A stretch of 64,000 nucleotides of DNA from contig NZ_JAQGJD010000120.1 of NCBI RefSeq assembly GCF_028290785.1, positions 1-64,000 on the forward strand, read 5' to 3'. Shown here piece after piece: positions 1 to 64,000 of this stretch (the stretch's first letter is position 1; each line of letters begins with the position of its first letter). Source of the stretch: Tardiphaga sp. (lineage in GTDB: Bacteria > Pseudomonadota > Alphaproteobacteria > Rhizobiales > Xanthobacteraceae). The notes below the pieces were generated by a model. That model ran no database searches. It saw only the letters and a list, made by a program, of their open reading frames with translations, and had not been told where the DNA came from. Both the position numbers and the translations under genes were made by a program.

Positions 1-683
1 CCGTTCTTCCCCACGATAATGTGGTCGTGCACCGCGATTCCCAGCGGTTTGGCGACGTCGATCACCGAGCGGGTCATCTGCACATCGGCTTGGGAGGGTG
101 TCGGGTCGCCGGAGGGGTGGTTGTGCACCATGATGATCGCGGTGGCCGACAGTTCCAGCGCGCGCTTCACTACCTCGCGCGGATAGACCGGCGTGTGGTC
201 GACGGTGCCGACCTGCTGCACTTCATCGGAGATCAACTGGTTGCGCTTGTCGAGGAACAGCACGCGAAACTGCTCCTTGTCGGCGAAGGCCATAGAGGTA
301 CGGCAATAGTCGATCACCGTCGCCCATGACGACAGCACGGTGCGCTGCTTCAGCTCGCCCCTGGCGACGCGGCTGGCTGCCGCGGCGATCAGCTTGATCT
401 CGGTGATCGCGGCTTCGCCGAGGCCGGCGACTTCGCGCAACCGCGCATCCGGCGCATGGACCGCTTCGGCAAACGAGCCGAACTTGCCGATCAGGGATTT
501 CGCCAGCGGCTTGACGTCGCGCCGCGGCAGGGCGCGGAACAGCACCATTTCCATCAGCTCGTAGTCGCTCAGCGCATTCGCGCCGGCGTCGCGGAAGCGC
601 TCGCGCAGCCGCTCGCGATGGCCGTGATAATGCGGCGCCTCGCTCAGGCCGGATGGGTAGGGATCGTTGGCATCTGCGGGCAT
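1..683 (-). CDS. radC: RadC family JAB1/MPN-domain protein, C-terminus cut off
   Basis: The reading frame starts at ATG 683 and runs off the left edge, giving about 227 residues. Near the window edge it has the JAMM metalloprotease signature [14 protein letters not shown], with the two His and the Asp that bind zinc. The N-terminal part ([11 protein letters not shown], then a helix-hairpin-helix-like segment with [12 protein letters not shown]) is typical of RadC (UPF0758). RadC was named for DNA repair, but that role is disputed and the function of the family is not settled; some members promote recombination or natural transformation. The last few residues lie outside the window. The reading frame stays open upstream of ATG 683, so a start further upstream cannot be excluded. 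It lies just downstream of map on the same strand. Confidence 0.93.
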
Positions 684-791
684 GGACGCACACTTCAATT
701 CAGGATGGCCGCGAGCATGCCGCGCCCAGCGGGTTTTGCAACCATGAATTGTCGCGAGTCGAAAAGCAGCCCCGAAGCGAAGCTGGCCGGA

Positions 792-1616
792 TCAGGCCGC
801 CGTCGGCGGCTTTTCGTTGTGCCGCTTCGACAGCGTGAAGATCTCGACGCCGGTGGCAGTGACGCCGACGGTGTGCTCGAACTGCGCTGACAACGAACGG
901 TCACGGGTCACCGCGGTCCAGCCGTCGGACAGCACCTTCACATGCGGCTTGCCGAGATTGATCATCGGCTCGATGGTGAAGATCATGCCGGGCTTCAGCG
1001 GTACGCCCTCGCCGGGGCGGCCGACATGAATGATGTTCGGCTCGTCGTGGAACAGCCGGCCGACGCCGTGGCCGCAGAAATCGCGCACCACGCTCATCTG
1101 CTGCGGCTCCACGAAACTCTGGATGGCGTGGCCGATATCGCCGGTGGTGGCACCAGGCTTCACCGCGGCGATGCCGCGCATCAGCGATTCATAGGTGACG
1201 TCGATCAGCCGTTCGGCCTTCCGGGCGATCGGTCCGACGGCGTACATGCGGCTGGAATCGCCGTACCAACCATCGACGATGAAGGTGACATCGACATTGA
1301 CGATGTCGCCTTCTTTCAGCGCGCGGTCGCCGGGCATGCCATGGCAGACCACGTGGTTGATGGAGATGCAGCTCGAATAACGGTAGCCGCGATACATCAG
1401 GGTGGCGGGGAAGGCGCCGTGGCTGAAGCCGAAATCGCGGACGAAATCGTCGATCGCCGAGGTCAAAACGCCCGGCTTCACCAGATCGGTAAGTTCGTCG
1501 AGGCACAGCGACGTCAGCGCGCCGGCCTTGCGCATGGCGGCAAAGGCGCCGGGGCCGTGCAGCTTGATCTGCCCGGTCTTGCGCTGGGAGGCTTCGGAGG
1601 CTTCGACGTAGCTCAT
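792..1616 (-). CDS. map: Methionine aminopeptidase, type I
   Basis: This 274-residue enzyme removes the N-terminal methionine from new proteins after deformylation, using two divalent metal ions in the cytosol. The metal ligands are visible: Asp in NVDVTFIVDGWYGDSSRMY, His in CGHGVGRLFHDEP, Glu in FTIEPMI and Glu in QFEHTV. The pita-bread fold pattern ISINHVVCHGMPGD is also present. ATG 1616 (MSYVEASEASQ) was chosen over an upstream start at 1670 because it gives the normal family length. It sits between sfsA and radC, all on the minus strand, with a gap of about 110 bases from sfsA. Confidence 0.96.
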   Translation of the reverse strand: MSYVEASEASQRKTGQIKLHGPGAFAAMRKAGALTSLCLDELTDLVKPGVLTSAIDDFVRDFGFSHGAFPATLMYRGYRYSSCISINHVVCHGMPGDRALKEGDIVNVDVTFIVDGWYGDSSRMYAVGPIARKAERLIDVTYESLMRGIAAVKPGATTGDIGHAIQSFVEPQQMSVVRDFCGHGVGRLFHDEPNIIHVGRPGEGVPLKPGMIFTIEPMINLGKPHVKVLSDGWTAVTRDRSLSAQFEHTVGVTATGVEIFTLSKRHNEKPPTAA

Positions 1617-1729
1617 TGGGTAATCTTGCCAGGCGGGATCGTGTGACGGGAATATGTAATGAAGGCTCAACTTAATCGCTGGGGCGCGTAGCGCAAGCCA
1701 GAGCTGCCGCGCTGGGGGCTCATGGCTCG

Positions 1730-2443
1730 TTATGGCTCGATCGGCACCGGGCCGGCCAGAATAAGGCCATCCTGTCGGATTTCGCAGGTATAGGCGATCG
1801 CCTCGACGCCGGCTGCGCGGGCGGTATCGAAGGCCCGCCCGTAGGCCGGATCGATGTCCCGGGCCAGCGCGAAGCGGCTGGAAGAGCCGATCTGGATCAC
1901 AAACAGCATCACGGCGCGGGCGCCCGCCTTCGCCACGGTGGCCAGTTCCTCCAGATGCCGGGCGCCGCGCGCGGTCACAGAATCCGGGAATTCGGCCAGT
2001 CCGAGCCAGCGCATCATGTGCACGTTCTTGACCTCGACATAGCAGGGGGGCCGCGCCTGATCCTCGAGCAGGAAATCGACCCGCGAGGCCGCGCCATATT
2101 TCACCTCGCGGCGGACGCCGGCGTAGCCGGCCAGTTCCGGGATCGCCCGCGCCGCCAGCGCCTCGGCGACGATGGCGTTGGGGTGCATGGTGTTGACGCC
2201 GACCAACTCAGGGCCATTGCCGAAATCGGCCTCGATCAGCTCCCAGGAATAAGGCAGTTTTCGCGCCAGGTTCGGCGACTTCGACAACCAGACCCGCGCT
2301 CCGGCCGTCTGCAGCCCGATCATGGCGCCGGGATTGGCGACATGGACGGTGATGACACTGCCATCGGACAATTCGACGTCGGCGAGGAACCGCTTGTAGC
2401 GCCGCAGCAGCGTCGCCGGGACCAGCTCGTCGGCAAATTTCAC
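1730..2443 (-). CDS. sfsA: Sugar fermentation stimulation protein SfsA
   Basis: The 237-residue protein matches SfsA in length and motifs: an N-terminal OB-like part ([17 protein letters not shown]) and a C-terminal part with [18 protein letters not shown] and [16 protein letters not shown]. In known SfsA the latter resembles a PD-(D/E)xK nuclease core and binds DNA; E. coli SfsA was linked to maltose metabolism, but its real role is unclear. The start is GTG 2443, which overlaps the stop of the upstream mechanosensitive channel gene by four bases (GTGA), so the two are probably translationally coupled. Confidence 0.95.
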
Positions 2444-3762
2444 AGCGTGCCGGGGACTTCGACAACCGTGGATTCCACCGGCAACGCGCCGCCGCGAATC
2501 CGCAATTCACGCACCGGGTAGGGCACTTTGATGCCTTCGCGCTTGAAGGCGTCCCATAGCGCCAGCATCACGTCGCTTTTCACGGCATCCATGCCATCCG
2601 GCGAGTCGATCCAGAACGTCAGCGCGAACTTCATGCCGGCATCGGCGAATTCAGTGAGCAGGCAGTTCGGCGGCTTCGCCAGGCTGGCGCGCGGCGAGGC
2701 CGCGGCGACTTCGATCGCCAGCTTGCAGACCAGCCGCGGATCGGCGTCGTAGTTGGTGCCGAAATTGACCTTCACCAGCGTGTCCTTGTCGGTGTAGGTC
2801 CAGTTCACCACCTTCTGGGTGATCAGGTCCTCGTTCGGGATCAGGAATTCGCGGCCATCGCCGGCAGCGACGGAGATGTAGCGCGTGTTCATCGCGCTGA
2901 TGCGGCCGGAACTGTCGCCGATGGTGACAAGGTCACCGGGCTTTACCGATTTGTCGGCCAGCAGGATCACGCCGCTGATGAAATTGGCGACGATCTTCTG
3001 CAGGCCAAAACCGATGCCGACGCCGACCGCGCCGGAAAACACTGCCAGCGCCGACAGGTTGATACCCACCGCGCCCATCACCAGCGCGACGGCGAACACC
3101 ATCAGCAGCAGCCGCACCAGCTTGATCAGCAGCACCTGGATCGATGGCGTCAGGTCATGGGTCTGCCGGATGCGGCCCTCGAGGAAATTGCTGGCGAGAT
3201 TCGATAGCCACAGCGCCACAGCCAGTAGCACGCCGAGCTTGATCAGCAGCAGCGGCGTCAGCCGGAGACCGCCGAGATCGATCCCGATCGAATCCAGCAT
3301 CTCGATGGTCGGCTGCAACTGGCCGAGGATGCTCAGCGCGGCAACGAACCAGGCCGAGATCGACACCAGCCGGACGATGAATTCGTTGCGGATGACGCTG
3401 GTGACCAGCCGGATCACCAGCCAGGCCAGCGCCAGCTTGGCGGAAACGGCGAGAAGGTAGCTGCGGCTCGGCCATGTGGAATGCGACATCACGATGCGGG
3501 CGATGATCATGAGCACCGCGAAGGCCACGGTGGACGCGCTGGTGACCAGGATCCGCATCAACAGCCGCAGCGGTCCGGGCCAGCCCATGGCCTGCGATGT
3601 CATGTCGATCCGCGACCGTACGCCCGCGCCGATCGCGAAGGCAAAGCCGGCGCCGATCAGGATCACGCCGAACTGCAGATAGAACCATGGCGACGTCACT
3701 TCCGCCCCGAACGAGCGCGCGGTGGCGAGGGCGAGTTCGTAGGTGTCTTTCAATTCAAGCAT
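2440..3762 (-). CDS. MscS family small-conductance mechanosensitive channel
   Basis: A 440-residue inner-membrane protein with several N-terminal hydrophobic helices, then the MscS pore and beta domain. The pore-lining segment reads [17 protein letters not shown] and is followed by [19 protein letters not shown] and the beta-domain stretch [12 protein letters not shown]. MscS channels open under membrane tension and release solutes during hypo-osmotic shock. It has one or two more predicted helices before the core than E. coli MscS (286 aa), so it belongs to the larger subfamily. ATG 3762 (MLELKD) was chosen; a GTG at 3819 is also open. Its stop overlaps the sfsA start. A cvrA-type antiporter gene is divergent from it. 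Confidence 0.93.
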
Positions 3763-3972
3763 CCGGACGTCTCGTTCTCGCGCTGGCGTCAAATTGATTC
3801 GAATGTGCGGTAGAATCACACAAGCGCCACCCGAGCGCCATCGATGGCCGGTGTTGAAATGTCAGCTTTTAACGGCAATCAGGCCAAATGCAGCTACGGG
3901 CAAAAATCGGTTGGCCTCGCGGGGAGGCGACGATAGAGATGCAGTTGCAAGTATTTATCACTGCGGAGTCTC

Positions 3973-5769
3973 ATGGCCTCACTTGATTCAGTCAGCATCG
4001 CCATCCTTCTTGGCGCCGTTCTGGTGATGGCCGGCATCCTGTCGAGCTTGCTTGCTCTGCGCTTCGGCGCCCCCTTGCTGTTGTTCTTTCTGTTTATCGG
4101 CATGCTGGCCGGCGAGTCCGGGCCCGGTGGGGTCCGTTTCGACGATGTCCACACCACCTATCTGGTCGGCTCGGTCGCGCTGGCGCTGATCCTGTTCGAT
4201 GGCGGGCTGAAAACACGCTTTCAGAGCATCCGCGCCGTGCTGGCGCCCTCCATGGTGCTGGCCACCGCCGGCGTGCTGCTGACCGCGCTGATCACCGCGC
4301 CGGTGGCCAAATATGCCCTCGGCCTGGAGTGGACCGAGGCGATGCTGATCGGCGCCGTGGTGGCTTCGACCGACGCGGCGGCGGTGTTTCTGCTGGTGCA
4401 TGCGCAGGGGCTACGGCTGCGGCCGCGCGTTGGCGCGACGCTGGAAGTGGAATCCGGCACCAACGATCCGTTCGCAGTGTTTCTCACCTTGATGCTGGTG
4501 AAGCTGCTCGCGCTCGGCGGCAGCTCAGCCGGCCATGTGGTGATGGAATTCATCCAGGAAGTGGTGCTGGGCACGCTGATCGGCGTGGTCGGCGGCCGGC
4601 TGGTGGTGCTGCTGCTCAACCGGGTCGCGCTGCCGCAAGGGCTGCACGCGCCGTTCGTCTGCACCGCGGCGCTGGTGATCTTCGGACTGGCGCAGATGTT
4701 TCACGCCTCCGGCTTCCTCGCGGTCTATCTTGCCGGCATCGTCATCGGTAATCGGCCGACCCGCGCGCACAATTCGGTGGTGGCGTTCCTCGACGCCGCC
4801 ACCTGGCTGGCGCAGATCGTGATGTTCGTGCTGCTCGGCCTGCTGGTGTCGCCGCAGCGCCTGGTCGGCAGCATTCTTCCCGCGGTCGCGGTGGCATTCG
4901 TATTGATGCTGGTGGCGCGACCGATCGCCGTCTTCCTGTGCCTGGCGCCGTTCCGCTTCAACTGGCGCGAGAAGGCCTTTGTCGCCTGGGTCGGCCTGCG
5001 TGGTGCGGTGGCGATCTTCCTGGCCTCGATCCCGATGCTGGTCGGGCTGCCCAAGGCCTATCTGTATTTCGACGTCGCCTTCGTCGTCGTCATCATCTCG
5101 CTGCTGCTGCAGGGCTGGACGCTGGCCTTCGCCGCGCGAAAGCTGCACGTCGCGCTGCCGCGCACCGACAAGGGCCCGCGCCGCATCGAGCTCGACTTGC
5201 CGGGCCAGCTCGAGCAGCAGCTGGTGGGCTATTCGGTGCGGCCGAAAAGCCTGTATCTGAAGCGCGGGCTGATCCCGTCGTGGTCGAAGCCGACGCTGGT
5301 GATCCGCAACCAGCGCATCCTGTCGCCTGCCGAGGCCGACCCGGTCGCCGCCGGCGACTACCTCTATCTGCTGGCGCCGCCGGAGAAGGCCGAGTCGCTC
5401 GATCGTTTTTTCGTCGATATGCCGCCCAGCACGGCGCCGGATCCGCATCTGCTCGGCGATTTCGTGGTGTCCGGCGAGATCACGTTGGGTGACCTCGCGG
5501 CGATCTACGGCATCGCCGTCGATCCGGACGAAGCAACGCTGACGCTGGCGGATTATTTCGACGTCCACCTCGATCACGCGCCGACGGTGGGGGCCGCGCT
5601 GCCGGTCGACTCCATCGACCTGGTGGCGCGCAGCCTCGGCGGCGGCCGCGTGAACGTCGTCGGCCTGCGTCTGCCCGAAGATGAAGATGCGGCGCCGCCG
5701 AAGCTGACGCGAAAGCAGTTTGCCAGGCGCAAGCTGTTGAAGGTGTGGAAGTCGTTGTCGGGCGCCTGA
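3973..5769 (+). CDS. CvrA/NhaP2-type potassium (sodium)/proton antiporter
   Basis: A 598-residue CPA1-type antiporter. Residues about 1-400 form a dozen or so membrane helices, including the conserved GAVVASTDAAAVF stretch and ESGTNDPFAVFL, and WVGLRGAVAIFLA late in the membrane domain. The C-terminal cytosolic part (about 400-598) resembles a TrkA-C (RCK-C) domain followed by a CorC/HlyC-type transporter-associated domain, which is the CvrA/NhaP2 architecture. It should exchange cytosolic K+ or Na+ for external H+, helping pH and turgor control. The gene stands alone and is divergent from the MscS channel; the shared osmotic theme may be coincidence. Confidence 0.92.
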   Translation: MASLDSVSIAILLGAVLVMAGILSSLLALRFGAPLLLFFLFIGMLAGESGPGGVRFDDVHTTYLVGSVALALILFDGGLKTRFQSIRAVLAPSMVLATAGVLLTALITAPVAKYALGLEWTEAMLIGAVVASTDAAAVFLLVHAQGLRLRPRVGATLEVESGTNDPFAVFLTLMLVKLLALGGSSAGHVVMEFIQEVVLGTLIGVVGGRLVVLLLNRVALPQGLHAPFVCTAALVIFGLAQMFHASGFLAVYLAGIVIGNRPTRAHNSVVAFLDAATWLAQIVMFVLLGLLVSPQRLVGSILPAVAVAFVLMLVARPIAVFLCLAPFRFNWREKAFVAWVGLRGAVAIFLASIPMLVGLPKAYLYFDVAFVVVIISLLLQGWTLAFAARKLHVALPRTDKGPRRIELDLPGQLEQQLVGYSVRPKSLYLKRGLIPSWSKPTLVIRNQRILSPAEADPVAAGDYLYLLAPPEKAESLDRFFVDMPPSTAPDPHLLGDFVVSGEITLGDLAAIYGIAVDPDEATLTLADYFDVHLDHAPTVGAALPVDSIDLVARSLGGGRVNVVGLRLPEDEDAAPPKLTRKQFARRKLLKVWKSLSGA

Positions 5770-5808
5770 GGATATGGCTTCTCCACGAGAGGTACGGCCT
5801 CTCCACGA

Positions 5809-5926
5809 GTCGTCCCCGCGAATGCGGGGACCCATACCCTCAGGCTTCAAAATAAGAACGCCACTGCTCGCGGCGTTTTAGCCCGAGATCGCGGCGTGTA
5901 TGGGTCCCCGCGTTCGCAGGGACGAC
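5809..5926. repeat. Inverted palindromic repeat pair between cvrA-type gene and modC
   Basis: Two related arms face each other: 5811-5838 begins CGTCCCCGCGAATGCGGGGA and ends near CCCATACC; 5898-5925 carries the inverted form, starting GTATGGGTCCCCGCG and ending CAGGGACGA. Each arm also has a small internal palindrome. The arms flank about 60 bases holding a further GC-rich hairpin. It lies between convergent genes, so it may also stop transcription from both sides. This layout resembles REP/BIME-like repeats of Bradyrhizobiaceae; that family assignment is from memory. Confidence 0.65.
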
Positions 5927-5966
5927 GCCGAGATTGAGGGGCAAGATGAGCTAAACACTTCGGCCG

Positions 5967-6638
5967 TTATGACGCCTGCGGCAACACCTCGACCCCGCCG
6001 AATGCCGCGACACGGCCGCGTTTCAGCATCACCACGCTGGTCGCCAGTTGCCGCATCTCGTCGGCGTCGTGGCTGACATAGACCATCGGAATATCGGCCT
6101 CGTCGCGCAGCCGTACCAGATAGGGCAGGATCTCCGCCTTGCGTTTGTCATCGAGCGCGCCGAGGGGCTCGTCGAGCAGCAGTAGCCGCGGCCGCGACAG
6201 CAGCGCACGCCCCAGTGCCACGCGCTGGCGCTCGCCACCGGACAGCCCGCCGGGCCGCCGCGCCAGCAGGTCGCCGATGTCGAGCAGATCCGTCATGCGG
6301 GTTTCCTGCACGGGATCGCGATCGAGCCGGTTCATCCGCCGGCCGTAATCGAGATTCTGCGCCACGTTGAGATGCGGAAACAGCCGCGCGTCCTGGAAGA
6401 CATAGCCGATCCGGCGGCGATGGGCCGGCACGTGGACGCCGGCTGCGGTATCGTCGAGCACGTCACCATCGATGGCGATGACGCCGCGGTCGGGTTTCAC
6501 CAGACCGGCGATCATCGACACCAGCGACGTCTTGCCGGCGCCGGAGGTGCCAAACAGGCCGGTGACGCGACCCTCGCTGGTGAAAGCGACATCGACCGCG
6601 AACTCGCCGAGCTTCTTGAACACGTCAACGCGCAGCAC
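5967..6638 (-). CDS. modC: Molybdate ABC transporter ATP-binding protein, short form
   Basis: ATPase subunit of the molybdate importer. It has Walker A GTSGAGKT, the Q-loop region IGYVFQDARLFPHLNV, the ABC signature LSGGERQRVALGRALL and Walker B LLLLDEPLGALD, then a switch His in YVSHDADE. From GTG 6638 (MLRVDVFKKL) it is 223 residues; an alternative TTG at 6644 overlaps the modB stop. E. coli ModC has 352 residues, with a C-terminal Mop/TOBE domain that binds molybdate. Here the protein ends soon after the ATPase domain (VLPQAS), so that regulatory domain appears to be missing. A separate Mop protein is encoded upstream in the same cluster at 8811-9017. Confidence 0.93.
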   Translation of the reverse strand: MLRVDVFKKLGEFAVDVAFTSEGRVTGLFGTSGAGKTSLVSMIAGLVKPDRGVIAIDGDVLDDTAAGVHVPAHRRRIGYVFQDARLFPHLNVAQNLDYGRRMNRLDRDPVQETRMTDLLDIGDLLARRPGGLSGGERQRVALGRALLSRPRLLLLDEPLGALDDKRKAEILPYLVRLRDEADIPMVYVSHDADEMRQLATSVVMLKRGRVAAFGGVEVLPQAS

Positions 6639-6640
6639 GA

Positions 6641-7336
6641 TCAATTCCCATGCAAGCGTTGCGTCGCGCGGCGCGCGAACCACTCCGAAGCGATCAGCGC
6701 CGCGATGGCGATGCTGATGGAGATGATCACCAGCCGCAACGCGGCGGTGTCGCCATCCGGCGTCTGGATCAGCGAATAGATCGCCGAGGAGATCGTCTGG
6801 GTCTCGCCGGGAATGTTGGAGACGAAGGTGATGGTGGCGCCGAACTCGCCGATCGCCTTGGCAAAACCGAGGACCATGCCAGCCAGTACGCCGGGCATCG
6901 CCAGCGGCAGCGTCACGGTGGCGAAGACTTTCCACGGCGACGCGCCGAGCGTGCCCGCGGCCTGTTCGAGCTTGCGGTCCACTGCCTCGATGGACAGCCG
7001 GATCGGCCGCACCAGCAGGGGAAACGACATCACGCCGCAGGCCAGCGCCGCGCCGGTCCAGCGGAACGCGAATACGATGCCGAGATGCTCGGCCAGCCAG
7101 CCGCCGACCAGCCCGCGCTTGCCCAGCGTTAGCAGCAGCAGATAGCCGGTGACCACCGGCGGCAGCACCAGCGGCAGATAGATGATGGCATCGACGATCG
7201 GCTTGCCCCAGAAGTCACGCCGCGCCAGCAGCCAGGCGACGCCGATGCCGATCGGCGTCGAGATCAGCGTGGCGATAACGGCGACCCGGATCGAGAGCAG
7301 GATCGCCGTCCATTCGGTGGGAGTGATGTCGAACAC
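6641..7336 (-). CDS. modB: Molybdate ABC transporter permease
   Basis: A 231-residue inner-membrane permease with about five helices and the cytoplasmic EAA loop EQAAGTLGASPWKVFATVTLPLAMPGVLAG, which docks on ModC. The end KAIGEFGATITFVSNIPGETQTI is strongly typical of ModB. The start GTG 7336 (MFDITPTEWTAIL) lies four bases after the modA stop; the open frame runs further upstream but into modA sequence. Its stop TGA touches the modC start, so modABC is a tight operon transcribed on the minus strand. Confidence 0.95.
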   Translation of the reverse strand: MFDITPTEWTAILLSIRVAVIATLISTPIGIGVAWLLARRDFWGKPIVDAIIYLPLVLPPVVTGYLLLLTLGKRGLVGGWLAEHLGIVFAFRWTGAALACGVMSFPLLVRPIRLSIEAVDRKLEQAAGTLGASPWKVFATVTLPLAMPGVLAGMVLGFAKAIGEFGATITFVSNIPGETQTISSAIYSLIQTPDGDTAALRLVIISISIAIAALIASEWFARRATQRLHGN

Positions 7337-7340
7337 GTTG

Positions 7341-8138
7341 TCAGGTCGTCGGGCTGACCAGGAAGCTGAAGCCGTACTTCTCAAGGATGGTCTTCGATGC
7401 GGTGGTCTTCAGGAAGGCGAGGTAGTCGGCGGCTTCCGTCCTGGCGGTCGCGGTCGCGGCGACCGGATAGATGATCGCCGGGTGCGAGTCGGCCGGAAAC
7501 GTGCCGACGATCTTGACGCCTGGGTCGATCCTGGCGTCGGTGGCGTAGACGATGCCGAGCGGCGCCTCACCGCGCGACACCAGCGTCAAGGCGGCGCGAA
7601 CGCTTTCAGCCATGGCGAATTTGGGCTCCGCCGCGGTCCAGCTACCGAGCTTTTCCAGCGCGGCCTTGGCGTATTTGCCGACCGGTACGGATTTCACGTC
7701 GCCGGTGGCGATCTTGCCGTCGCCGGCCAGAGTGGCGAGATCGAAGCCCTGGCCGATCTTGACGTTGTCGAGCTTGGAATCCTTGGCGGCGATCAGCACA
7801 ATGCTGTTGCCGAGCAGATTGACCCGGGTCGGCTCGGCGATGTTCTTCTTGGAGATCGCATAGTCCATCCAGTCGGTGTCGGCGGAGACGAACACGTCGG
7901 CCGGCGCGCCCTGTTCGATCTGCTTGGCGAGCACCGAACTGGCGGCGTAGCTGGCGGTGACCTTGACGCCGGTCTTGGCGGTGTAGGCGGCGTTGATGTC
8001 GTCGAGCGCGTTCTTCATCGACGCGGCGGCGAACACCGTCAGGCTCTTGTCCTGCGCGAGAGCGGGCGAAAAGGTCGATCCGAGCAGGATCGTGAAAGCG
8101 GCGAAAATTCCGGCAAGGGGAGTCATAAGACGATTCAT
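7341..8138 (-). CDS. modA: Molybdate ABC transporter periplasmic binding protein
   Basis: A 265-residue periplasmic protein starting at ATG 8138 (MNRLMTPLAGIFAAF), with a signal peptide ending near ALAQ. The mature start LTVFAAASMKNALDDI and the segments ASSVLAKQIEQGAPADVFVSAD and GEAPLGIVYATDA match ModA. It captures molybdate (or tungstate) and delivers it to ModB. It is the first gene of modABC. The 170 bases between it and the exported-protein gene upstream should contain the mod promoter; I could not recognise a ModE box there with confidence. Confidence 0.95.
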   Translation of the reverse strand: MNRLMTPLAGIFAAFTILLGSTFSPALAQDKSLTVFAAASMKNALDDINAAYTAKTGVKVTASYAASSVLAKQIEQGAPADVFVSADTDWMDYAISKKNIAEPTRVNLLGNSIVLIAAKDSKLDNVKIGQGFDLATLAGDGKIATGDVKSVPVGKYAKAALEKLGSWTAAEPKFAMAESVRAALTLVSRGEAPLGIVYATDARIDPGVKIVGTFPADSHPAIIYPVAATATARTEAADYLAFLKTTASKTILEKYGFSFLVSPTT

Positions 8139-8310
8139 CTGGCGCTCCATGCGTGTTCGCGGCGCAAAGCGCGCGCAAATCAGGCGTTGGTTGGATGTGG
8201 GTGCGACAGGCGGAAGCGCCGTTCCGGCAATCCCGGGGACTTACGGTCCGTCTGGGATATCGCAGGACAACACTATCAGGCTGATCAAGGGGGTAAAGAC
8301 CCCGTCGTGT

Positions 8311-8808
8311 CTACTCGGAGGGTAACACGGCCATGTTGATGCTGTTCTCCGGCGCGCCGCTGACCTGGATCACGAACGGGCCGGCGGCAAGATCGTACTT
8401 CATGGTCTTGCGAATGCCGGCGCAATCGGTCGCGCCGCTGAACTCCATCGGCTTCAGGATCTCGCCGTCCTGCACCACGTCGATCCACGCGCCAGCCGAC
8501 AGGCTGATCGTGTAGGTGCCGGCCTTCGGTGCTTTCTGGAAGCGCGCAAAGCCTGCAAATGTGCCGTCTTTCGGCTTGCGTTCGGGCGGCGAGGGCAGCT
8601 TGGCGTCCGCGGGCGATTTGAGGGTCAGCGTTACGCTGATCGGCACCGGGATCTCAGCCCCAGACGCGATCTCGGCGCGGGTCGGCGCGGTCAGCGCGGC
8701 GCGCTCGCGGTCGATCGGCCACTTGAACTTGTCGCAGCCGCTCGGCTCGGCGGCGAACGCGGGCGCCGCGCCGAGCAACGTCAATGCGACGATCAGACGC
8801 GTGCGCAT
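8311..8808 (-). CDS. Exported protein of unknown function next to mod genes
   Basis: A 165-residue protein starting at ATG 8808 with a clear signal peptide (MRTRLIVALTLLGAAPAFA). The mature part has few aromatic residues, one Cys near the N-terminus and one near TDCAGIRK, and looks beta-rich (GTYTISLSAGAWIDVVQDG). I do not recognise a named domain. The start lies two bases after the stop of the Mop protein gene, so the two are probably co-translated. Its position between a molybdate-binding protein and modABC suggests a periplasmic role tied to molybdenum, but this rests on position only. Confidence 0.8.
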   Translation of the reverse strand: MRTRLIVALTLLGAAPAFAAEPSGCDKFKWPIDRERAALTAPTRAEIASGAEIPVPISVTLTLKSPADAKLPSPPERKPKDGTFAGFARFQKAPKAGTYTISLSAGAWIDVVQDGEILKPMEFSGATDCAGIRKTMKYDLAAGPFVIQVSGAPENSINMAVLPSE

Positions 8809-8810
8809 GG

Positions 8811-9017
8811 TCAGTCCACCGCGATCATGACGTCGGAAGCCTTGATCACCACGATGGCCTGGCCGCCGGCCTTGAGGCCGAGCTCATCGACGGCCTCGTT
8901 GGTGATCGAGGAGGTTACGACTTGGCCGCCGATATCGACGCGAACGTGTGACGTGGTCGCGCCCTTGGTCACTTCGAGGATCGTGCCCTTGATCTGGTTG
9001 CGTGCACTGATGCGCAT
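8811..9017 (-). CDS. Molbindin: stand-alone Mop/TOBE molybdate-binding protein
   Basis: A 68-residue protein starting at ATG 9017 (MRISARNQIKGTILEVTKG). The pattern RNQIKGTI, GATTSHVRVDIG, VTSSITNEAVDELGLKAGGQAIVVIKASDVMIAVD is that of one Mop (TOBE) domain. Proteins of this kind (molbindins such as Clostridium Mop) assemble into hexamers that bind molybdate and may store or sense it. ModC in this cluster lacks its own Mop domain, so this protein may supply that function separately. It heads the mod gene cluster, with the exported-protein gene following after two bases. Confidence 0.9.
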   Translation of the reverse strand: MRISARNQIKGTILEVTKGATTSHVRVDIGGQVVTSSITNEAVDELGLKAGGQAIVVIKASDVMIAVD

Positions 9018-9187
9018 GATGGTTCTCGCAAGGTAGAGCAGCGCGCGGCGATGCGCGCACCGGCTGACAGATGCCAAAATGGGACGTCGGGACCATCGTC
9101 GCCGCGGATGTCGTTCGCTTGCGGCGTGACGACACGCTACCTTAGCGCATTTGGCGACCGCAGGAATAGCCGTTCAGCGAGAAGCGA

Positions 9188-10111
9188 TCACGGCGCCGTC
9201 AGCACCTGACGGCATGCCGCCGGCAGTTCGGCAAGGGTCATCGGCGGCTTCGGTTTCGGCGGGACCAGTGGCGGCTTGGGATGCAGCACGGCGTCGCTGA
9301 ACCAGTATTTGAAATCGCCGGCGCTGCAGCCCTCGCCATCTGCCGGGGGTGGCTGCGACTCGCATTCGGTGGCGCCGAGCGGGCACTTGATACGAATGTG
9401 GAAGTGGTAGTCGTGGCCGTACATCGGCCGCACCTTGGACAGCCAGCTACGGTCGCCCTTGGCCTCGCGGCACAGCGCCTTCTTGATGGCGGCGTTGACG
9501 AAGATGCGTTCGACGCTGGATTCCTGCGCCGCGGCGCGGATCACCGGCAGGTGGCTTGGCGTCCACACGGTAGGATCGATGTCGAGCCGGTCGCGGCGCA
9601 CCATCATCACCGCCGACATGTCCTCGCGCTCGTTGCGCGACAACTGGCGGTTCGGCATCGGCGTCAGCCAGATGTCGGCGTCGAGCCCGACCTGATGGCT
9701 GGCATGGCCGGTGATCATCGGGCCGCCGCGCGGCTGCGACATGTCGCCGACCAGGAGGCCGGGCCAGCCCGCGACCTTGTTGGCCTTGGCGGACAGCCGC
9801 TCCAGCAGTTCGACCATCTGCGGATGCGCCCAGTTCCGATTGCGCGACAGCCGCATCACCTGCCAGGTCGGGCCGTTGATCGGCAACGCCTCGGCACCGG
9901 CAATGCAGCCCTTGGCGTAGAAGCCGATCACCTCGGTCGCGGTGCGTGACGGCAACGTCTTGCGGCCGAACAGCTCCTTGGCGCCGATATGCGGATCATT
10001 GGGATTGGCCAGCGCTGGCAATGGCTTCGGATCGACGCTGCCCTTGTCCTGCGCCATGGCGGCAGAAGCAATCGAGGCGAGCAGCAGAGCAGGAATCAGG
10101 CACGGTTTCAT
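9188..10111 (-). CDS. mepA: Penicillin-insensitive murein endopeptidase MepA
   Basis: A 307-residue periplasmic zinc endopeptidase that cuts D-Ala-meso-DAP cross-links in peptidoglycan. Start ATG 10111 (MKPCLIPALLLASIASAAMAQ) begins a signal peptide; the next upstream start is a TTG. The LAS-type metal site is visible: GHASHQVGLDADIWL (His-x6-Asp) and HDYHFHIRIKCP near residue 240. A Pro/Lys-rich segment (PKPPLVPPKPKPP) lies before the C-terminal helix, and six or so Cys residues would allow disulfides. It is divergent from the PAS-GGDEF-EAL gene across a 350-base region with two near-consensus CtrA motifs. Confidence 0.95.
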   Translation of the reverse strand: MKPCLIPALLLASIASAAMAQDKGSVDPKPLPALANPNDPHIGAKELFGRKTLPSRTATEVIGFYAKGCIAGAEALPINGPTWQVMRLSRNRNWAHPQMVELLERLSAKANKVAGWPGLLVGDMSQPRGGPMITGHASHQVGLDADIWLTPMPNRQLSRNEREDMSAVMMVRRDRLDIDPTVWTPSHLPVIRAAAQESSVERIFVNAAIKKALCREAKGDRSWLSKVRPMYGHDYHFHIRIKCPLGATECESQPPPADGEGCSAGDFKYWFSDAVLHPKPPLVPPKPKPPMTLAELPAACRQVLTAP

Positions 10112-10120
10112 GGAGGCCAA

Positions 10121-10460
10121 TCGTAGCGGAAGTCCCTGATCATTTCAGCCGCGCATCGTTAACGCTTCGCTAACCATACCGCCCACTGACGCTATTTTTG
10201 GCGGCGCTGTGCTATCTCTTCAAGGAAGCCGCGGCCATTGATGTTTCTGGTAGCGTTTTCAGTCGTTTGCACCATCGTTTCAAATGATGTTAGCAATTGA
10301 TTAACGTTGATTTCGCGGCCGTTGCCTGCGCGTTAGGCAGTGTTTGTGTACAACCGTACGCTGATCGCTGGTATTCGGCTCCATCCAATGAGGCGGTGAC
10401 ACCCTTTTTTCAGACACTTCTTGCAGAACAGTCCACACGCAGAATGCCAGTGGAAATGTA
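10121..10460. promoter_or_regulatory. Divergent intergenic region with two near-consensus CtrA motifs
   Basis: This 340-base gene-free stretch separates mepA from the PAS-GGDEF-EAL gene. It is richer in A and T than its flanks. At 10159-10174 it reads TTAA-N7-CTAAC and at 10290-10305 TTAG-N7-TTAAC; each differs by one base from the CtrA consensus TTAA-N7-TTAAC. No tRNA or small ORF was recognised. If CtrA acts here, both cell-wall remodelling and second-messenger genes could be under cell-cycle control; that is inference. Confidence 0.35.
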
Positions 10461-12692
10461 ATGCCGAAATTCCGGCCCGCCGCGAAGAAAAAGCCAAGGC
10501 CCCGGGCCGATCATCCGTTGCGGCTTGGCCGCTCGATGAAAGCTGTGCCGAAACTGGTGCCGCAAGGCCGTCGAGTCTCCAGCGAGATCGGCGAAATCGT
10601 GCGCCAGCGCGCCCAGGCCGAGGCGGCCATCGCCGACGCCCGCAAATCCCACGAACGGCTGCGCGAGGCGATCGACATCCTGCCGCAGGGCATCGTATTT
10701 CTCGATGCCGACGGCCGCTACATCCTCTGGAACAAGAAGTATGCGGAAATCTACAACCGCAGCTCGGATCTGTTTGAGCCGGGCGCGCGGTTGCAGGACA
10801 CGATCCGCGTTGGCGTCGAGCGCGGCGACTATCCGGAAGCGATGGGCCGCGAGGATGAGTGGATCGCCGAGCGGGTGACCAAGCTGTTTCATCCCGGCCA
10901 GCGTCACGAGCAGGTGCTTGCCGATGGCCGCGTGATCCTGATCGAGGAACGGCTGACCGAAGACGGCGGCGTGATCGGCCTGCGCGTCGATATCACCGAG
11001 CTGAAGCAGCGCGAGGCTTCATTTCGGCTATTGTTCGACGCCAATCCGGTGCCGATGATCGTCTGCGCCCTCGACGACGAGCGCGTGCTGAGCGTCAACG
11101 ACGCTGCAGTGGAGCACTATGGCTACACCCGTGCCGAGTTCGAGAAACTGACCATTCGCCATCTACAGGCGTTCGAATCCGAGCCGCCCTGGGTCGGCGA
11201 CCACAGCAGCGACGAGCAGGCGGCGCGAACCTGGAAGCACGTCAAGGCCGACGGTTCGCTGATCGACCTGGCGATCTACTCGCGCCACATGACCTATGGC
11301 GAACAGCCCGCGGTGATGCTCGCGCTGATGGACATCACCGAGCGCAAGCGCGCCGAGATGCGGCTGGCCTTCATGGCTCACCACGACGGCCTCACCGGGC
11401 TGCCGAACCGCAATTTGCTGCGGCAGCGGCTCGATGAAATTCTCGCGCATTCCCGCCGCAATGGCGAGAAGGTCGGCGTGCTGTTCGTCGGCCTCGACAA
11501 TTTCAAGGGCGTCAACGACACGCTCGGCCACGGCATCGGCGACAAGCTGCTGCGCGGCGTGGCGCGGCGGTTGCGCTCGTCGCTGCGCGAGGAAGACGCC
11601 ATCGCGCGGCTCAACTCCGACGAATTCGCCATCATCCAGACCGGCGTCAGCCGGCCCGAGGAAGTAGTGCTGCTGGCGCGCCGGTTGCTGGAGGCGATCG
11701 GCGAGCCCTATCTGCTCGACGGCCATTCGGTGGTGATCGGGGCCAGCATCGGCATTGCCATGGCGCCCGGCGACGGCGACGATTCAGAGCGCCTCCTGAA
11801 GAACGCCGACATGGCGCTGTCGCGTGCCAAGAACGATTCCCGCGGCACTTTCAGCTTCTTTGAAGCCGGCATGGACGCCCGCGCCCAGAGCCGTCGCAAG
11901 ATCGAGATCGAGTTGCGCGCGGCAATCCAGGACGATCTGCTGCGGCCGTATTATCAGCCGCTGATTGATCTCAGGACCGGCCGCATCACCGGCTTCGAGG
12001 CGCTGGTACGCTGGCCGCATCCGGAGCGCGGCATGATCTCGCCAGCGGAGTTCATTCCGGTCGCCGAGGACACCGGCCTGATCAACGCCCTGGGCACCCA
12101 GATCCTGCGCCGCGCCTGCATGGAAGCCGCGCGGTGGCCCGACGAAGTCCACGTCGCGGTCAATCTCTCGCCGCTCCAGTTCCGCGTTGGCAATCTGCTG
12201 TCCGTGGTGATGGACGCGCTGAAGCAATCCGGCCTGCCGCCGCGGCGGCTCGAACTGGAGATCACCGAAACCCTGCTGCTGGAAAAAAGTACCCAGGTGC
12301 TGGCAACGCTGCATGCGCTGCGCGCGCTGGGCGTGCGGATCTCGATGGACGATTTCGGCACCGGCTACTCATCGCTGAGCTATTTGCGCAGTTTTCCGTT
12401 CGACAAGATCAAGATCGACCAGTCCTTTGTGCGCGACCTCGGCGGCAATCGCGACGCCCAGGCGATCGTGCGCTCGATCATCAGCCTCGGCATCGGCCTC
12501 GGCGTCACCATCACCGCCGAAGGCGTCGAGACCGAAGCCGAACTGGCCTGTCTTCGCGCCGAGGGCTGCCATGAGGCGCAGGGGTTCCTGTTCAGCAAGG
12601 CGCGACCGAATGACGAGATCATCGAACTGCTGCGCGCGCAGGTGATCGCCGATCCCGACGATGAGATCTCGGTGCGCGCACAAGTGGCGTGA
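10461..12692 (+). CDS. PAS-PAS-GGDEF-EAL signalling protein with degenerate GGDEF
   Basis: A 743-residue cytosolic protein without clear membrane helices. Order: a coiled N-terminus, a PAS domain (about 65-180, ILPQGIVFLDADGRYILWNKK), a second PAS domain (about 185-300, LFDANPVPMIVCALDD), a GGDEF domain (about 310-475) and an EAL domain (about 485-735). The GGDEF site reads NSDEF (residues 385-389), so the two Gly needed for GTP catalysis are lost. The EAL site looks intact: FEALVRW with Glu 513, ITETLLLE, DDFGTGYSSL, KIDQSF and AEGVETEAEL. It is therefore likely a c-di-GMP phosphodiesterase, with the GGDEF part perhaps regulatory. The start ATG 10461 follows a weak GGAA site. Confidence 0.93.
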   Translation: MPKFRPAAKKKPRPRADHPLRLGRSMKAVPKLVPQGRRVSSEIGEIVRQRAQAEAAIADARKSHERLREAIDILPQGIVFLDADGRYILWNKKYAEIYNRSSDLFEPGARLQDTIRVGVERGDYPEAMGREDEWIAERVTKLFHPGQRHEQVLADGRVILIEERLTEDGGVIGLRVDITELKQREASFRLLFDANPVPMIVCALDDERVLSVNDAAVEHYGYTRAEFEKLTIRHLQAFESEPPWVGDHSSDEQAARTWKHVKADGSLIDLAIYSRHMTYGEQPAVMLALMDITERKRAEMRLAFMAHHDGLTGLPNRNLLRQRLDEILAHSRRNGEKVGVLFVGLDNFKGVNDTLGHGIGDKLLRGVARRLRSSLREEDAIARLNSDEFAIIQTGVSRPEEVVLLARRLLEAIGEPYLLDGHSVVIGASIGIAMAPGDGDDSERLLKNADMALSRAKNDSRGTFSFFEAGMDARAQSRRKIEIELRAAIQDDLLRPYYQPLIDLRTGRITGFEALVRWPHPERGMISPAEFIPVAEDTGLINALGTQILRRACMEAARWPDEVHVAVNLSPLQFRVGNLLSVVMDALKQSGLPPRRLELEITETLLLEKSTQVLATLHALRALGVRISMDDFGTGYSSLSYLRSFPFDKIKIDQSFVRDLGGNRDAQAIVRSIISLGIGLGVTITAEGVETEAELACLRAEGCHEAQGFLFSKARPNDEIIELLRAQVIADPDDEISVRAQVA

Positions 12693-12696
12693 GAGC

Positions 12697-12843
12697 GTTC
12701 CCCGGACGCGATGCAATACGAAGTATTGCTTCGCAGATCCGGGGCCCCGGTTTTTATGCTGGTAAGTAACTGCGAAAGAAGAAACCGGGATCCCGGATCT
12801 GTGGAGCGGCATAAGAATGCCGCACCGCGTCCGGGAAACGAGA
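12697..12843. repeat. Dispersed repeat, family C copy 1
   Basis: A palindromic element of about 147 bases between convergent genes. Its ends are complementary: it begins GTTCCCCGGACGCGATGCA and ends GCACCGCGTCCGGGAAACGA. The inner part has ATACGAAGTATTGCTTCGCA and GGAGCGGCATAAGAATGCCG. A second copy with the same ordered blocks lies in the opposite orientation at 46388-46521. It may also end transcription from both sides. Confidence 0.8.
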
Positions 12844-12872
12844 GTAGAGTTACGTGCAGGGTCTGGAACCCG

Positions 12873-14084
12873 CTACTTCACATACTGACAACCGCCGTCC
12901 TTCATCGGGCGAAATGCCTGGTCGCCCGGCACTTCGGCGAGCACCTTGTAGTAATCCCACGGCGCCTTGGACTCTTCCGGCTTCTTGACCTCGAGCAGGA
13001 ACATGCTGTGCACCATGCGGCCGTCCTCGCGCAGCACGCCGTTGTCGGTGAAGGCGTCGCGCACCGGCGTCTCGCGCATCTTCGCCAGTACCGGCTTGGT
13101 CGCGCGCGTGCCCGCGGCCTTGACGGCGTTGAGATAATGCAGCATCGCGCTGTAGGTCGCGGCTTGGTTCATGGTCGGCATCCGCTTCATCTTGTCGTGG
13201 AACTTTTTGCCGAAGGCGCGGGTGCGGTCATTGAGGTCCCAGTAATAGGCCTCGGTGATGATCAGGCCCTGCGCCATCTTCAGCCCCAGGCTGTGGATGT
13301 CGGAGATGAACATCACGATCCCGGCCAGCTTCTGCCCGCCGGCGACGATGCCGAATTCGGAAGCCTGCTTGATGGCGTTGATGGTGTCGCCGCCGCCATT
13401 GGCGAGGCCGACGATCTTGGCCTTCGACGCTTGCGCCTGCAGCAGGAACGAGGAGAAGTCCGCGGTGTTGAGCGGATGCTTCGATGAGCCGACCACCTTG
13501 CCGCCGGCCGCGCGCACCACGTCGCCGGTGTCGCGCTCGATCGAATGGCCGAATAGATAATCGGCCGTGATGAAGTACCACGAATCGCCGCCCTGTTTGA
13601 CGATGGCGCTGCCGACTGTGTGGGCATTGCCATAGGTGTCGTAGGTCCAGTGCGCGGTATAGGGCGAGCAGGATTTTCCGGTAATGTCGGAGCTGGCGGC
13701 ATCCGTCACGATCATGATCTTCTCGAACTGCTTCGACATTTCCATGCCGGCCAGCGCGGTCGCCGAGGTTGGCATGTCGATGATCATATCGACGTTCTCG
13801 GCTTCGTACCATTTGCGGGTGATTGTGGCCGCCACGTCGGCCTTGTTCAGCGCGTCGGCGGTCACCACCTCGATCGGCTTGCCGAACATCTGGCCGCCAA
13901 ATTCTTCGATCGCGATCCGGGCCGCCTCAACATTACCCTGGCCGCCGATGTCGGAATAGACCGAGGCGAAGTCGGCGAGGATGCCGATCTTGAGCGGCAG
14001 CGTGGATTGCTGCGCGCGCGCCTCGGCGCCCAGTAACAGCGAAATAGCCAACGTCGTCGCCGCCAACCCGCGGTGCGAAATCAT
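12873..14084 (-). CDS. ABC transporter substrate-binding protein, Leu/Ile/Val (LivK-like) type
   Basis: A 403-residue periplasmic protein. A signal peptide (ISHRGLAATTLAISLLLGAEARAQ) is followed by the type-1 periplasmic-binding fold: LKIGILADFASVYSDIGGQGNVEAARIAIEEFGG and VVTADALNKADVAATITRKWYE, with a later YTAHWTYDTYGNAHTVG lobe. Members bind branched-chain amino acids, amides, or aromatic compounds; the ligand cannot be told from sequence. A good Shine-Dalgarno (GGGGGAGGA) lies just before ATG 14084. No permease or ATPase genes adjoin it, so it is an orphan receptor that presumably works with a transporter encoded elsewhere. Confidence 0.9.
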   Translation of the reverse strand: MISHRGLAATTLAISLLLGAEARAQQSTLPLKIGILADFASVYSDIGGQGNVEAARIAIEEFGGQMFGKPIEVVTADALNKADVAATITRKWYEAENVDMIIDMPTSATALAGMEMSKQFEKIMIVTDAASSDITGKSCSPYTAHWTYDTYGNAHTVGSAIVKQGGDSWYFITADYLFGHSIERDTGDVVRAAGGKVVGSSKHPLNTADFSSFLLQAQASKAKIVGLANGGGDTINAIKQASEFGIVAGGQKLAGIVMFISDIHSLGLKMAQGLIITEAYYWDLNDRTRAFGKKFHDKMKRMPTMNQAATYSAMLHYLNAVKAAGTRATKPVLAKMRETPVRDAFTDNGVLREDGRMVHSMFLLEVKKPEESKAPWDYYKVLAEVPGDQAFRPMKDGGCQYVK

Positions 14085-14452
14085 CCCGTCCTCCCCCTGT
14101 TCACGCGCCGTTTTCGGCGTCGCAAGCGCAGCATGGTTCGGCGCGGCGGGGCAGGCAAGCGCATTGGATGCTGCAGTGCGCTGGTCGCGTCAGCATTCGC
14201 TTCATCGGGAGCGCAAAAGAGCCTTCATTGCATATTGCCGGAATGGAGCGACGGGAGGCGCCGGGCAGGTCCTTGTAAAGCGGGCATTGCGGGGCGCGCA
14301 CCACCCTGTGATTGCGCCACCGATTTTGCCCAATTCGCAGGCATGCTCCGGTAAAAGCTCGCCAGCGGGCCGGGTTCCGGCGCCCGTCAAATGCGGCTAT
14401 GATTTCCCGACAGGGACACAGGATCAGGATTTCAGTTTTGCCAGATCAATCA
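14085..14452. other. Gene-free divergent region before glgP
   Basis: These 368 bases separate the binding-protein gene from glycogen phosphorylase. Short open frames here have no Shine-Dalgarno or recognisable product. It must hold the two promoters, but I could not pick a -35/-10 pair with confidence and saw no palindrome, repeat or RNA gene. Confidence 0.5.
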
Positions 14453-16963
14453 ATGCCAGCGAAATTCCAGCCCCAGAACGTCCCGGTCGACGAATTGGCA
14501 CTGGCTGAAATCAAGAGCGCCATCCTCGTCAAGCTGACGCTGGCGATCGGCAAGGATGCCGCGATGGCGACGCGGCATGACTGGTACAAGGCTGCCGCGC
14601 TGGCGCTGCGCGACCGCATGGTGCACCGCTGGCTGCTGTCCGAGAAGGAGAGCTACGACGCCGGTCGCAAGCGGGTCTATTACCTCTCGCTCGAATTCCT
14701 GATCGGCCGGCTGTTCACTGACGCGCTCAACAATATGGGTCTGCTGCCGCTGTTTGACGCCGCACTGGGCGATCTCGGCGTCGGCCTCGACGACCTCCGC
14801 AAGTGCGAGCCGGACGCGGCGCTCGGCAATGGCGGTCTCGGCCGCCTCGCCGCCTGTTTCATGGAGAGCATGGCGACGCTGGCGATCCCGGCCTTCGGCT
14901 ACGGCATCCGCTACGATTTTGGGCTGTTCCGACAGATCATTTCCCATGGCTGGCAGCAGGAATACCCCGACGAGTGGCTGGGCTTCGGCAACCCCTGGGA
15001 ATTGCAGCGGCCGGAAGTGATGTATCACGTCCATTTTGGCGGCAGCCTCGAGACCGTCGAGGACGGCAAGGGCCGCAAGAGCCTAATCTGGCATCCCGGC
15101 GAGACGGTGGAAGCGGTTGCCTACGACACACCGATCGTCGGCTGGCGCGGCCAGCACGTGAACGCGCTACGGCTGTGGTCGGCGCGTGCGCCGGATCCGC
15201 TCAAGCTCGACGTCTTCAACACCGGCGACTATCTCGGCGCCAGCGCCGAGCAGGCCCGCGCCGAAGCGATCTGCAAATTCCTCTATCCCAACGACGAAAG
15301 TGCGGCGGGTCGCGAACTGCGGTTGCGACAGGAGTATTTCTTCGTCTCCGCATCGCTGCAGGATCTGGTGAAGCGGCATTTGGCGTCGGACGGCCAGTTG
15401 CGCGGCCTCGCTACGAAGGCCGCGGTGCAGATGAACGACACCCATCCGAGCCTGGCGATCGCCGAACTGATGCGGATCCTGGTCGATCAGCACAACATGC
15501 GCTGGGACGCTGCCTGGCAGATCACCTGCGCGACGCTATCCTACACCAACCACACGCTGTTGCCCGAGGCGCTGGAGACCTGGCCGGTCGAGCTGTTCCA
15601 GCGGCTGCTGCCGCGGCATCTCGAGATCATCTACCGCATCAACGAGGCGCATCTCGACCGCGCCGATGCCACCCGCCCCGGCGACACGGCCTACCGGGCC
15701 TCGGTGTCGATCATCGACGAGGGTGCCGGCCGGCGCGTCCGCATGGGCAATCTGGCCTTCGTCGGCTCGCATCGCATCAACGGCGTCTCGGCGATGCATT
15801 CCGAGCTGATGAAGGAGACCGTGTTCCACGATCTCAACGCGCTGTACCCCGGCCGCATCACCAACAAGACCAATGGCATCACCTTCCGGCGCTGGCTGAT
15901 GCTGGCGAATCCCAAGCTCACCGACCTGCTGCGCGCGACCTGCGGCGAAGCGGTGCTCGACGATCCCACCCGGCTCGTGCGACTCGAAGCCTTTGCTGGC
16001 GATGCTTCGTTCCAGCAGCAATTCGGCAAGGTGAAGCTGCACAACAAGGTCGCGCTGGCGCGGGTGATCGGTGAGAAGATCGGCGTGCAGGCCGATCCCA
16101 CGGCGCTGTTCGACGTGCAGATCAAGCGTATCCATGAATACAAGCGACAACTGCTCAACCTGCTGGAGACCGTGGCGCTGTATCAGGCCATCAAGGATGA
16201 GCCGGGCAAGGACTGGGTACCGCGGGTCAAGATTTTCGCCGGCAAGGCGGCGGCGAGCTATCGCTATGCCAAGCTGATCATCAAGCTGATCAACGACGTC
16301 GCCGACGTCGTCAACAACGACATGACGATCGGCGACAAGCTGAAGGTCGCCTTCCTGCCGGACTACAATGTCAGCCTTGCGGAGATCATCATTCCCGCCG
16401 CCGACCTGTCCGAGCAGATTTCCACCGCCGGCATGGAGGCCTCCGGCACCGGCAACATGAAGCTGTCGCTGAACGGCGCGCTGACCATAGGCACGCTGGA
16501 CGGCGCCAATATCGAGATCCGCGACAATGTCGGCCCGGAGAACATCGCGATCTTCGGCATGGACGCCGCCGAGGTGGTGGCGCGCCGCGCCCGCGGGCTA
16601 GACGCGTCCGATGTGATTTCGAAGTCGCCGAATCTCGGCCGCGCCATCACAGCGATCGAGCGCGGCGATTTTTCGCCCGACGATCCCGGCCGCTTCCAGT
16701 CGATCGGCCACGCGCTGCGCCATCTCGACCACTACGTGGTGTCGGCCGATTTCGATTCCTATTATGACGCCCAGCGCGGCATCGACGCGCGCTGGCAGGT
16801 GCCCTCGGCCTGGAGCCGCGCCAGCATCCTCAACGTCGCGCGCATGGCGTGGTTCTCTTCCGACCGCACCATCCGCGAATACGCCGAGGATATCTGGGAC
16901 GTCCCGGTGGCCGGCGAACCGCCGTCGTCACTGGCGCTGCCGACCCAGCGCAAGGTGACGTGA
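14453..16963 (+). CDS. glgP: Glycogen/starch phosphorylase
   Basis: An 836-residue enzyme that releases glucose-1-phosphate from glycogen using inorganic phosphate and pyridoxal phosphate. Typical stretches are YYLSLEFLIGRLFTDAL, NGGLGRLAACFMES, MNDTHPSLAIAELMR, HTLLPEALETW and VQIKRIHEYKRQLLN, ending with the cofactor site EASGTGNMKLSLNGALTIGTLDGAN, where the Lys holds PLP. ATG 14453 was chosen; a TTG at 14438 would add five residues and is also plausible. No other glycogen gene adjoins it. A GC-rich hairpin just after the stop may end the transcript. Confidence 0.96.
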   Translation: MPAKFQPQNVPVDELALAEIKSAILVKLTLAIGKDAAMATRHDWYKAAALALRDRMVHRWLLSEKESYDAGRKRVYYLSLEFLIGRLFTDALNNMGLLPLFDAALGDLGVGLDDLRKCEPDAALGNGGLGRLAACFMESMATLAIPAFGYGIRYDFGLFRQIISHGWQQEYPDEWLGFGNPWELQRPEVMYHVHFGGSLETVEDGKGRKSLIWHPGETVEAVAYDTPIVGWRGQHVNALRLWSARAPDPLKLDVFNTGDYLGASAEQARAEAICKFLYPNDESAAGRELRLRQEYFFVSASLQDLVKRHLASDGQLRGLATKAAVQMNDTHPSLAIAELMRILVDQHNMRWDAAWQITCATLSYTNHTLLPEALETWPVELFQRLLPRHLEIIYRINEAHLDRADATRPGDTAYRASVSIIDEGAGRRVRMGNLAFVGSHRINGVSAMHSELMKETVFHDLNALYPGRITNKTNGITFRRWLMLANPKLTDLLRATCGEAVLDDPTRLVRLEAFAGDASFQQQFGKVKLHNKVALARVIGEKIGVQADPTALFDVQIKRIHEYKRQLLNLLETVALYQAIKDEPGKDWVPRVKIFAGKAAASYRYAKLIIKLINDVADVVNNDMTIGDKLKVAFLPDYNVSLAEIIIPAADLSEQISTAGMEASGTGNMKLSLNGALTIGTLDGANIEIRDNVGPENIAIFGMDAAEVVARRARGLDASDVISKSPNLGRAITAIERGDFSPDDPGRFQSIGHALRHLDHYVVSADFDSYYDAQRGIDARWQVPSAWSRASILNVARMAWFSSDRTIREYAEDIWDVPVAGEPPSSLALPTQRKVT

Positions 16964-16980
16964 GCGCGGCAAAGCCGCGC
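16964..16980 (+). terminator. GC-rich hairpin after glgP
   Basis: Perfect 7-bp stem GCGCGGC/GCCGCGC with an AAA loop directly after the glgP stop. There is no T-run, so it is at best a weak or factor-assisted terminator. Confidence 0.4.
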
Positions 16981-17037
16981 CGCACACTCAACGGTCATCG
17001 CCGGGCCTGACCGGGCGATTTGTCGCTGGCGGTGTGC

Positions 17038-17403
17038 TCACGTCTCTTGCGTTGCCGTTCCGGTGACAAGGCTGGTACTGCTGGTGACGGGATCGGTCAC
17101 CGCGGTCTTGACCGTCGCCTTGCCGGCGCCGGACAGTGTGAACTTGCTGTCGCCGACCCGGAATGAATTGTCCTTGATCAGCACACTCTGGTATTTCATG
17201 GTGGTGCCGCTCTGGTACTTCACCTGGGCGCGAAAGCCGGTGACATTGGAGATCGCGAACTTGAAGGTCTCGCCGCTCGAATAGGTGCCATCCCAGTTGC
17301 CGTTATAGCTGGCGGCATCGACGTTGGTGTAGGGCGTATTCGACGGCGTAGCCAGCGCCGAGGCGGTATAGCCCGACGCCAGAATGCTCATGATATCGGC
17401 CAT
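17038..17403 (-). CDS. Small Thr/Ser-rich protein of unknown function
   Basis: A 121-residue protein from ATG 17403 (MADIMSILASGYTASALA). The open frame continues upstream into non-coding sequence, so the internal ATG is preferred. It is rich in Thr, Ser and Gly, low in charge, with no Cys and no obvious signal peptide. The middle (NVTGFRAQVKYQSGTTMKY, then VLIKDNSFRVGDSKFTLSG) looks like repeated beta strands. I do not recognise a family. Such Thr/Ser-rich, Cys-free, beta-rich proteins are often exported by type I systems in this group, but nothing here proves it. It lies between glgP and pckA with its own promoter region. Confidence 0.7.
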   Translation of the reverse strand: MADIMSILASGYTASALATPSNTPYTNVDAASYNGNWDGTYSSGETFKFAISNVTGFRAQVKYQSGTTMKYQSVLIKDNSFRVGDSKFTLSGAGKATVKTAVTDPVTSSTSLVTGTATQET

Positions 17404-17514
17404 GCCGCTGCGCTCCGCAAAGTTTCGGTTGCTGCAGTAGGGAGGCGTGGCGTTAATCGAAAGTTGCACGATGTGTCGGGATATTGCTGACGGGCAGCAG
17501 GACACACAACGACA

Positions 17515-17548
17515 CAAAAAAAGGGCGGCTCGATGAGCCGCCCTTTTT
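17515..17548 (-). terminator. Rho-independent terminator of pckA, bidirectional
   Basis: An 8-bp perfect stem GGGCGGCT/AGCCGCCC (17523-17530 and 17536-17543) with a five-base loop is flanked by an A-run before and a T-run after. Read from either strand it gives a GC stem followed by U residues. It lies just past the pckA stop. Confidence 0.9.
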
Positions 17549-17566
17549 ATCGCAAACAAATTAGCG

Positions 17567-19180
17567 CTACTCCGCTGCCATCTTCGCTTCCGGCGCCGCG
17601 GCGCGGACATCCGCATCCACCTGCGCTTCGAACTTGGCAAAGTTCTTCTGGAACATGCCAATCAGTTTTCGCGCGGTGGTATCGAACTCGGCCTTGTCGG
17701 CCCAGGTGTTGACGGGATCGAGGATCTCCGGGGGCACGCCGGGCAGGGCCGTCGGCACCGCGAAGCCGAAATACTTGTCGGTGCGGAATTCGACGTTGCG
17801 CAGACTGCCGTCGAGGGCTGCGGTGAGCAGCGCGCGCGTCACCTTGATCGGCATTCGGGTGCCGACGCCGTACTTGCCGCCGGTCCAGCCGGTGTTGACC
17901 AGCCAGCAATCGACATTGTGCTTGGCGATCAGGTCGCGCAGCATGTTGCCATACACCGACGGATCGAGCGGCAGGAACGGCGAGCCGAAGCAGGTGGAGA
18001 ATTCCGGCACGGGATCGGAGCCGAGACCGCGTTCGGTACCGGCCACCTTGGCGGTGTAGCCGGACAGGAAGTGATACATCGCCTGCGCCGGCGTCAGCTT
18101 GGCAATCGGCGGCATCACGCCAAAGGCGTCGGCGGCGAGCATCACCACGTTCTTCGGCTGCGGCGCGCGACCGGTGCGCGAGGCGTTGGGGATGAAGTCG
18201 AGCGGATAGGCCGAGCGGGTGTTTTCGGTTTTCGAGCCGTCGTCGAAATCCGGCACGCGGGTGTTCTTGTCGAGCACCACATTCTCCAGCACCGCGCCGA
18301 AGCGCTTGCTGGCGGCGTAGATCGCGGGCTCCGCCTCTCCCGACAGCTTGATGGTCTTGGCGTAGCAGCCACCTTCGAAGTTGAAAATGCCGTCGCGGCC
18401 CCAGCCGTGTTCGTCGTCGCCGATCAGCGTGCGTTTTGGGTCCGCGGACAACGTGGTCTTGCCGGTGCCGGACAGGCCGAAGAAGATCGCGCTGTCGCCG
18501 TCGGGACCGACATTGGCCGAACAATGCATCGGCAGCACGCCCTTGGCAGGCAGGTAGTAGTTCAGCGTGGTGAATACGCTCTTCTTCATCTCGCCGGCAT
18601 AATAAGACCCGCCGATCAGGACGATCTTGCGGGCGAAATCGATGGCTACGACGTTTTCCGATTTGCAGCCGTGACGTTTCGGATCGGCGCGGAAGCTCGG
18701 CAGGTCGATGATGGTGAGCTCCGGCACGAAGTCCGTCAGCGCGGCGGCTTCCGGACGGATCAGCAGCGTGCGGATGAACAGCGAGTGCCAGGCGAGCTCG
18801 GTGAAGACGCGGGTCTTGATCGCGAAGGTCGGGTCGGCGCCGCCGTAGAGATCCTGCGCAAACAGCTCCATGCCTTCGGCGTGCTTTTTGAAATCGACAT
18901 ATAGCGCCTCGAACTGTTCCGACGTGATGGACTGGTTGCCGGCCCACCACATGTTCTCGGTGGAGGCGTCGCGAACGGTATACTTGTCCTTCGGGCTGCG
19001 GCCGGTGAAATCGCCGGTGTCGGCGCACAGCGCGCCATCGGCGGAGAGCTCGGCCTCGCCGACGCGCAACGCGTGCTCATAAAGCTGCGGAGCGCCGAGA
19101 TTCCAGTTTACCGCCTTGAGATTGGTCAGTCCGAATTTGTCGGCGCCATAGGCCCCGTTGCGTACGCCGGTTTCCTGCAC
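17567..19180 (-). CDS. pckA: Phosphoenolpyruvate carboxykinase (ATP)
   Basis: A 537-residue cytosolic enzyme that converts oxaloacetate and ATP to phosphoenolpyruvate, the first step of gluconeogenesis. It carries the kinase loop [14 protein letters not shown], the metal site IGDDEHGWG, and the substrate region TGRSPKDKY plus [13 protein letters not shown]. The start is GTG 19180 ([12 protein letters not shown]): a very strong Shine-Dalgarno AAGGAGGAG lies seven bases upstream, and the resulting length is normal for the family. The longer open frame upstream is not real. In rhizobia pckA lies near chvI/chvG and is under their control; the same neighbourhood is kept here. Confidence 0.97.
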
Positions 19181-19361
19181 GAAGAACTCCTCCTTAAGTC
19201 CGCGGACATCCTCAGTGGGACTGCTGACAGTCCCATGCCCGCCGCGGTAGATTCCAATATAGCCCGTCGGGCCTCCGTCGCGCGACGTATTAGTGGCGAA
19301 CGCGGGCACGGACAAGGCAGAGCTGTCATATTTGGTTATCGCGTTACCGCCTTGATCCCGC

Positions 19362-20099
19362 TCAATTCCCGGCCGCCCGCGCCTGCTCGGCCAGGTAGCG
19401 CAACACCTGCCGCAGCGCAGCAGGGGTGGCGATCCGTCGCGGGAAATCCAGCCGCACCACCAATGAGCCGGCCTGCAGGTCGAGGCCATCGGGGTCGCAG
19501 CCGGTGCAGCGCCAGTCGCCGGCCGGAGCGCCGAGCAGCTTCGTGGCATAGAGGCCCAGCGCGTCCCGGTGGTCGGCATTCATATGGGCAACCGCCTCCG
19601 CTTCGGCCCCGAGCACCGCTTCGGCGTCGGTCAGGTCGGTCAGAAATTGCTCGGGGGCGAGATCGACGATCCGGCCGAAGCCCGCGACCAGGTGCGCGGC
19701 CTTGGGCGCGATCCGGAAAAATGCAAAATCATTAAAGTTCACAAACACTTCCGCTGTGGGATGGACGCTGAGATAGCGCTGCCGCAGATGGGCGGTCTGG
19801 TCATCGCCGGCTAGCTCGGCCAGCCCGGCCAGCATGATCCGGGCACCCTCAAGCGGGTCGCCGGGCGCACGTTCGTCGAGCATCAGTGATACCCGGGGAT
19901 CGGCGAGGATATTGCGGGTGTGCAGCGCCAGCCGTGAAATCAGCAGGACCGGCGAGCCATCGGGCGCACTGGCCAGATTGACGAGAGAGCAATAGGGATC
20001 GCCGTTCCCCGCCATCAGCGTTGCCAGCGCGCCCTGCCGGCTTCGCCGCAGCAACGAGCGGGCGACCCGGGAAGGATCGAAATTAGGGGTCGGCTGCAT
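19362..20099 (-). CDS. HugZ-like pyridoxamine-5'-phosphate-oxidase-fold protein
   Basis: A 245-residue protein with an N-terminal split-barrel FMN-binding-like fold ([47 protein letters not shown]) and a C-terminal DUF2470-type part ([20 protein letters not shown]). This is the architecture of HugZ/HutZ proteins, which bind or break down haem to release iron. Whether this one acts on haem cannot be seen, and no haem uptake genes adjoin. It is divergent from chvI and lies upstream of pckA with a 180-base gap holding the pckA promoter. Confidence 0.85.
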
Positions 20100-20315
20100 C
20101 GGTTAAATCCAGACTTTCATTACAAAAACTGCCTTTTTCTCGGCCCATCCAGTGGCTATATCAGCATTGGAACCTACACCCCGGTGACACGTTCATGGAA
20201 CTCGGTCACATTTCGGCCTAGCTTGCATTGCTCGTTGACTGTGCTCTTAAGGCCACCTTACGGCGGAACGACGAAATCGTTCGCGTCCGCCCCTCCCGCT
20301 TCGGAAAGCAGGCTC

Positions 20316-21017
20316 ATGCCCACAATCGCTTTGGTCGACGACGACCGCAACATTCTCACATCCGTATCGATCGCGCTGGAGGCCGAGGGCTACCGCATCA
20401 TGACCTATACGGATGGCGCGTCGGCGCTTGACGGCTTCCGAACCAGCCCGCCCGACCTGGCGATCCTCGACATCAAGATGCCCCGCATGGACGGCATGGA
20501 GACGCTGCGTCGCCTGCGCCAGAAGTCCGACCTGCCGGTGATCTTCCTGACCTCCAAGGACGAGGAAATCGACGAATTGTTCGGTCTCAAGATGGGCGCC
20601 GACGATTTCATCCGCAAACCATTCTCGCAGCGCCTGCTGGTGGAGCGGGTCAAAGCCGTGCTGCGCCGCGCCGCGCCGAAGGACCCGACTGCCACGCCGA
20701 AGGAAACCGACGCCAAGGCGCTCGACCGCGGGTTGTTGCGGATGGATCCGGAGCGCCACACCTGCACCTGGAAGAACGAGGCCGTTACCCTGACGGTCAC
20801 CGAATTCCTGATCCTGCAGGCGCTGGCCACCCGGCCCGGCGTCGTAAAGAGCCGCAACGCCCTGATGGACGCCGCCTATGACGACCAGGTCTATGTGGAC
20901 GACCGCACCATCGACAGCCACATCAAACGGCTGCGCAAGAAGTTCAAGGTCGTCGATGACGACTTCGAAATGATCGAGACGCTGTACGGCGTCGGCTACC
21001 GATTCAAGGAAACCTGA
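20316..21017 (+). CDS. chvI: ChvI response regulator
   Basis: A 233-residue OmpR-type regulator. Receiver domain: VDDDRN for the acidic pocket, phospho-Asp in [13 protein letters not shown], Thr in [11 protein letters not shown] and Lys in [10 protein letters not shown]. The C-terminal winged-helix part ends [36 protein letters not shown] 20316 ([10 protein letters not shown]) is the natural start. With ChvG it forms the acid and envelope-stress system of rhizobia and Agrobacterium, which controls exopolysaccharide, motility and central carbon genes. chvG follows after about 100 bases on the same strand. Confidence 0.95.
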
Positions 21018-21124
21018 TCGGAGCGGGTCGGGGCGGCGGTTGGGGCCTGACGGCCCCGCCGGCATGGCGTAGACTGCGGCGCAAGGCGCGCAGCGCGAGA
21101 CGTATCGCAAACAACCGGACAGTT

Positions 21125-22936
21125 TTGGCATTGCTGGATCGAACGCAGCCTGATGGAAACCCGGATGTCGATGGCACGTCGCCGTTGGCAACCGAGACCG
21201 ACGTCGATACCGAGACTCGCGGATGGCAGCGGCCGCTGAACTGGCTGCGCAGTCTGCGACGTTTTTTCGTTGCGCTGACGTTCTCCAGCCTGACTCGCCG
21301 CATCGTCTCCCTCAACCTCGCCGGCCTGATCGCGCTGGTGGCGAGCATTCTCTATCTGTCGCAGTTCCGCGCCGGATTGATCGACGCCCGCGCCCAGAGC
21401 CTGCTGGTGCAGGGCGAAATCATCGCCGGCGCCATCGCCGCCTCCGCCACCGTCGAAACCAACACCATCACCATCGATCCCGACCGGCTGCTCGACCTCA
21501 AGCCCGGCGAAACCTATGGCGCGCCGGACGAACTGTCCGGGCTGGATTTCCCGATCAATCCGGAGCGGGTCGCACCGGTGCTGCGGCGGCTGATCTCGCC
21601 GACCAAGACGCGCGCCCGAATTTACGACCGTGATGGCGTGCTGATCCTCGACAGCCGCAGCCTGTATGGCCGCGGCGATGTGTTGCGCTTCGAACTGCCG
21701 CCGCCGTCCAGCGAAAAGCCGGGCTTCGCCGAGCGCGCCATGATCGCGGTGCGCACCTGGCTGAACCGCGGCGACCTGCCGCTATACCGCGAGCTCGGTC
21801 CGGAGAACGGCAACGGCTACCAGGAAGTCGCCCAGTCACTCGATGGCGTGAAGAGCAGCATGGTGCGCATCAACGACCGCGGCGAGGTGATCGTCTCGGT
21901 CGCGGTGCCGGTGCAGCGGTTTCGCGCGGTGCACGGCTCGCTGATGCTGTCGACGCAAGGCGATGACATCGATCAGATGGTCACCGCCGAACGGCTCGCG
22001 ATCCTGAAAGTGTTCGCGGTCGCCGCGGTGGTGATGATCGCGCTATCCCTGCTGTTCGCCTCAACCATCGCCGGTCCTGTCAGGCGTTTGGCGGACAGCG
22101 CCGAGCGGGTTCGTCGCCGCATTCGCACCCGCGTCGAAATTCCCGATTTCACCAACCGACGCGACGAGATTGGTCATCTGTCCGGCGCGCTGCGGGACAT
22201 GACCGATGCCCTGTACAACCGCATCGAGGCGATCGAGATGTTCGCCGCCGACGTCTCCCATGAATTGAAGAACCCGCTGACCTCGCTGCGCTCGGCGGTC
22301 GAAACCCTGCCGCTTGCCAGGAATGAAAACAGCCGCGCCCGCCTGCTGGCGGTGATCGAGCACGACGTGAAACGCCTCGACCGGCTGATCTCCGACATTT
22401 CCGACGCCAGCCGGCTCGACGCCGAGCTGCAGCGCAACGACGTAGCGCCGGTCGATATGCGCCGGCTGCTGACCACGCTGACCTCGGTGGCCAACGAGAC
22501 CAAGCTCGGCCATGACGTCGGCGTCGAAATCCGCTTCGAGGGACCGGCGGTCGATACCTTCTCGGTGCCCGGGCATGATTCCCGGCTTGGCCAGGTGATT
22601 TCCAACCTGCTGGTCAATGCGCAGTCGTTCTCGACGCCTGGTGGCAAGGTGCGGATCGTCTGCCGCCGGCTGAAATCCAGCATCGAAATCCTGGTCGATG
22701 ACGATGGCCCGGGCATCGAGCCCGACGCGCTGGAGCGGATTTTCGAGCGCTTTTACACCGACCGGCCGCACCAGGGCTTTGGCCAGAACTCCGGCCTGGG
22801 GCTGTCGATCTCGAAGCAGATCGTCGAGGCGCACAGCGGCAAGATCTGGGCGGAGAACCGCATCGGCCCGATTGATGCCGAGGGTGAGATCCCGGTCCAC
22901 GGCGCCCGTTTCGTGGTCCGGCTGCCCGCCACATGA
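21125..22936 (+). CDS. chvG: ChvG sensor histidine kinase
   Basis: A 603-residue inner-membrane kinase. One helix near residues 60-80 (IVSLNLAGLIALVASILYL) and one near 295-315 frame a periplasmic sensor domain of about 210 residues. Then come a HAMP domain, the phospho-acceptor site FAADVSHELKNPLTSLRSAVE and the ATPase boxes NLLVNAQSFS, DDDGPGIE, FERFYTDRP and GLGLSISKQIVEAH. The start at 21125 is TTG; no better ATG lies nearby. Its stop overlaps the hprK start by four bases (ATGA), tying envelope sensing to the HPr kinase gene. Confidence 0.94.
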   Translation: MALLDRTQPDGNPDVDGTSPLATETDVDTETRGWQRPLNWLRSLRRFFVALTFSSLTRRIVSLNLAGLIALVASILYLSQFRAGLIDARAQSLLVQGEIIAGAIAASATVETNTITIDPDRLLDLKPGETYGAPDELSGLDFPINPERVAPVLRRLISPTKTRARIYDRDGVLILDSRSLYGRGDVLRFELPPPSSEKPGFAERAMIAVRTWLNRGDLPLYRELGPENGNGYQEVAQSLDGVKSSMVRINDRGEVIVSVAVPVQRFRAVHGSLMLSTQGDDIDQMVTAERLAILKVFAVAAVVMIALSLLFASTIAGPVRRLADSAERVRRRIRTRVEIPDFTNRRDEIGHLSGALRDMTDALYNRIEAIEMFAADVSHELKNPLTSLRSAVETLPLARNENSRARLLAVIEHDVKRLDRLISDISDASRLDAELQRNDVAPVDMRRLLTTLTSVANETKLGHDVGVEIRFEGPAVDTFSVPGHDSRLGQVISNLLVNAQSFSTPGGKVRIVCRRLKSSIEILVDDDGPGIEPDALERIFERFYTDRPHQGFGQNSGLGLSISKQIVEAHSGKIWAENRIGPIDAEGEIPVHGARFVVRLPAT

Positions 22937-23460
22937 CCGCCGCGGCAAGCCTCAGCATCCATGCCTCGGCCGTGCTGGTCGGCGACCGCGCCGTACTGAT
23001 CCGTGGCCCGTCGGGCGCCGGCAAGTCCCGGCTAGTGTTCGAATTGATCCTGGCCGGCCAGGCCGGTCAGATCCCGGAGGCGATGCTGGTGGGCGACGAC
23101 CGGCTGTTCGCGGAGGCAAAGAGCAGACGGCTCTGGGTCCGCCCGGTGCCGGAACTGGCCGGGCTGATCGAGATTCGCGGTCTCGGCATCCGGCGGCTCG
23201 ACTTTGCCGCAGAGGCCATGGTTGGGCTGGTGATCGACCTTGAGGCTGCCGACGCCGCCCGGCTGCCGGCGCCTGAGGCGCTCCGAACGACCGTGCACGG
23301 CGTCGAATTGCCCCGGATTCCGGTCGGGGCCGGCTTTTCGGCCTTGTTGATGGTCGTTGCGGCCCTGACCACCATCGAAAGTTCAACGTCGCTCGACCCG
23401 ATGGACGATTGTTCGAAGGGAATTGGTAACCATATTAGTCCCACTATCGCCACCGAATAG
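22933..23460 (+). CDS. hprK: HPr kinase/phosphorylase, short alphaproteobacterial form
   Basis: A 175-residue protein equal to the C-terminal catalytic domain of HPr kinase. The P-loop GPSGAGKSRLVFELIL and the segment MLVGDDRLFAE, then GLIEIRGLGI, are all present. Gram-positive enzymes have about 310 residues with an extra N-terminal domain; the short form is normal for Alphaproteobacteria. It phosphorylates a Ser of HPr and so links the nitrogen-type PTS to ChvG/ChvI. The start overlaps the end of chvG. The last 30 residues are low in conserved motifs. Confidence 0.93.
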   Translation: MTAAASLSIHASAVLVGDRAVLIRGPSGAGKSRLVFELILAGQAGQIPEAMLVGDDRLFAEAKSRRLWVRPVPELAGLIEIRGLGIRRLDFAAEAMVGLVIDLEAADAARLPAPEALRTTVHGVELPRIPVGAGFSALLMVVAALTTIESSTSLDPMDDCSKGIGNHISPTIATE

Positions 23461-23590
23461 ACCCGCGCCGGCTCCCCCATTAGATCGCATTTTAAGGGAG
23501 AAACGCGAAGAGTCCCCTTGCATGAGGGCTCTGGATGGTCAAAGTGGCCCTTTCGTGCGGTGCACCAAAAGCACCCACGAGGAGTTTCCG

Positions 23591-23992
23591 ATGATTGGTC
23601 TAGTACTTGTGACCCATGGGCGCCTTGCCGACGAGTTTAAGGCGGCGCTTGAACACGTAATGGGTCCACAAAAGCAAATTGAAGCCGTCACGATTGGCGC
23701 TGAAGATGACTCCGATTTATGTCGCAGTGACATAATCGAAGCGGTCGCGCGCGTTGACAGCGGCGCCGGCGTCGCGATCCTCACCGACATGTTCGGCGGC
23801 ACGCCGTCGAACCTGGCGATCTCCTGCATGAGCCGACCGAAGGTCGAAGTGCTCGCCGGCATCAACCTGCCGATGCTGGTGAAGCTTGCCAAGGTGCGCG
23901 CCGACATGCCGCTGCCCGAGGCGATCGCCGCCGCCCAGGAAGCCGGCCGCAAATACGTCACCATCGCCAGCCGCGTCCTCGCCGGCAAATGA
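23591..23992 (+). CDS. PTS EIIA component, mannose family
   Basis: A 133-residue protein starting at ATG 23591 behind GAGGAGTTTCCG. It begins MIGLVLVTHGRLADEF, where the His in THG is the phospho-acceptor of the EIIA-Man family, and carries TDMFGGTPSNLAIS. Alphaproteobacteria use this protein (ManX/PtsM or EIIA-Man) with HPr and EI in a regulatory chain that transports no sugar. No EIIB or EIIC partner is encoded nearby, which fits a regulatory role. Its stop overlaps the HPr gene start (ATGA). Confidence 0.93.
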   Translation: MIGLVLVTHGRLADEFKAALEHVMGPQKQIEAVTIGAEDDSDLCRSDIIEAVARVDSGAGVAILTDMFGGTPSNLAISCMSRPKVEVLAGINLPMLVKLAKVRADMPLPEAIAAAQEAGRKYVTIASRVLAGK

Positions 23993-24330
23993 GCGACGGG
24001 ACCGACGAAGCCAACCCGAACGATGGTGCGACAGCGCCCGAGATGATCGGCACGGGCTCGAGTCCCGTTTCCCGCGAATTGCCCATCATCAACAAGCGCG
24101 GCCTGCATGCGCGGGCGTCCGCCAAGTTCGTGCAGATGGTCGAGCGCTTCAATGCCGAGGTCACCGTCACCCGCAACGGCGAAAGCGTCGGCGGCACTTC
24201 CATCATGGGCCTGATGATGCTGTCCGCCGGGCCCGGCACGACCATCATGGTCTCCGCCATCGGCCCCGATGCCCAGGCGGCCATCGACGCGCTGGCCGAG
24301 CTGGTCGGGAACAAGTTCGGCGAAGAGTAG
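23989..24330 (+). CDS. ptsH: HPr phosphocarrier protein (PTS-Ntr type)
   Basis: A 113-residue protein with an HPr domain after an extra N-terminal tail of about 28 residues (MSDGTDEANPNDGATAPE). The phospho-His is in NKRGLHARASAKFV; the Ser site for HprK is in GGTSIMGLMMLSAG. It relays phosphate from EI to EIIA proteins. The tail is longer than in E. coli NPr; an internal start cannot be excluded, but overlap with the previous stop supports the long form. It closes the chvI-chvG-hprK-EIIA-HPr block. Confidence 0.93.
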   Translation: MSDGTDEANPNDGATAPEMIGTGSSPVSRELPIINKRGLHARASAKFVQMVERFNAEVTVTRNGESVGGTSIMGLMMLSAGPGTTIMVSAIGPDAQAAIDALAELVGNKFGEE

Positions 24331-24339
24331 CCTCGTCTC

Positions 24340-25962
24340 CTATTTCCCCGGCGGCACGATCACCACGTTCCATGCCGTCGGCGCCCCCGCCATGCCCTTG
24401 AAGAACCGCCGCGTGGTGATCACCATCCGCTCGCCCTGTGCAGCGTTGTCCTTCATCCAGGCGTCGCAGGTGGCCTGTTTCCAGTCGCCGACTTCGCAGA
24501 CGCCGATGAAGCCTTCGCGCTGCGCCCCGTCCAGCGAGGTCAGGCCGGACGGCCACGGCTCGTTGGGCGTCAGCGGCATCGGATGGTCCGGGCTGTAGAA
24601 GGTCATCGGCTCGCCGACATCGGTATAGCCGGCCACCACCTTCCAGGGCGAATGGAAGCGCTGGTGCCAGAGGTCGGTCAACGCGCGGGCCAGTTGCGAA
24701 TGCGAGCCGTGGGTGAAGCTGCCGCTGGCGTTGCGCGGCAGGGTGGCGACGGCGATCTGCGGCGACAGGGCCAGCGTCGCCAGGGTCAGCACCAGCCAGG
24801 TGGCGGTGAGCCGCATCAAGGCCGCGCGCGGTACCTGCAGCGACGGGATTGCCATCACCGCCAGCGGCACCAGGAAGAACAGCGAGATGCCCCAGTCGGT
24901 CTTGATATAGATCCCGAACGCAAATGCACCGAGCGGCGGCCCGACGGCGACGATGGCTTGGATCAGCCAGATGTTCAGCGCCTGGTCGCGCCGCACGCCG
25001 GGATTGTCCCGCATCGACCACGGCCGCGCGAAGAACGTCCTGACGTCGCGGAACGGCAGGCTCCACCAGCGCGGGCTCCACGCCAGCGCCAACGCGGCCA
25101 GCACCACCGGCAGCGCCAGCAGGGCCAGGTTATGGCCGATGTAGCCCAGCGCGAGCTGCAGGCTCTGCGCATGGGTCGAGATCGCATAGGAATCGCCGGC
25201 ATAGAGAAACGGCGCGAAGTTGACCTCGCGCAGCCAGATGAAGTGCGGGATCATCGCCGCCACCATGGTCACGATCGCGGCCCACGGCGCCGGCGAACGC
25301 AGGAACAGCACCCGCGCCGGATGGATCAGCGCCGCCAGCCCGACGGCGCCGATCATCGTCACCACCCAGTATTTGGTCATCAGCGCCAGCGCGCCAGCGA
25401 GGCCCAGCCATACGCCGGACCGCAGCGTGCGTTTGTCGAAGGCGTCGAGATAGGCCAGTACCACCAGCGGCAGCGTTACCAGTTGCAGCAGGTCGGGATT
25501 GTATTTGAAGCCCTTGAAATTGAAGATCGGATAGAGCGCCAGCATCACCACCACGAAGAAGGCACGGCGGCGATCCACCACCCGCAACGCGATGTGCCAG
25601 CAGATCACCATGCCGGCGCCGACCGTGGCCATGGCGAGGGCGTAGGTCGACCAGTCGGTCGGCGGAAACAGGCTGAACCAGGCGCCGGCGACCCAGCCCG
25701 ACAGCGGCGGGTGCTTGCCATAGCCGAGCTGCAGCTTCTGCCCCCAGGCGAACGCCTCGGCGACGTCGAAGTGAACGTCCTGCGCCGCCTTGAGCTGGGT
25801 CAGGATCGCCGTCCACAGCACCACGTGGGCGAGCACAAAGCCGGAAACCAGCAGCGTGCCGAGGCGCGCATCCTGCGCCCAGGCGATCAGGCGCCCGGCG
25901 CCGCGGCGGCCGAGCGAGCGGAGGCGCGGACGCGCGGCGGGTCGTGAAACGGCTTTGATCAT
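24340..25962 (-). CDS. ArnT-like (GT39/PMT-type) integral membrane glycosyltransferase
   Basis: A 540-residue protein with ten or more membrane helices. After a basic N-terminus it has the first periplasmic loop with conserved acidic residues ([15 protein letters not shown], then [15 protein letters not shown]), typical of the PMT/ArnT superfamily that uses undecaprenyl- or dolichyl-linked sugars. The C-terminal periplasmic part ([20 protein letters not shown]) is a soluble domain with Cys residues. The acceptor is unknown: lipid A, hopanoids or glycans are possible. It is convergent with HPr and divergent from lepA. Confidence 0.85.
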
Positions 25963-26087
25963 GGGCCCTGCCTAGCGCGTTTCGGGCCGCAGTGGAATCA
26001 GGATGCCGTGAGGCGAATCGCCTCCAGATCCCGGCCAAAACCCGCAATAAGGTTGCCGCATCACGGCGCGAATGCTATCCCGCGCCC

Positions 26088-27893
26088 ATGACAACCGTCC
26101 CGATTTCGAACATCCGCAACTTCTCCATCGTCGCCCACATCGATCATGGCAAGTCGACCCTCGCCGACCGTCTGATCCAGACGACCGGTGGCCTGCAGGC
26201 GCGCGAGATGAAGGAGCAGGTGCTCGATTCGATGGACATCGAACGCGAGCGCGGCATTACCATCAAGGCGCAGACGGTGCGGCTGAACTACCTCGCCAAG
26301 GACGGCAAGGAGTACATCTTCAACTTGATGGACACGCCCGGCCACGTCGACTTCGCGTATGAGGTCTCGCGTTCGCTGGCTGCCTGCGAAGGCTCGCTGC
26401 TGGTGGTCGATGCCTCCCAGGGCGTGGAAGCGCAGACCCTCGCCAACGTCTATCACGCGCTCGATGCCGGCCACGAGATCGTGCCGGTGCTCAACAAGAT
26501 CGATCTGCCCGCCGCCGAACCCGACCAGGTCAAACAGCAGATCGAGGACGTCATCGGCATCGACGCTTCCGACGCAGTGATGATCTCGGCGAAAACGGGA
26601 ATCGGCATCGATATGGTGCTGGAAGCGGTGGTGCACCGGCTGCCGCCGCCGAAGGGCGACCGCGACGCCTCGCTGAAGGCGCTGCTGGTGGACTCCTGGT
26701 ACGACGTCTATCTCGGCGTTGTGGTGCTGGTTCGCGTCGTCGATGGCGTGATGAAGAAGGGCCAGCGCATCCGCATGATGGGCACCAACGCCGCCTATGA
26801 CCTGGAGCGCGTCGGCTACTTCACGCCGAAGATGACCGTGGTTGAAGAACTTGGCCCTGGCGAGATCGGCTTCATCACCGCCGGCATCAAGGAAGTCGCG
26901 GACACCCGCGTCGGCGATACCATCACCGACGACCGCCATCCGATCACCGAGATGCTGCCGGGCTTCAAGCCCGCCGTCCCGGTGGTGTTCTGCGGCCTGT
27001 TCCCGGTCGATGCTGACGACTTCGAAACGCTGCGCGCCGCGATGGGCAAGCTCCGGCTCAACGACGCCAGCTTCTCGTTCGAAATGGAAACCTCCGCCGC
27101 GCTCGGCTTTGGCTTCCGCTGCGGATTTTTGGGCCTGCTGCATCTGGAGATCATCCAGGAACGCCTATCGCGCGAGTTCGATCTCAACCTGATCGCGACC
27201 GCGCCCTCTGTGATCTACAAGATGCACTTGACGGACGGCAGCGAGATCGAGATTCACAATCCGATCGACATGCCCGACGTGGTGAAGATCGCCGAGATCG
27301 AGGAGCCGTGGATCGAGGCGACGATCCTGACCCCCGACGAATATCTCGGCTCTGTGCTGAAGCTGTGCCAGGACCGCCGCGGCACGCAGAAGGAGCTGAC
27401 CTATATCGGCACCCGCGCCATGGTGAAGTACAACCTGCCGCTCAACGAGGTGGTGTTCGACTTCTACGACCGGCTGAAGTCGATCTCCAAGGGCTACGCC
27501 TCGTTCGACTATCACGTCACCGACTACAAGGCGGCGGATCTGGTGAAGATGCAGATCCTGGTCAACACCGAGCCGGTCGATGCGCTCTCGATGCTGGTGC
27601 ATCGCAATCGCGCCGAAGGCCGCGGCCGCGCCATGGTCGAGAAGATGAAGGACCTGATCCCGCCGCACATGTTTGTGATCCCGATCCAGGCCGCGATCGG
27701 CGGCAAGGTGATCGCCCGCGAAACCGTCCGCGCGATGCGCAAGGACGTGACGGCCAAGTGCTACGGCGGCGACATCAGCCGCAAGCGCAAACTTCTGGAG
27801 AAGCAGAAGGAAGGCAAGAAGAAGATGCGGCAGTTCGGCAAGGTCGAAATTCCGCAGGAAGCGTTTATTGCGGCGCTGAAGGTGGATAGCTGA
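26088..27893 (+). CDS. lepA: Elongation factor 4 (LepA) GTPase
   Basis: A 601-residue translation GTPase that acts on stalled or mis-translocated ribosomes. G motifs: [14 protein letters not shown], the switch I region [23 protein letters not shown] and ISAKTGIGI. Then come domain II and the LepA-specific C-terminus ending [35 protein letters not shown] 26088 ([12 protein letters not shown]) fits the family length; the open frame upstream is not needed. It stands alone, and its stop is next to that of the convergent gene at 27895. Confidence 0.97.
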
Positions 27894-27894
27894 G

Positions 27895-28365
27895 TTAGCT
27901 CAACGGCCAGATATGCCGCGCAAATGCTTTAAAAGCGCTGACACTCATACTGCCGCGCTCGTTACGTGCTTTAGAACCAGGCTTTTCTAGGTGATCGACG
28001 ACTTGTTTGTATGAAGACTCCCACATTTCGGTCGGCTCAAGAGTAGCGTTGTCAAGCAGAACTAAAATTACTTTATCGCAAGCAGCATCAATTTTGATTC
28101 TTCCAATTCGCTGACTGCGTTTCAACGTCTTATCAAAGGCTCGCCCTTTGATCTGTATCCGCTCATTACCGTTCTTTGTCTTACGAATGGCATCATGGCC
28201 TGCCATGCGCGGCGGAACGAGCGTCAAATTCAACTTTTCGGCCACTGCATATTCCGCGATTTCGCCGGTTACGCCTAACGGCTTCCCTGTTAGTTGATAA
28301 TACTCTGCGGCAAGAGGCTTTATCGCAGCCAAAATCTCTTTGATACGTTCTATATCTTTCGTCAT
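27895..28365 (-). CDS. PD-(D/E)xK-like protein of unknown function
   Basis: A 156-residue protein from ATG 28365 (MTKDIERIKEIL), behind a good AGGAG. The pattern Glu 35 in GVTGEIAEYAV, Asp 58 in AGHDAI and Gln 71-Ile-Lys 73 in IQIKGRAFD is that of a PD-(D/E)xK nuclease fold in the usual E-D-QxK order. It is close to DUF6998-like proteins as I remember them, but I could not check. Base composition is visibly lower in GC (near half) than the lepA gene beside it, a sign of transfer. No methylase or partner gene adjoins, so a restriction role is speculative. Confidence 0.8.
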   Translation of the reverse strand: MTKDIERIKEILAAIKPLAAEYYQLTGKPLGVTGEIAEYAVAEKLNLTLVPPRMAGHDAIRKTKNGNERIQIKGRAFDKTLKRSQRIGRIKIDAACDKVILVLLDNATLEPTEMWESSYKQVVDHLEKPGSKARNERGSMSVSAFKAFARHIWPLS

Positions 28366-28448
28366 TTTGGCTCCTACTACCTCCCTGCCCAAAACGAGAT
28401 GATCTGATATACCGCTTTTATACTCAACCAAAGCGCGAGCCTGCCGTC

Positions 28449-28671
28449 ATGACCGAGATGACATACGATCCCGACGCCGATGCGGTCTATTTCCGTATCG
28501 GCCAAGGCAACTACAATCACACCGAAGAAGCTGGCCCGTTCATCTACGATGTGGACGCATCCGGCCACATCCTCGGTATCGAAATCCTCTGCGCCAGCAA
28601 TGTTCTCGCGCTCGGAGACTGGAAAAAAACGCACCTCGTCCTGCGCAGTCGCTCCCGACGCCGCCAATTGA
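28449..28671 (+). pseudogene. DUF2283 family protein, apparent frameshift at an A7 run
   Basis: The frame from 28449 reads MTEMTYDPDADAVYFRIG and GPFIYDVDASGHILGIEIL, a clear DUF2283 start. After DWKK at an A7 run (28623-28629) it turns into an Arg/Ser-rich stretch that runs to 28886 and looks out of frame. With six A's instead of seven the protein would end naturally at the stop at 28669-28671 (RTSSCAVAPDAAN), giving about 73 residues, normal for the family. So this is a frameshifted gene, a read error, or a case of slippage. It is divergent from the PD-(D/E)xK-like gene. Confidence 0.55.
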
Positions 28672-28687
28672 CCCACCCGCCCTCTCG

Positions 28688-28879
28688 TTGCGCGAGCGCG
28701 TTGCGGCGCAAATGCGGGATCCGGCATTTGTTGAGGAATTGCGCCGCGAAGCCGCACTCATGGCGGTGCACCCTAAGAACGACGCGATCGACGACTGGCT
28801 GGAGACCATGGTCGATTACGACAGTTGGGGAGCGTGGGATGAGAATGGGTTTGCTGAGCCACCCGACGAAGGCGATTAG
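28688..28879 (+). CDS. Small acidic ORF after the DUF2283 gene
   Basis: Sixty-three residues from a TTG at 28688: LRERVAAQMRDPAFVEELRREAALMA, then DDWLETMVDYDSWGAWDENGF. It looks like a real protein (helical, acidic end) rather than a shadow, but there is no Shine-Dalgarno. The same frame stays open upstream to the A7 run, so it could be the end of a frameshifted longer protein instead. I do not recognise a family. Confidence 0.35.
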   Translation: MRERVAAQMRDPAFVEELRREAALMAVHPKNDAIDDWLETMVDYDSWGAWDENGFAEPPDEGD

Positions 28880-28970
28880 GCCGTAGGGCGCAATAGCGAA
28901 GCGTATTGCGCCGCTCCTCCGCGCGGTAGCGGATTACGCTTCGCTAATCCGCCTACGGCTAAATTCATTC
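28880..28970. repeat. Paired palindromic repeat after the DUF2283 locus
   Basis: Two hairpins in a row: GGCGCAATAGCGAAGCGTAT closing on TTGCGCC (about 28886-28913), and GCGGATTACGCTTCGCTAAT closing on CCGC (about 28929-28952). The outer parts (GCCGTAGG and CCTACGGC) also pair, making one composite structure. It resembles a repeat common in rhizobial genomes; that recollection was not checked. Confidence 0.65.
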
Positions 28971-29382
28971 TTGACTTTAATCCTCGAATAACTATCGTCC
29001 GCTCCAGCCCGTCCGCTCGCTCCGTGCTCATGACACGGCGCCCGGCGAACCGGCCGCAGCGCCGCCTCCGGGCGATGCTGGTGGAGCGCCGGGAGGCGCA
29101 GCGTTCGCGCGGCGGGCTTCGCAACCCCGCCGATGCCGTAACGCGCGCGTCTCCTTCGCGGGGTTCGCACCCCCGCGGTGCTGACGTGCAAGCGGGCCCT
29201 CGCAAGGCCTGCTTCAAGGGGTCTCGCAAACCCCTGGCGCCTCCCGGCGCTCCATTTTGGCGATGGAAATCGGGACAGGGTTGTCCGCGCCCTCATCGAA
29301 GCGGAGGACCGCGCACGTGCGTGTCGCTCCGCGCTGCCGGCGCAACAGCAAACCGAAACGACTTTGACGAATGCCGGCGCGA
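28971..29382. repeat. GC-rich structured block without genes, possible dispersed repeat
   Basis: About 410 bases between the small ORF and the metallopeptidase. Short open frames on both strands are Arg/Pro-rich and unlike proteins. Nearby complementary blocks occur (CTCCGGGCGATGC and GGAGCGCCGGGAGG; GGCGCCTCCCGGCGCTCC), so strong local folding is likely. From memory, near-identical blocks occur many times in Bradyrhizobiaceae genomes, often mis-annotated as proteins. No transposase or inverted ends were seen. Confidence 0.45.
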
Positions 29383-30525
29383 CTAGTAGTTCGTCCACAT
29401 CGGATGAATCTGGGCGCCTCGCCTCTGGCCTTCGCGAAGCGTGGCCTCGAGGCGCGGCCATATCAGTTCGATCACCTCCTGGAAAATATCCGCCAGCTGG
29501 ATCGCGGACTTGCTTTCCTGCTCGGGAAGCCCCTGGCGCAGCCAATGCCGCATGGCTTCTCTTCTCATCATGGCTGGTGGATGACTCGCCGTTCCATGTT
29601 CCCGTATCTCCCGGCCCTGAAAAACCGCCAGTGCTCGCTCGATCAATTCCAGCCCGAGGAAGAACGCCTCGACGCCGGCATAGGTCAGGCTGGGGCTCAA
29701 GCGGTCTTCCATGAGAATATTCAAGGTGGTGACCAAACCCACATAGTCCGCCTCGAATTCCTCTTTCCAGCTTGAGGGGATTTCATTGCCTTCCGACGTC
29801 GCGGTCGCAGGCGACGCTTCCAGGTGGCCGCTGACCGCGTGGCCGTATTCGTGCGCCAACACAAAATACTCCATCGCGTCACGCCAGATCGAGATCAGTG
29901 CGACGTATTCCTTTTTCGGCAAATACGGTCTTGCGGCGTGCGGATCGCCGGCGACGATGTAGGCCATGACGAGGTCGACAAGGCGGGTTGCGATATCGTC
30001 ATCGGCCTGGATATTTTGTTTAACCTTGTCCATCTTGGTCGAGATCGAAAAGCTGCCGTCGCTCTTCTTTTCGCCTTGCGGGAATGCCTGGGCCACGCCC
30101 TTGGCCAACAGGTTTGCAAAGCCGAACAGTCCGCTCTCCAGAAGGATGACGTAGTACTCGGGATTCTTGGTCCCGATCGCTACACCGTTGATGCGGCCGG
30201 TGTGCAGCGTCCCGAAAAGAATCTTTTTGCGCTTTTTATCCGGTGCCTGCTTATCGAGGGCTTTTTCAATCCGTTCCGAAAACTGCGACACCAGCATGAA
30301 CCAGGTCGGGTTTTCGTATCTGCTGAACATTCTCTTTTTGACGTCGAGCAGATTGCTTTGATATTCGGCCTCGAAATTGTCGGGAAGCCCGATACCGGCC
30401 GTCATCTTTTTAAAGAATTCTTTCGAGAACTCGCTATCCGGCTCTTTGACACCGGGCGTGTAACGCTGCTGCAGCGTTTCAATCACCTGAATGGCGTCAG
30501 CACGCGCAGCGTCGATGACAGGCAT
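29383..30525 (-). CDS. Soluble HExxH metallopeptidase (M48/Lit-like signature)
   Basis: A 380-residue protein from ATG 30525 (MPVIDAARADAIQ), behind GGGAGAAG. The zinc site is HEYGH (His 225, Glu 226, His 229); the third ligand is probably Glu in EEFEADYVG, and ASHPPAMMRREAM follows. HExxH, ExEAD and HPP in this order recall M48 peptidases and the Lit (U49) protease. There are no clear membrane helices, unlike classic M48 HtpX. The long N-terminal half has no recognised domain. GC is lower than in neighbours and the gene stands alone, so transfer is likely. The target is unknown. Confidence 0.8.
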   Translation of the reverse strand: MPVIDAARADAIQVIETLQQRYTPGVKEPDSEFSKEFFKKMTAGIGLPDNFEAEYQSNLLDVKKRMFSRYENPTWFMLVSQFSERIEKALDKQAPDKKRKKILFGTLHTGRINGVAIGTKNPEYYVILLESGLFGFANLLAKGVAQAFPQGEKKSDGSFSISTKMDKVKQNIQADDDIATRLVDLVMAYIVAGDPHAARPYLPKKEYVALISIWRDAMEYFVLAHEYGHAVSGHLEASPATATSEGNEIPSSWKEEFEADYVGLVTTLNILMEDRLSPSLTYAGVEAFFLGLELIERALAVFQGREIREHGTASHPPAMMRREAMRHWLRQGLPEQESKSAIQLADIFQEVIELIWPRLEATLREGQRRGAQIHPMWTNY

Positions 30526-30769
30526 CTGCTTCTCCCTCAATGCGAGATATGCGGCCCTTAAGATCATCCTTAGGTTGATATTGATAAGGCCGGCCGCCTG
30601 GACAGACAAGGCTGCGTAAACCATTGATTTCCGGATGGATTGCTCGTGGAGGAGGACCGGCGCCGTCGTAGAACAAATTAAGAACATTTTAGCAAGTCTT
30701 TGATATATCGTTACGATTCGGCGGGTGCGCCGCCCATACCTAGGGTCTGTCCCAATCTGCGAGGACTAC

Positions 30770-31201
30770 ATGTCCACCATTGCCTTCGATCAGTTTGCGC
30801 TCACCCGGATCGCAGACTTCGCCCGTTCGCTGTCGCGGCTGCATCAGGTGGCACGGCGCCATCACATCGATGACGACCAGATCGACCGCGAATTTAACGC
30901 GGTTTGCCTCTCGGTGTGGGGCTACACCACCGATGATTTCAGCGACGAGTTGTTCTCGCTCGAAGACCACGCCTGGCTGGATTCGCTGGACGAGGCCCAT
31001 GCCCGGATCTTCGCCGCCGAGCAGGGCTACGACCTGATCGACGACGAGGGCATGCTGACCGACTGGTGGGGATATTGCTGGATGATTTTGGCGGAGAAGC
31101 GCGGCTTGCTGACGCCGGAAAATCGCGCCGCCGCGCGCGCCGCGATCGAGGACAAGTACATGTCCGCGCCGAATGTGATCGGCGTCATCGTCGGGCGATG
31201 A
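30770..31201 (+). CDS. Conserved small acidic protein of unknown function
   Basis: A 143-residue protein from ATG 30770 (MSTIAFDQFALTRIADF) behind GAGGAC; an upstream start at 30725 is less likely. It is acidic and helical, rich in Asp, Trp and Tyr (TDDFSDELFSLEDHAWLDSLDEAHARIF, then GMLTDWWGYCWMILAEK). I do not recognise a domain and see no signal peptide or membrane segment. It is divergent from the metallopeptidase across 240 AT-richer bases, and ends about 50 bases before the convergent DUF2865 gene. Confidence 0.8.
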   Translation: MSTIAFDQFALTRIADFARSLSRLHQVARRHHIDDDQIDREFNAVCLSVWGYTTDDFSDELFSLEDHAWLDSLDEAHARIFAAEQGYDLIDDEGMLTDWWGYCWMILAEKRGLLTPENRAAARAAIEDKYMSAPNVIGVIVGR

Positions 31202-31252
31202 TGGTTTAAGCGCAGTTCATGTCAGGGACACGCGAGGTGAGCGTGCGTGCCG

Positions 31253-32134
31253 TCAGTCAATCTCGGCGCGCTTGCCGCTGGCCACTGGCTTGGCCGCGGT
31301 AGGCGCGCGCTTTGGCACCACCGTAACGGCGGCGGCGGGCACCGCGCTTTCCGGCATCGGGGCTTCGTCGGTGATCATCTCGGCGGACACCGGCGCCACC
31401 TTCATCTCGCCGAGTCGGGCACGGACGTCCGAGGTCAGGCCCGGATAGGACGAGACGGGGGTGAATTCGGCGGTCTGCCCGTTGCCGGTGCGGACGCCGG
31501 AGAACGCGACCAGGCCGTTGGTGGTGGCGATCACGTCGCCGGGACGCAGGGACGAGTCGAGCGTCAGGTCGACCGGCGCGAGGCCGGCAGGATCGCGGCC
31601 GTTGCAGGTGCAGTCAGGCTTCAATGCCTTGCGATAGGCGAAGGCATTTTCGGAATCCGCGTAGCGCTCGCCGTTCGCCGACGAGGCGCCGTCGATGTTG
31701 CTGCCGAAGAACACTTTTGTCGTGCTGGCCGGGCAGAACGCCTGGCACATCTGCGCCGGGCTGGCGCTGCGGCCCAGCGGAAAATACTTGCCATCGCAAC
31801 TGCGCACGCAGAACGATGGACCGGAGCCGCCGCCGCCGGCGCTCTGCATCGGGCGCGGCGATGGCGGGGCCGGGGTATTGAGGCCGAACGGATCGGCGAA
31901 AAAGCTGGTTTCCGGCGGCGCGCCCTTGCGCGGCTGTTGCTTCTGGGGCGGGCCGCCGCCGAACAGGAAATCGAAGAAGCCTTCTGCCGATGCCAGACGC
32001 GGGCTCAGCGCCACGGGGGCCGCCAAAGCGAGGGCGATCAATAGCGCCAAAGGGCGGCCGATCCGCGAAAAATTCCGATGTTGACGCAACGCTTGCTCCG
32101 CAACGGCACAGGCCGGGCGGATGTCGCCCGGCAC
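31253..32134 (-). CDS. DUF2865 family exported protein
   Basis: A 293-residue secreted protein. The N-terminus (RPLALLIALALAAPVALSPRLASAEGFFDFLFGG) is a signal or anchor segment; a linker rich in Pro and Gly follows, then the conserved core FCVRSCDGKYFPLGRSASPAQMCQAFCPASTTKVFFGSNIDGA and KPDCTCNGRD with several Cys, as in DUF2865. The C-terminal tail is rich in Ala, Pro and Lys. The function of the family is unknown; a cell-envelope role is likely from the signal peptide. GTG 32134 is the first start; a TTG near 32094 is also possible. Confidence 0.85.
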   Translation of the reverse strand: MPGDIRPACAVAEQALRQHRNFSRIGRPLALLIALALAAPVALSPRLASAEGFFDFLFGGGPPQKQQPRKGAPPETSFFADPFGLNTPAPPSPRPMQSAGGGGSGPSFCVRSCDGKYFPLGRSASPAQMCQAFCPASTTKVFFGSNIDGASSANGERYADSENAFAYRKALKPDCTCNGRDPAGLAPVDLTLDSSLRPGDVIATTNGLVAFSGVRTGNGQTAEFTPVSSYPGLTSDVRARLGEMKVAPVSAEMITDEAPMPESAVPAAAVTVVPKRAPTAAKPVASGKRAEID

Positions 32135-32184
32135 GGTTCCACATTACGGCGGTATGGTAAACGAGGTGTGAGCGCCAGCCGGAT

Positions 32185-33543
32185 CTAGCCGAAAAATACC
32201 CACGTCATCAGCAGGAAGACCGGGATCAGGACGGCGCCCGACCACAGCATATAGCCGAAGAAGCTCGGCATCTTCACGCCGGCGTCGCGGGCAATGGCGT
32301 AGACCATGAAATTCGGCGCGTTGCCGATATAGGTGTTGGCGCCCATGAACACCGCGCCGGCGGAGATCGCTGCCAGCGTCGCCGCGCCGGACGTCATCAG
32401 CGTCTTGGCATCGCCGCCAGCCAGCTCGAAAAACACCAGATAGGTCGGCGCATTGTCGAGGAACGACGACAGCCCGCCGGTCAGCCAGAAATAGGCCGGG
32501 ATGTTCGGCGCACCGTTGGCATGGCTGACCAGCGCGATCAGCGGCGCGAAGGCCCCATTCGCGCCGGCTTGCAGCATCGCCATCACCGGCACGATGCAGA
32601 CGAAAATCCCGGCGAACAGGATCGCGACTTCCTGGATCGGGCCCCAGGCGAACGCGTTGGCGGCGCGATGCCCGGCATTGGTCAGCTTCATCGAGGCGAC
32701 GGTGACCGCGACGAAGATCAGGTCACGCAGCAGGTCCTGCAGCTGCAGGGTGGTGCCGAACAGGGTGAAGGAGACGCCCGGCTTCCAGCTCGCGCTCATC
32801 AGGATCGCGGCGATGATCACCGCGAGCAGCACGAGGTTGACCTTGCCATGCAGCTGTAGCGGCGAATCCGGCGTCGGATCGGCTTTCTTCGGAAAGTTGC
32901 CCTCGCGGTGATGCAGATAGACGTCGAGTGCCATGAACACCGCCAGCACCAGCCCGGCGGCGAACAACGTTTCCGGCAACAGATGCCTGGTGGTCCAGAA
33001 GAAATCTACGCCCTTGAGGAAACCGAGGAACAGCGGCGGGTCGCCGAGCGGGGTCAGCGATCCCCCGATGTTGGAGACCAGGAAGATGAAGAACACCACG
33101 ACATGGGCGTTGAAGCGGCGGTCGTCATTGGCGCGGATCAGCGGCCGGATCAGGATCATCGACGCGCCGGTGGTGCCGACCACGCTGGCGATCAGCGCGC
33201 CAACGCCAAGCAAGGCGGTATTGGTGAAGGCACTGTCATGCAGGTTGCCTTCCACATAGATGCCGCCGGCCACGGTAAACAGCGCCAGCAGCAGCAGGAT
33301 GAAGGGTAGGTACTCCAGCAGCACCGTGTGGGAGAGCGTGGAAGCCACCGTGTGCAAATCGACGACGAGCAACAGCGGGATCACCACGAGGGCCGCGAAG
33401 ACCGTGGCAAACTTGCCATAGTGGTGCTCCCACAGATGAGGGTACAGCACCGGCCCGGTGGCGATCGAGAGCAGGATGCCGGCAAAAGGCAGCGCCCAGA
33501 TCCAGCTCAGCGCCGCGCCATCGAGATGCGCGGCCTCGATCAT
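32185..33543 (-). CDS. NhaD/ArsB-type (ion transporter superfamily) sodium/proton antiporter-like permease
   Basis: A 452-residue protein with about twelve membrane helices. Signature stretches are [21 protein letters not shown] in the first half and [22 protein letters not shown] in the second, two inverted repeats typical of the IT superfamily (NhaD, ArsB, CitM). It likely moves Na+ in exchange for H+, though an organic anion cannot be excluded. ATG 33543 (MIEAAHLDG) overlaps the pyrE stop by four bases; open frame further upstream lies inside pyrE. So pyrE and this transporter form one transcript. Confidence 0.88.
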
Positions 33544-34103
33544 ATCTTGAGGAATTCCGCAGCCTTGTAGAGCGAGCGGAACGGCACGCCGGCCTTGGCG
33601 AAATTCTCGGCGGCGCCTTCCTCGCGATCCACCATCGTATAGACCAGCACCACCTCGCCGCCGGCCTCGCGTACCGCGTCCAGCGCCTTGATGGCGGAGC
33701 CGCCGGTGGTGGTGACGTCCTCGACGATGACGATGCGCTTGCCCTGCAGCGTCTCGCCCCTGGCGAGGCCTTCGACGCCGAGGCGGGCGCCGTGCTCCTT
33801 CGGCTTCTTGCGGACGAAGAACGCGGCGATCGGGTGATTCTTCAGCCACGACAGCTGCGCAATGGCGCCGGCCAGCGGCACCGCGCCCATTTCCAGCCCG
33901 CCGACGTAATCCAGTCGATCCTCGCGCAGCGCGTCGAAGGTCAGCTCGGCCAGCAGGGCGGCGCCTTCGGGGTCGCACATCGTCGGCTTCAGGTTGAAGT
34001 AGAAGTTGCTCTTGCGGCCCGAGGCCAGCGTGATCTCGCCATAGCCGAACGAGCGGTCGTGGATGATGTCGAACAGGCGGGCGCGGGCGGCTAATTTGGA
34101 CAA
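33540..34103 (-). CDS. pyrE: Orotate phosphoribosyltransferase
   Basis: A 187-residue enzyme that joins orotate to PRPP to make OMP in pyrimidine synthesis. It carries the PRPP-binding motif [18 protein letters not shown] and the flexible catalytic loop [16 protein letters not shown], and starts [41 protein letters not shown] 34103 was chosen because it matches the usual start of the family in this group; an earlier start at 34184 would add 27 unrelated residues. The stop overlaps the start of the ion transporter gene. Confidence 0.95.
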
Positions 34104-34194
34104 GGCGGTCTCTTTCGCTGGGATGTCAGGCAACCTACCGGTCGCGGCCTGGACATTCCAGAGCCGGGAGGCGCCCGTCAACACTCAACCGGCC

Positions 34195-34725
34195 TTACGG
34201 CAGGCCGATTCCGCTCAATCCGGCCAGCGCGCCGGCCGCCAGCAGCCATAGCGGGTGAATCTTGGTGGTGAACGCCGTGAGTGCCACCAGCGCGGTGATG
34301 ACGGCCAGGCTCCATTCATGGTCGGAGGCGTGGCTGATCAGCGCGGCCGAGGCCGCGACCAGCCCGACGGTCATCGGAACCAGCCCCTGCTGCACGATGC
34401 GGCGCCAAGGGTGATCCTTGAAGCGCTTCCAGACCTGCAGCACCACGCCGGTGAGGATCGAGGACGGCCCGAACTTGGCCAGCGAGGCGACGAGAACGCC
34501 GGACCAGCCCGCGACGCGCCAGCCGATCAGCGTCACCACCATCATGTTAGGCCCAGGGGCGGCCTGCGCCAGCGCGTACATGGCGCTGAAGTCCCGCGCC
34601 GACATCCAGTGATGCACGTCCACCACCTGGCGCTGCATTTCCGGCAGAATGGTGTTGCCGCCGCCGAAGGCAAGCAGCGACAGTTCGGCGAAGATCGCGG
34701 CCAGCGCCAGCAGCACCGCGGTCAT
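34195..34725 (-). CDS. Chromate transporter, C-terminal-type half (split ChrA)
   Basis: A 176-residue membrane protein starting at ATG 34725 (MTAVLLALAAIFAELSLLAFGGGNT). The FGGGN motif and the segment YALAQAAPGPNMMVVTLIGW are the conserved core of a CHR domain. Classic ChrA has two such domains in one chain of about 400 residues; here each half is a separate gene. The start overlaps the stop of the first half (ATGA). Members export chromate or take up sulfate-like anions; many short-chain pairs were shown to give chromate resistance only together. Confidence 0.9.
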   Translation of the reverse strand: MTAVLLALAAIFAELSLLAFGGGNTILPEMQRQVVDVHHWMSARDFSAMYALAQAAPGPNMMVVTLIGWRVAGWSGVLVASLAKFGPSSILTGVVLQVWKRFKDHPWRRIVQQGLVPMTVGLVAASAALISHASDHEWSLAVITALVALTAFTTKIHPLWLLAAGALAGLSGIGLP

Positions 34726-35291
34726 TTCTGGAATTTCCAGGTGGCCAGCATGCTGAGCGAGGCCAGTACCACCATGGTCGGCAGCAGCGGCAGCCGCAGG
34801 ATCGCGATTGCCACGAAGCACGATACGGCGATGACGATGCCGACCGGTCTGCGCAGCGGCAGCGCAATCTTGATGGCCATCGCCACCAGCAGGCCGGCCG
34901 CCGCGGCGGCGAGGCCGGCGAACAAGTGCTCGACCCGCGGATCGTCCTTGAGTCTCTCGTAGATCACGCCGAGCAGGATGACGATGGCGGAAGGTGCGGC
35001 GAGCAGCCCGACCAGCGCCGCTACCGCGCCGGCAACGCCACGAAAATGCAGTCCGATCGCCACCGACAGGTTGATGATGTTGCCGCCCGGCAGGAACTGG
35101 CACAGGCCGAGCAGGTCGATGAATTCGGCGGGTGTCAACCAGCGCCGCTTCTCTACCACCATCCGCCGGGCCATCGGCAGTACGCCGCCGAAGCCAATCA
35201 GGCCGAGGTGGAGAAAGCCGGTGAACAACTCACCGATCGTCGGCGGCTCGGGGATCGTGACGTCGGTCGGGGGGGCGGTGGCGGCGTCCAT
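34722..35291 (-). CDS. Chromate transporter, N-terminal-type half (split ChrA)
   Basis: A 189-residue membrane protein (MDAATAPPTDVTIPEPPT, then ELFTGFLHLGLIGFGGVLP). It carries the conserved GFGG motif and QFLPGGNIINLSVAIGLHFRG of one CHR domain, with about six helices. With the adjacent second half (overlap of four bases) it makes a short-chain heteromeric CHR transporter. The pair is divergent from a LysR regulator; a 17-bp palindrome in the shared 109-base region is a likely operator. Confidence 0.9.
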   Translation of the reverse strand: MDAATAPPTDVTIPEPPTIGELFTGFLHLGLIGFGGVLPMARRMVVEKRRWLTPAEFIDLLGLCQFLPGGNIINLSVAIGLHFRGVAGAVAALVGLLAAPSAIVILLGVIYERLKDDPRVEHLFAGLAAAAAGLLVAMAIKIALPLRRPVGIVIAVSCFVAIAILRLPLLPTMVVLASLSMLATWKFQK

Positions 35292-35367
35292 GGAATTCTC
35301 CGCTGTCCGACGACGGATGGGCCGTTGGATGGGATCGACCTACGCTCCGTCGGGGTGTATGTCTAAT

Positions 35368-35384
35368 ATATGCTTCAGGCATAT
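35368..35384. promoter_or_regulatory. Likely LysR-type operator between chrA pair and lysR
   Basis: Perfect palindrome ATATGC-TTCAG-GCATAT. It contains the T-N11-A arrangement of LysR-type binding sites and lies 17 bases before the regulator start and about 77 bases before the chromate transporter start, in a short AT-rich divergent region. Confidence 0.6.
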
Positions 35385-35400
35385 TCCATATCAAAAAAGT

Positions 35401-36315
35401 ATGAGTATGATCGCCCTGCGCCACCTTCGCTATTTCATCGCCGTGGCTGAAGAGGGCCATGTGACCCGCGCCGCGCTGCGGCTCGGCATTCAGCAGCCTC
35501 CGCTTAGCCAGCAGATACGGGCGATGGAGGCGGAGATCGGCGTGGCTCTGCTGAATCGGCTGCCGCGCGGGGTCGAATTGACCGAAGCCGGCCGCGTCTT
35601 TCTCGCCGAAGCGCGTTTGGTGATCACGCAGGTCGAACATGCAGTGGAAGCGGCGCGGCGCACCGCACGTGGCGAGCAGGGCCGGCTCGCGGTCGGTTTC
35701 ACCAGCTCCGCGGCGTTTCATCCGCTGATCCCAGCCGTGGTGCGGGCGTTCCGGCAGGCCTCGCCGCAGGTCGATTTGCTGCTCGAGGAGAGCAGCACCG
35801 GCGAACTGATCGCGGCCCTGCAAAAAGACCAGCTCGACGTCGCCTTTCTCCGTGTTCCCTTGGGAGACACCGCGGGAATCCGGATCGAACCTCTGCTCCA
35901 GGAGAAAATGCTGGTGGCGCTACCGGCGCATCATCCGCTGGCCAGCAAGCGCGCGCCGAAAAGCATCGCGCTGGCCAGGCTGGCGGACGAGACTTTTATT
36001 CTATATCGCCGCCCGACCGGGCCGGGCCTGTACGATACCATCATCGCCGCCTGCCGTGCCGCAGGGTTCAGCCCCCGGATCGGCCAGGAAGCGCCGCGCA
36101 TGCTGTCAACGCTCAGTCTGGTAGCTGCCGGACTGGGCATCTCGATCATTCCGGAATCGATGCGCCGTCTCGACACCGAGGGCATCGCCTATATTCCGCT
36201 GGCCGGTGCCGACGGCATGGTTGCGCCGCTGCATCTGGCGTGGCGCGAGGAGCATCCATCCGGCGCGGCGATACGTTTGATCGCGCAGATTAGGCAAATG
36301 GTGCGCGAGCAGTAA
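35401..36315 (+). CDS. LysR family transcriptional regulator
   Basis: A 304-residue regulator. N-terminal helix-turn-helix: LRHLRYFIAVAEEGHVTRAALRLGIQQPPLSQQIRAMEAEIG. The C-terminal effector domain (QGRLAVGFTSSAAFHPLIPAVVRAFRQASPQVDLLL) is of the periplasmic-binding type, close to the BenM/CatM or CbbR branch. ATG 35401 is used; ATG 35407 is two codons later. Its gene is divergent from the split chrA pair, the classic layout of a LysR regulator and its target, so it may respond to chromate or an oxyanion; the ligand is unproven. Confidence 0.93.
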   Translation: MSMIALRHLRYFIAVAEEGHVTRAALRLGIQQPPLSQQIRAMEAEIGVALLNRLPRGVELTEAGRVFLAEARLVITQVEHAVEAARRTARGEQGRLAVGFTSSAAFHPLIPAVVRAFRQASPQVDLLLEESSTGELIAALQKDQLDVAFLRVPLGDTAGIRIEPLLQEKMLVALPAHHPLASKRAPKSIALARLADETFILYRRPTGPGLYDTIIAACRAAGFSPRIGQEAPRMLSTLSLVAAGLGISIIPESMRRLDTEGIAYIPLAGADGMVAPLHLAWREEHPSGAAIRLIAQIRQMVREQ

Positions 36316-36368
36316 CGCGCTGCTAAAGACGGATTTTGCTTTCCGAAGTACGCCAGCGAAAGGCCCAC

Positions 36369-36995
36369 ATGACCATCGAACTGCACACCTGGAATACGCC
36401 GAACGGCCGCAAGATCTCGGTCGCGCTGGAAGAGATGGGGCTGCCCTACAAGCCGTTCCCGGTGCACATAGGCAAGGGCGAGCAGATGAAGCCGGAGTTT
36501 CTGGCGATCAGCCCGAACAACAAGATCCCGGCCATCGTCGATCCCGAAGGGCCCGACGGGGTGCCAGTCAGCGTCTTCGAGTCCGGCGCGATCCTGCTCT
36601 ATCTCGGCGAGAAGACCGGCAAATTCCTACCCAAGCCGCTGCTCGAGCGAATCCCGGTCTACGAATGGTTGATGTGGCAGATGGGGGGCTTTGGCCCGAT
36701 GCCCGGCCAGGTACATCATTTCATCGCGCTGGAAAACGAGGCCGACCGCGCTTACGGGCTGAAGCGCTATTCCGACGAGACGAGGCGGCTGTACGGCGTG
36801 CTGGACCGTCGTCTCGCGACCCACGAATTCGTCGCGGGCGAGTTGTCGATAGCGGATTTTGCGATTCTTGGCTGGGCCTGGCGGCATGAGCGCCACAAGG
36901 TGGCGCTGGATGACTTCCCGCATGTCGCGCGCTGGTACGAAACGCTGATGGCGCGGCCCGGTGTGAAGCGCGGGTTTGAAGTGAAGCTGGATTGA
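36369..36995 (+). CDS. Glutathione S-transferase, YfcG/Nu-like
   Basis: A 208-residue enzyme. Thioredoxin-like N-terminal domain: ELHTWNTPNGRKISVALEEMGLPYK, with the TPNG(R/K)K motif of Nu-class/YfcG GSTs where Thr and Asn replace the usual Tyr/Ser; FESGAILLYLGEKTG binds the glutathione glutamyl group. An all-helix C-terminal domain follows (LSIADFAILGWAWRH). These GSTs often act as disulfide-bond reductases on small thiols. It starts about 50 bases after the lysR stop and may be co-transcribed. Confidence 0.93.
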   Translation: MTIELHTWNTPNGRKISVALEEMGLPYKPFPVHIGKGEQMKPEFLAISPNNKIPAIVDPEGPDGVPVSVFESGAILLYLGEKTGKFLPKPLLERIPVYEWLMWQMGGFGPMPGQVHHFIALENEADRAYGLKRYSDETRRLYGVLDRRLATHEFVAGELSIADFAILGWAWRHERHKVALDDFPHVARWYETLMARPGVKRGFEVKLD

Positions 36996-37004
36996 GGTTG
37001 CTTT

Positions 37005-37153
37005 CTTCCCTCTCCCCTTGTGGGAGAGGGTGTCTCAATCGCACGAAGTGTGATTGAGACGGGTGAGGGGTGACCACAAACTTCGCGCTTGCGGTTACCC
37101 CTCATCCGTCTTCGCTTCGCGAAGGCACCTTCTCCCACAAGGGGAGAAGGAAG
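37005..37153. repeat. Dispersed palindromic repeat, family R copy 1
   Basis: About 149 bases with outer inverted ends: CTTCCCTCTCCCCTTGTGGG at the left and CCCACAAGGGGAGAAGGAAG at the right. Inside are ACGGGTGAGGGGT and ACCCCTCATCCG arms, plus a hairpin TCTCAATC/GATTGAGA. Other copies: 43733-43877, 48821-48969, 56935-57076. Lies between convergent genes. Confidence 0.85.
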
Positions 37154-37159
37154 CAGAGT

Positions 37160-37795
37160 TCAGCTCCGCTTCGTCTCCAGCGCCATCCGCACGGCGAGGC
37201 CGGCGAGCACGGTGCCCATCAGCCAGCGCTGCAGCTTCAGCCAGGTCGGCCGTTCGCCGAGAAATAACGCGATCGAGCCGGCGCCCAATGCGATCAAAGC
37301 GTTGACGCCGACGCTGATGACGATCTGCACCGAGCCCAGCGCCAGCGACTGCGTCAGCACGCTGCCCACGGCGGGATCGATGAACTGCGGCAGCAACGCC
37401 AGATACAGCATCGCGATCTTCGGATTGAGCAGGTTGGTGACAAACCCCATCGCGAACAGTTTGCGCGGGCCATCGACGGCGAGCTCTTTCACCTGGAACG
37501 GCGAGCGGCCGTTCGGCTTCAGCGCCTGCCACGCCAGCCATAGCAGATAGGCGGCCCCCGCCAGACGCAGGGCGTCATAGGCATACGGCACGGCGAACAG
37601 CAGCGCGGTGATGCCGAACGCCGCGCATAGCATGTAGAACACGAATCCCAGCGCCACGCCGCCGAGCGACACCATGCCGGCCGCCGGACCTTGCGTGATC
37701 GAGCGCGAGATCAAGTAGATCATGTTCGGGCCGGGCGTCAGCACCATGCCGAGCGAAACGAGGGCGAAAGCGAGCAGGGAGGTGATGTGGGGCAT
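37160..37795 (-). CDS. LysE/RhtB family amino-acid exporter
   Basis: A 211-residue inner-membrane protein with six helices. The N-terminal motif LTPGPNMIYLISRSITQG and the mid-protein FVTNLLNPKIAMLYLALLPQFI are diagnostic of LysE/RhtB. These export amino acids or homoserine lactones; the substrate cannot be told. ATG 37795 (MPHITSLLAF) is used. A second LysE-type gene lies 150 bases upstream on the same strand; the two differ clearly, so they are not a recent tandem copy. Confidence 0.92.
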   Translation of the reverse strand: MPHITSLLAFALVSLGMVLTPGPNMIYLISRSITQGPAAGMVSLGGVALGFVFYMLCAAFGITALLFAVPYAYDALRLAGAAYLLWLAWQALKPNGRSPFQVKELAVDGPRKLFAMGFVTNLLNPKIAMLYLALLPQFIDPAVGSVLTQSLALGSVQIVISVGVNALIALGAGSIALFLGERPTWLKLQRWLMGTVLAGLAVRMALETKRS

Positions 37796-37943
37796 AAATG
37801 ACCTCGTCGAAGAATGCTGCATTTCTACCGTTGGCGGCGATGCGATGCCAGTTCGAAATATGTGCCGTGTTTGATGGAAAGTTTCAAACCCGCGACCATT
37901 GTGCTGGTGCTGCACGTCAGGGTGAGATGAGCAAGCCGCGGGA

Positions 37944-38582
37944 TCAGTGAGATCGGCCGCTGGTCAGGGCGAACCAGATCGCGATGCCGAGCAGCACGAG
38001 GGCCAGGCCGCGACGAACGGTGCGGCGGCGGTCGGGTGTCGCGATCGTGCCTTGCAGGCCTCCCGCCAGCAGGACGACGCCCATATGGATCGCCGTCGCG
38101 ATGCCAACATAGAGAACGCTCAGCAGCAGCGTTTGCGTGACCACGGGGCCGCCATCGACCCGAACGAACTCGGGCAGCACCGCAACGTAGAAGATCGCGG
38201 CCTTGGGATTCAGCAGGTTGGTGACCAGCCCGCGCCGGAACGCACGCCAGGGCTGGTGGTCCGCGGCCCCGACGGCGTCGGCGGTTTCGCTTTCGTTCGA
38301 CCAGGCGTTCCAGGCGAGCCACACCAGATAGGCAACGCCGGCCCATCGCAGCGCTTCGTAGAGCCAGCGCGAGCGGTCGATCAGCGCGGCGAGCCCGAGC
38401 GCTGCCGCGATGCCGTAGGTCATGAGCCCTAGAGCGATGCCGGCCACGGCGGCGAAGCCGACGCGCCGCCCGTGCGAGAGCGACAACGTCGCGATATAGG
38501 CCATGTTGGGCCCGGGCGTGATTTCGATGATTGTCGCGGTAAGTGCAAAAGCCAGCAGCGGGCTGATATCGGAGATGCTCAT
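37944..38582 (-). CDS. LysE/RhtB family exporter, second copy
   Basis: A 212-residue protein with six helices and the family motifs ITPGPNMAYIATLSLSHGRR and LVTNLLNPKAAIFYVAVLPEFV. ATG 38582 (MSISDISPLL). Its closest similarity to the next gene is limited to the family motifs. Both lie downstream of polA, separated from it by under 50 bases, so they may share its transcript in part. Confidence 0.92.
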   Translation of the reverse strand: MSISDISPLLAFALTATIIEITPGPNMAYIATLSLSHGRRVGFAAVAGIALGLMTYGIAAALGLAALIDRSRWLYEALRWAGVAYLVWLAWNAWSNESETADAVGAADHQPWRAFRRGLVTNLLNPKAAIFYVAVLPEFVRVDGGPVVTQTLLLSVLYVGIATAIHMGVVLLAGGLQGTIATPDRRRTVRRGLALVLLGIAIWFALTSGRSH

Positions 38583-38628
38583 TCGCGCCCGCTCGACGAA
38601 TTATTCGGACACTGGGAAGAGCCGAAGC

Positions 38629-41600
38629 TCAATGCGCCTCTTCCCAGTTGTTGGCTGCGCGGGCATCGACTTGCAGCGGCACGTGCAGCAGCACCGCCGG
38701 GAACGGTGCGTCCTGCATGACGTGCTGGACCACCGGCAGCGTCGCCGCCACTTCGTCGTCGGGGACTTCGAAAATCAGTTCGTCGTGAACCTGCAGCAGC
38801 ATTTTCGCCGACAGCTTCTTTTCCGCCAAAGCTTCTTCCATCCGCACCATGGCGCGGCGGATGATGTCGGCGGCGGTGCCCTGCAGACGCGCATTGATCG
38901 CGGCGCGTTCGTTGAAGGCGCGGATCGAGGCGTTCGAGGCCTTGATGTCCGGGTAGTGGCACTTGCGGCCGAACAGGGTTTCCACATAGCCGTTGGCGCG
39001 GCAGAAATCCCGCGTCTGATCCATGTAGGCCCGAATGCCCGGGAAGCGCTCGAAGTATTTCTTGATGTAGGCGCCGGCCTCCTCGCGGGGAATGCTGAGC
39101 TGGTTGGCGAGACCGAACGCCGAGATGCCGTAGATGATGCCGAAATTGATCGCCTTGGCGCGGCGGCGGATGTCAGCCGGCATGTCCTTGACCGGCACGC
39201 CGAACATTTCCGACGCAGTCATCGCGTGGATGTCGATGCCTTCCTGGAACGCGGTGCGCAGCGCCGGGACGTCGGCGACTTCCGACAGCAGCCGCAATTC
39301 GATCTGCGAATAGTCCGCCGATACCAGCTTGTGGCCGGGTGCGGCGATGAAGGCGCGCCTGATCTTGCGGCCGTCCTCGGTGCGCACCGGGATGTTCTGC
39401 AGATTGGGCTCGTTCGACGACAGCCGCCCGGTGGTCGTGGCGGCCAGCGCATACGTCGTGTGGACGCGGTGGGTCTGCGGATGCACGTAATTCGGCAACG
39501 CGTCGGTGTAGGTCGAGCGCAGCTTCGACACCTGCCGCCAGTCGAGAATTTTGCGCGGGAATTCGTGGCCCTGTTCGGCGAGGTCGTCGAGTATCTGCGC
39601 CGAGGTCGACCACGCGCCGGTCTTGGTCTTCGAGCCGCCCGGCAGGCCCATCTTGCCGAACAGGATGTTGCCGAGCTGCTTCGGGCTGCTGATATTGACC
39701 TCTTCGCCGGCGATCTCGCGAATCTCCGCCTCGATGCGCGCCGCGGTCTGCGCGAAATCGGCCGAGAGTTTCGACAGCACCTGGCGGTCGATCGAGATGC
39801 CCCGGCGCTCCATTCGCGCCAGCACGGAGATCAGCGGGCGCTCCAGCGTCTCATAGACGGTGGTCATGTGCTCGGCAGCCAGTCGCGGTTTGAGTACGCG
39901 CCACAGCCGCAGCAATACGTCGGCGTCTTCCGCCGCATAGGCGGTGGCGCGGTCGATGGTGACCTGGTCGAAGGCGATCTTGGCCTTGCCGGAGCCGATC
40001 ACCTCGCCATAGCTCAGCATCTTGTGGCCGAGCCAGATTTCCGCCAGCGCATCGAGGCCATGGGCGTTGCGCCCGGCATCGAGCGCGTAGGACATCAGTT
40101 GCACGTCGTCGGCATCGCGAATGGCAATGCCATGCTGCGCCAGCAGCACCGCGGTGAATTTGATATTGAAGCCGATCTTGAGGAGACCCGGAGATTCGAG
40201 CAGCGGCTTCAGCGCTTCCAGCGCGTCGGCGGCTCGGATCTGGTCGGGCTCCAGCCCCGAGGCGAACAGGCCGGCGGCGTCGCCGGACTGTTTGTGATTC
40301 AGCGGCACGTAGCAGCCGTCATTCGGGCCAAGCGACAGCGCGATGCCGACCAGATCGGCCTGCATCGGATCGATCGACGAGGCTTTCGCTTCGAACGCGA
40401 CATGGCCGGTATCGAGGATGCGGGCGATCCAAGTGTTCAGGTCGGCCAGCGTGCGCACGGGCTTGTAGGCGTCGCGATCGACCGGGAGTTTTCGCGCGGC
40501 GGCGGCGCGGGCGGCGGCAAGCGAGATGGTGGTGAGCTGTTGCTTGGCGCCTTGACCGGTGGTGTGAGCGCTGACGGCGCCGCCATTGCGGGCATTCCCT
40601 CCTCCCTTGCGAGGGAGGGATAGGGATGGGGGTGAGCCCGGAACGCCGGCGTCTGTGGACTCCCCACCGCTGCCCTCCCTCGCAAGGGGAGAGGGAGCAG
40701 AAAGTAGGTCGGCATTCCAGTCACTGCCATCGCGGCGCTTGCCGGCCACGCCGCCTTCGGCCTCCACATCGCTGGGATCGATCTGCGAATATTCCGCGAC
40801 CCGTCGCGTCAGGGTGGAGAACTCCATCGCCTTCAAAAATGCGATCAGCTTTCGCGCGTCGGGCTCGTGCACCGCAAGCTCATCCAGCGGCACATCGAGC
40901 GCCACCTTGTCGTCGAGCAAAACGAGCTGCCGCGAGATTCGCGCTTTCTCGGCGTGTTCGATCAAGGATTCCCGCCGCTTCGGCTGCTTGATCTCGGAGG
41001 CTCGGGCGAGCAGCGTTTCGAGGTCGCCATATTCGTTGATCAGCTGCGCCGCGGTCTTGATGCCGATGCCAGGCACGCCGGGGACGTTATCGACGCTATC
41101 GCCGGCCAGCGCCTGCACCTCGACCACCTTGTTGGGCGGCACGCCGAATTTCTCGATCACCTCGGCAATGCCGAGCCGCCGGTCCTTCATGGTGTCGTAC
41201 ATGACGACGCAATCGGTGACGAGCTGCATCAGGTCCTTGTCGGACGACACGATGGTCGCGGTGGCGCCGCGTTCGCAGGCCTCGCGCACATAGGTGGCGA
41301 TCAGGTCGTCGGCCTCGAAGCCGCCCTGCTCGATGCTCGGCAGGTCGAAGGCGCGCACCGCATCACGGATCAGCGCGAATTGTGGGATCAGGTCGTCCGG
41401 CGCGGGCGGCCGGTGCGCCTTGTATTCCGGATACAGCTTGTTGCGGAACGTCACCTCGGACTTGTCGAAGATGATCGCCAGATGGGTCGGCCGGTTGTCC
41501 GGCGGCATATCGCGCAGCAGCTTCCACAGCATGTTGCAGAAACCGAGCACGGCGTTGACCTGCAACCCGTCCGACTTGCGGGTCAGCGGCGGCAGCGCGT

Positions 41601-41712
41601 GATAGGCGCGGAAGATGTAGGACGAGCCATCGACCAGGAAGACATGGTCGCCCTTCGACAGGGCTTTCACGGTGACGGGCTGGGCGGCGGTTGTTTCGGA
41701 TGTTTTTGGCAT
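38629..41712 (-). CDS. polA: DNA polymerase I with repeat-derived insert and degenerate proofreading site
   Basis: A 1027-residue protein (E. coli PolA has 928). The 5'-3' exonuclease domain (about 20-310) has VDGSSYIFRAYHAL, QGGFEADDLIATY, SSDKDLMQLV and GDSVDNVPGVPGIG. Residues about 339-372 are read from a palindromic repeat (40597-40698). The 3'-5' exonuclease domain (about 420-610) has lost key acids: FEAK (440-443) replaces DxE, and NIKFT with Thr 520 replaces the motif II Asp; YAAEDAD of motif III remains. The polymerase domain is intact (VSADYSQIELRLLS, RRAKAINFGIIYGIS, LQVHDELIFEVP). So it should copy DNA and remove primers, but probably not proofread. Confidence 0.95.
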   Translation of the reverse strand: MPKTSETTAAQPVTVKALSKGDHVFLVDGSSYIFRAYHALPPLTRKSDGLQVNAVLGFCNMLWKLLRDMPPDNRPTHLAIIFDKSEVTFRNKLYPEYKAHRPPAPDDLIPQFALIRDAVRAFDLPSIEQGGFEADDLIATYVREACERGATATIVSSDKDLMQLVTDCVVMYDTMKDRRLGIAEVIEKFGVPPNKVVEVQALAGDSVDNVPGVPGIGIKTAAQLINEYGDLETLLARASEIKQPKRRESLIEHAEKARISRQLVLLDDKVALDVPLDELAVHEPDARKLIAFLKAMEFSTLTRRVAEYSQIDPSDVEAEGGVAGKRRDGSDWNADLLSAPSPLAREGSGGESTDAGVPGSPPSLSLPRKGGGNARNGGAVSAHTTGQGAKQQLTTISLAAARAAAARKLPVDRDAYKPVRTLADLNTWIARILDTGHVAFEAKASSIDPMQADLVGIALSLGPNDGCYVPLNHKQSGDAAGLFASGLEPDQIRAADALEALKPLLESPGLLKIGFNIKFTAVLLAQHGIAIRDADDVQLMSYALDAGRNAHGLDALAEIWLGHKMLSYGEVIGSGKAKIAFDQVTIDRATAYAAEDADVLLRLWRVLKPRLAAEHMTTVYETLERPLISVLARMERRGISIDRQVLSKLSADFAQTAARIEAEIREIAGEEVNISSPKQLGNILFGKMGLPGGSKTKTGAWSTSAQILDDLAEQGHEFPRKILDWRQVSKLRSTYTDALPNYVHPQTHRVHTTYALAATTTGRLSSNEPNLQNIPVRTEDGRKIRRAFIAAPGHKLVSADYSQIELRLLSEVADVPALRTAFQEGIDIHAMTASEMFGVPVKDMPADIRRRAKAINFGIIYGISAFGLANQLSIPREEAGAYIKKYFERFPGIRAYMDQTRDFCRANGYVETLFGRKCHYPDIKASNASIRAFNERAAINARLQGTAADIIRRAMVRMEEALAEKKLSAKMLLQVHDELIFEVPDDEVAATLPVVQHVMQDAPFPAVLLHVPLQVDARAANNWEEAH
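40597..40698. repeat. Palindromic repeat element inside polA, read in frame
   Basis: Left arm CCCTCCTCCCTTGCGAGGGA and right arm TCCCTCGCAAGGGGAGAGGG are near-perfect inverted copies of about 23 bases around a 55-base centre. The arms resemble the ends of the intergenic palindromic repeats of this window in style. The coding strand reads SAPSPLAREGSGGESTDAGV and then PGSPPSLSLPRKGGG without a stop. It lies in the linker between the 5'-3' exonuclease and the 3'-5' exonuclease-like domain. Confidence 0.8.
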
Positions 41713-41851
41713 GGCCGCAATTTAGAGATTTCCGGCGGGGAATGACACCCCGCCGGACGGCCCATCCCGCTGGAATTTTGCATGGAATTGGTTGCATCCA
41801 CGCCTGTTCCATGAGCCCCTGCGCGACTGGTCGCCACCGAAGGAAACAGCA

Positions 41852-42454
41852 ATGCCCGAGCTCGATCTGCTGATGGAGAAGATGAAGGCCCTGGAAGCCG
41901 AGATCGAGACCGAGCTGGCGCGACGGCGCGAGGAGCTGCGCTTCCGCTTCGAGAACCGCAAAATCGTGTTCGAACACGACATCGAGGCGTTGCAGCGCGC
42001 CATCAAGGTGCGGGCATCGAAATATCTCCTGAACGCCAACCCGCTGATCGTGCTGACCGCGCCGGTGATCTATTCGCTGATCGTCCCGTTCGTGCTCATC
42101 GACCTGATGGTGATGGCCTATCAGGCGATCTGCTTTCCCGCCTACGGGATCCCGAAAGTGCGGCGGCGGGACTATCTCGTGTTCGATCGCCATCATCTGG
42201 CCTATCTCAACATCATCGAAAAGGTGAACTGCGCCTATTGCTCCTATTGCAACGGCGTCGCCGCTTTCGTCCGCGAGGTCACCGCGCGTACCGAGATTTA
42301 CTGGTGCCCGATCAAGCACGCCCGCCGCATGCTGGGGCCGCACCCGCATTACGTCGGTTTCGCCGATTTCGGCGACGCGGATGGATTTCGCAGCAGGATG
42401 GCGGCGCTTAAGGACGGTGTGAAGCTGGATGTCGGAAAGCCGACCGCGATGTGA
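41852..42454 (+). CDS. Membrane protein with CxxCxxC motif, unknown function
   Basis: A 200-residue protein from ATG 41852 (MPELDLLMEKMKALEAEIETEL). The first 65 residues are a charged coiled coil. A hydrophobic segment (IVLTAPVIYSLIVPFVLIDLMVMAYQAICFP) gives one or two membrane helices. The C-terminal half has NCAYCSYCNGV and later YWCPIKHARR: four Cys that could bind a metal. I recall it as a conserved protein in Proteobacteria without known role. It is divergent from polA and convergent with the acyltransferase gene. Confidence 0.82.
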   Translation: MPELDLLMEKMKALEAEIETELARRREELRFRFENRKIVFEHDIEALQRAIKVRASKYLLNANPLIVLTAPVIYSLIVPFVLIDLMVMAYQAICFPAYGIPKVRRRDYLVFDRHHLAYLNIIEKVNCAYCSYCNGVAAFVREVTARTEIYWCPIKHARRMLGPHPHYVGFADFGDADGFRSRMAALKDGVKLDVGKPTAM

Positions 42455-42457
42455 GGG

Positions 42458-43543
42458 TTACTCCGCCGGCTGCAGCTCCGGTTGCTTCTTTCGGGGCGCG
42501 ATCCAGAACATCTCCGGGCGCTCGAACAGGAAGTTCGCATGCGCCGCCAGCGCCAGTCGCCAGAGCGCCAGCGCGCCGACAAGGCCGCTGAGGGTGACGA
42601 GCAGCGAAATCGTGCCGATGTCGAGAGGGGCGAATTTCAGCAGTAGCGCACGTGCCGCCGCCATAGGCAGAAAGAAGGCGAGGTAGATGACGATGGAATG
42701 CTCGCCGCAGAACCGCAGGAAGCCCAGCCACTGCATCTTCGCCAGCAGTGTACCCATCATGACGATGGCGACCGCGCCGGCGAAACCCAGCATCAGCGAG
42801 AGCACCGGCCATTCGCTGCAGCCGTCATATACCAGCGCGGCATTGACCACCGCCCATACGGCGAGGCCGGCGAGCGCCTGGACCGGCTTCGAGCGGGCGC
42901 GATCCGATAGCGCGAACACCCGGGTGGCGAACAGGTAGCCGGAGTAGAAATACACAAAGCGGGCGCTGAACTCGTCGATCATGGTCCAGCCGGTGGCCAC
43001 GTGCACCATCTCCAGCAGCGCAGCGACGCTCCACACCAGGCATGGCGGCACCCGGCGCAGCGCCTTGGTGAGCACGAAGAACACCGGCAGCATGTAGATG
43101 AACCACAGCGTGCCGAACGGCTCGATGTAGGATTCCAGGTACAGCGCCGCGACGTAGCCCCAGCTGCCGTGCTCGGCGGCGAGACCAGGCGCCTTGAAGG
43201 CGAACTGGATGGTCACCCACAGCACGTAGAAATAGACGAAGTGCACCACCTTGCGATCGAGATAGGTGCGCCAGTCGCGGTCGATGACGCGCGACAGGAA
43301 CAGGCCGGAGATCAGGAAGAAGTCGGGCATCCGGAACGGCTTGGCGAACGCCACCAGCCCATGCATGAAGCCGGTCTGGCCGGCCGCCAGTTCGACGCCC
43401 AGCACCGAATGCATCATCACCACCATGACGATGCAGATGCCCTTCGCGTAATCGACCCAGTCGATCCGTTCGGGCAATGTGATCGCCGGGGAACCCGACA
43501 GCGCGGCCCGATCGGCGACGGCAAAGGTGCCGCTGTTGGTCAT
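42458..43543 (-). CDS. Acyltransferase 3 (OafA/WecH-like) membrane protein
   Basis: A 361-residue protein with about ten helices. It starts MTNSGTFAVADRAALSG and has RIDWVDYAKGICIVMVVMMHSVLG, where the His is the conserved catalytic residue, and PFRMPDFFLISGLFLSR. Acyltransferase-3 proteins acetylate or succinylate surface sugars or lipids; the acceptor is unknown. ATG 43543 was chosen. The frame stays open for another 580 codons upstream, but that part lies antisense to hrpB and reads as low-complexity shadow. Confidence 0.88.
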   Translation of the reverse strand: MTNSGTFAVADRAALSGSPAITLPERIDWVDYAKGICIVMVVMMHSVLGVELAAGQTGFMHGLVAFAKPFRMPDFFLISGLFLSRVIDRDWRTYLDRKVVHFVYFYVLWVTIQFAFKAPGLAAEHGSWGYVAALYLESYIEPFGTLWFIYMLPVFFVLTKALRRVPPCLVWSVAALLEMVHVATGWTMIDEFSARFVYFYSGYLFATRVFALSDRARSKPVQALAGLAVWAVVNAALVYDGCSEWPVLSLMLGFAGAVAIVMMGTLLAKMQWLGFLRFCGEHSIVIYLAFFLPMAAARALLLKFAPLDIGTISLLVTLSGLVGALALWRLALAAHANFLFERPEMFWIAPRKKQPELQPAE

Positions 43544-43897
43544 GAGTGTCCCTTTGGCCCGCCCAACCTGTTTTGCGGCATCATCGGGGCGAACGGTTTC
43601 TATTGCCTTTCCGCCATTGAAAAAACTGACGTTCTGATGGGATTGTGATGAACGGTGTGCGCTTTGCCCTGCGGCAGGGCCTGCGCTAAGAACGGTCGGC
43701 TCTGAGAAAGCATTAACTATGGCCTCTTCCTTCCTTCTCCCCTTGTGGGAGAAGGTGGCGCGGACGGAGTCCGCGTCGGATGAGGGGTATTTCCAGGCGC
43801 GGAGCTTGCGGCTACCCCTCACCCGTCTCGACCGCTCCGCGGTCGATCCACCCTCTCCCAGAAGGGGAGAGGGGAAGAACCACGACTGCGAGCGCCC
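43544..43897. other. Gene-free region between acyltransferase and hrpB, with repeat R copy 2
   Basis: These 354 bases hold the divergent promoters of the acyltransferase gene and hrpB. The right half (from 43733) is filled by repeat family R, ending about 20 bases before the hrpB start. I recognise no small gene or RNA in the left half, which contains a few AT-rich patches (GAAAAAACTGACG near 43619) that may be promoter parts. Confidence 0.6.
43733..43877. repeat. Dispersed palindromic repeat, family R copy 2
   Basis: Starts CCTTCTCCCCTTGTGGGAGA and ends CTCCCAGAAGGGGAGAGGGG, with an inner hairpin CGCGGAC-GGA-GTCCGCG and GGATGAGGGGT/ACCCCTCACCC arms. It is close to copy 3 (48821-48969) across its length. 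Confidence 0.85.
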
Positions 43898-46381
43898 TTG
43901 ACCCGCACCTTCGACGCGCCCCTGCCCATCGACGCCGTGCTCGACGACATCGCGCAGGCGTTGGCGACGAACAATGCAGCCGTGCTGGTGGCGCCGCCGG
44001 GCGCCGGCAAGACGACGCGGGTGCCGCTGGCGCTGCTTGATGCGCCATGGCTCGGGCCTAAGAAGATCATCATGCTGGAGCCGCGGCGGATCGCCGCCCG
44101 CGCCAGCGCCGAGCGGATGGCCAGGACGCTGGGAGAACGCGTCGGCGAGACCGTCGGCTACCGCGTTCGCTTCGGTTCGAAAATCTCCCGTAACACCCGC
44201 ATCGAGGTGGTCACCGAGGGCATCTTCTCGCGTCAGATCCTCGACGATCCCGAACTGACCGGGATCGCCGCGGTGCTGTTCGACGAATTCCACGAGCGCT
44301 CGCTCGATGCCGACATGGGGCTGGCACTGGCGCGCGACGCGCAAGTGGGCTTGCGCGAGGACCTGCGCATCCTGGTGATGTCCGCGACCATCGACGGCGC
44401 GCGCGTCGCCAAATTGCTCGGCGACGCGCCGGTGATCGAAAGCCTCGGCCGCGCGTTTCCGGTGGAGACGCGCTATCTCGGCCGCAAGGCGGACGCCCAG
44501 ATCGAGCGGCAGATGGCCGACGCCATTGCCACCGCGCTGCGTGCCGATCCCGGCTCGGTGCTGGCGTTCCTGCCGGGTGCTGCCGAAATCCGTCGCACCC
44601 AGACTTTTCTCGCCGAGCGCATTCATGATGCTTCTATCGAGATCGTACCGTTGTTCGGCGCTCTCGATGCCGCCGTGCAGGATCGCGCCATCCAGCCGGC
44701 GCCCAATGGGCAGCGCAAGGTGGTGCTGGCGACCTCCATCGCCGAGACCTCGCTGACCATCGAAGGCGTGCGCATCGTGGTGGATTGCGGTCTGGCCCGG
44801 GTGCCGCGCTACGAGCCGGATATTGGCCTGACGCGGCTGGAAACCGTGCGCGCTTCGCGGGCGGCGGTCGATCAGCGCCGTGGCCGCGCTGGCCGCACCG
44901 AACCCGGCATCTGCTACCGGCTGTGGGATGAGCCGCAGACCGCGTCGTTGCCGGCCTACACCCAGCCGGAAATTCTCAGTGCGGACCTGTCGTCGCTGGT
45001 GCTGGACCTCGCGCAATGGGGCGTCAGCGACCCCACGCAGCTGGCGTTTCTCGACGCGCCCCCTGCGCCGGCGTTGAAGGAGGCGCGCGGGCTGCTGCGC
45101 GAACTTGGCGCGCTGGACGGCGACGACCGTATCACGTCGGAAGGGCAGGCGCTGCGCGCACTGGCGTTGCCGCCGCGGCTGGCGCGGATGATCGTGGATT
45201 CGCATCGGCTGGGCTACGGCGAGGACGCCGCCGACATCGCGGCAATCCTGACCGAGCGAGGGCTTGGCGGCGACAGCGTCGATCTTGACCATCGCCTCGA
45301 CCAGTATCGCCGCGATCGCTCGCAGCGGGCATCGAGCGCCCGCACGCTGGCGCAGCGCTGGGCTGCGCAGGTCGCCGCGACGGAGACGGGAGCCAGGATA
45401 TCAAACGAGGTGGAGCTCACCACCGGAGTCATGCTGGCTTTCGCATTCCCCGATCGCGTCGCGAAGAACCGCGGCAACGGCAGTTTCGTTTTGGCCAATG
45501 GCCGCGGGGCCGCGGTCGATCGCGCTTCTGCGCTGGCCCGAGAGCCATATATTGCCGTGGCCGAATTGACCGGCACGGCCGCCAACGGCCGCATTTTGCT
45601 GGCGGCGCCGATGGCGCAGTCCGATATCGAGCGGAACTTCGCCGACCAGATCGAGGCCATCGACGAGATCAGCTTCGACAGGCCTTCATCGGCCTTGCGC
45701 GGCCGGCGCAAGCGCACGCTGCACGCCGTCACGTTGTCGGAGGCGCCGTTCACGCTGCAGCCGTCGGCCGAAACCGCGCGGGTGCTGGCCGATGGCTTAG
45801 CGGCCGTTGGGATCGACCGGCTGCCGTGGTCGAAGCCGCTGCAGCAATGGCGCGGCCGGGTGATGTTTTTGCGCGCGGCCGAAGGCGATACGTGGCCTGA
45901 TCTGTCGGACGACGCGCTGGCGACCAGCCGCGAAAGCTGGCTGATGCCTGCGCTGTTCGACAAGCTGTCGCTCCGGGAATTTTCCCCGGGCGACATGTCC
46001 GACGCGCTGATGGGCCTGCTGCCGTGGGACCAGCGCGCGCGATTGGACAAGGAGGCGCCGACCCATTTCGAGGCGCCGACCGGCACGATGCTGGCCATCG
46101 ACTACGAAGCCGAGCAGGGCCCAACCATCGCCGTGCGGCTGCAGGAATTGTTCGGGCTCAACAGCCATCCGTCGGTGGCCCGCGGCACGGTGCCGCTGGT
46201 GCTGGAATTGCTGTCGCCGGCGCACCGCCCGGTGCAGGTGACCCGCGACCTGCCGGGCTTCTGGCGCGGCTCCTACCAGGACGTCCGCTCCGACCTGCGC
46301 GGCCGTTACCCGCGGCATCCCTGGCCCGAGGATCCCGCCAGCGCGTTGCCGACGCGGCGGGTCAAGCCACGGGGGACGTGA
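43898..46381 (+). CDS. hrpB: ATP-dependent helicase HrpB
   Basis: An 827-residue DEAH-family RNA helicase. Motifs: VAPPGAGKTTRVPLALL (I), EPRRIAARASAERMA (Ia), FDEFHERSLDADMGLAL (II, DEFH in place of DEAH), MSATIDGARVA (III), VLATSIAETSLTIEGVRIVVDCG (V) and DQRRGRAGRTEPGICYRLW (VI). A C-terminal HrpB-specific region ends with RGSYQDVRSDLRGRYPRHPWPEDP. The role of HrpB in bacteria is poorly known; some members affect pathogenicity or RNA processing. The start is TTG 43898; no ATG is better placed, and the N-terminus TFDAPLPIDAVLDDIAQAL fits the family. Confidence 0.94.
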   Translation: MTRTFDAPLPIDAVLDDIAQALATNNAAVLVAPPGAGKTTRVPLALLDAPWLGPKKIIMLEPRRIAARASAERMARTLGERVGETVGYRVRFGSKISRNTRIEVVTEGIFSRQILDDPELTGIAAVLFDEFHERSLDADMGLALARDAQVGLREDLRILVMSATIDGARVAKLLGDAPVIESLGRAFPVETRYLGRKADAQIERQMADAIATALRADPGSVLAFLPGAAEIRRTQTFLAERIHDASIEIVPLFGALDAAVQDRAIQPAPNGQRKVVLATSIAETSLTIEGVRIVVDCGLARVPRYEPDIGLTRLETVRASRAAVDQRRGRAGRTEPGICYRLWDEPQTASLPAYTQPEILSADLSSLVLDLAQWGVSDPTQLAFLDAPPAPALKEARGLLRELGALDGDDRITSEGQALRALALPPRLARMIVDSHRLGYGEDAADIAAILTERGLGGDSVDLDHRLDQYRRDRSQRASSARTLAQRWAAQVAATETGARISNEVELTTGVMLAFAFPDRVAKNRGNGSFVLANGRGAAVDRASALAREPYIAVAELTGTAANGRILLAAPMAQSDIERNFADQIEAIDEISFDRPSSALRGRRKRTLHAVTLSEAPFTLQPSAETARVLADGLAAVGIDRLPWSKPLQQWRGRVMFLRAAEGDTWPDLSDDALATSRESWLMPALFDKLSLREFSPGDMSDALMGLLPWDQRARLDKEAPTHFEAPTGTMLAIDYEAEQGPTIAVRLQELFGLNSHPSVARGTVPLVLELLSPAHRPVQVTRDLPGFWRGSYQDVRSDLRGRYPRHPWPEDPASALPTRRVKPRGT

Positions 46382-46387
46382 GGCTCT

Positions 46388-46521
46388 CGTGTTCCGACGC
46401 GGTGCGGCATTCTTCAAGCCGCTCCGCAGATCCAGGACCGTCGCAAACGCCGACGTCTGGTACGGCTACGGCTCCGGCTCTGCGAAGCAATACTGCGTAT
46501 TGCGTCGCGTCCGGGGCAAGA
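46388..46521. repeat. Dispersed repeat, family C copy 2 (inverted)
   Basis: Starts CGTGTTCCGACGCGGTGCGG just after the hrpB stop and ends CGTCGCGTCCGGGGCAAGAG. Its reverse complement lines up with 12697-12843 block by block: CCCCGGACGCGACGCAATAC, GCAGTATTGCTTCGCAGA, a variable middle, GATCTGCGGAGCGGC, GAATGCCGCACCGCGTC. Confidence 0.8.
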
Positions 46522-46615
46522 GAATGACTCCCATTAACCCGTTACTCATCCTTTTCGCCAAAATAGCGTGGGTCGGTGGCTGTTCGGAACGGACGCTGCC
46601 GGGCGTTTGTGGTGG

Positions 46616-46639
46616 GATCGCCGTTTCCAGACGGCGATC
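46616..46639 (+). promoter_or_regulatory. Stem-loop in the leader of the retropepsin-like gene
   Basis: Perfect 9-bp stem GATCGCCGT/ACGGCGATC with a six-base loop, ending 14 bases before the ATG and next to the likely ribosome site GTGAGG. It could affect translation; there is no U-run, so it is not a normal terminator. Confidence 0.45.
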
Positions 46640-46653
46640 AGTGAGGTTGGCGT

Positions 46654-47163
46654 ATGCGTGGCATCATGTTTCTTGCGGCGGTCCTGATCGGGCTGGGCAC
46701 CGTGATGGCGCAGGTGGCCGACAAGATGACGACGGGATCGGCGATGGCGAAAGCCGCGGTGGTGGCTCCGCGCGAGGACGCCCGGGCCGGCGTCCGCAGC
46801 GTCAGCATTCCCAGCGATCGGCGCGGCCATTTCCAGACCGAAGCCCGCATCGAGGGCCAGCGCATCGGCTTCATGGTCGATACCGGCGCGTCCGTGATCG
46901 CGCTGAACGAAAAATCCGCGGCACGGTTCGGGCTGCGCCCGTCGCGTGCCGATTACAACGCCACGGTGACGACCGCCAACGGCACCATCAAGGCGGCGCG
47001 GACGCGGTTGGCGATGGTCGAGATCGGCGGGCTGATCGTCAGGGACGTCGATGCCATGGTGCTGCCGGATGTGGCACTGTCGGAGAATTTGCTGGGCCTG
47101 TCGTTTCTGTCGAAGCTGAAACGCTTCGAATATGCCAACGGCACGATGGTGCTGGAGCAGTAG
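46654..47163 (+). CDS. Retropepsin-like aspartic protease (TIGR02281 type)
   Basis: A 169-residue protein with an N-terminal signal or anchor (MRGIMFLAAVLIGLGTVMAQ) and one retropepsin domain: the catalytic site FMVDTGASVIALNEKSAARFG, then LLGLSFLSKLKRFEYANGTM at the end. Family members act as homodimers in the periplasm; Rickettsia APRc is a studied relative with retroviral-like specificity. ATG 46654 follows a GTGAGG site and a stem-loop. It stands between hrpB and the phosphohexomutase gene, all on the plus strand. Confidence 0.92.
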   Translation: MRGIMFLAAVLIGLGTVMAQVADKMTTGSAMAKAAVVAPREDARAGVRSVSIPSDRRGHFQTEARIEGQRIGFMVDTGASVIALNEKSAARFGLRPSRADYNATVTTANGTIKAARTRLAMVEIGGLIVRDVDAMVLPDVALSENLLGLSFLSKLKRFEYANGTMVLEQ

Positions 47164-47294
47164 TAGCTCGCTGCGCTTTAAGGCTACAGCCTTAATTCAG
47201 GCCATGACGCACTGCAGACACGCGGTTGCCTTTTCAGCGCCGCGTGCTTTCGCTATGGGTGAGGTTCCTGATCACGTCACTCGCGGGGCCCCCG

Positions 47295-48794
47295 ATGTTT
47301 CCGAAGCCGAAGCCGTTACTGGTGCCGAACACCTACGCTTACGAATCCGAGCCGATGGTGAAGGCCACGGGCTTTCGCGAATACGACGCACGCTGGCTGT
47401 TCGGCAAGGAAATCAACCTGATGGGCATTCAGGCGCTGGGCATGGGGCTCGGCAAACTGATCGCCGAACTCGGCCAGAAGCAGGAGATCGTCACCGGCCA
47501 TGATTTCCGCGGCTACTCGGCCTCGATCAAATACGCGCTGATGACCGGCCTGATGGCGGCGGGCTGCAAGGTGCACGACATCGGCCTTGCGGTAACGCCG
47601 ATGGCCTATTTCGCCCAGTTCGACCTCGACGTGCCCTGCGTGGCGATGGTCACGGCGTCGCATAACGACAACGGCTGGACCGGCGTCAAGATGGGCATCA
47701 ACCGCCCGATGACCTTCGGGCCGGACGAAATGAACCGGCTCAAGGAGATCGTGCTCAACGCCGAGTTCGACAACAAGCCCGGCGGCTCCTATCAATTCCA
47801 CGAAAACTATCCGGCGCGCTACATCGCCGACCTCACCAACCGGCCGAAGCTGAAGCGCAAACTGAAGGTGGTGGTCGCTTGCGGCAACGGCACCGCCGGT
47901 GCGTTCTCCCCGCAGGTGATGGAAGCGATCGGCTGCGAGGTGATCCCGCTCGACACCGAGCTCGATCACACCTTTCCAAAATACAATCCGAATCCGGAAG
48001 ACATGGAAATGCTGCACGCGATCCGCGATGCGGTGCTCGAGCACAAGGCCGACGTCGGGCTCGGCTTCGACGGCGACGGCGATCGCTGCGGTGTGGTCGA
48101 CAACACCGGCGAGGAGATATTTGCCGACAAGGTCGGCGTGATGCTCGCGCGCGACATGTCGGCCGTGATCAAGGACGCCACCTTCGTGGTCGATGTGAAA
48201 TCCACCGGGCTGTTCGTCACCGATCCCGTATTGCAGGCGCAGGGCGCCAAGACGACTTATTGGAAGACCGGCCATTCCTACATGAAGCGCCGCACCAACG
48301 AGTTGAATGCGCTGGCGGGATTCGAGAAGTCCGGCCACTTCTTCTTCAACGCGCCGGTCGGCCGCGGCTATGACGATGGGCTGGTGTCGGCGATCGCGAT
48401 TTGCGAGATGCTCGACCGCGCGCCGGGCAAGACCATGGCGGACCTGAAGGACGCGCTACCAAAGACGTGGTCGTCCCCGACCATGTCGCCGCATTGCGCC
48501 GACGAGACCAAGTACGGCGTCGTCGCGCAGGTGGTGGCGCATTTCGAAGCCGCGCAGAAGGCTGGCGACAAGGTGGCGGGTCAGGCGATCCGTGACCTCG
48601 TCACTGTCAACGGCGTGCGCGTGACCTGCGAGGACGGCAGCTGGGGCCTGGTGCGGGCGTCGTCGAACAAGCCGGAGCTGGTGGTGGTGGTGGAGAGCCC
48701 GGTCTCCGAGGCGCGCATGCACGACATGTTCGAGGCGATGAACGTGGTGCTGCGAACGCATCCGGAAGTCGGCGCGTATAACCAGACGATTTGA
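47295..48794 (+). CDS. Phosphomannomutase/phosphoglucomutase
   Basis: A 499-residue enzyme of the alpha-D-phosphohexomutase family. The phospho-Ser loop reads VTASHNDNGWTGVK; the metal site is GFDGDGDRCGVVD; the sugar-binding loop is EKSGHFFF; the phosphate-binding end is VRASSNKPELVVVVES. It interconverts mannose- or glucose-6-phosphate and the 1-phosphate, feeding polysaccharide synthesis (AlgC/ManB type). ATG 47295 (MFPKPKPLLVPNTYAYE) is used; an open start at 47226 adds 23 unlikely residues. No operon partner is clear. Confidence 0.93.
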   Translation: MFPKPKPLLVPNTYAYESEPMVKATGFREYDARWLFGKEINLMGIQALGMGLGKLIAELGQKQEIVTGHDFRGYSASIKYALMTGLMAAGCKVHDIGLAVTPMAYFAQFDLDVPCVAMVTASHNDNGWTGVKMGINRPMTFGPDEMNRLKEIVLNAEFDNKPGGSYQFHENYPARYIADLTNRPKLKRKLKVVVACGNGTAGAFSPQVMEAIGCEVIPLDTELDHTFPKYNPNPEDMEMLHAIRDAVLEHKADVGLGFDGDGDRCGVVDNTGEEIFADKVGVMLARDMSAVIKDATFVVDVKSTGLFVTDPVLQAQGAKTTYWKTGHSYMKRRTNELNALAGFEKSGHFFFNAPVGRGYDDGLVSAIAICEMLDRAPGKTMADLKDALPKTWSSPTMSPHCADETKYGVVAQVVAHFEAAQKAGDKVAGQAIRDLVTVNGVRVTCEDGSWGLVRASSNKPELVVVVESPVSEARMHDMFEAMNVVLRTHPEVGAYNQTI

Positions 48795-48820
48795 GTTCAA
48801 TCTCGGGTGGAGGCTCTGCC

Positions 48821-48969
48821 TTCCTTCTCCCTTTGTGGGAGAAGGTGGCGCGGACGAAGTCCGCGACGGATGAGGGGTATCTTCAAGCTCGGAGTTTGTG
48901 GCTACCCCTCACCCGTCTCGAACCGCTACGCGGTCCGATCCACCCTCGCCCACAAGGGGAGAGGGGAAG
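48821..48969. repeat. Dispersed palindromic repeat, family R copy 3
   Basis: Starts TTCCTTCTCCCTTTGTGGGA and ends CCCACAAGGGGAGAGGGGAA, with the inner hairpin CGCGGAC-GAA-GTCCGCG and GATGAGGGGT/ACCCCTCACC arms. It lies between convergent genes and is most similar to copy 2. Confidence 0.85.
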
Positions 48970-48974
48970 AAGAG

Positions 48975-49484
48975 CTACGCCGCCGGCATCGGCGGCACCG
49001 GCAATGCCGTTACCGATTTGATCTTCTCCATCGCAAACCGCGACGTCACGTTCTTCAGCGCCACCGCGCTGATCAGTTTCTTGTAGAACACGTCGTAGCT
49101 CTGCATGTCGGCAACCACCACGCGCAGCATGTAATCGACGTCGCCCGCCATGCGGTAGAATTCCATCACCTCGGGCATCGCGCTGACGGCGTCGGCGAAT
49201 TTCTTTAGCCAGGCGTCGGAGTGGTCGCCGCTTTCCACCGAAACGAACACCGAGATTCCGAGCCCGATCTTGTTCTGATCGACCAGCGCCACCCGGCGCA
49301 GGATCACGCCATCGGCCTCCAACCGCTGGATCCGCTTCCAGCACGGCGTCGAGGACAGCCCGACCCGGTCGCCGATTTCGGCGACTGACAACGAAGCGTC
49401 TTCCTGCAATACCGTTAGGATTTTGCGATCGATGGCATCGAGGCGGCGGGAGGGTTCAACGGTCAGGTCGGCGGCGTCAGACAT
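48975..49484 (-). CDS. Lrp/AsnC family transcriptional regulator
   Basis: A 169-residue regulator. N-terminal helix-turn-helix: LDAIDRKILTVLQEDASLSVAEIGDRVGLSSTPCWKRIQRLEADGVI; C-terminal RAM (ligand-binding) domain with VFVSVESGDHSDAWLKKF and MPEVMEFYRMAGDVDYMLRVVVADM. Such proteins form octamers and sense amino acids. The N-terminal tail carries about ten extra residues. An 8-bp inverted repeat at 49494-49535, just before the ATG, suggests self-regulation. It is downstream of pfkB on the same strand with an 85-base gap. Confidence 0.94.
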   Translation of the reverse strand: MSDAADLTVEPSRRLDAIDRKILTVLQEDASLSVAEIGDRVGLSSTPCWKRIQRLEADGVILRRVALVDQNKIGLGISVFVSVESGDHSDAWLKKFADAVSAMPEVMEFYRMAGDVDYMLRVVVADMQSYDVFYKKLISAVALKNVTSRFAMEKIKSVTALPVPPMPAA

Positions 49485-49493
49485 GAGAGAACT

Positions 49494-49535
49494 TTGTTCT
49501 AATTAAGAGGCTGCGAAACCTGATATATAGAACAA
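49494..49535. promoter_or_regulatory. Inverted repeat upstream of lrp-type gene, likely operator
   Basis: TTGTTCTA at 49494-49501 and TAGAACAA at 49528-49535 are perfect inverted copies, centre to centre 34 bases (about three helical turns), with AT-rich sequence between. This spacing suits an Lrp multimer wrapping DNA. Position directly before the start codon suggests autorepression. Confidence 0.5.
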
Positions 49536-49569
49536 TCTTCCAAATCAAGCCTGATTTTCTAGCAATCCG

Positions 49570-50490
49570 TCAAGTGACGGATTTACTCATGAATGCATCG
49601 ACTTCCGCTCGATCCGGGCAGGCAAAAGCGCCACCATAGCGGGTGCATTTCAGCGCCGCGGCGGCGGATGCGAAGCGCAGCGCGTCGGGGACACTCTGGC
49701 CGCCGGCAAATTCCAGCGCAAAGGCGCCATGAAAAATGTCGCCGGCGCCCAGCGTGTCCACGGTATGGACCGGGAAGGCCGGCGTTCGCTGCAATTCGTG
49801 CTTGTCGTCGAGCCAGAGCGTTCCCTTCGGGCCGAGCGTCACGGCGAGGAAGGACGAGGTCAGCTTGGCCATCTTGCGCAACGCCGCGGCGTCGTCGGTG
49901 ATCCCCGCGGTGGCCTGCAGCGCCTCGTCGGAGAAGATCAGGTGCGACGAAGCGCTGAGCAGCCCTTCGCTCTGGGACATGGTGCTGTCGATATCGACGA
50001 CGACCGGAATGCCGCGCTTGCGCCCCTCGGCGCAGAGGTCGGTGGCGAAGCCGGCGCAGCGGCTCTCGATCAGGATAGCGTCGCAGTCCTGCAGGAGCAT
50101 GTCGGCATCGGGCAGCTTCACCTTCCACAGAGCGGGATCGCGAAACGAGATGATGGTGCGCTCGCCGGAGGGGTCCATCATGATCCCCGAAATCGGGGTC
50201 ACCAGGCCGGGCATGTGCACCAGATGCGAGGTGTCGATACCTTCCTTGGCAAGGTCGTCGAACAGATACTGGCTGGAGGTCTCGGCGGCGTCGCCCATCG
50301 GTCCGGTCAGGGTGGCATGGCCGCCGAGCCGGCTGATGCCGATCGCCGCATTGAGCGCGTTGCCGCCGCAGATCTGGGCGAACCGATCGGCGTGGAATTT
50401 CTGGCCGCGGCCCGGCACGGCTTGCACGCCAAAAGTCAGATCGCGGACCGGCATGCCGATGCAAAGGATGCGCTTGGGCTTCGAACTCAT
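49570..50490 (-). CDS. PfkB family carbohydrate/nucleoside kinase
   Basis: A 306-residue ribokinase-fold enzyme. The N-terminal site has FAQICGGNALNAAIGISRLGG; the catalytic C-terminal motif is VDTLGAGDIFHGAFALEFAGG with the base Asp. The substrate (ribose, adenosine, fructose or another sugar) cannot be read from sequence. It follows nudC by 20 bases, and HIT-nudC-pfkB lie on one strand, which hints at NAD or nucleotide breakdown products as substrates; that is inference. Confidence 0.92.
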   Translation of the reverse strand: MSSKPKRILCIGMPVRDLTFGVQAVPGRGQKFHADRFAQICGGNALNAAIGISRLGGHATLTGPMGDAAETSSQYLFDDLAKEGIDTSHLVHMPGLVTPISGIMMDPSGERTIISFRDPALWKVKLPDADMLLQDCDAILIESRCAGFATDLCAEGRKRGIPVVVDIDSTMSQSEGLLSASSHLIFSDEALQATAGITDDAAALRKMAKLTSSFLAVTLGPKGTLWLDDKHELQRTPAFPVHTVDTLGAGDIFHGAFALEFAGGQSVPDALRFASAAAALKCTRYGGAFACPDRAEVDAFMSKSVT

Positions 50491-50510
50491 GGAAAATCCC
50501 CGTTGTGGTC

Positions 50511-51446
50511 TCAGGCCGGCTGCAACCAGCGGCCGAGCAGATGATGCGCGATGGCGAAGGGATGCGGACCCGCGAGCCCGTCGGGGTGTTCGCGCTTCAG
50601 CATCAGTCTCGCCTCGTCACGGTCAAACCATCGGGCGTCCTCAAGTTCCATGTGGTCGATCGTAATCGCCTCGCTGGTGGCGCGCGCCGAGCAGCCGATC
50701 ATCAGCGAGGACGGGTACGGCCATGGCTGCGTCATGTAGTATTTCACGTCGGTGCAGCGGATACCGGCCTCTTCGAAGATCTCGCGGCGCACCGCGTCCT
50801 CGATGGTCTCGGCCGCCTCGATGAAGCCCGCGAGGCAGGAGTACATCCCCGGTGGAAACTGCTTCTGGCGGCCGAGCAGGCACTTATCGCCCTTTTCCAC
50901 CAGCATGATGGCGACCGGGTCGGTGCGCGGAAAGTGCTCGGTCTTGCAGGACGGGCAGACGCGCTTCCAGCCGCCTTCGGCCATCGTCGAACGGACGCCG
51001 CAATTGGCGCAGAAGCCGTGGCGTTGATGCCAGGACACCAGCGATTTCGCCATCGCGATCGCCGAAAGCTGGTCCGGCGGCACCACGCCCTGCATCGCCA
51101 TGCCGCGCAGTTCGGTGAGCGCGAAATCGGAACGCGTCAGCAGCGTTTCCACGGCTGACGCGCCAATGCCCATGCCGAATACCGCGGCGCCGTCGCGCAG
51201 GCCGAGAAAGATAGTGCCGGGATTGGCGCCGGCTTTCAACGCCTCGGGGATCGTCAACAGCGCGCGGGGCCCGCTGGCCTCCTGCTTCATGACTAGCGAA
51301 TCGCGGTGCACCACATAGGCGCGCGAATCGCTCTTGCCTTCGAGCGCGAACAGCTTTTCGTCGCTGAAGCGCAGATGCGCGGCGCGGTCGAGCTGGTGCG
51401 AGACGAATGCCGGATGGTCCAGCGGAAACAGTTCGTTGGGTGTCAT
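50511..51446 (-). CDS. nudC: NAD+ diphosphatase/RNA decapping Nudix hydrolase
   Basis: A 311-residue enzyme. The zinc ribbon reads FCANCGVRSTMAEGGW and CPSCKTEHFPRTDPVAIML; the Nudix box is GFIEAAETIEDAVRREIFEEAG; the NudC-specific SQPWPFPxS motif appears as TQPWPYPSSLMIG. It splits NADH to NMNH and AMP, and in E. coli removes NAD caps from RNA. ATG 51446 (MTPNELFPLDHP) was chosen; it lies four bases after the HIT gene stop, so the two are coupled. Confidence 0.95.
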   Translation of the reverse strand: MTPNELFPLDHPAFVSHQLDRAAHLRFSDEKLFALEGKSDSRAYVVHRDSLVMKQEASGPRALLTIPEALKAGANPGTIFLGLRDGAAVFGMGIGASAVETLLTRSDFALTELRGMAMQGVVPPDQLSAIAMAKSLVSWHQRHGFCANCGVRSTMAEGGWKRVCPSCKTEHFPRTDPVAIMLVEKGDKCLLGRQKQFPPGMYSCLAGFIEAAETIEDAVRREIFEEAGIRCTDVKYYMTQPWPYPSSLMIGCSARATSEAITIDHMELEDARWFDRDEARLMLKREHPDGLAGPHPFAIAHHLLGRWLQPA

Positions 51447-51450
51447 GAGG

Positions 51451-51873
51451 TCAACCAAGCCAGATCTTGCGGCGGAGTTCGCTGATGAAGCGTTGCACTT
51501 CGGCGGCGTCGTGGGCGAGCGGCGGCATCACGCCCCAGATCGGGCGTGGCCAGGCGGCGTCGGTCTTGCGGCGGGCGATGACGTGGACGTGCAGTTGCGG
51601 CACCATGTTGCCCAAAGCGGCGACATTGAGCTTGTCGCATTTGGTGACTTCCTTCAGCGCGCGGCCGACGCGGTTGATCTCGGTCATCAACTGGCCCTGC
51701 TCGACCTCGTCGAGGTCGATGATCTCCACCGCCTTGTCACGGCGCGGCACCAGCATCAGCCAGGGATAATGCGCGTCCTTGACCACCAGCACGCGGCTGA
51801 GGGGCAGGTCGCCGATGTCGATGGTGTCTTGTTGCAGCTGCTCGTGCAGCGACCAGGAAGCGGAGGAGGTCAT
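51451..51873 (-). CDS. HIT family hydrolase
   Basis: A 140-residue protein from ATG 51873 behind GAGGAGG-like sequence reading on the minus strand. The histidine triad reads QLHVHVIARR, with Gln in place of the first His and the catalytic His kept, as is common in this alphaproteobacterial subgroup. The N-terminus is SWSLHEQLQQDTIDIGDLPLSRVLVVKDAHYPWLMLVPR. HIT proteins hydrolyse nucleotide conjugates such as Ap4A or AMP-lysine. It heads the HIT-nudC-pfkB operon. The open frame upstream crosses non-coding sequence and is not counted. Confidence 0.93.
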   Translation of the reverse strand: MTSSASWSLHEQLQQDTIDIGDLPLSRVLVVKDAHYPWLMLVPRRDKAVEIIDLDEVEQGQLMTEINRVGRALKEVTKCDKLNVAALGNMVPQLHVHVIARRKTDAAWPRPIWGVMPPLAHDAAEVQRFISELRRKIWLG

Positions 51874-52032
51874 GAGGGCTCTCGAACAATTGTCGCAGGG
51901 TTGCAGAGAGTGGCTCCGCAAACAACACCCGTCATGCCCGGCTTTGCGGCCGTCATCCACGTCTTTTTTTGACGGCCGGAGGGGGCGGCAGCGCGCTTGC
52001 TTTCCGCTCGCTTTGGCCCCAAATAAGCACCG

Positions 52033-52127
52033 GGAGATTGGCGGTGGACGAGCCACTAGCCAATCGGGTCATGTCCGGAAGGAAGCAGCCCTAACGAGAT
52101 CCGGATCGGGTCGCTCGTCAGTCTCCT
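52033..52127 (+). ncRNA. ffs: Signal recognition particle RNA, small bacterial (4.5S) type
   Basis: The conserved domain IV core GTCCGGAAGGAAGCAGCC lies at 52073-52090, the Ffh-binding loop with GGAA tetraloop. The flanks GGAGATTGGCGGTGG at the start and CGTCAGTCTCC at the end pair to close the long hairpin, with the usual inner bulges. Length about 95 bases is normal for Alphaproteobacteria. The ends are estimated from pairing. It lies just upstream of dnaX, the usual order in this group, and works with Ffh to target membrane proteins. Confidence 0.9.
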
Positions 52128-52266
52128 ACTTGTTTTGTCGAGCGAATTCAGTGCTCTGCTCGACGCGAAGACCCGCTTTTCAGGCAGGATCCGGTTTCCG
52201 TCCCGTCCGAAGATGCGCCGTTGTTCCGCAATCGGCTTCACGAGGCAACACATTGCGGATGAAACG

Positions 52267-54123
52267 ATGACCGATGCCGGCTTGCCCGTAACGCCCCCCG
52301 CCGACAGCGTTGCGCAGGGCTTCGACATGAGCCCGGCCGCCGCAGGCAAGCCGTATCGGGTGCTTGCGCGAAAATACCGGCCTTCCAGTTTCGACGACCT
52401 GATCGGCCAGGAGGCCGTGGTCCGCACCGTCTCCAACGCCTTCGAGACCGGTCGCATTCCGCAGGCCTGGATCCTCACTGGCGTGCGCGGCGTCGGAAAG
52501 ACCACCACGGCACGCATTCTGGCGCGCGCGCTGAATTACGAGCTCGCCGACGGCTCCAGCAAGGGCCCGAGTATCCACATGCCGACGCTGGGCGTGCATT
52601 GCCAGGCGATCATGGAAAGCCGGCACATCGACGTGCTGGAAATGGACGCCGCCTCGCACACCGGCGTGGATGACGTCCGCCAGATCAATGACAGCGTGCG
52701 CTATGCGCCCTCCAGCGCGCGCTACAAGGTCTACATCATCGACGAAGTCCACATGCTCTCCACGGCGGCGTTCAACGCCTTCCTGAAGACGCTGGAGGAG
52801 CCGCCGGAACACGCCAAGTTCGTGTTTGCCACGACCGAAATCCGGAAAGTGCCGGTGACGGTGCTGTCGCGCTGCCAGCGCTTCGACCTGCGCCGCGTCG
52901 ATGCCGACGTGCTGATGGGCCATCTGTCCAATATCGCGGGCAAGGAAAACGTCGAGGTCGAGCCGGAGGCGCTGGGCATCATTGCGCGGGCCGCCGAAGG
53001 TTCGGTGCGCGATTCGCTGTCGTTGTTCGACCAGGCCATCGCCCACGCCGCCGGCACGGTGCGCGCCGATGCGGTCCGGCAGATGCTGGGCCTCGCCGAC
53101 CGCACCCGCGTCATCGACCTGTTCGATTCGCTGGCGCGCGGCGACATCGCCAGCGCCTTCGCCGAATTTCGCGAGCAGTATGACGTCGGCGCCGATCCGA
53201 TTGTGGTGCTCTCCGACCTCGCCGAATTCGTCAATTTCGTCACCCGCGTGAAGATCGTGCCGGCCACCGCCGACAATGTCGCGTTCGGCGAGACCGAACG
53301 GTTGCGCGCGCGTGATTTCGCCTCGAAGCTTTCGATGCGGGTGCTGTCGCGGATGTGGCAGATGCTGCTGAAGGGCATCACCGAAGTGCAGGGCGCGACC
53401 CGCCCCGCCGCCGCCGCCGAAATGGTGCTGGTGCGGATCGCCTATGTCGCAGACATGCCGACGCCCGATGAAGCGATCAAGATGATCGGACAGAACGGTG
53501 GCGGTTCCGCGCCGCTGATTTCAGGCAATGGCGGCAGCGGCAGTGCGCCGTCTTCGTCGTCGACGGTGTCGTCGATGCAGGCCTCGAGCCCGCGCGCCCC
53601 AATGCAGCGCGGCAGCGCCGAGATGTCGCCGCGTCCGCAGATGATCGCGCCGGTGGCCGCCGCGCAAGCCGCGACGGTACTGAAGATTTCAACCTTTCCG
53701 GAACTGGTAGCGCTCGCCGGCGCCAACCGCGACCTGATGCTCAAGACCGCGCTCGAAGCCGATGTGCGGCTGATCAAGATCGAGGACGGCCGGCTCGAAC
53801 TGGCGATGGAGCGCACGGCGTCGCGCACCCTGATCAACGATCTCTCGCGAAAACTGGAACTGTGGACCAACAAGCGCTGGAGCGTGATCGTTTCCAATGC
53901 GGAAGGCCAGGCGACGCTGCGGTCGCAACTCGACGAGCAGAAGAATGCGCGCCAGCAGGCCGCGGAAGCCGATCCGCGGGTGCAGGAAGTGCTGGCGCGG
54001 TTTCCCGGCGCCAAGGTGGTCGAGGTCCGCCGGCTTGCCGCCGAGCCGCCGGAATCCGGTGCTACCGATGCCGACCTGACCGGCGAAGATTCCACCGACA
54101 ATTTCGACGGCGACGATCAATAA
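52267..54123 (+). CDS. dnaX: DNA polymerase III subunits tau/gamma
   Basis: A 618-residue clamp-loader ATPase. Motifs: LTGVRGVGKTTTARILARALN (Walker A), YIIDEVHMLSTAAFNAFLKTLEEPP (Walker B) and LSRCQRFDLRRV with the sensor region. The zinc module normally has four Cys; here only the one in GVHCQAIMESRH remains, as in other Rhizobiales as I recall. A low-complexity Ser/Gly/Ala linker (about 400-470) precedes the tau C-terminal domain that holds the polymerase. ATG 52267 (MTDAGLPVTPP) fits best. It is followed by ybaB and recR. Confidence 0.95.
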   Translation: MTDAGLPVTPPADSVAQGFDMSPAAAGKPYRVLARKYRPSSFDDLIGQEAVVRTVSNAFETGRIPQAWILTGVRGVGKTTTARILARALNYELADGSSKGPSIHMPTLGVHCQAIMESRHIDVLEMDAASHTGVDDVRQINDSVRYAPSSARYKVYIIDEVHMLSTAAFNAFLKTLEEPPEHAKFVFATTEIRKVPVTVLSRCQRFDLRRVDADVLMGHLSNIAGKENVEVEPEALGIIARAAEGSVRDSLSLFDQAIAHAAGTVRADAVRQMLGLADRTRVIDLFDSLARGDIASAFAEFREQYDVGADPIVVLSDLAEFVNFVTRVKIVPATADNVAFGETERLRARDFASKLSMRVLSRMWQMLLKGITEVQGATRPAAAAEMVLVRIAYVADMPTPDEAIKMIGQNGGGSAPLISGNGGSGSAPSSSSTVSSMQASSPRAPMQRGSAEMSPRPQMIAPVAAAQAATVLKISTFPELVALAGANRDLMLKTALEADVRLIKIEDGRLELAMERTASRTLINDLSRKLELWTNKRWSVIVSNAEGQATLRSQLDEQKNARQQAAEADPRVQEVLARFPGAKVVEVRRLAAEPPESGATDADLTGEDSTDNFDGDDQ

Positions 54124-54144
54124 ATCCACTCGAAGGAAAAGTTC

Positions 54145-54465
54145 ATGGCTGATTTTCTCGGCATGATGAAGCAGGCGGCGCAGCTGCAGTCGAAGATGAA
54201 GGCGATGCAGGACGAACTCGACCATGTCGAGGTCGAAGGCATGTCGGGCGGTGGCTTGGTGACGATTCGCATGACCGCGAAGATGGAAGTGAAGGCCGTG
54301 AAGATCGATCCGTCGCTGATGAAGGCTGACGAGCGCGAGATTCTTGAGGATTTGCTGGTCACGGCGATGGGCGATGCGCGCCGCAAGGCCGAGGCGGCGA
54401 TGCAGGACAAGATGCAGGCGCTAACCGGCGGCATGGGTCTGCCGCCGGGGCTGGGCCTCACCTGA
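54145..54465 (+). CDS. YbaB/EbfC nucleoid-associated protein
   Basis: A 106-residue small DNA-binding protein ([32 protein letters not shown], then [24 protein letters not shown]). The family forms dimers shaped like tweezers and binds DNA in the nucleoid. It lies 21 bases after dnaX and just before recR, the conserved dnaX-ybaB-recR operon. Confidence 0.96.
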
Positions 54466-54466
54466 T

Positions 54467-55072
54467 ATGGCTGCTGGCGTTGCCGGACCGGAAATCGAAA
54501 AACTGATCCAGCTTTTGGCGCGGCTGCCCGGGCTTGGGCCGCGCTCGGCGCGGCGCGCGGCGCTGCATCTGATCAAGAAGCGCGAGGCGCTGATGGCGCC
54601 GCTGGCGGGCGCGCTGCAGGTGGCGATCGACAAGATTCAGGTCTGCAAGACCTGCGGCAATATCGACACGCAGAATCCCTGCACCATCTGTACCGACCCG
54701 CGCCGCGATCCGGCGATCATTGTGGTCGTGGCCGACGTTTCCGATTTATGGGCGCTGGAACGCGCAAATGCCACAACCGGCCGCTATCACGTGCTTGGCG
54801 CGACGCTATCGCCGTTGGATGGCGTCGGTCCTGACGACCTCACGATCGATGCACTGGTGTCGCGGGCGCATGGCTCCGAGGTCACCGAGATCATCCTGGC
54901 ACTGAATGCCACGGTCGATGGCCAGACCACGGCGCACTACATTACCGACCTCCTGCAGGAGGCCGGCGTGAAAGTGACGCGGCTGGCGCATGGCGTGCCG
55001 GTCGGCGGCGAACTGGATTATCTCGACGAAGGCACGCTGTCCGCCGCGATGAAGCAGCGGACGCTGTTCTAG
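54467..55072 (+). CDS. recR: Recombination mediator RecR
   Basis: A 201-residue protein that with RecF and RecO loads RecA onto gapped DNA. Helix-hairpin-helix [22 protein letters not shown], zinc finger [18 protein letters not shown], Toprim domain [16 protein letters not shown], then Walker B-like end [24 protein letters not shown] 54467 starts one base after the ybaB stop (TGATATGG), so the two are coupled. Confidence 0.97.
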
Positions 55073-55089
55073 AATATGGAAGAGAATTG

Positions 55090-55533
55090 ATGACGCGATA
55101 TAGCTTCCTGAATTTGTCGTCCGGCGTGGTGGCGTTGCTGGCCGTTGCGGTCGCTGGCGCTTGCAATGCGCAGACGCCGGCGGCTCCCGCTGCCAAACCT
55201 GCCGCGGCGCCGAAGGCAATGCAGATCGGCGATGTGCTGAGTGGCCAGCTCAACGCGCTGCGCGTTCGCGCGCCGAAGGGCAAGCGCGCCAACACGTTCC
55301 AGCTGGTCAGCGAGCCGCGCCGGCTACCGGCGCCGGCCGGGCTGTGCAATCTGGAGACCGGTCCGGAGACGTTCGAGATCGTCGCTGCCAATGAGGCCCA
55401 GGCGGCGCAGCTCAAGAAGCTGGTCGGCAAGGAAGTGTCGCTGAAAGTTACCGAAGTCGCCTGCGCCGAACAGGCCGGGCAGATGAGTGAAGCGCTGGTG
55501 ACGAAATGGACCGTGGTGACGAAGCCGAACTAG
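55090..55533 (+). CDS. Small exported protein of unknown function
   Basis: A 147-residue protein from ATG 55090, just preceded by a TTG. A signal peptide or lipoprotein-like start (LSSGVVALLAVAVAGACNAQ; the Cys could be lipidated) leads to an Ala/Pro linker and a domain (IGDVLSGQLNALRVRAPKGKRANTFQLVSEPRRLPAPAGLCNLETGPETFEIV) of unknown family, with two further Cys. It lies 15 bases after recR on the same strand and may be the last gene of that operon. Confidence 0.82.
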   Translation: MTRYSFLNLSSGVVALLAVAVAGACNAQTPAAPAAKPAAAPKAMQIGDVLSGQLNALRVRAPKGKRANTFQLVSEPRRLPAPAGLCNLETGPETFEIVAANEAQAAQLKKLVGKEVSLKVTEVACAEQAGQMSEALVTKWTVVTKPN

Positions 55534-55544
55534 GCGCTCTCGCG

Positions 55545-56912
55545 TCAAACCCGCACGGTGCCCAGTTCGTTAAAATGCCCGCGGCGCTGCAGCCAGACCA
55601 GCAGGATCAGGCTCGGCACCGCCACCACCACGCAGATAGCGAAGAACGCCGGCCATCCCGTCGCTTGCGCCACATAGCCCGCACCCGCTGACAGGTAGGT
55701 CCGCCCGACCGCGGCCAGCGCCGTGAGCAGGGCGTATTGCGTGGCGGTGTGCAGCGGGTTCTTGCACAGCGCCGACAGGTAGGCGACGAAGATCACGGTA
55801 CCGATGGCGCTGGTGAAGTTCTCCGCGGTAATGGCAAAGGCCAGCGCCCACTGGTTGACGCCGACGATGGCCAGCCAGGAGAACGACAGGTTGGCGACCG
55901 CCTGCAGCACGCCGCCGATCCACAGGCTGGTCGGCAATGAGTAGCGCCGCGCCACAAAGCCGCCGGCGAAGCCGCCGATCAATGTCGCCGCGAGTCCGAC
56001 GCCCTTGACGATGGCCGCGTAGTCGTTGCGGGTAAAGCCGAGGTCGATCACGAACGGCGCGGTCATGGTGCCGGAAAACGCGTCGGTGAACTTGAACAGC
56101 ACGACAAAGGCCAGCGCCGCCCAGGCATCCTTCCGCGCGAGAAATTCAGACAGCGCGCCGATCGCGGCCTTGGTGACGCGCTGCAACGCGCTGTCGGCGC
56201 GGGTGGCTTCCTCGGCGCGGGCGGATTGCGCGGGCTCGGTGGCCGCAAGCGCGGTCACGGTGCCGATCAGCACCATGGCCGCCATGGTCACATAGCCCCA
56301 CATCCACGCGGTGCCGCGCGGCAGGCCCGTGCCCTCATAGGCGCTGACCATGAACAGCGCGCCGGCGGTCGAGACCAGCATGCCGATGCGATACGCAGCG
56401 ACGTAGGACGCCATGCCGGCGGCCTGTTCTTCTTCGGGCAGGCTCTCGACCCGGAAGGCATCGACCACAATGTCCTGGGTCGATGACATCGCCGCCACCA
56501 GCAGCGCGCCGAGCGCCACGAACAACGGCGACTTGGCCGGATCGGTCAGCGCCAGCAGCAGGATCGCCGCGATCAGCAACAACTGCGAGAACACCAGCCA
56601 GCCACGGCGGCGGCCGAAGCGCCGGGTGAACAGCGGCACGTGCAGCGCATCGACCAGCGGCGCCCAGAGGAATTTCAGCGTGTAGGGCGTGCCGACCAGC
56701 GCGAACAGCCCGATGGTGCGCAGGTTGACGCCGGACTCGGTCATCCAGATCAGCAGCGTCGAACCCGACAGCGCCAGCGGCAGCCCGGACGAGAAGCCGA
56801 GCAGCAGCACGATCAGCACGCGCGGCTGCAGATACACCGCCATGCTCTCGCGCCAACTGGCGCGGGGGACGGGGACGAGGGGGGCGTCGGACGATTCACG
56901 CGTGCTGGTCAT
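55545..56912 (-). CDS. AmpG-like MFS permease
   Basis: A 455-residue transporter with about twelve to fourteen helices. It opens LQPRVLIVLLLGFSSGLPLALSGSTLLIWMTESGVNLRTIGLFALVGTPYTLKFLWAPLVDAL, the AmpG pattern, and has STQDIVVDAFRVESLPEEEQAAG. AmpG imports GlcNAc-anhydroMurNAc peptides for murein recycling and, through AmpR, affects beta-lactamase. It is convergent with the recR operon, and its start is separated from rmuC by repeat R copy 4. Whether it carries muropeptides or another solute is not proved. Confidence 0.88.
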   Translation of the reverse strand: MTSTRESSDAPLVPVPRASWRESMAVYLQPRVLIVLLLGFSSGLPLALSGSTLLIWMTESGVNLRTIGLFALVGTPYTLKFLWAPLVDALHVPLFTRRFGRRRGWLVFSQLLLIAAILLLALTDPAKSPLFVALGALLVAAMSSTQDIVVDAFRVESLPEEEQAAGMASYVAAYRIGMLVSTAGALFMVSAYEGTGLPRGTAWMWGYVTMAAMVLIGTVTALAATEPAQSARAEEATRADSALQRVTKAAIGALSEFLARKDAWAALAFVVLFKFTDAFSGTMTAPFVIDLGFTRNDYAAIVKGVGLAATLIGGFAGGFVARRYSLPTSLWIGGVLQAVANLSFSWLAIVGVNQWALAFAITAENFTSAIGTVIFVAYLSALCKNPLHTATQYALLTALAAVGRTYLSAGAGYVAQATGWPAFFAICVVVAVPSLILLVWLQRRGHFNELGTVRV

Positions 56913-56934
56913 GCCCCAGTGCTAGCAGATTCTT

Positions 56935-57076
56935 TCCTTCCCCTCTCCCCTTGTGGGAGGTGGCCGCGCGCCAGCGCGGCCGGGTGAAGGGTAGCCACAA
57001 GTACCGAGCCCGGCAGTACCCCTCATCCGTCGCGGACTTTGTCAGCGCCACCTTCTCCCACAAGGGGAGAAGGGAA
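56935..57076. repeat. Dispersed palindromic repeat, family R copy 4
   Basis: Starts TCCTTCCCCTCTCCCCTTGT and ends TTCTCCCACAAGGGGAGAAG, with a hairpin GGCCGCGCG-CCA-GCGCGGCC inside (57 bases from the left) and TACCCCTCATCCGTCGCGGA. It sits between ampG-like and rmuC, both on the minus strand. Confidence 0.85.
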
Positions 57077-57101
57077 GAACGCGGGCGGCATGGACGGTGC
57101 T

Positions 57102-58322
57102 TCACTCCCCGGCATGCAATTCCAGCGGCACGGGGAACAGTTCGGGCTTCGCCGATCGCATGGCCTGCTCGGCGAGCGGCACTGCCTCCGCCGCCGGCTC
57201 AGCCTTGCTGAAATCCAGTTCCTCGATCCGCCCGGCGCGCTTTTCGATCTTGTCGGCGGAGATCAGGATCTGGCGGACGTCCTCGTTCGCCTGGCCGAAA
57301 TGGGTCTGCAGCTTCAGCACGCGGTCGCGCAGCCGGCCGAGGTCGTCGCCGAGATTCATCACCTCGGTGCGGATCTGGTCGGCGGCGTCGCGCATCCGCG
57401 CGTCCTTGAGGATCTGCTGCATCACCTGGATCGCCAGCATCAACAGCGAGGGCGACACCAGCACCACGCGGGCGCGATAGGCCTTCTGGATGATGTCGTC
57501 GAAGCCGTCGTGGATTTCCGCGTAGACCGATTCCGACGGCACGAACATCAGGGCGGTGTCCTGGGTCTCGCCCGCGATCAGGTATTTTTCCGAGATGTCG
57601 CTGACATGCTTCATCACGTCGGCGCGCAATCTTTGCGCGGCGTACTTCTTTTCGTCGTCGCTGCGGGCGTCGTGCAGCGCGGTCACCGCCTCCAGCGGGA
57701 ATTTGGCGTCGATGCACAACGGCCGCTGGTCGGGCAGGAAGATCACGCAGTCCGGCCGCTTGCCGGAGGACAGCGTGTGCTGGAACGCATAGGCGCCGGC
57801 CGGCATGCCGTCACGGACGATGGTCTCCATCCGCGCCTGGCCGAACGCGCCGCGCGACTGCTTGTTGGCGAGCACATCGCGCAGGGTGGTGACCTGTGAG
57901 GTCAGATCGGTGAGGTTCTTGTGGGCGTTGTCGATGATGCCCAGCCGCTCGTGCAGCACGCGCAGGCTGTCCATGGTGTGGCGGGTGCTCTGCTCCATGC
58001 TTTGTCCAACCCGGTGAGTCACCGAATCCAGCCGCTCGCTGACCGCGCGACCCATCTCGGCCTGACGGCTGGCCAACGCCTGGCCCATGGCGTCGACCCT
58101 GCCGGTGGCGACGCTCTGTGCCTGCAGCATCTCCCTGAGCCGCTCTTCCAGCTCGTCGGCGCGGATCGCCTGGGCCATCGCGATGGCCGCGCCCCGGCTG
58201 CCGGAGCGGGCGATGACGATGGCAATTACGAGCAGCAGCGTCAGCGCCAGAGCGCCGAAGCCAAGCAGGGCGATGCCAGCGGTGACCGGCGTGCCGTTCA
58301 GCATGAAAAGGGTGTCATTCAT
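57102..58322 (-). CDS. rmuC: DNA recombination protein RmuC homolog
   Basis: A 406-residue protein with one N-terminal membrane helix (GIALLGFGALALTLLLVIAIVIA), a long coiled coil (about 55-160) and the RmuC nuclease-like core (MPAGAYAFQHTLSSGKRPDCVIFLPDQRPLCIDAKFPLEAV, a PD-(D/E)xK-type strand with CIDAKF). RmuC limits DNA inversions and is thought to act on damaged DNA. It is divergent from def across 230 bases containing a 24-bp tandem repeat and a CtrA box. Confidence 0.92.
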   Translation of the reverse strand: MNDTLFMLNGTPVTAGIALLGFGALALTLLLVIAIVIARSGSRGAAIAMAQAIRADELEERLREMLQAQSVATGRVDAMGQALASRQAEMGRAVSERLDSVTHRVGQSMEQSTRHTMDSLRVLHERLGIIDNAHKNLTDLTSQVTTLRDVLANKQSRGAFGQARMETIVRDGMPAGAYAFQHTLSSGKRPDCVIFLPDQRPLCIDAKFPLEAVTALHDARSDDEKKYAAQRLRADVMKHVSDISEKYLIAGETQDTALMFVPSESVYAEIHDGFDDIIQKAYRARVVLVSPSLLMLAIQVMQQILKDARMRDAADQIRTEVMNLGDDLGRLRDRVLKLQTHFGQANEDVRQILISADKIEKRAGRIEELDFSKAEPAAEAVPLAEQAMRSAKPELFPVPLELHAGE

Positions 58323-58364
58323 TCCAATACCGTAGCAGATTCGTTGCGATTTCAGAACGAAGCA

Positions 58365-58484
58365 GGAACATTTATCATTAACAAAAAGCTAATTTTCATG
58401 GTTAGCAAAGCCCTAAAATTCACGGTTAACGCCGGCTTAACCAACGTGGTTAAGCGCGCGCTAATTTTTATGGTTATCAGATCG
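58365..58484. repeat. Imperfect 24-bp tandem repeat in rmuC-def promoter region
   Basis: Five units of exactly 24 bases start at 58365, 58389, 58413, 58437 and 58461; the second, third and fifth are closest (pattern CTAATTTTCATGGTTA), the first is weakest. Each clear unit carries TAA near its start and GGTTA at its positions 12-16. A separate 8-bp palindrome GCTTAACC-AACGT-GGTTAAGC covers 58435-58455. Such phased AT-rich sites suggest cooperative protein binding. Confidence 0.75.
58426..58441. promoter_or_regulatory. Perfect CtrA box TTAA-N7-TTAAC
   Basis: TTAA at 58426-58429, seven bases CGCCGGC, TTAAC at 58437-58441. This equals the full consensus of CtrA, the cell-cycle master regulator of Alphaproteobacteria, and it spans two units of the 24-bp repeat, 104 bases before rmuC and 113 before def. 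Confidence 0.65.
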
Positions 58485-58553
58485 TTAACGGCCCGCGGCG
58501 CGGCTCCAGCCGGTGGCATTGACCGCACCGGCCACCCGCATTAAATCGCCGCC

Positions 58554-59075
58554 ATGGCCATTCGTGAAATCATCGTCCTGCCGGACAAACAACTGCGTCT
58601 CGTCTCCAAACCGATCGAAAAGGTCACGGCGGAGGTGCGCAAACTCGCCGACGACATGTTCGAAACCATGTATGACGCGCCGGGCATCGGCCTGGCCGCG
58701 ATCCAGGTGGCCGTGCCGCTGCGCCTGATCACCATGGATCTCGCCAAGAAGGACGATGAAGAGGACGGCAAGAAGCCGCGCGTCTTCATCAATCCCGAGA
58801 TCGTGTCGGCCTCGGAAGAGTTCTCGGTCTACGAAGAGGGCTGCCTGTCGATCCCCGAATATTACGAAGAGGTCGAACGCCCGGCCACGGTGCGGATCCG
58901 CTTCATGGACCTCGATGGCAAGGTGCAGGAGGAAGACGCCGAAGGCCTGTTCGCCACCTGCATCCAGCACGAGATCGATCACCTCAACGGCGTGCTGTTC
59001 GTCGATTACCTCTCCAAGCTGAAGCGCGACCGCGTGCTGAAAAAATTCACCAAGCTGGCGAAGCGGGCGGAGTAG
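58554..59075 (+). CDS. def: Peptide deformylase
   Basis: A 173-residue metal enzyme that removes formyl from the N-terminal methionine. All three motifs are present: [17 protein letters not shown] and [12 protein letters not shown], where Cys and two His bind the metal and Glu is catalytic. It starts at ATG 58554 ([15 protein letters not shown]) and leads the def-fmt-truA operon, with fmt 33 bases downstream. Confidence 0.97.
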
Positions 59076-59108
59076 ACTCCTCCCGGTCTCCCGCAGATCG
59101 GCTCGCAT

Positions 59109-60041
59109 ATGTCGCTTCGTCTGATCTTCATGGGCACGCCGGATTTCGCGGTGCCGACATTGCTCGAGCTGGTGGCCCATGGCCACGAGATCGCGGCGGT
59201 CTATACCCGTGCCGCCAAGCCGGCGGGGCGTGGCATGAAGCTGCAACCGACGCCGGTGGAACTTCAAGCCACGCGACTCGGCATTCCCGTGCTGACGCCG
59301 ACGACGCTGAAGACGCCGGAGGCAGAAGCCACGTTTCGCGCCCATGGAGCGGATGCCGCAGTGGTCGTCGCCTATGGCATGATCCTGCCGCAGAATATTC
59401 TCGATGTGCCTCCGCTCGGCTGCTTCAACCTGCACGGCTCGCTGCTGCCACGCTGGCGGGGGGCGGCACCGATCAACCGCGCGATCATGGCAGGCGACGC
59501 CGAAAGCGGCGTGATGGTGATGAAGATGGATGTCGGCCTCGACACCGGCGACGTCGCCATGGCCGAGCGCATCGCCATCACCGACGCGATGACCGCGCAG
59601 GATCTGCACGATGCGCTGGCGCCGCTCGGCGCCGACCTGATGGTGCGGGCCATCGGCGCGCTGGAGCGCGGCCGGCTGCAGCTTAGCCCGCAGAGCGAGG
59701 CCGGCGTCACCTACGCCGCCAAGATCGACAAGGTCGAGGCGAAGATCGACTGGAGCAAGTCGGCGCACGAGGTGTTGCGCCACATTCACGGCCTGTCGCC
59801 GTTTCCCGGCGCGTGGTGCGAGGTGCCACTCGAAGGCGAAATGGTACGGGTCAAGATCCTGCGCTGCGCGCTGGCTGACGGAGCCGGCACACCCGGCGAT
59901 CTGCTCGACGATCGCCTCACCGTCGCCTGCGGCGAAGGTGCCATTCGCATCGTCGATCTGCAGCGCGCCGGCAAGCAGCTGATGAAGGCGATCGATTTTT
60001 TACGCGGCACGCCTTTGACGCCGCCGCTCAGGCTCGCCTGA
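59109..60041 (+). CDS. fmt: Methionyl-tRNA formyltransferase
   Basis: A 310-residue enzyme that formylates initiator Met-tRNA with 10-formyl-tetrahydrofolate. Motifs: [43 protein letters not shown], where the Asn and His of the catalytic triad lie, and GLDTGDV. A C-terminal beta-barrel for tRNA follows. Its stop overlaps the truA start by one base (TGATG). Confidence 0.97.
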
Positions 60042-60778
60042 TGCCGCGCTATCGGCTGCTCATCGAATATGACGGCGCGCCGTTCTCGGGCTGGCAGGTG
60101 CAGGACAATGCGCCGTCGGTGCAGGGCGCGCTGGAAGACGCCGTCAAGGCGATCTGCGGCGAGTCGGCGCGCGTGCACGGCGCCGGCCGCACCGATGCCG
60201 GCGTCCATGCTCTGGGGCAAGTGGCGCATGTCGACATCGTCAGGCCGTTCGTGCCGGGACGGCTGCGCGACGGCCTCAACGCGCATCTGCGGCCCCACCC
60301 GATCGGTGTGCTCTCCGCCGAAATCGTTGCCGACGACTTTGAATCGCGGTTCTCCGCCATCAAGCGGCACTACATCTACCGCATCGTCAACCGCCGCGCG
60401 AACCTTGCGATCGACCTTGGCCATGTCTGGCGCGTGGCGCGACCGCTCGACACCGATGCGATGCACCAAGCCGCACAGCGGCTGATCGGCCACCACGACT
60501 TCACGACGTTTCGCGATACCGAGTGCCAGGCGAAGTCGCCGCTGCGCACGCTGGATCAGCTCGACGTGATCCGCGACGGCGAGGCGGTCAATATCGTGAC
60601 GTCGGCGCGGGCGTTCCTGCACAGCCAGGTGCGCTCGATGGTGGGTTCGCTGGTGTGGGTCGGGCACGGCCGCTGGAGCGCCGACGATCTGGCGGGGGCG
60701 CTGGCGGCGAAGACCCGCGATGCCTGCGGCCCGGTAGCGCCGCCGGACGGGCTATATTTGGTGAAGGTGGATTACTGA
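60041..60778 (+). CDS. truA: tRNA pseudouridine(38-40) synthase
   Basis: A 245-residue enzyme. The catalytic Asp is in [32 protein letters not shown] and [21 protein letters not shown] are also conserved. It makes pseudouridine at positions 38-40 of many tRNAs. It is the last gene of def-fmt-truA, and a long perfect palindrome follows within ten bases. Confidence 0.97.
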
Positions 60779-60787
60779 ACTTTCAGC

Positions 60788-60839
60788 CGTCATTGCGAGG
60801 TCAGGGAAAGCCTTGGCTTTCCCTGACCTCGCAATGACG
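60788..60839. terminator. Perfect 25-bp palindrome between truA and the nucleosidase gene
   Basis: Arms CGTCATTGCGAGGTCAGGGA... and its exact inverse (60788-60812 and 60815-60839) with a TT loop lie between two convergent genes. It is likely to stop transcription from both sides. No U-run follows, and the GTCATTGCGAG end recalls a dispersed repeat in this family. Confidence 0.65.
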
Positions 60840-60847
60840 ACGGAGTT

Positions 60848-61411
60848 TCAGGCGAGCCCGAGCTTCTTCACCGCATCCCAGAACAGCTGCTGGCCATCCG
60901 CGACATTTGCGGTCCAGTGCTGGTGGGCAAAATCATTGGCATCGTCGGTGATGAACTTGAAGGCGCGCCAGGGGATCTCGTTGCGTTTGCAGACATAGGC
61001 GATGGCGAACAATTCCATGTCGACGATACCGACACCGCTGGCGTTCAGCCAGGGATCGAAGGAGGTGACAAAGCTGTCGCCGGTACCGCAGGTCACGTCA
61101 CCATGGCCCGACGACAGCCGATCGAGTTCCGGCGCAAATGGCGTGGTGCCGCGGGGCGCCAGCGGTTCGGCGATCATGTCGCGCTGGATTACATGGGCGA
61201 CCTCGACCAGCCCGCGCAGCGATTCAGCGATCTTGCCAGCGGTGCCGTAGTTGATCACTAGCGCGGGCTTCAGCGCCAGCAGGGCCAGCGTGGTGGCGGT
61301 CGCGGTGGCGACCTTGCCAACGCCGGTGAAGACGATCTCGACCCCCGCAGGCGCCCGCGCGATATCGAGCTCGCTCTCAAGCGCTGTAAGAACCAGAATC
61401 TTGCCGTTCAT
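60848..61411 (-). CDS. Nucleosidase/phosphorylase (MTA/SAH nucleosidase-like)
   Basis: A 187-residue protein of the purine nucleoside phosphorylase/MTAN fold. Motifs: [53 protein letters not shown] with the Met-Glu pair that binds ribose, and [10 protein letters not shown] with the catalytic Asp. It probably splits a nucleoside such as S-adenosylhomocysteine or methylthioadenosine, though it is shorter than E. coli MtnN (232 aa). ATG 61411 overlaps the dapE stop (ATGA), so it is translated with dapE. Confidence 0.88.
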
Positions 61412-62562
61412 CCGAAATAGCGCTCCAGCACACCACGATAGATTTTCGTCAGCTTCTCCAGATCGGACACCGGCGTGCGTTCGTCGATCTGGTGCATGGT
61501 CTGGCCAACCAGGCCGAATTCGATCACCGGGCAATAGCGCGTGATGAAACGGGCATCCGAGGTGCCGCCACCGGTGTTAAGATCGGGCTTGCGGCCGGTA
61601 ACTTCCTCGATGGCCGATACCACGAGGTCGGTGAAAGCACCCGGTCTGGTCACGAAGGAATCCGCATTACACGGTTCCCACACGATGTGGGCGCGAATCC
61701 GGTTGCCGGTTGCGGCCACCAGTCGCTTGTCGATCAGGTCGCGCAGCGACTCCTGGGTATGGTGATCGTTGAAGCGGATGTTGAATTTGGCGCCGGCCTG
61801 CGCGGGGATCACGTTGGTCGCGGTGTTGCCTACATCGACCGACGTGAATTCGAGGTTCGACGGCTGGAATTGAGCATTGCCGGCGTCGAGCGGATCACCG
61901 CTCAACGCCACGATCAGCGCGGCAATATCCGGCACCGGATTCGAGGCACGGTGGGGGTAGGCGACGTGGCCCTGTACGCCATCGACGATCAGCGTACCGG
62001 ACTGCGAACCGCGGCGGCCGATCTTGATGGTGTCGCCCATCTCCTCGACGTTGCTGGGCTCGCCGACGATGCAGTGATCGAATGTTTCGCCACGCGCCGC
62101 GGCCCATTGCAGCAGCTTGACGGTGCCGTTGACCGCGATGCCTTCCTCGTCGCCGGTGATCAGGAACGAGATCGATCCCTTCGGCTTTCCGCCGTTGGCG
62201 GCGAGATAGTCCAGCGTGGCGGCGACCGCGCAGGCGATGCCGCCCTTCATGTCCACAGCGCCGCGGCCGTACAGCAGGCCGCCCTTCACATCGCCGGAGA
62301 ACGCGCCATGCGACCACGCCGCCTCATCACCTGGAGGCACCACGTCGGTGTGGCCGGCGAACGAGATATGCGGGGCTTCGGTGCCGATGCGGGCATAGAG
62401 GTTGTCGATGTCAGACGTACCTTCTTCGCTGAAGGTGATGCGGTGCACGTCGAAGCCGGCATCACCGAGCAGGCGCTCCAGCACGCCAAGGGCGCCGGCA
62501 TCTGCGGGGGTGACCGAAGGGCAGCGCAGCAGGTCCTGCGCGATGGAGAGGGCGTCATTCAT
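61408..62562 (-). CDS. dapE: Succinyl-diaminopimelate desuccinylase
   Basis: A 384-residue zinc enzyme that makes LL-diaminopimelate for lysine and murein synthesis. Ligands and catalysis: [37 protein letters not shown] with the general-base Glu, and [12 protein letters not shown] near the end. ATG 62562 ([12 protein letters not shown]) was chosen. Its start overlaps the end of the DUF805 gene by eight bases. dapD lies two genes upstream, so the two dap genes share a transcript. Confidence 0.96.
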
Positions 62563-63178
62563 GCCCTCGATTAACATGTGCGGCAGGCGGTGGGCCAGCG
62601 CTATGCGGGATCATTTCCAGTTCGCTCTGCTGGTCCCAGCCCGGTCGTGTATCGGGCAACGCCAGCGGATCAGCTCCGAACCGGTTCGGCCCGCGCGTGC
62701 CTCCCAGGCAGGCCATTTCGACGAAGCCCCAGAAGCCAGCCACCGAGACGATCATTCCAGGGACAGCCGACAGTGCGGAATCACCCAGCCGGTCGCCGAT
62801 GGTGGGAAGCACCAACGGGCCAATGATGAAGGGAATAAACCACCAGCCGCTGCGGTTGCGATCGTGCAGCCGCCGGATCGAGCTGGCCGTGAAAAACCAC
62901 ACGGTCGCGGCGCAGACCGGTGCTGCGATCAGGTAGAGCAACACAGAGGCGGTCGGACCGGCGCCGCGAAAACTGTCGCCGAAGCCGAATGACAGCGGAT
63001 CGCGGAGCAGGTCCGCGATGCCGAAACTGATCTTGCTGCCAGGCGGCAGGCCACCGACTGCAAACAGCAGCAGCGACATGAAGATCAGCGGGGCGAATAC
63101 GCTCGTAATTCCGGCCAGCCAGTATGGGGCACGGTTGATGCGCCCCTCCGAACGGAACAGAATCCATTTGCCACGCAT
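62555..63178 (-). CDS. DUF805 family membrane protein
   Basis: A 207-residue protein with four membrane helices. It starts [23 protein letters not shown]; the family signature [18 protein letters not shown] lies in the middle. A hydrophilic tail ([19 protein letters not shown]) follows the last helix. DUF805 proteins are common and of unknown function, with some linked to stress. It lies between dapD and dapE on the same strand, so it is co-expressed with lysine genes without an obvious reason. Confidence 0.93.
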
Positions 63179-63245
63179 CGCCAGCCTCCGGACCGCGGAA
63201 AGGCCGCGTCCGGAGGTTGGTCGGATCAGAACCGGTTCGGTTCGA

Positions 63246-64000
63246 TCAGTCGCGCAGCAGCTCGTTAATGCTGGTCTTGGAACGGGTGCGCTCGTCAACG
63301 CGCTTCATGATCACGGCGCAGGCGGTGGAGGGGCCGATTTCGCCGTTCTTCATCGGCTTGCCGGGCAGGTTGCCCGGAACCAGCACGGAATATTCCGGCA
63401 CTTCGCCAACGAACACTTCGCCGGTCTCGCGATCGACAATCTTGGTGGAGGCGCCGAGGAAAACGCCCATCGCCAGCACCGCGCCCTTGCGAACAATGAC
63501 GCCTTCGGCGACTTCCGAGCGCGCGCCGATGAAGCAATCATCCTCTATGATGACAGGGCCGGCCTGCAACGGCTCCAGGACGCCGCCGATGCCGACGCCG
63601 CCTGAAATGTGCACGCGCTTGCCGATCTGGGCGCAGGAGCCGACCGTCGACCAGGTATCGATCATGGTGCTCTCGTCCACATAGGCGCCGAGATTGACGA
63701 AGGACGGCATCAGTACGACGTTTTTCGCAATGTACGCCGAGCGGCGCACGATGGCGCCGGGCACGGCGCGGAAGGCGGCGTCGCGGAACGCGTTGTCGCC
63801 CCAGCCCTCGAACTTCGACGGCACCTTGTCCCACCACGACGCGCCGCCGGGGCCGCCCGGGATGGCGCGCATGTCGTTGAGGCGGAACGACAGCAGCACG
63901 GCCTTCTTCAGCCACTGATTGACCTTCCAGACGCCGTCGGCCTGCCGTTCGGCGACGCGGGCCTCGCCCTTGTCGAGCAGGTTCAGCGCGTGATCGACGC
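63246..64000 (-). CDS. dapD: Tetrahydrodipicolinate N-succinyltransferase, N-terminus cut off
   Basis: The C-terminal 250 residues or so of DapD; the start lies beyond the right edge. It shows [29 protein letters not shown] and a left-handed beta-helix of hexapeptide repeats ([52 protein letters not shown]). It transfers succinyl from succinyl-CoA to tetrahydrodipicolinate, one step before the substrate of DapE is formed. It leads the dapD-DUF805-dapE-nucleosidase run. Confidence 0.97.

Follow-up and report, generated by a model that had tools for sequence, protein, structure and literature searches.

Palindromic elements (RPEs) have been described within Rickettsia proteins, where they are tolerated in guanylate kinase (PMC2229807), and the sites of RPE-4, -6 and -7 are reported to hold different RPE groups (PMC3767692). 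REPs have been found inside the genes for DNA polymerase I, excinuclease (Uvr), RecBCD, helicase and other repair proteins of several species, at about the same site in recB of two Xanthomonas, and chance was doubted as the cause; the CGTC REP is characterized there by a terminal CGTC (or TGTC, CCTC), a stem of 8-9 bp beginning with AT, a loop of 4-5 nt and a CCA tail (PMC3733652). Here we analyze a palindromic element within polA, located in a 64,000-nucleotide stretch of Tardiphaga sp. DNA (the window), together with its counterparts in related genomes, where two further genes are involved: hrpB (TIGR01970) and the gene of the ligase-associated DNA damage response DEXH helicase (TIGR04121), referred to as lhr. 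As in the case of RPEs and Wolbachia palindromic elements, palindromes of 100-150 bp occur here both between genes and in frame in conserved proteins (PMC3767692, PMC2229807), and as with RPEs, different groups occupy orthologous sites (PMC3767692). Unlike in RPEs, the hosts are free-living, GC-rich Hyphomicrobiales, and three recognisable genes are concerned, each of them in several genera or species. With the GTAG- and CGTC-tagged REPs the elements share a mostly intergenic location, the commonness of dimers and in-gene cases that include DNA polymerase I, the CGTC type being described in that survey as having no associated transposase (PMC3733652), but the element of the window is longer, two-armed and, judged by eye, has no evident CGTC tag, which places it outside the CGTC REP description. 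The Br-REP1 and Br-REP2 repeats of Bradyrhizobium are likewise palindromic intergenic repeats of related bacteria; they differ in their printed consensus and are described in intergenic regions and 3'-UTRs (PMC5082802). The enterobacterial RU-1, RU-2 and RU-3 and the short Correia element resemble our case as small repeats with open frames fused to genes, and differ in their termini and hosts (PMC2229807). Thus, the kind of event is already known, from RPEs and from REPs in DNA polymerase I (PMC3733652). What appears to be new is that different repeats recur at the same three sites from genus to genus within one order: we did not find one site with different repeats across many genera described in PMC3733652, its gene list (Additional file 3) aside, and a search of mainly open-access literature returned no description of such captures in these three genes of Hyphomicrobiales.

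The polA frame of the window is open throughout (41712..38629, minus strand). A sequence-only reading of this DNA had reported in it two inverted arms of about 23 bases around a centre of about 55 bases, translated as part of the protein. The arms are real, with 24 nt each, 92% complementarity and a spacing of 53 nt, and the element is read through in frame as residues about 339-373 (Table 1). The same reading had located the insert between domains, which agrees with our analysis: the insert falls in the interdomain linker, because the Pfam match to the C-terminal domain of the 5'-3' exonuclease ends at residue 286 and the region homologous to the Klenow fragment of E. coli starts at residue 414. 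This linker is predicted to be disordered, with pLDDT <50 and no secondary structure for residues 322-392 in an AlphaFold2 model calculated from an alignment of 22 proteins. P, G, S and R are frequent in the captured peptide. PolA of E. coli has 928 aa, and some Rickettsia PolA proteins reportedly carry an RPE; no RPE-named NCBIfam entry matched the PolA of the window at E<=0.001, in a comparison with protein families rather than with RPE sequences.

Table 1. Coordinates in the window of polA, its palindromic element and related features
Feature	Position	Strand	Basis
polA, DNA polymerase I, 1027 aa	38629..41712	-	TIGR00593 and NF004397, above cut-off
Captured palindromic element, in-frame residues about 339-373	40596..40696	-	arms, own-genome search, genus comparison, fold
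Arm 1, 24 nt	40596..40619	+	inverted-repeat detection
Stretch separating the arms, 53 nt	40620..40672	.	inverted-repeat detection, printed copies
Arm 2, 24 nt	40673..40696	+	inverted repeat, own-genome matches
Interdomain linker, residues 322-392, pLDDT <50	40537..40749	-	structure prediction
Empty site in hrpB (43898-46381), with full in-frame element there in G003, G004, G007	about 45389..45418	+	hrpB comparison
Related palindromic repeat, side frames differ	37005..37153	.	own-genome search, inverted-repeat scan, codon score
Palindromic repeat with similar arm sequence, just upstream of hrpB, side frames differ	43736..43870	.	scan, codon score
Related palindromic repeat, side frames differ	48813..48975	.	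own-genome search, inverted-repeat scan, codon score
Palindromic repeat with similar arm sequence, flanks in same frame with a stop between	56937..57077	.	scan, codon score

Folded as RNA, the coding strand of the element forms one long hairpin of -72.3 kcal/mol; 200 dinucleotide shuffles gave -48.5 +/- 4.1 kcal/mol and none equalled it (z -5.9), and the other strand folded as DNA yields a z of -4.3. A GC-rich linker of low complexity could appear palindromic by chance, all the more as P, G, S and A abound in these linkers, and codon shuffles of the own linker still reach an average inverted-repeat score of 8.3. The actual score, however, is 18, a value attained by none of 60 such shuffles, while the highest scores in three 64-kb windows simulated with a first-order Markov model were 13, 12 and 12, and similar repeats exist elsewhere in the genome. 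Based on the fold z-scores, the codon shuffles, the simulated windows and the genomic copies we reject a chance palindrome, which we regard as extremely improbable. In the whole window eight inverted repeats score at least 16, and four of them outscore the one in polA (20 to 25); according to a home-made codon-usage score, the polA element is the only one of the eight that has a single open coding frame on both sides. Strong inverted repeats at 60788-60839 and 5809-5926, starting with CGTCATTGCGAGG and GTCGTCCCCGCGAATGCGGGGACCCA, respectively, resemble CGTC-tagged REPs, and the coding frames on their two sides differ. A known structured RNA at the polA site was rejected as well: the sole match in an Rfam scan of the window (gathering thresholds) is the small bacterial SRP RNA (RF00169) at 52033-52129.

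The sequence-only reading had likened the arms to intergenic repeats of this genome and suggested a search for further copies. Such copies are numerous. With the element as query (E<=10), the own genome, assembled in 423 contigs, returned 42 rows, which comprise self-matches in both strands, two copies of nearly full length (L003, L004), 32 rows that match the right arm (arm 2) alone and six short central matches; viewed with their flanks, the copies show hairpin arms that enclose an inner palindrome and a centre that varies. In G007, a congener assembled as a single contig, 64 rows (E<=0.001) merged to 39 places. At 33 of these the frames on the two sides differ, at three the frame is the same with a stop in between, and only three, namely those in polA, hrpB and lhr, lie in one open frame; 36 of the 39 are thus outside an open coding frame, i.e. 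the palindrome resides mostly between genes. This classification relies on the codon score, a heuristic trained on polA and hrpB; with a stricter cut-off it flags the polA copy alone, the hrpB and lhr copies being identified by homology. Among 17 fuller G007 copies that we examined, 14 are intergenic. The frame that codes for SPLAGEG is readable in 11 intergenic copies; in eight of these a particular inner position is occupied by a stop codon (TAG or TAA), and none of the three in-gene copies has a stop there. Several G007 copies end in GCTCCC...GGGAGC, which by eye constitute terminal inverted repeats as in MITEs, and no target-site duplication was evident by eye in the G007 copies. In the comparison with GTAG REPs we noted that in several of them one arm carries GGGGGTAG at its inner end. 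The RAYT-type transposase domain Y1_Tnp (PF01797) was found in one of the 18 genomes of the genus.

Analysis of the polA linker in Tardiphaga, a genus of the Nitrobacteraceae, revealed a patchy distribution of the element. Among the 18 genomes of the genus set the linker is readable in 17 (in G006 the gene is split over contigs), and its state, called by eye, is full, with both arms, in six (own, G007, G012, G004, G010, G011), partial, with only the right part or a remnant, in two (G013, G009), and ordinary, with no element, in nine (G001, G002, G003, G005, G008, G014, G015, G016, G017). All eight inserts are in frame. Hence, polA carries in a conserved protein an in-frame copy that is absent from some orthologues, which is how protein-coding palindromic elements are recognized. 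Presence and absence among relatives, which the sequence-only reading had proposed to check, is therefore confirmed, but the clean borders to be looked for in that check are not readable: the flanks diverge, and neither exact borders nor a target-site duplication could be discerned at the captures. An assembly artefact was rejected, as the same kind of element occurs in polA of other genomes, including the single-contig G007. On a polA tree calculated without the linker we counted at least four state changes among the genus rows and six when six outgroup rows were included, counts in which gain and loss are not distinguishable; one outgroup row, L063 (Rhodopseudomonas infernalis), is placed beside G011.

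The polA captures are not all independent, because the flank GKRRDGSDWNA is common to own, G007 and G012 and missing in G016, the sister of G012, and because the linkers of G004 and G012 (L034 and L042), members of different subclades, contain in the right arm an identical nested mini-hairpin coding for RLAELRSARGGG, which points either to recombination at polA or to an old copy common to both. Both features would fit a scenario in which the element was captured once, in an ancestor of these genera, and subsequently underwent gene conversion with intergenic copies and many losses. In that case, however, the linkers of the genus that are free of the element would hardly be expected to retain homologous sequence of the GGDLFG type, as they do. 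We consider a single ancient capture unlikely, also in view of the linkers and helicase genes described below.

To the 17 linkers from the genus search we added those of 80 named genomes, two of which duplicate genus members. Thirteen full and four half elements were called by eye among these 97 linkers. When the best inverted repeat of each linker was compared to 60 codon shuffles, 11 linkers beat all of them, namely 10 of the 13 full elements and L130, which had not been called by eye. The scores of the remaining full elements were reached by one (L121), two (L135) and 34 (L077) shuffles, and none of the four half elements exceeded all shuffles (L063 was reached by three, G009 by five, G013 and L116 by 30 each); the score of L119, likewise not called by eye, was reached by a single one. 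The home-genome search for copies was extended outside the genus for two inserts, L121 and L098. L121, from a Pseudolabrys MAG (polA at 3001-5979), holds in its linker a hairpin pair, TGTC-ATGGCCGGG-CTTGA-CCCGGCCAT-CCA, that codes for VMAGLDPAIH...MDPQVKPGGD and fits the CGTC REP as described in PMC3733652 (TGTC, ATGGCCGGG stem, CTTGA loop, CCA). This insert finds 61 matches in its own genome, mostly single arms, and is different in kind from the Tardiphaga repeat; occupation of the PolA site by such a distinct repeat is at odds with descent of all inserts from one ancient capture. L098, on the other hand, contains a longer element, for which the home genome gives 24 matches including the element itself, and judging from the likeness of the arms it may be a relative of the Tardiphaga one.

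Many polA linkers of Hyphomicrobiales contain a D-L-F motif (GGDLFG and similar), and two (L129 and L133) contain QGQLPLV; both appear to resemble sliding-clamp-binding peptides. The pattern [DGEN]LF is found in 31 of the 80 linkers without an element. In Tardiphaga D-L-F is present in all nine element-free linkers and in one of the six full captures, with the other five lacking it. In six linkers (G004, L072, L077, L098, L117 and G100) the motif lies between two arms, and its occurrence there in distant lineages speaks for an old capture. A D-L-F bracketed by arms is not what one would expect if a whole element had been inserted; such an arrangement could come about by insertion of halves on either side of the motif or by regrowth of the motif in the centre. 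We read L063 and G009 as single halves located after the motif. In one lhr linker (L341, from G070) a repeat-like insert codes for GGDLF near its centre. D-L-F may itself be partly derived from the centres of the repeats.

The genome search suggested by the sequence-only reading extended to other genes, and it is in the two helicases that further copies were found. A1, a profile of the insert peptide built from eight peptides (two of them edited), was run against the 18 genus genomes and led, among the matches listed, to hrpB and lhr; of 20 matches inspected, selected for a long frame or on other grounds, the ones not in polA, hrpB or lhr had the appearance of intergenic copies under spurious frames. 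The hrpB site is readable in 13 of the 18 genomes, with states again called by eye: the insert is full and in frame in G003, G004 and G007, full at a frame break in G001 (L202), partial in G016, G008, G009 and G010 (in the last of these the frame is lost further on), and missing from own, G013, G015 and G017. In G006 its left part is followed by the contig end, and in hrpB of G064 the contig ends before the far side of the insert. The lhr gene was found in 17 of the 18 genomes, with a full insert in eight (in frame in G003, G004, G006, G007, G012, G016 and G017, at a frame break in G015, L216), one hairpin at a frame break in one (G009, L224) and no insert in eight. The lhr inserts of the genus belong to at least two repeat families, and their distribution implies at least four state changes if any insert is counted and seven if families are counted separately. 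Two families beside empty sites in one gene of one genus are likewise difficult to derive from one ancient capture. Breaks of the frame at the insert are confined to three helicase genes (G001 hrpB, G009 lhr and G015 lhr), with none seen at polA inserts; they may be real or may reflect slippage or sequencing errors in runs of C. The frame filter therefore looks strict in polA and less so in the two helicases.

In the family as a whole, 103 of 119 genomes have an lhr match. We fetched 40 of these genes, mostly for a split or long match, and the site is readable in 33, which together with the 17 from the genus gives 50 linkers. In 23 of the 50, representing 12 genera including Tardiphaga, the inverted-repeat score was reached by at most one of 100 codon shuffles, a proportion that is based on linker sequences alone and is not a frequency, since long linkers were favoured in the selection. 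For the full lhr insert of G007, 13 of 100 shuffles attained its score. With a profile built for the second repeat family we obtained 98 rows in the genus, three of them in lhr, and of 20 places outside lhr that we fetched, 19 could be classified, none of them in an open coding frame. The A1 profile searched against the 119 genomes at E<=1e-9 (up to 63 candidates scored per genome) gave at least 28 rows in 15 genomes, and the rows that could be assigned to a recognisable gene are in polA (own, G004, G024, G068, G100), hrpB (G003, G004, G046 and, to the contig end, G064) and lhr (G004). L404, L410 and L413 are unrecognised frames that end near the element. Both profiles favour the frames from which they were built, so genes with copies in other frames can be missed.

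It is very likely, in our opinion, that a palindromic repeat of roughly 100-150 bp, dispersed in the intergenic regions of these Hyphomicrobiales, entered the interdomain linker of PolA and became translated, that different repeats recur in tolerant loops, and that for Pol I the insert is most probably neutral or nearly neutral. We read the locus as a capture because of the DNA similarity to intergenic copies, the presence and absence within the genus, the open frame and the predicted disorder of the linker. The proposal of the sequence-only reading that a mobile intergenic repeat had become coding is thereby supported, with the qualification that this is one of several captures at the site and that two more genes possess such a site. 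Mechanistically, the repeats would insert widely across the genome, and a copy landing in polA would survive only if the frame was kept, no in-frame stop was introduced and the peptide spared the fold. A filter composed of length, stop codons and protein tolerance would then leave insertions in a few permissive loops. Those of PolA, HrpB and the ligase-associated helicase would tolerate inserts, so that different repeats are found there repeatedly. The captured PolA peptide itself is probably harmless.

One may ask whether the inserts are instead selected, with the mRNA hairpin or the peptide changing Pol I, e.g. by pausing between domains, by contact with the clamp or through fidelity. The products of all recognisable target genes, namely PolA, HrpB and the ligase-associated DNA damage response helicase, are enzymes of DNA or RNA, the message contains a hairpin of -72 kcal/mol, and the same leaning is reported from other bacteria, with an effect suspected for the repair genes that carry REPs (PMC3733652). 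However, nine of 17 genus genomes do without the element, the inserts occur whole, halved or replaced, three of those in helicases break the frame, and the linker is predicted to be disordered, so that we regard selection as improbable. A bolder variant, which we also hold to be rather doubtful, is that the loops in PolA, HrpB and the ligase-associated helicase are landing sites where segments from active palindromic repeats are put to use, and that in PolA the repeat replaces or brackets the clamp-peptide-like D-L-F, rewiring the tethering of Pol I at sites of replication and repair.

Capture of neutral or nearly neutral repeats, which we prefer, provides an example outside obligate intracellular bacteria of intergenic repeats turning into protein sequence. 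Filled and empty sites coexist within one genus, and different repeats have been captured at the same place in other genera. Insertion variants of Pol I and two helicases are thereby available from nature, and the question raised by the 2013 REP survey, whether the occurrence of repeats in DNA polymerase I and repair genes reflects chance and tolerance or selection, becomes testable with natural pairs of enzymes.
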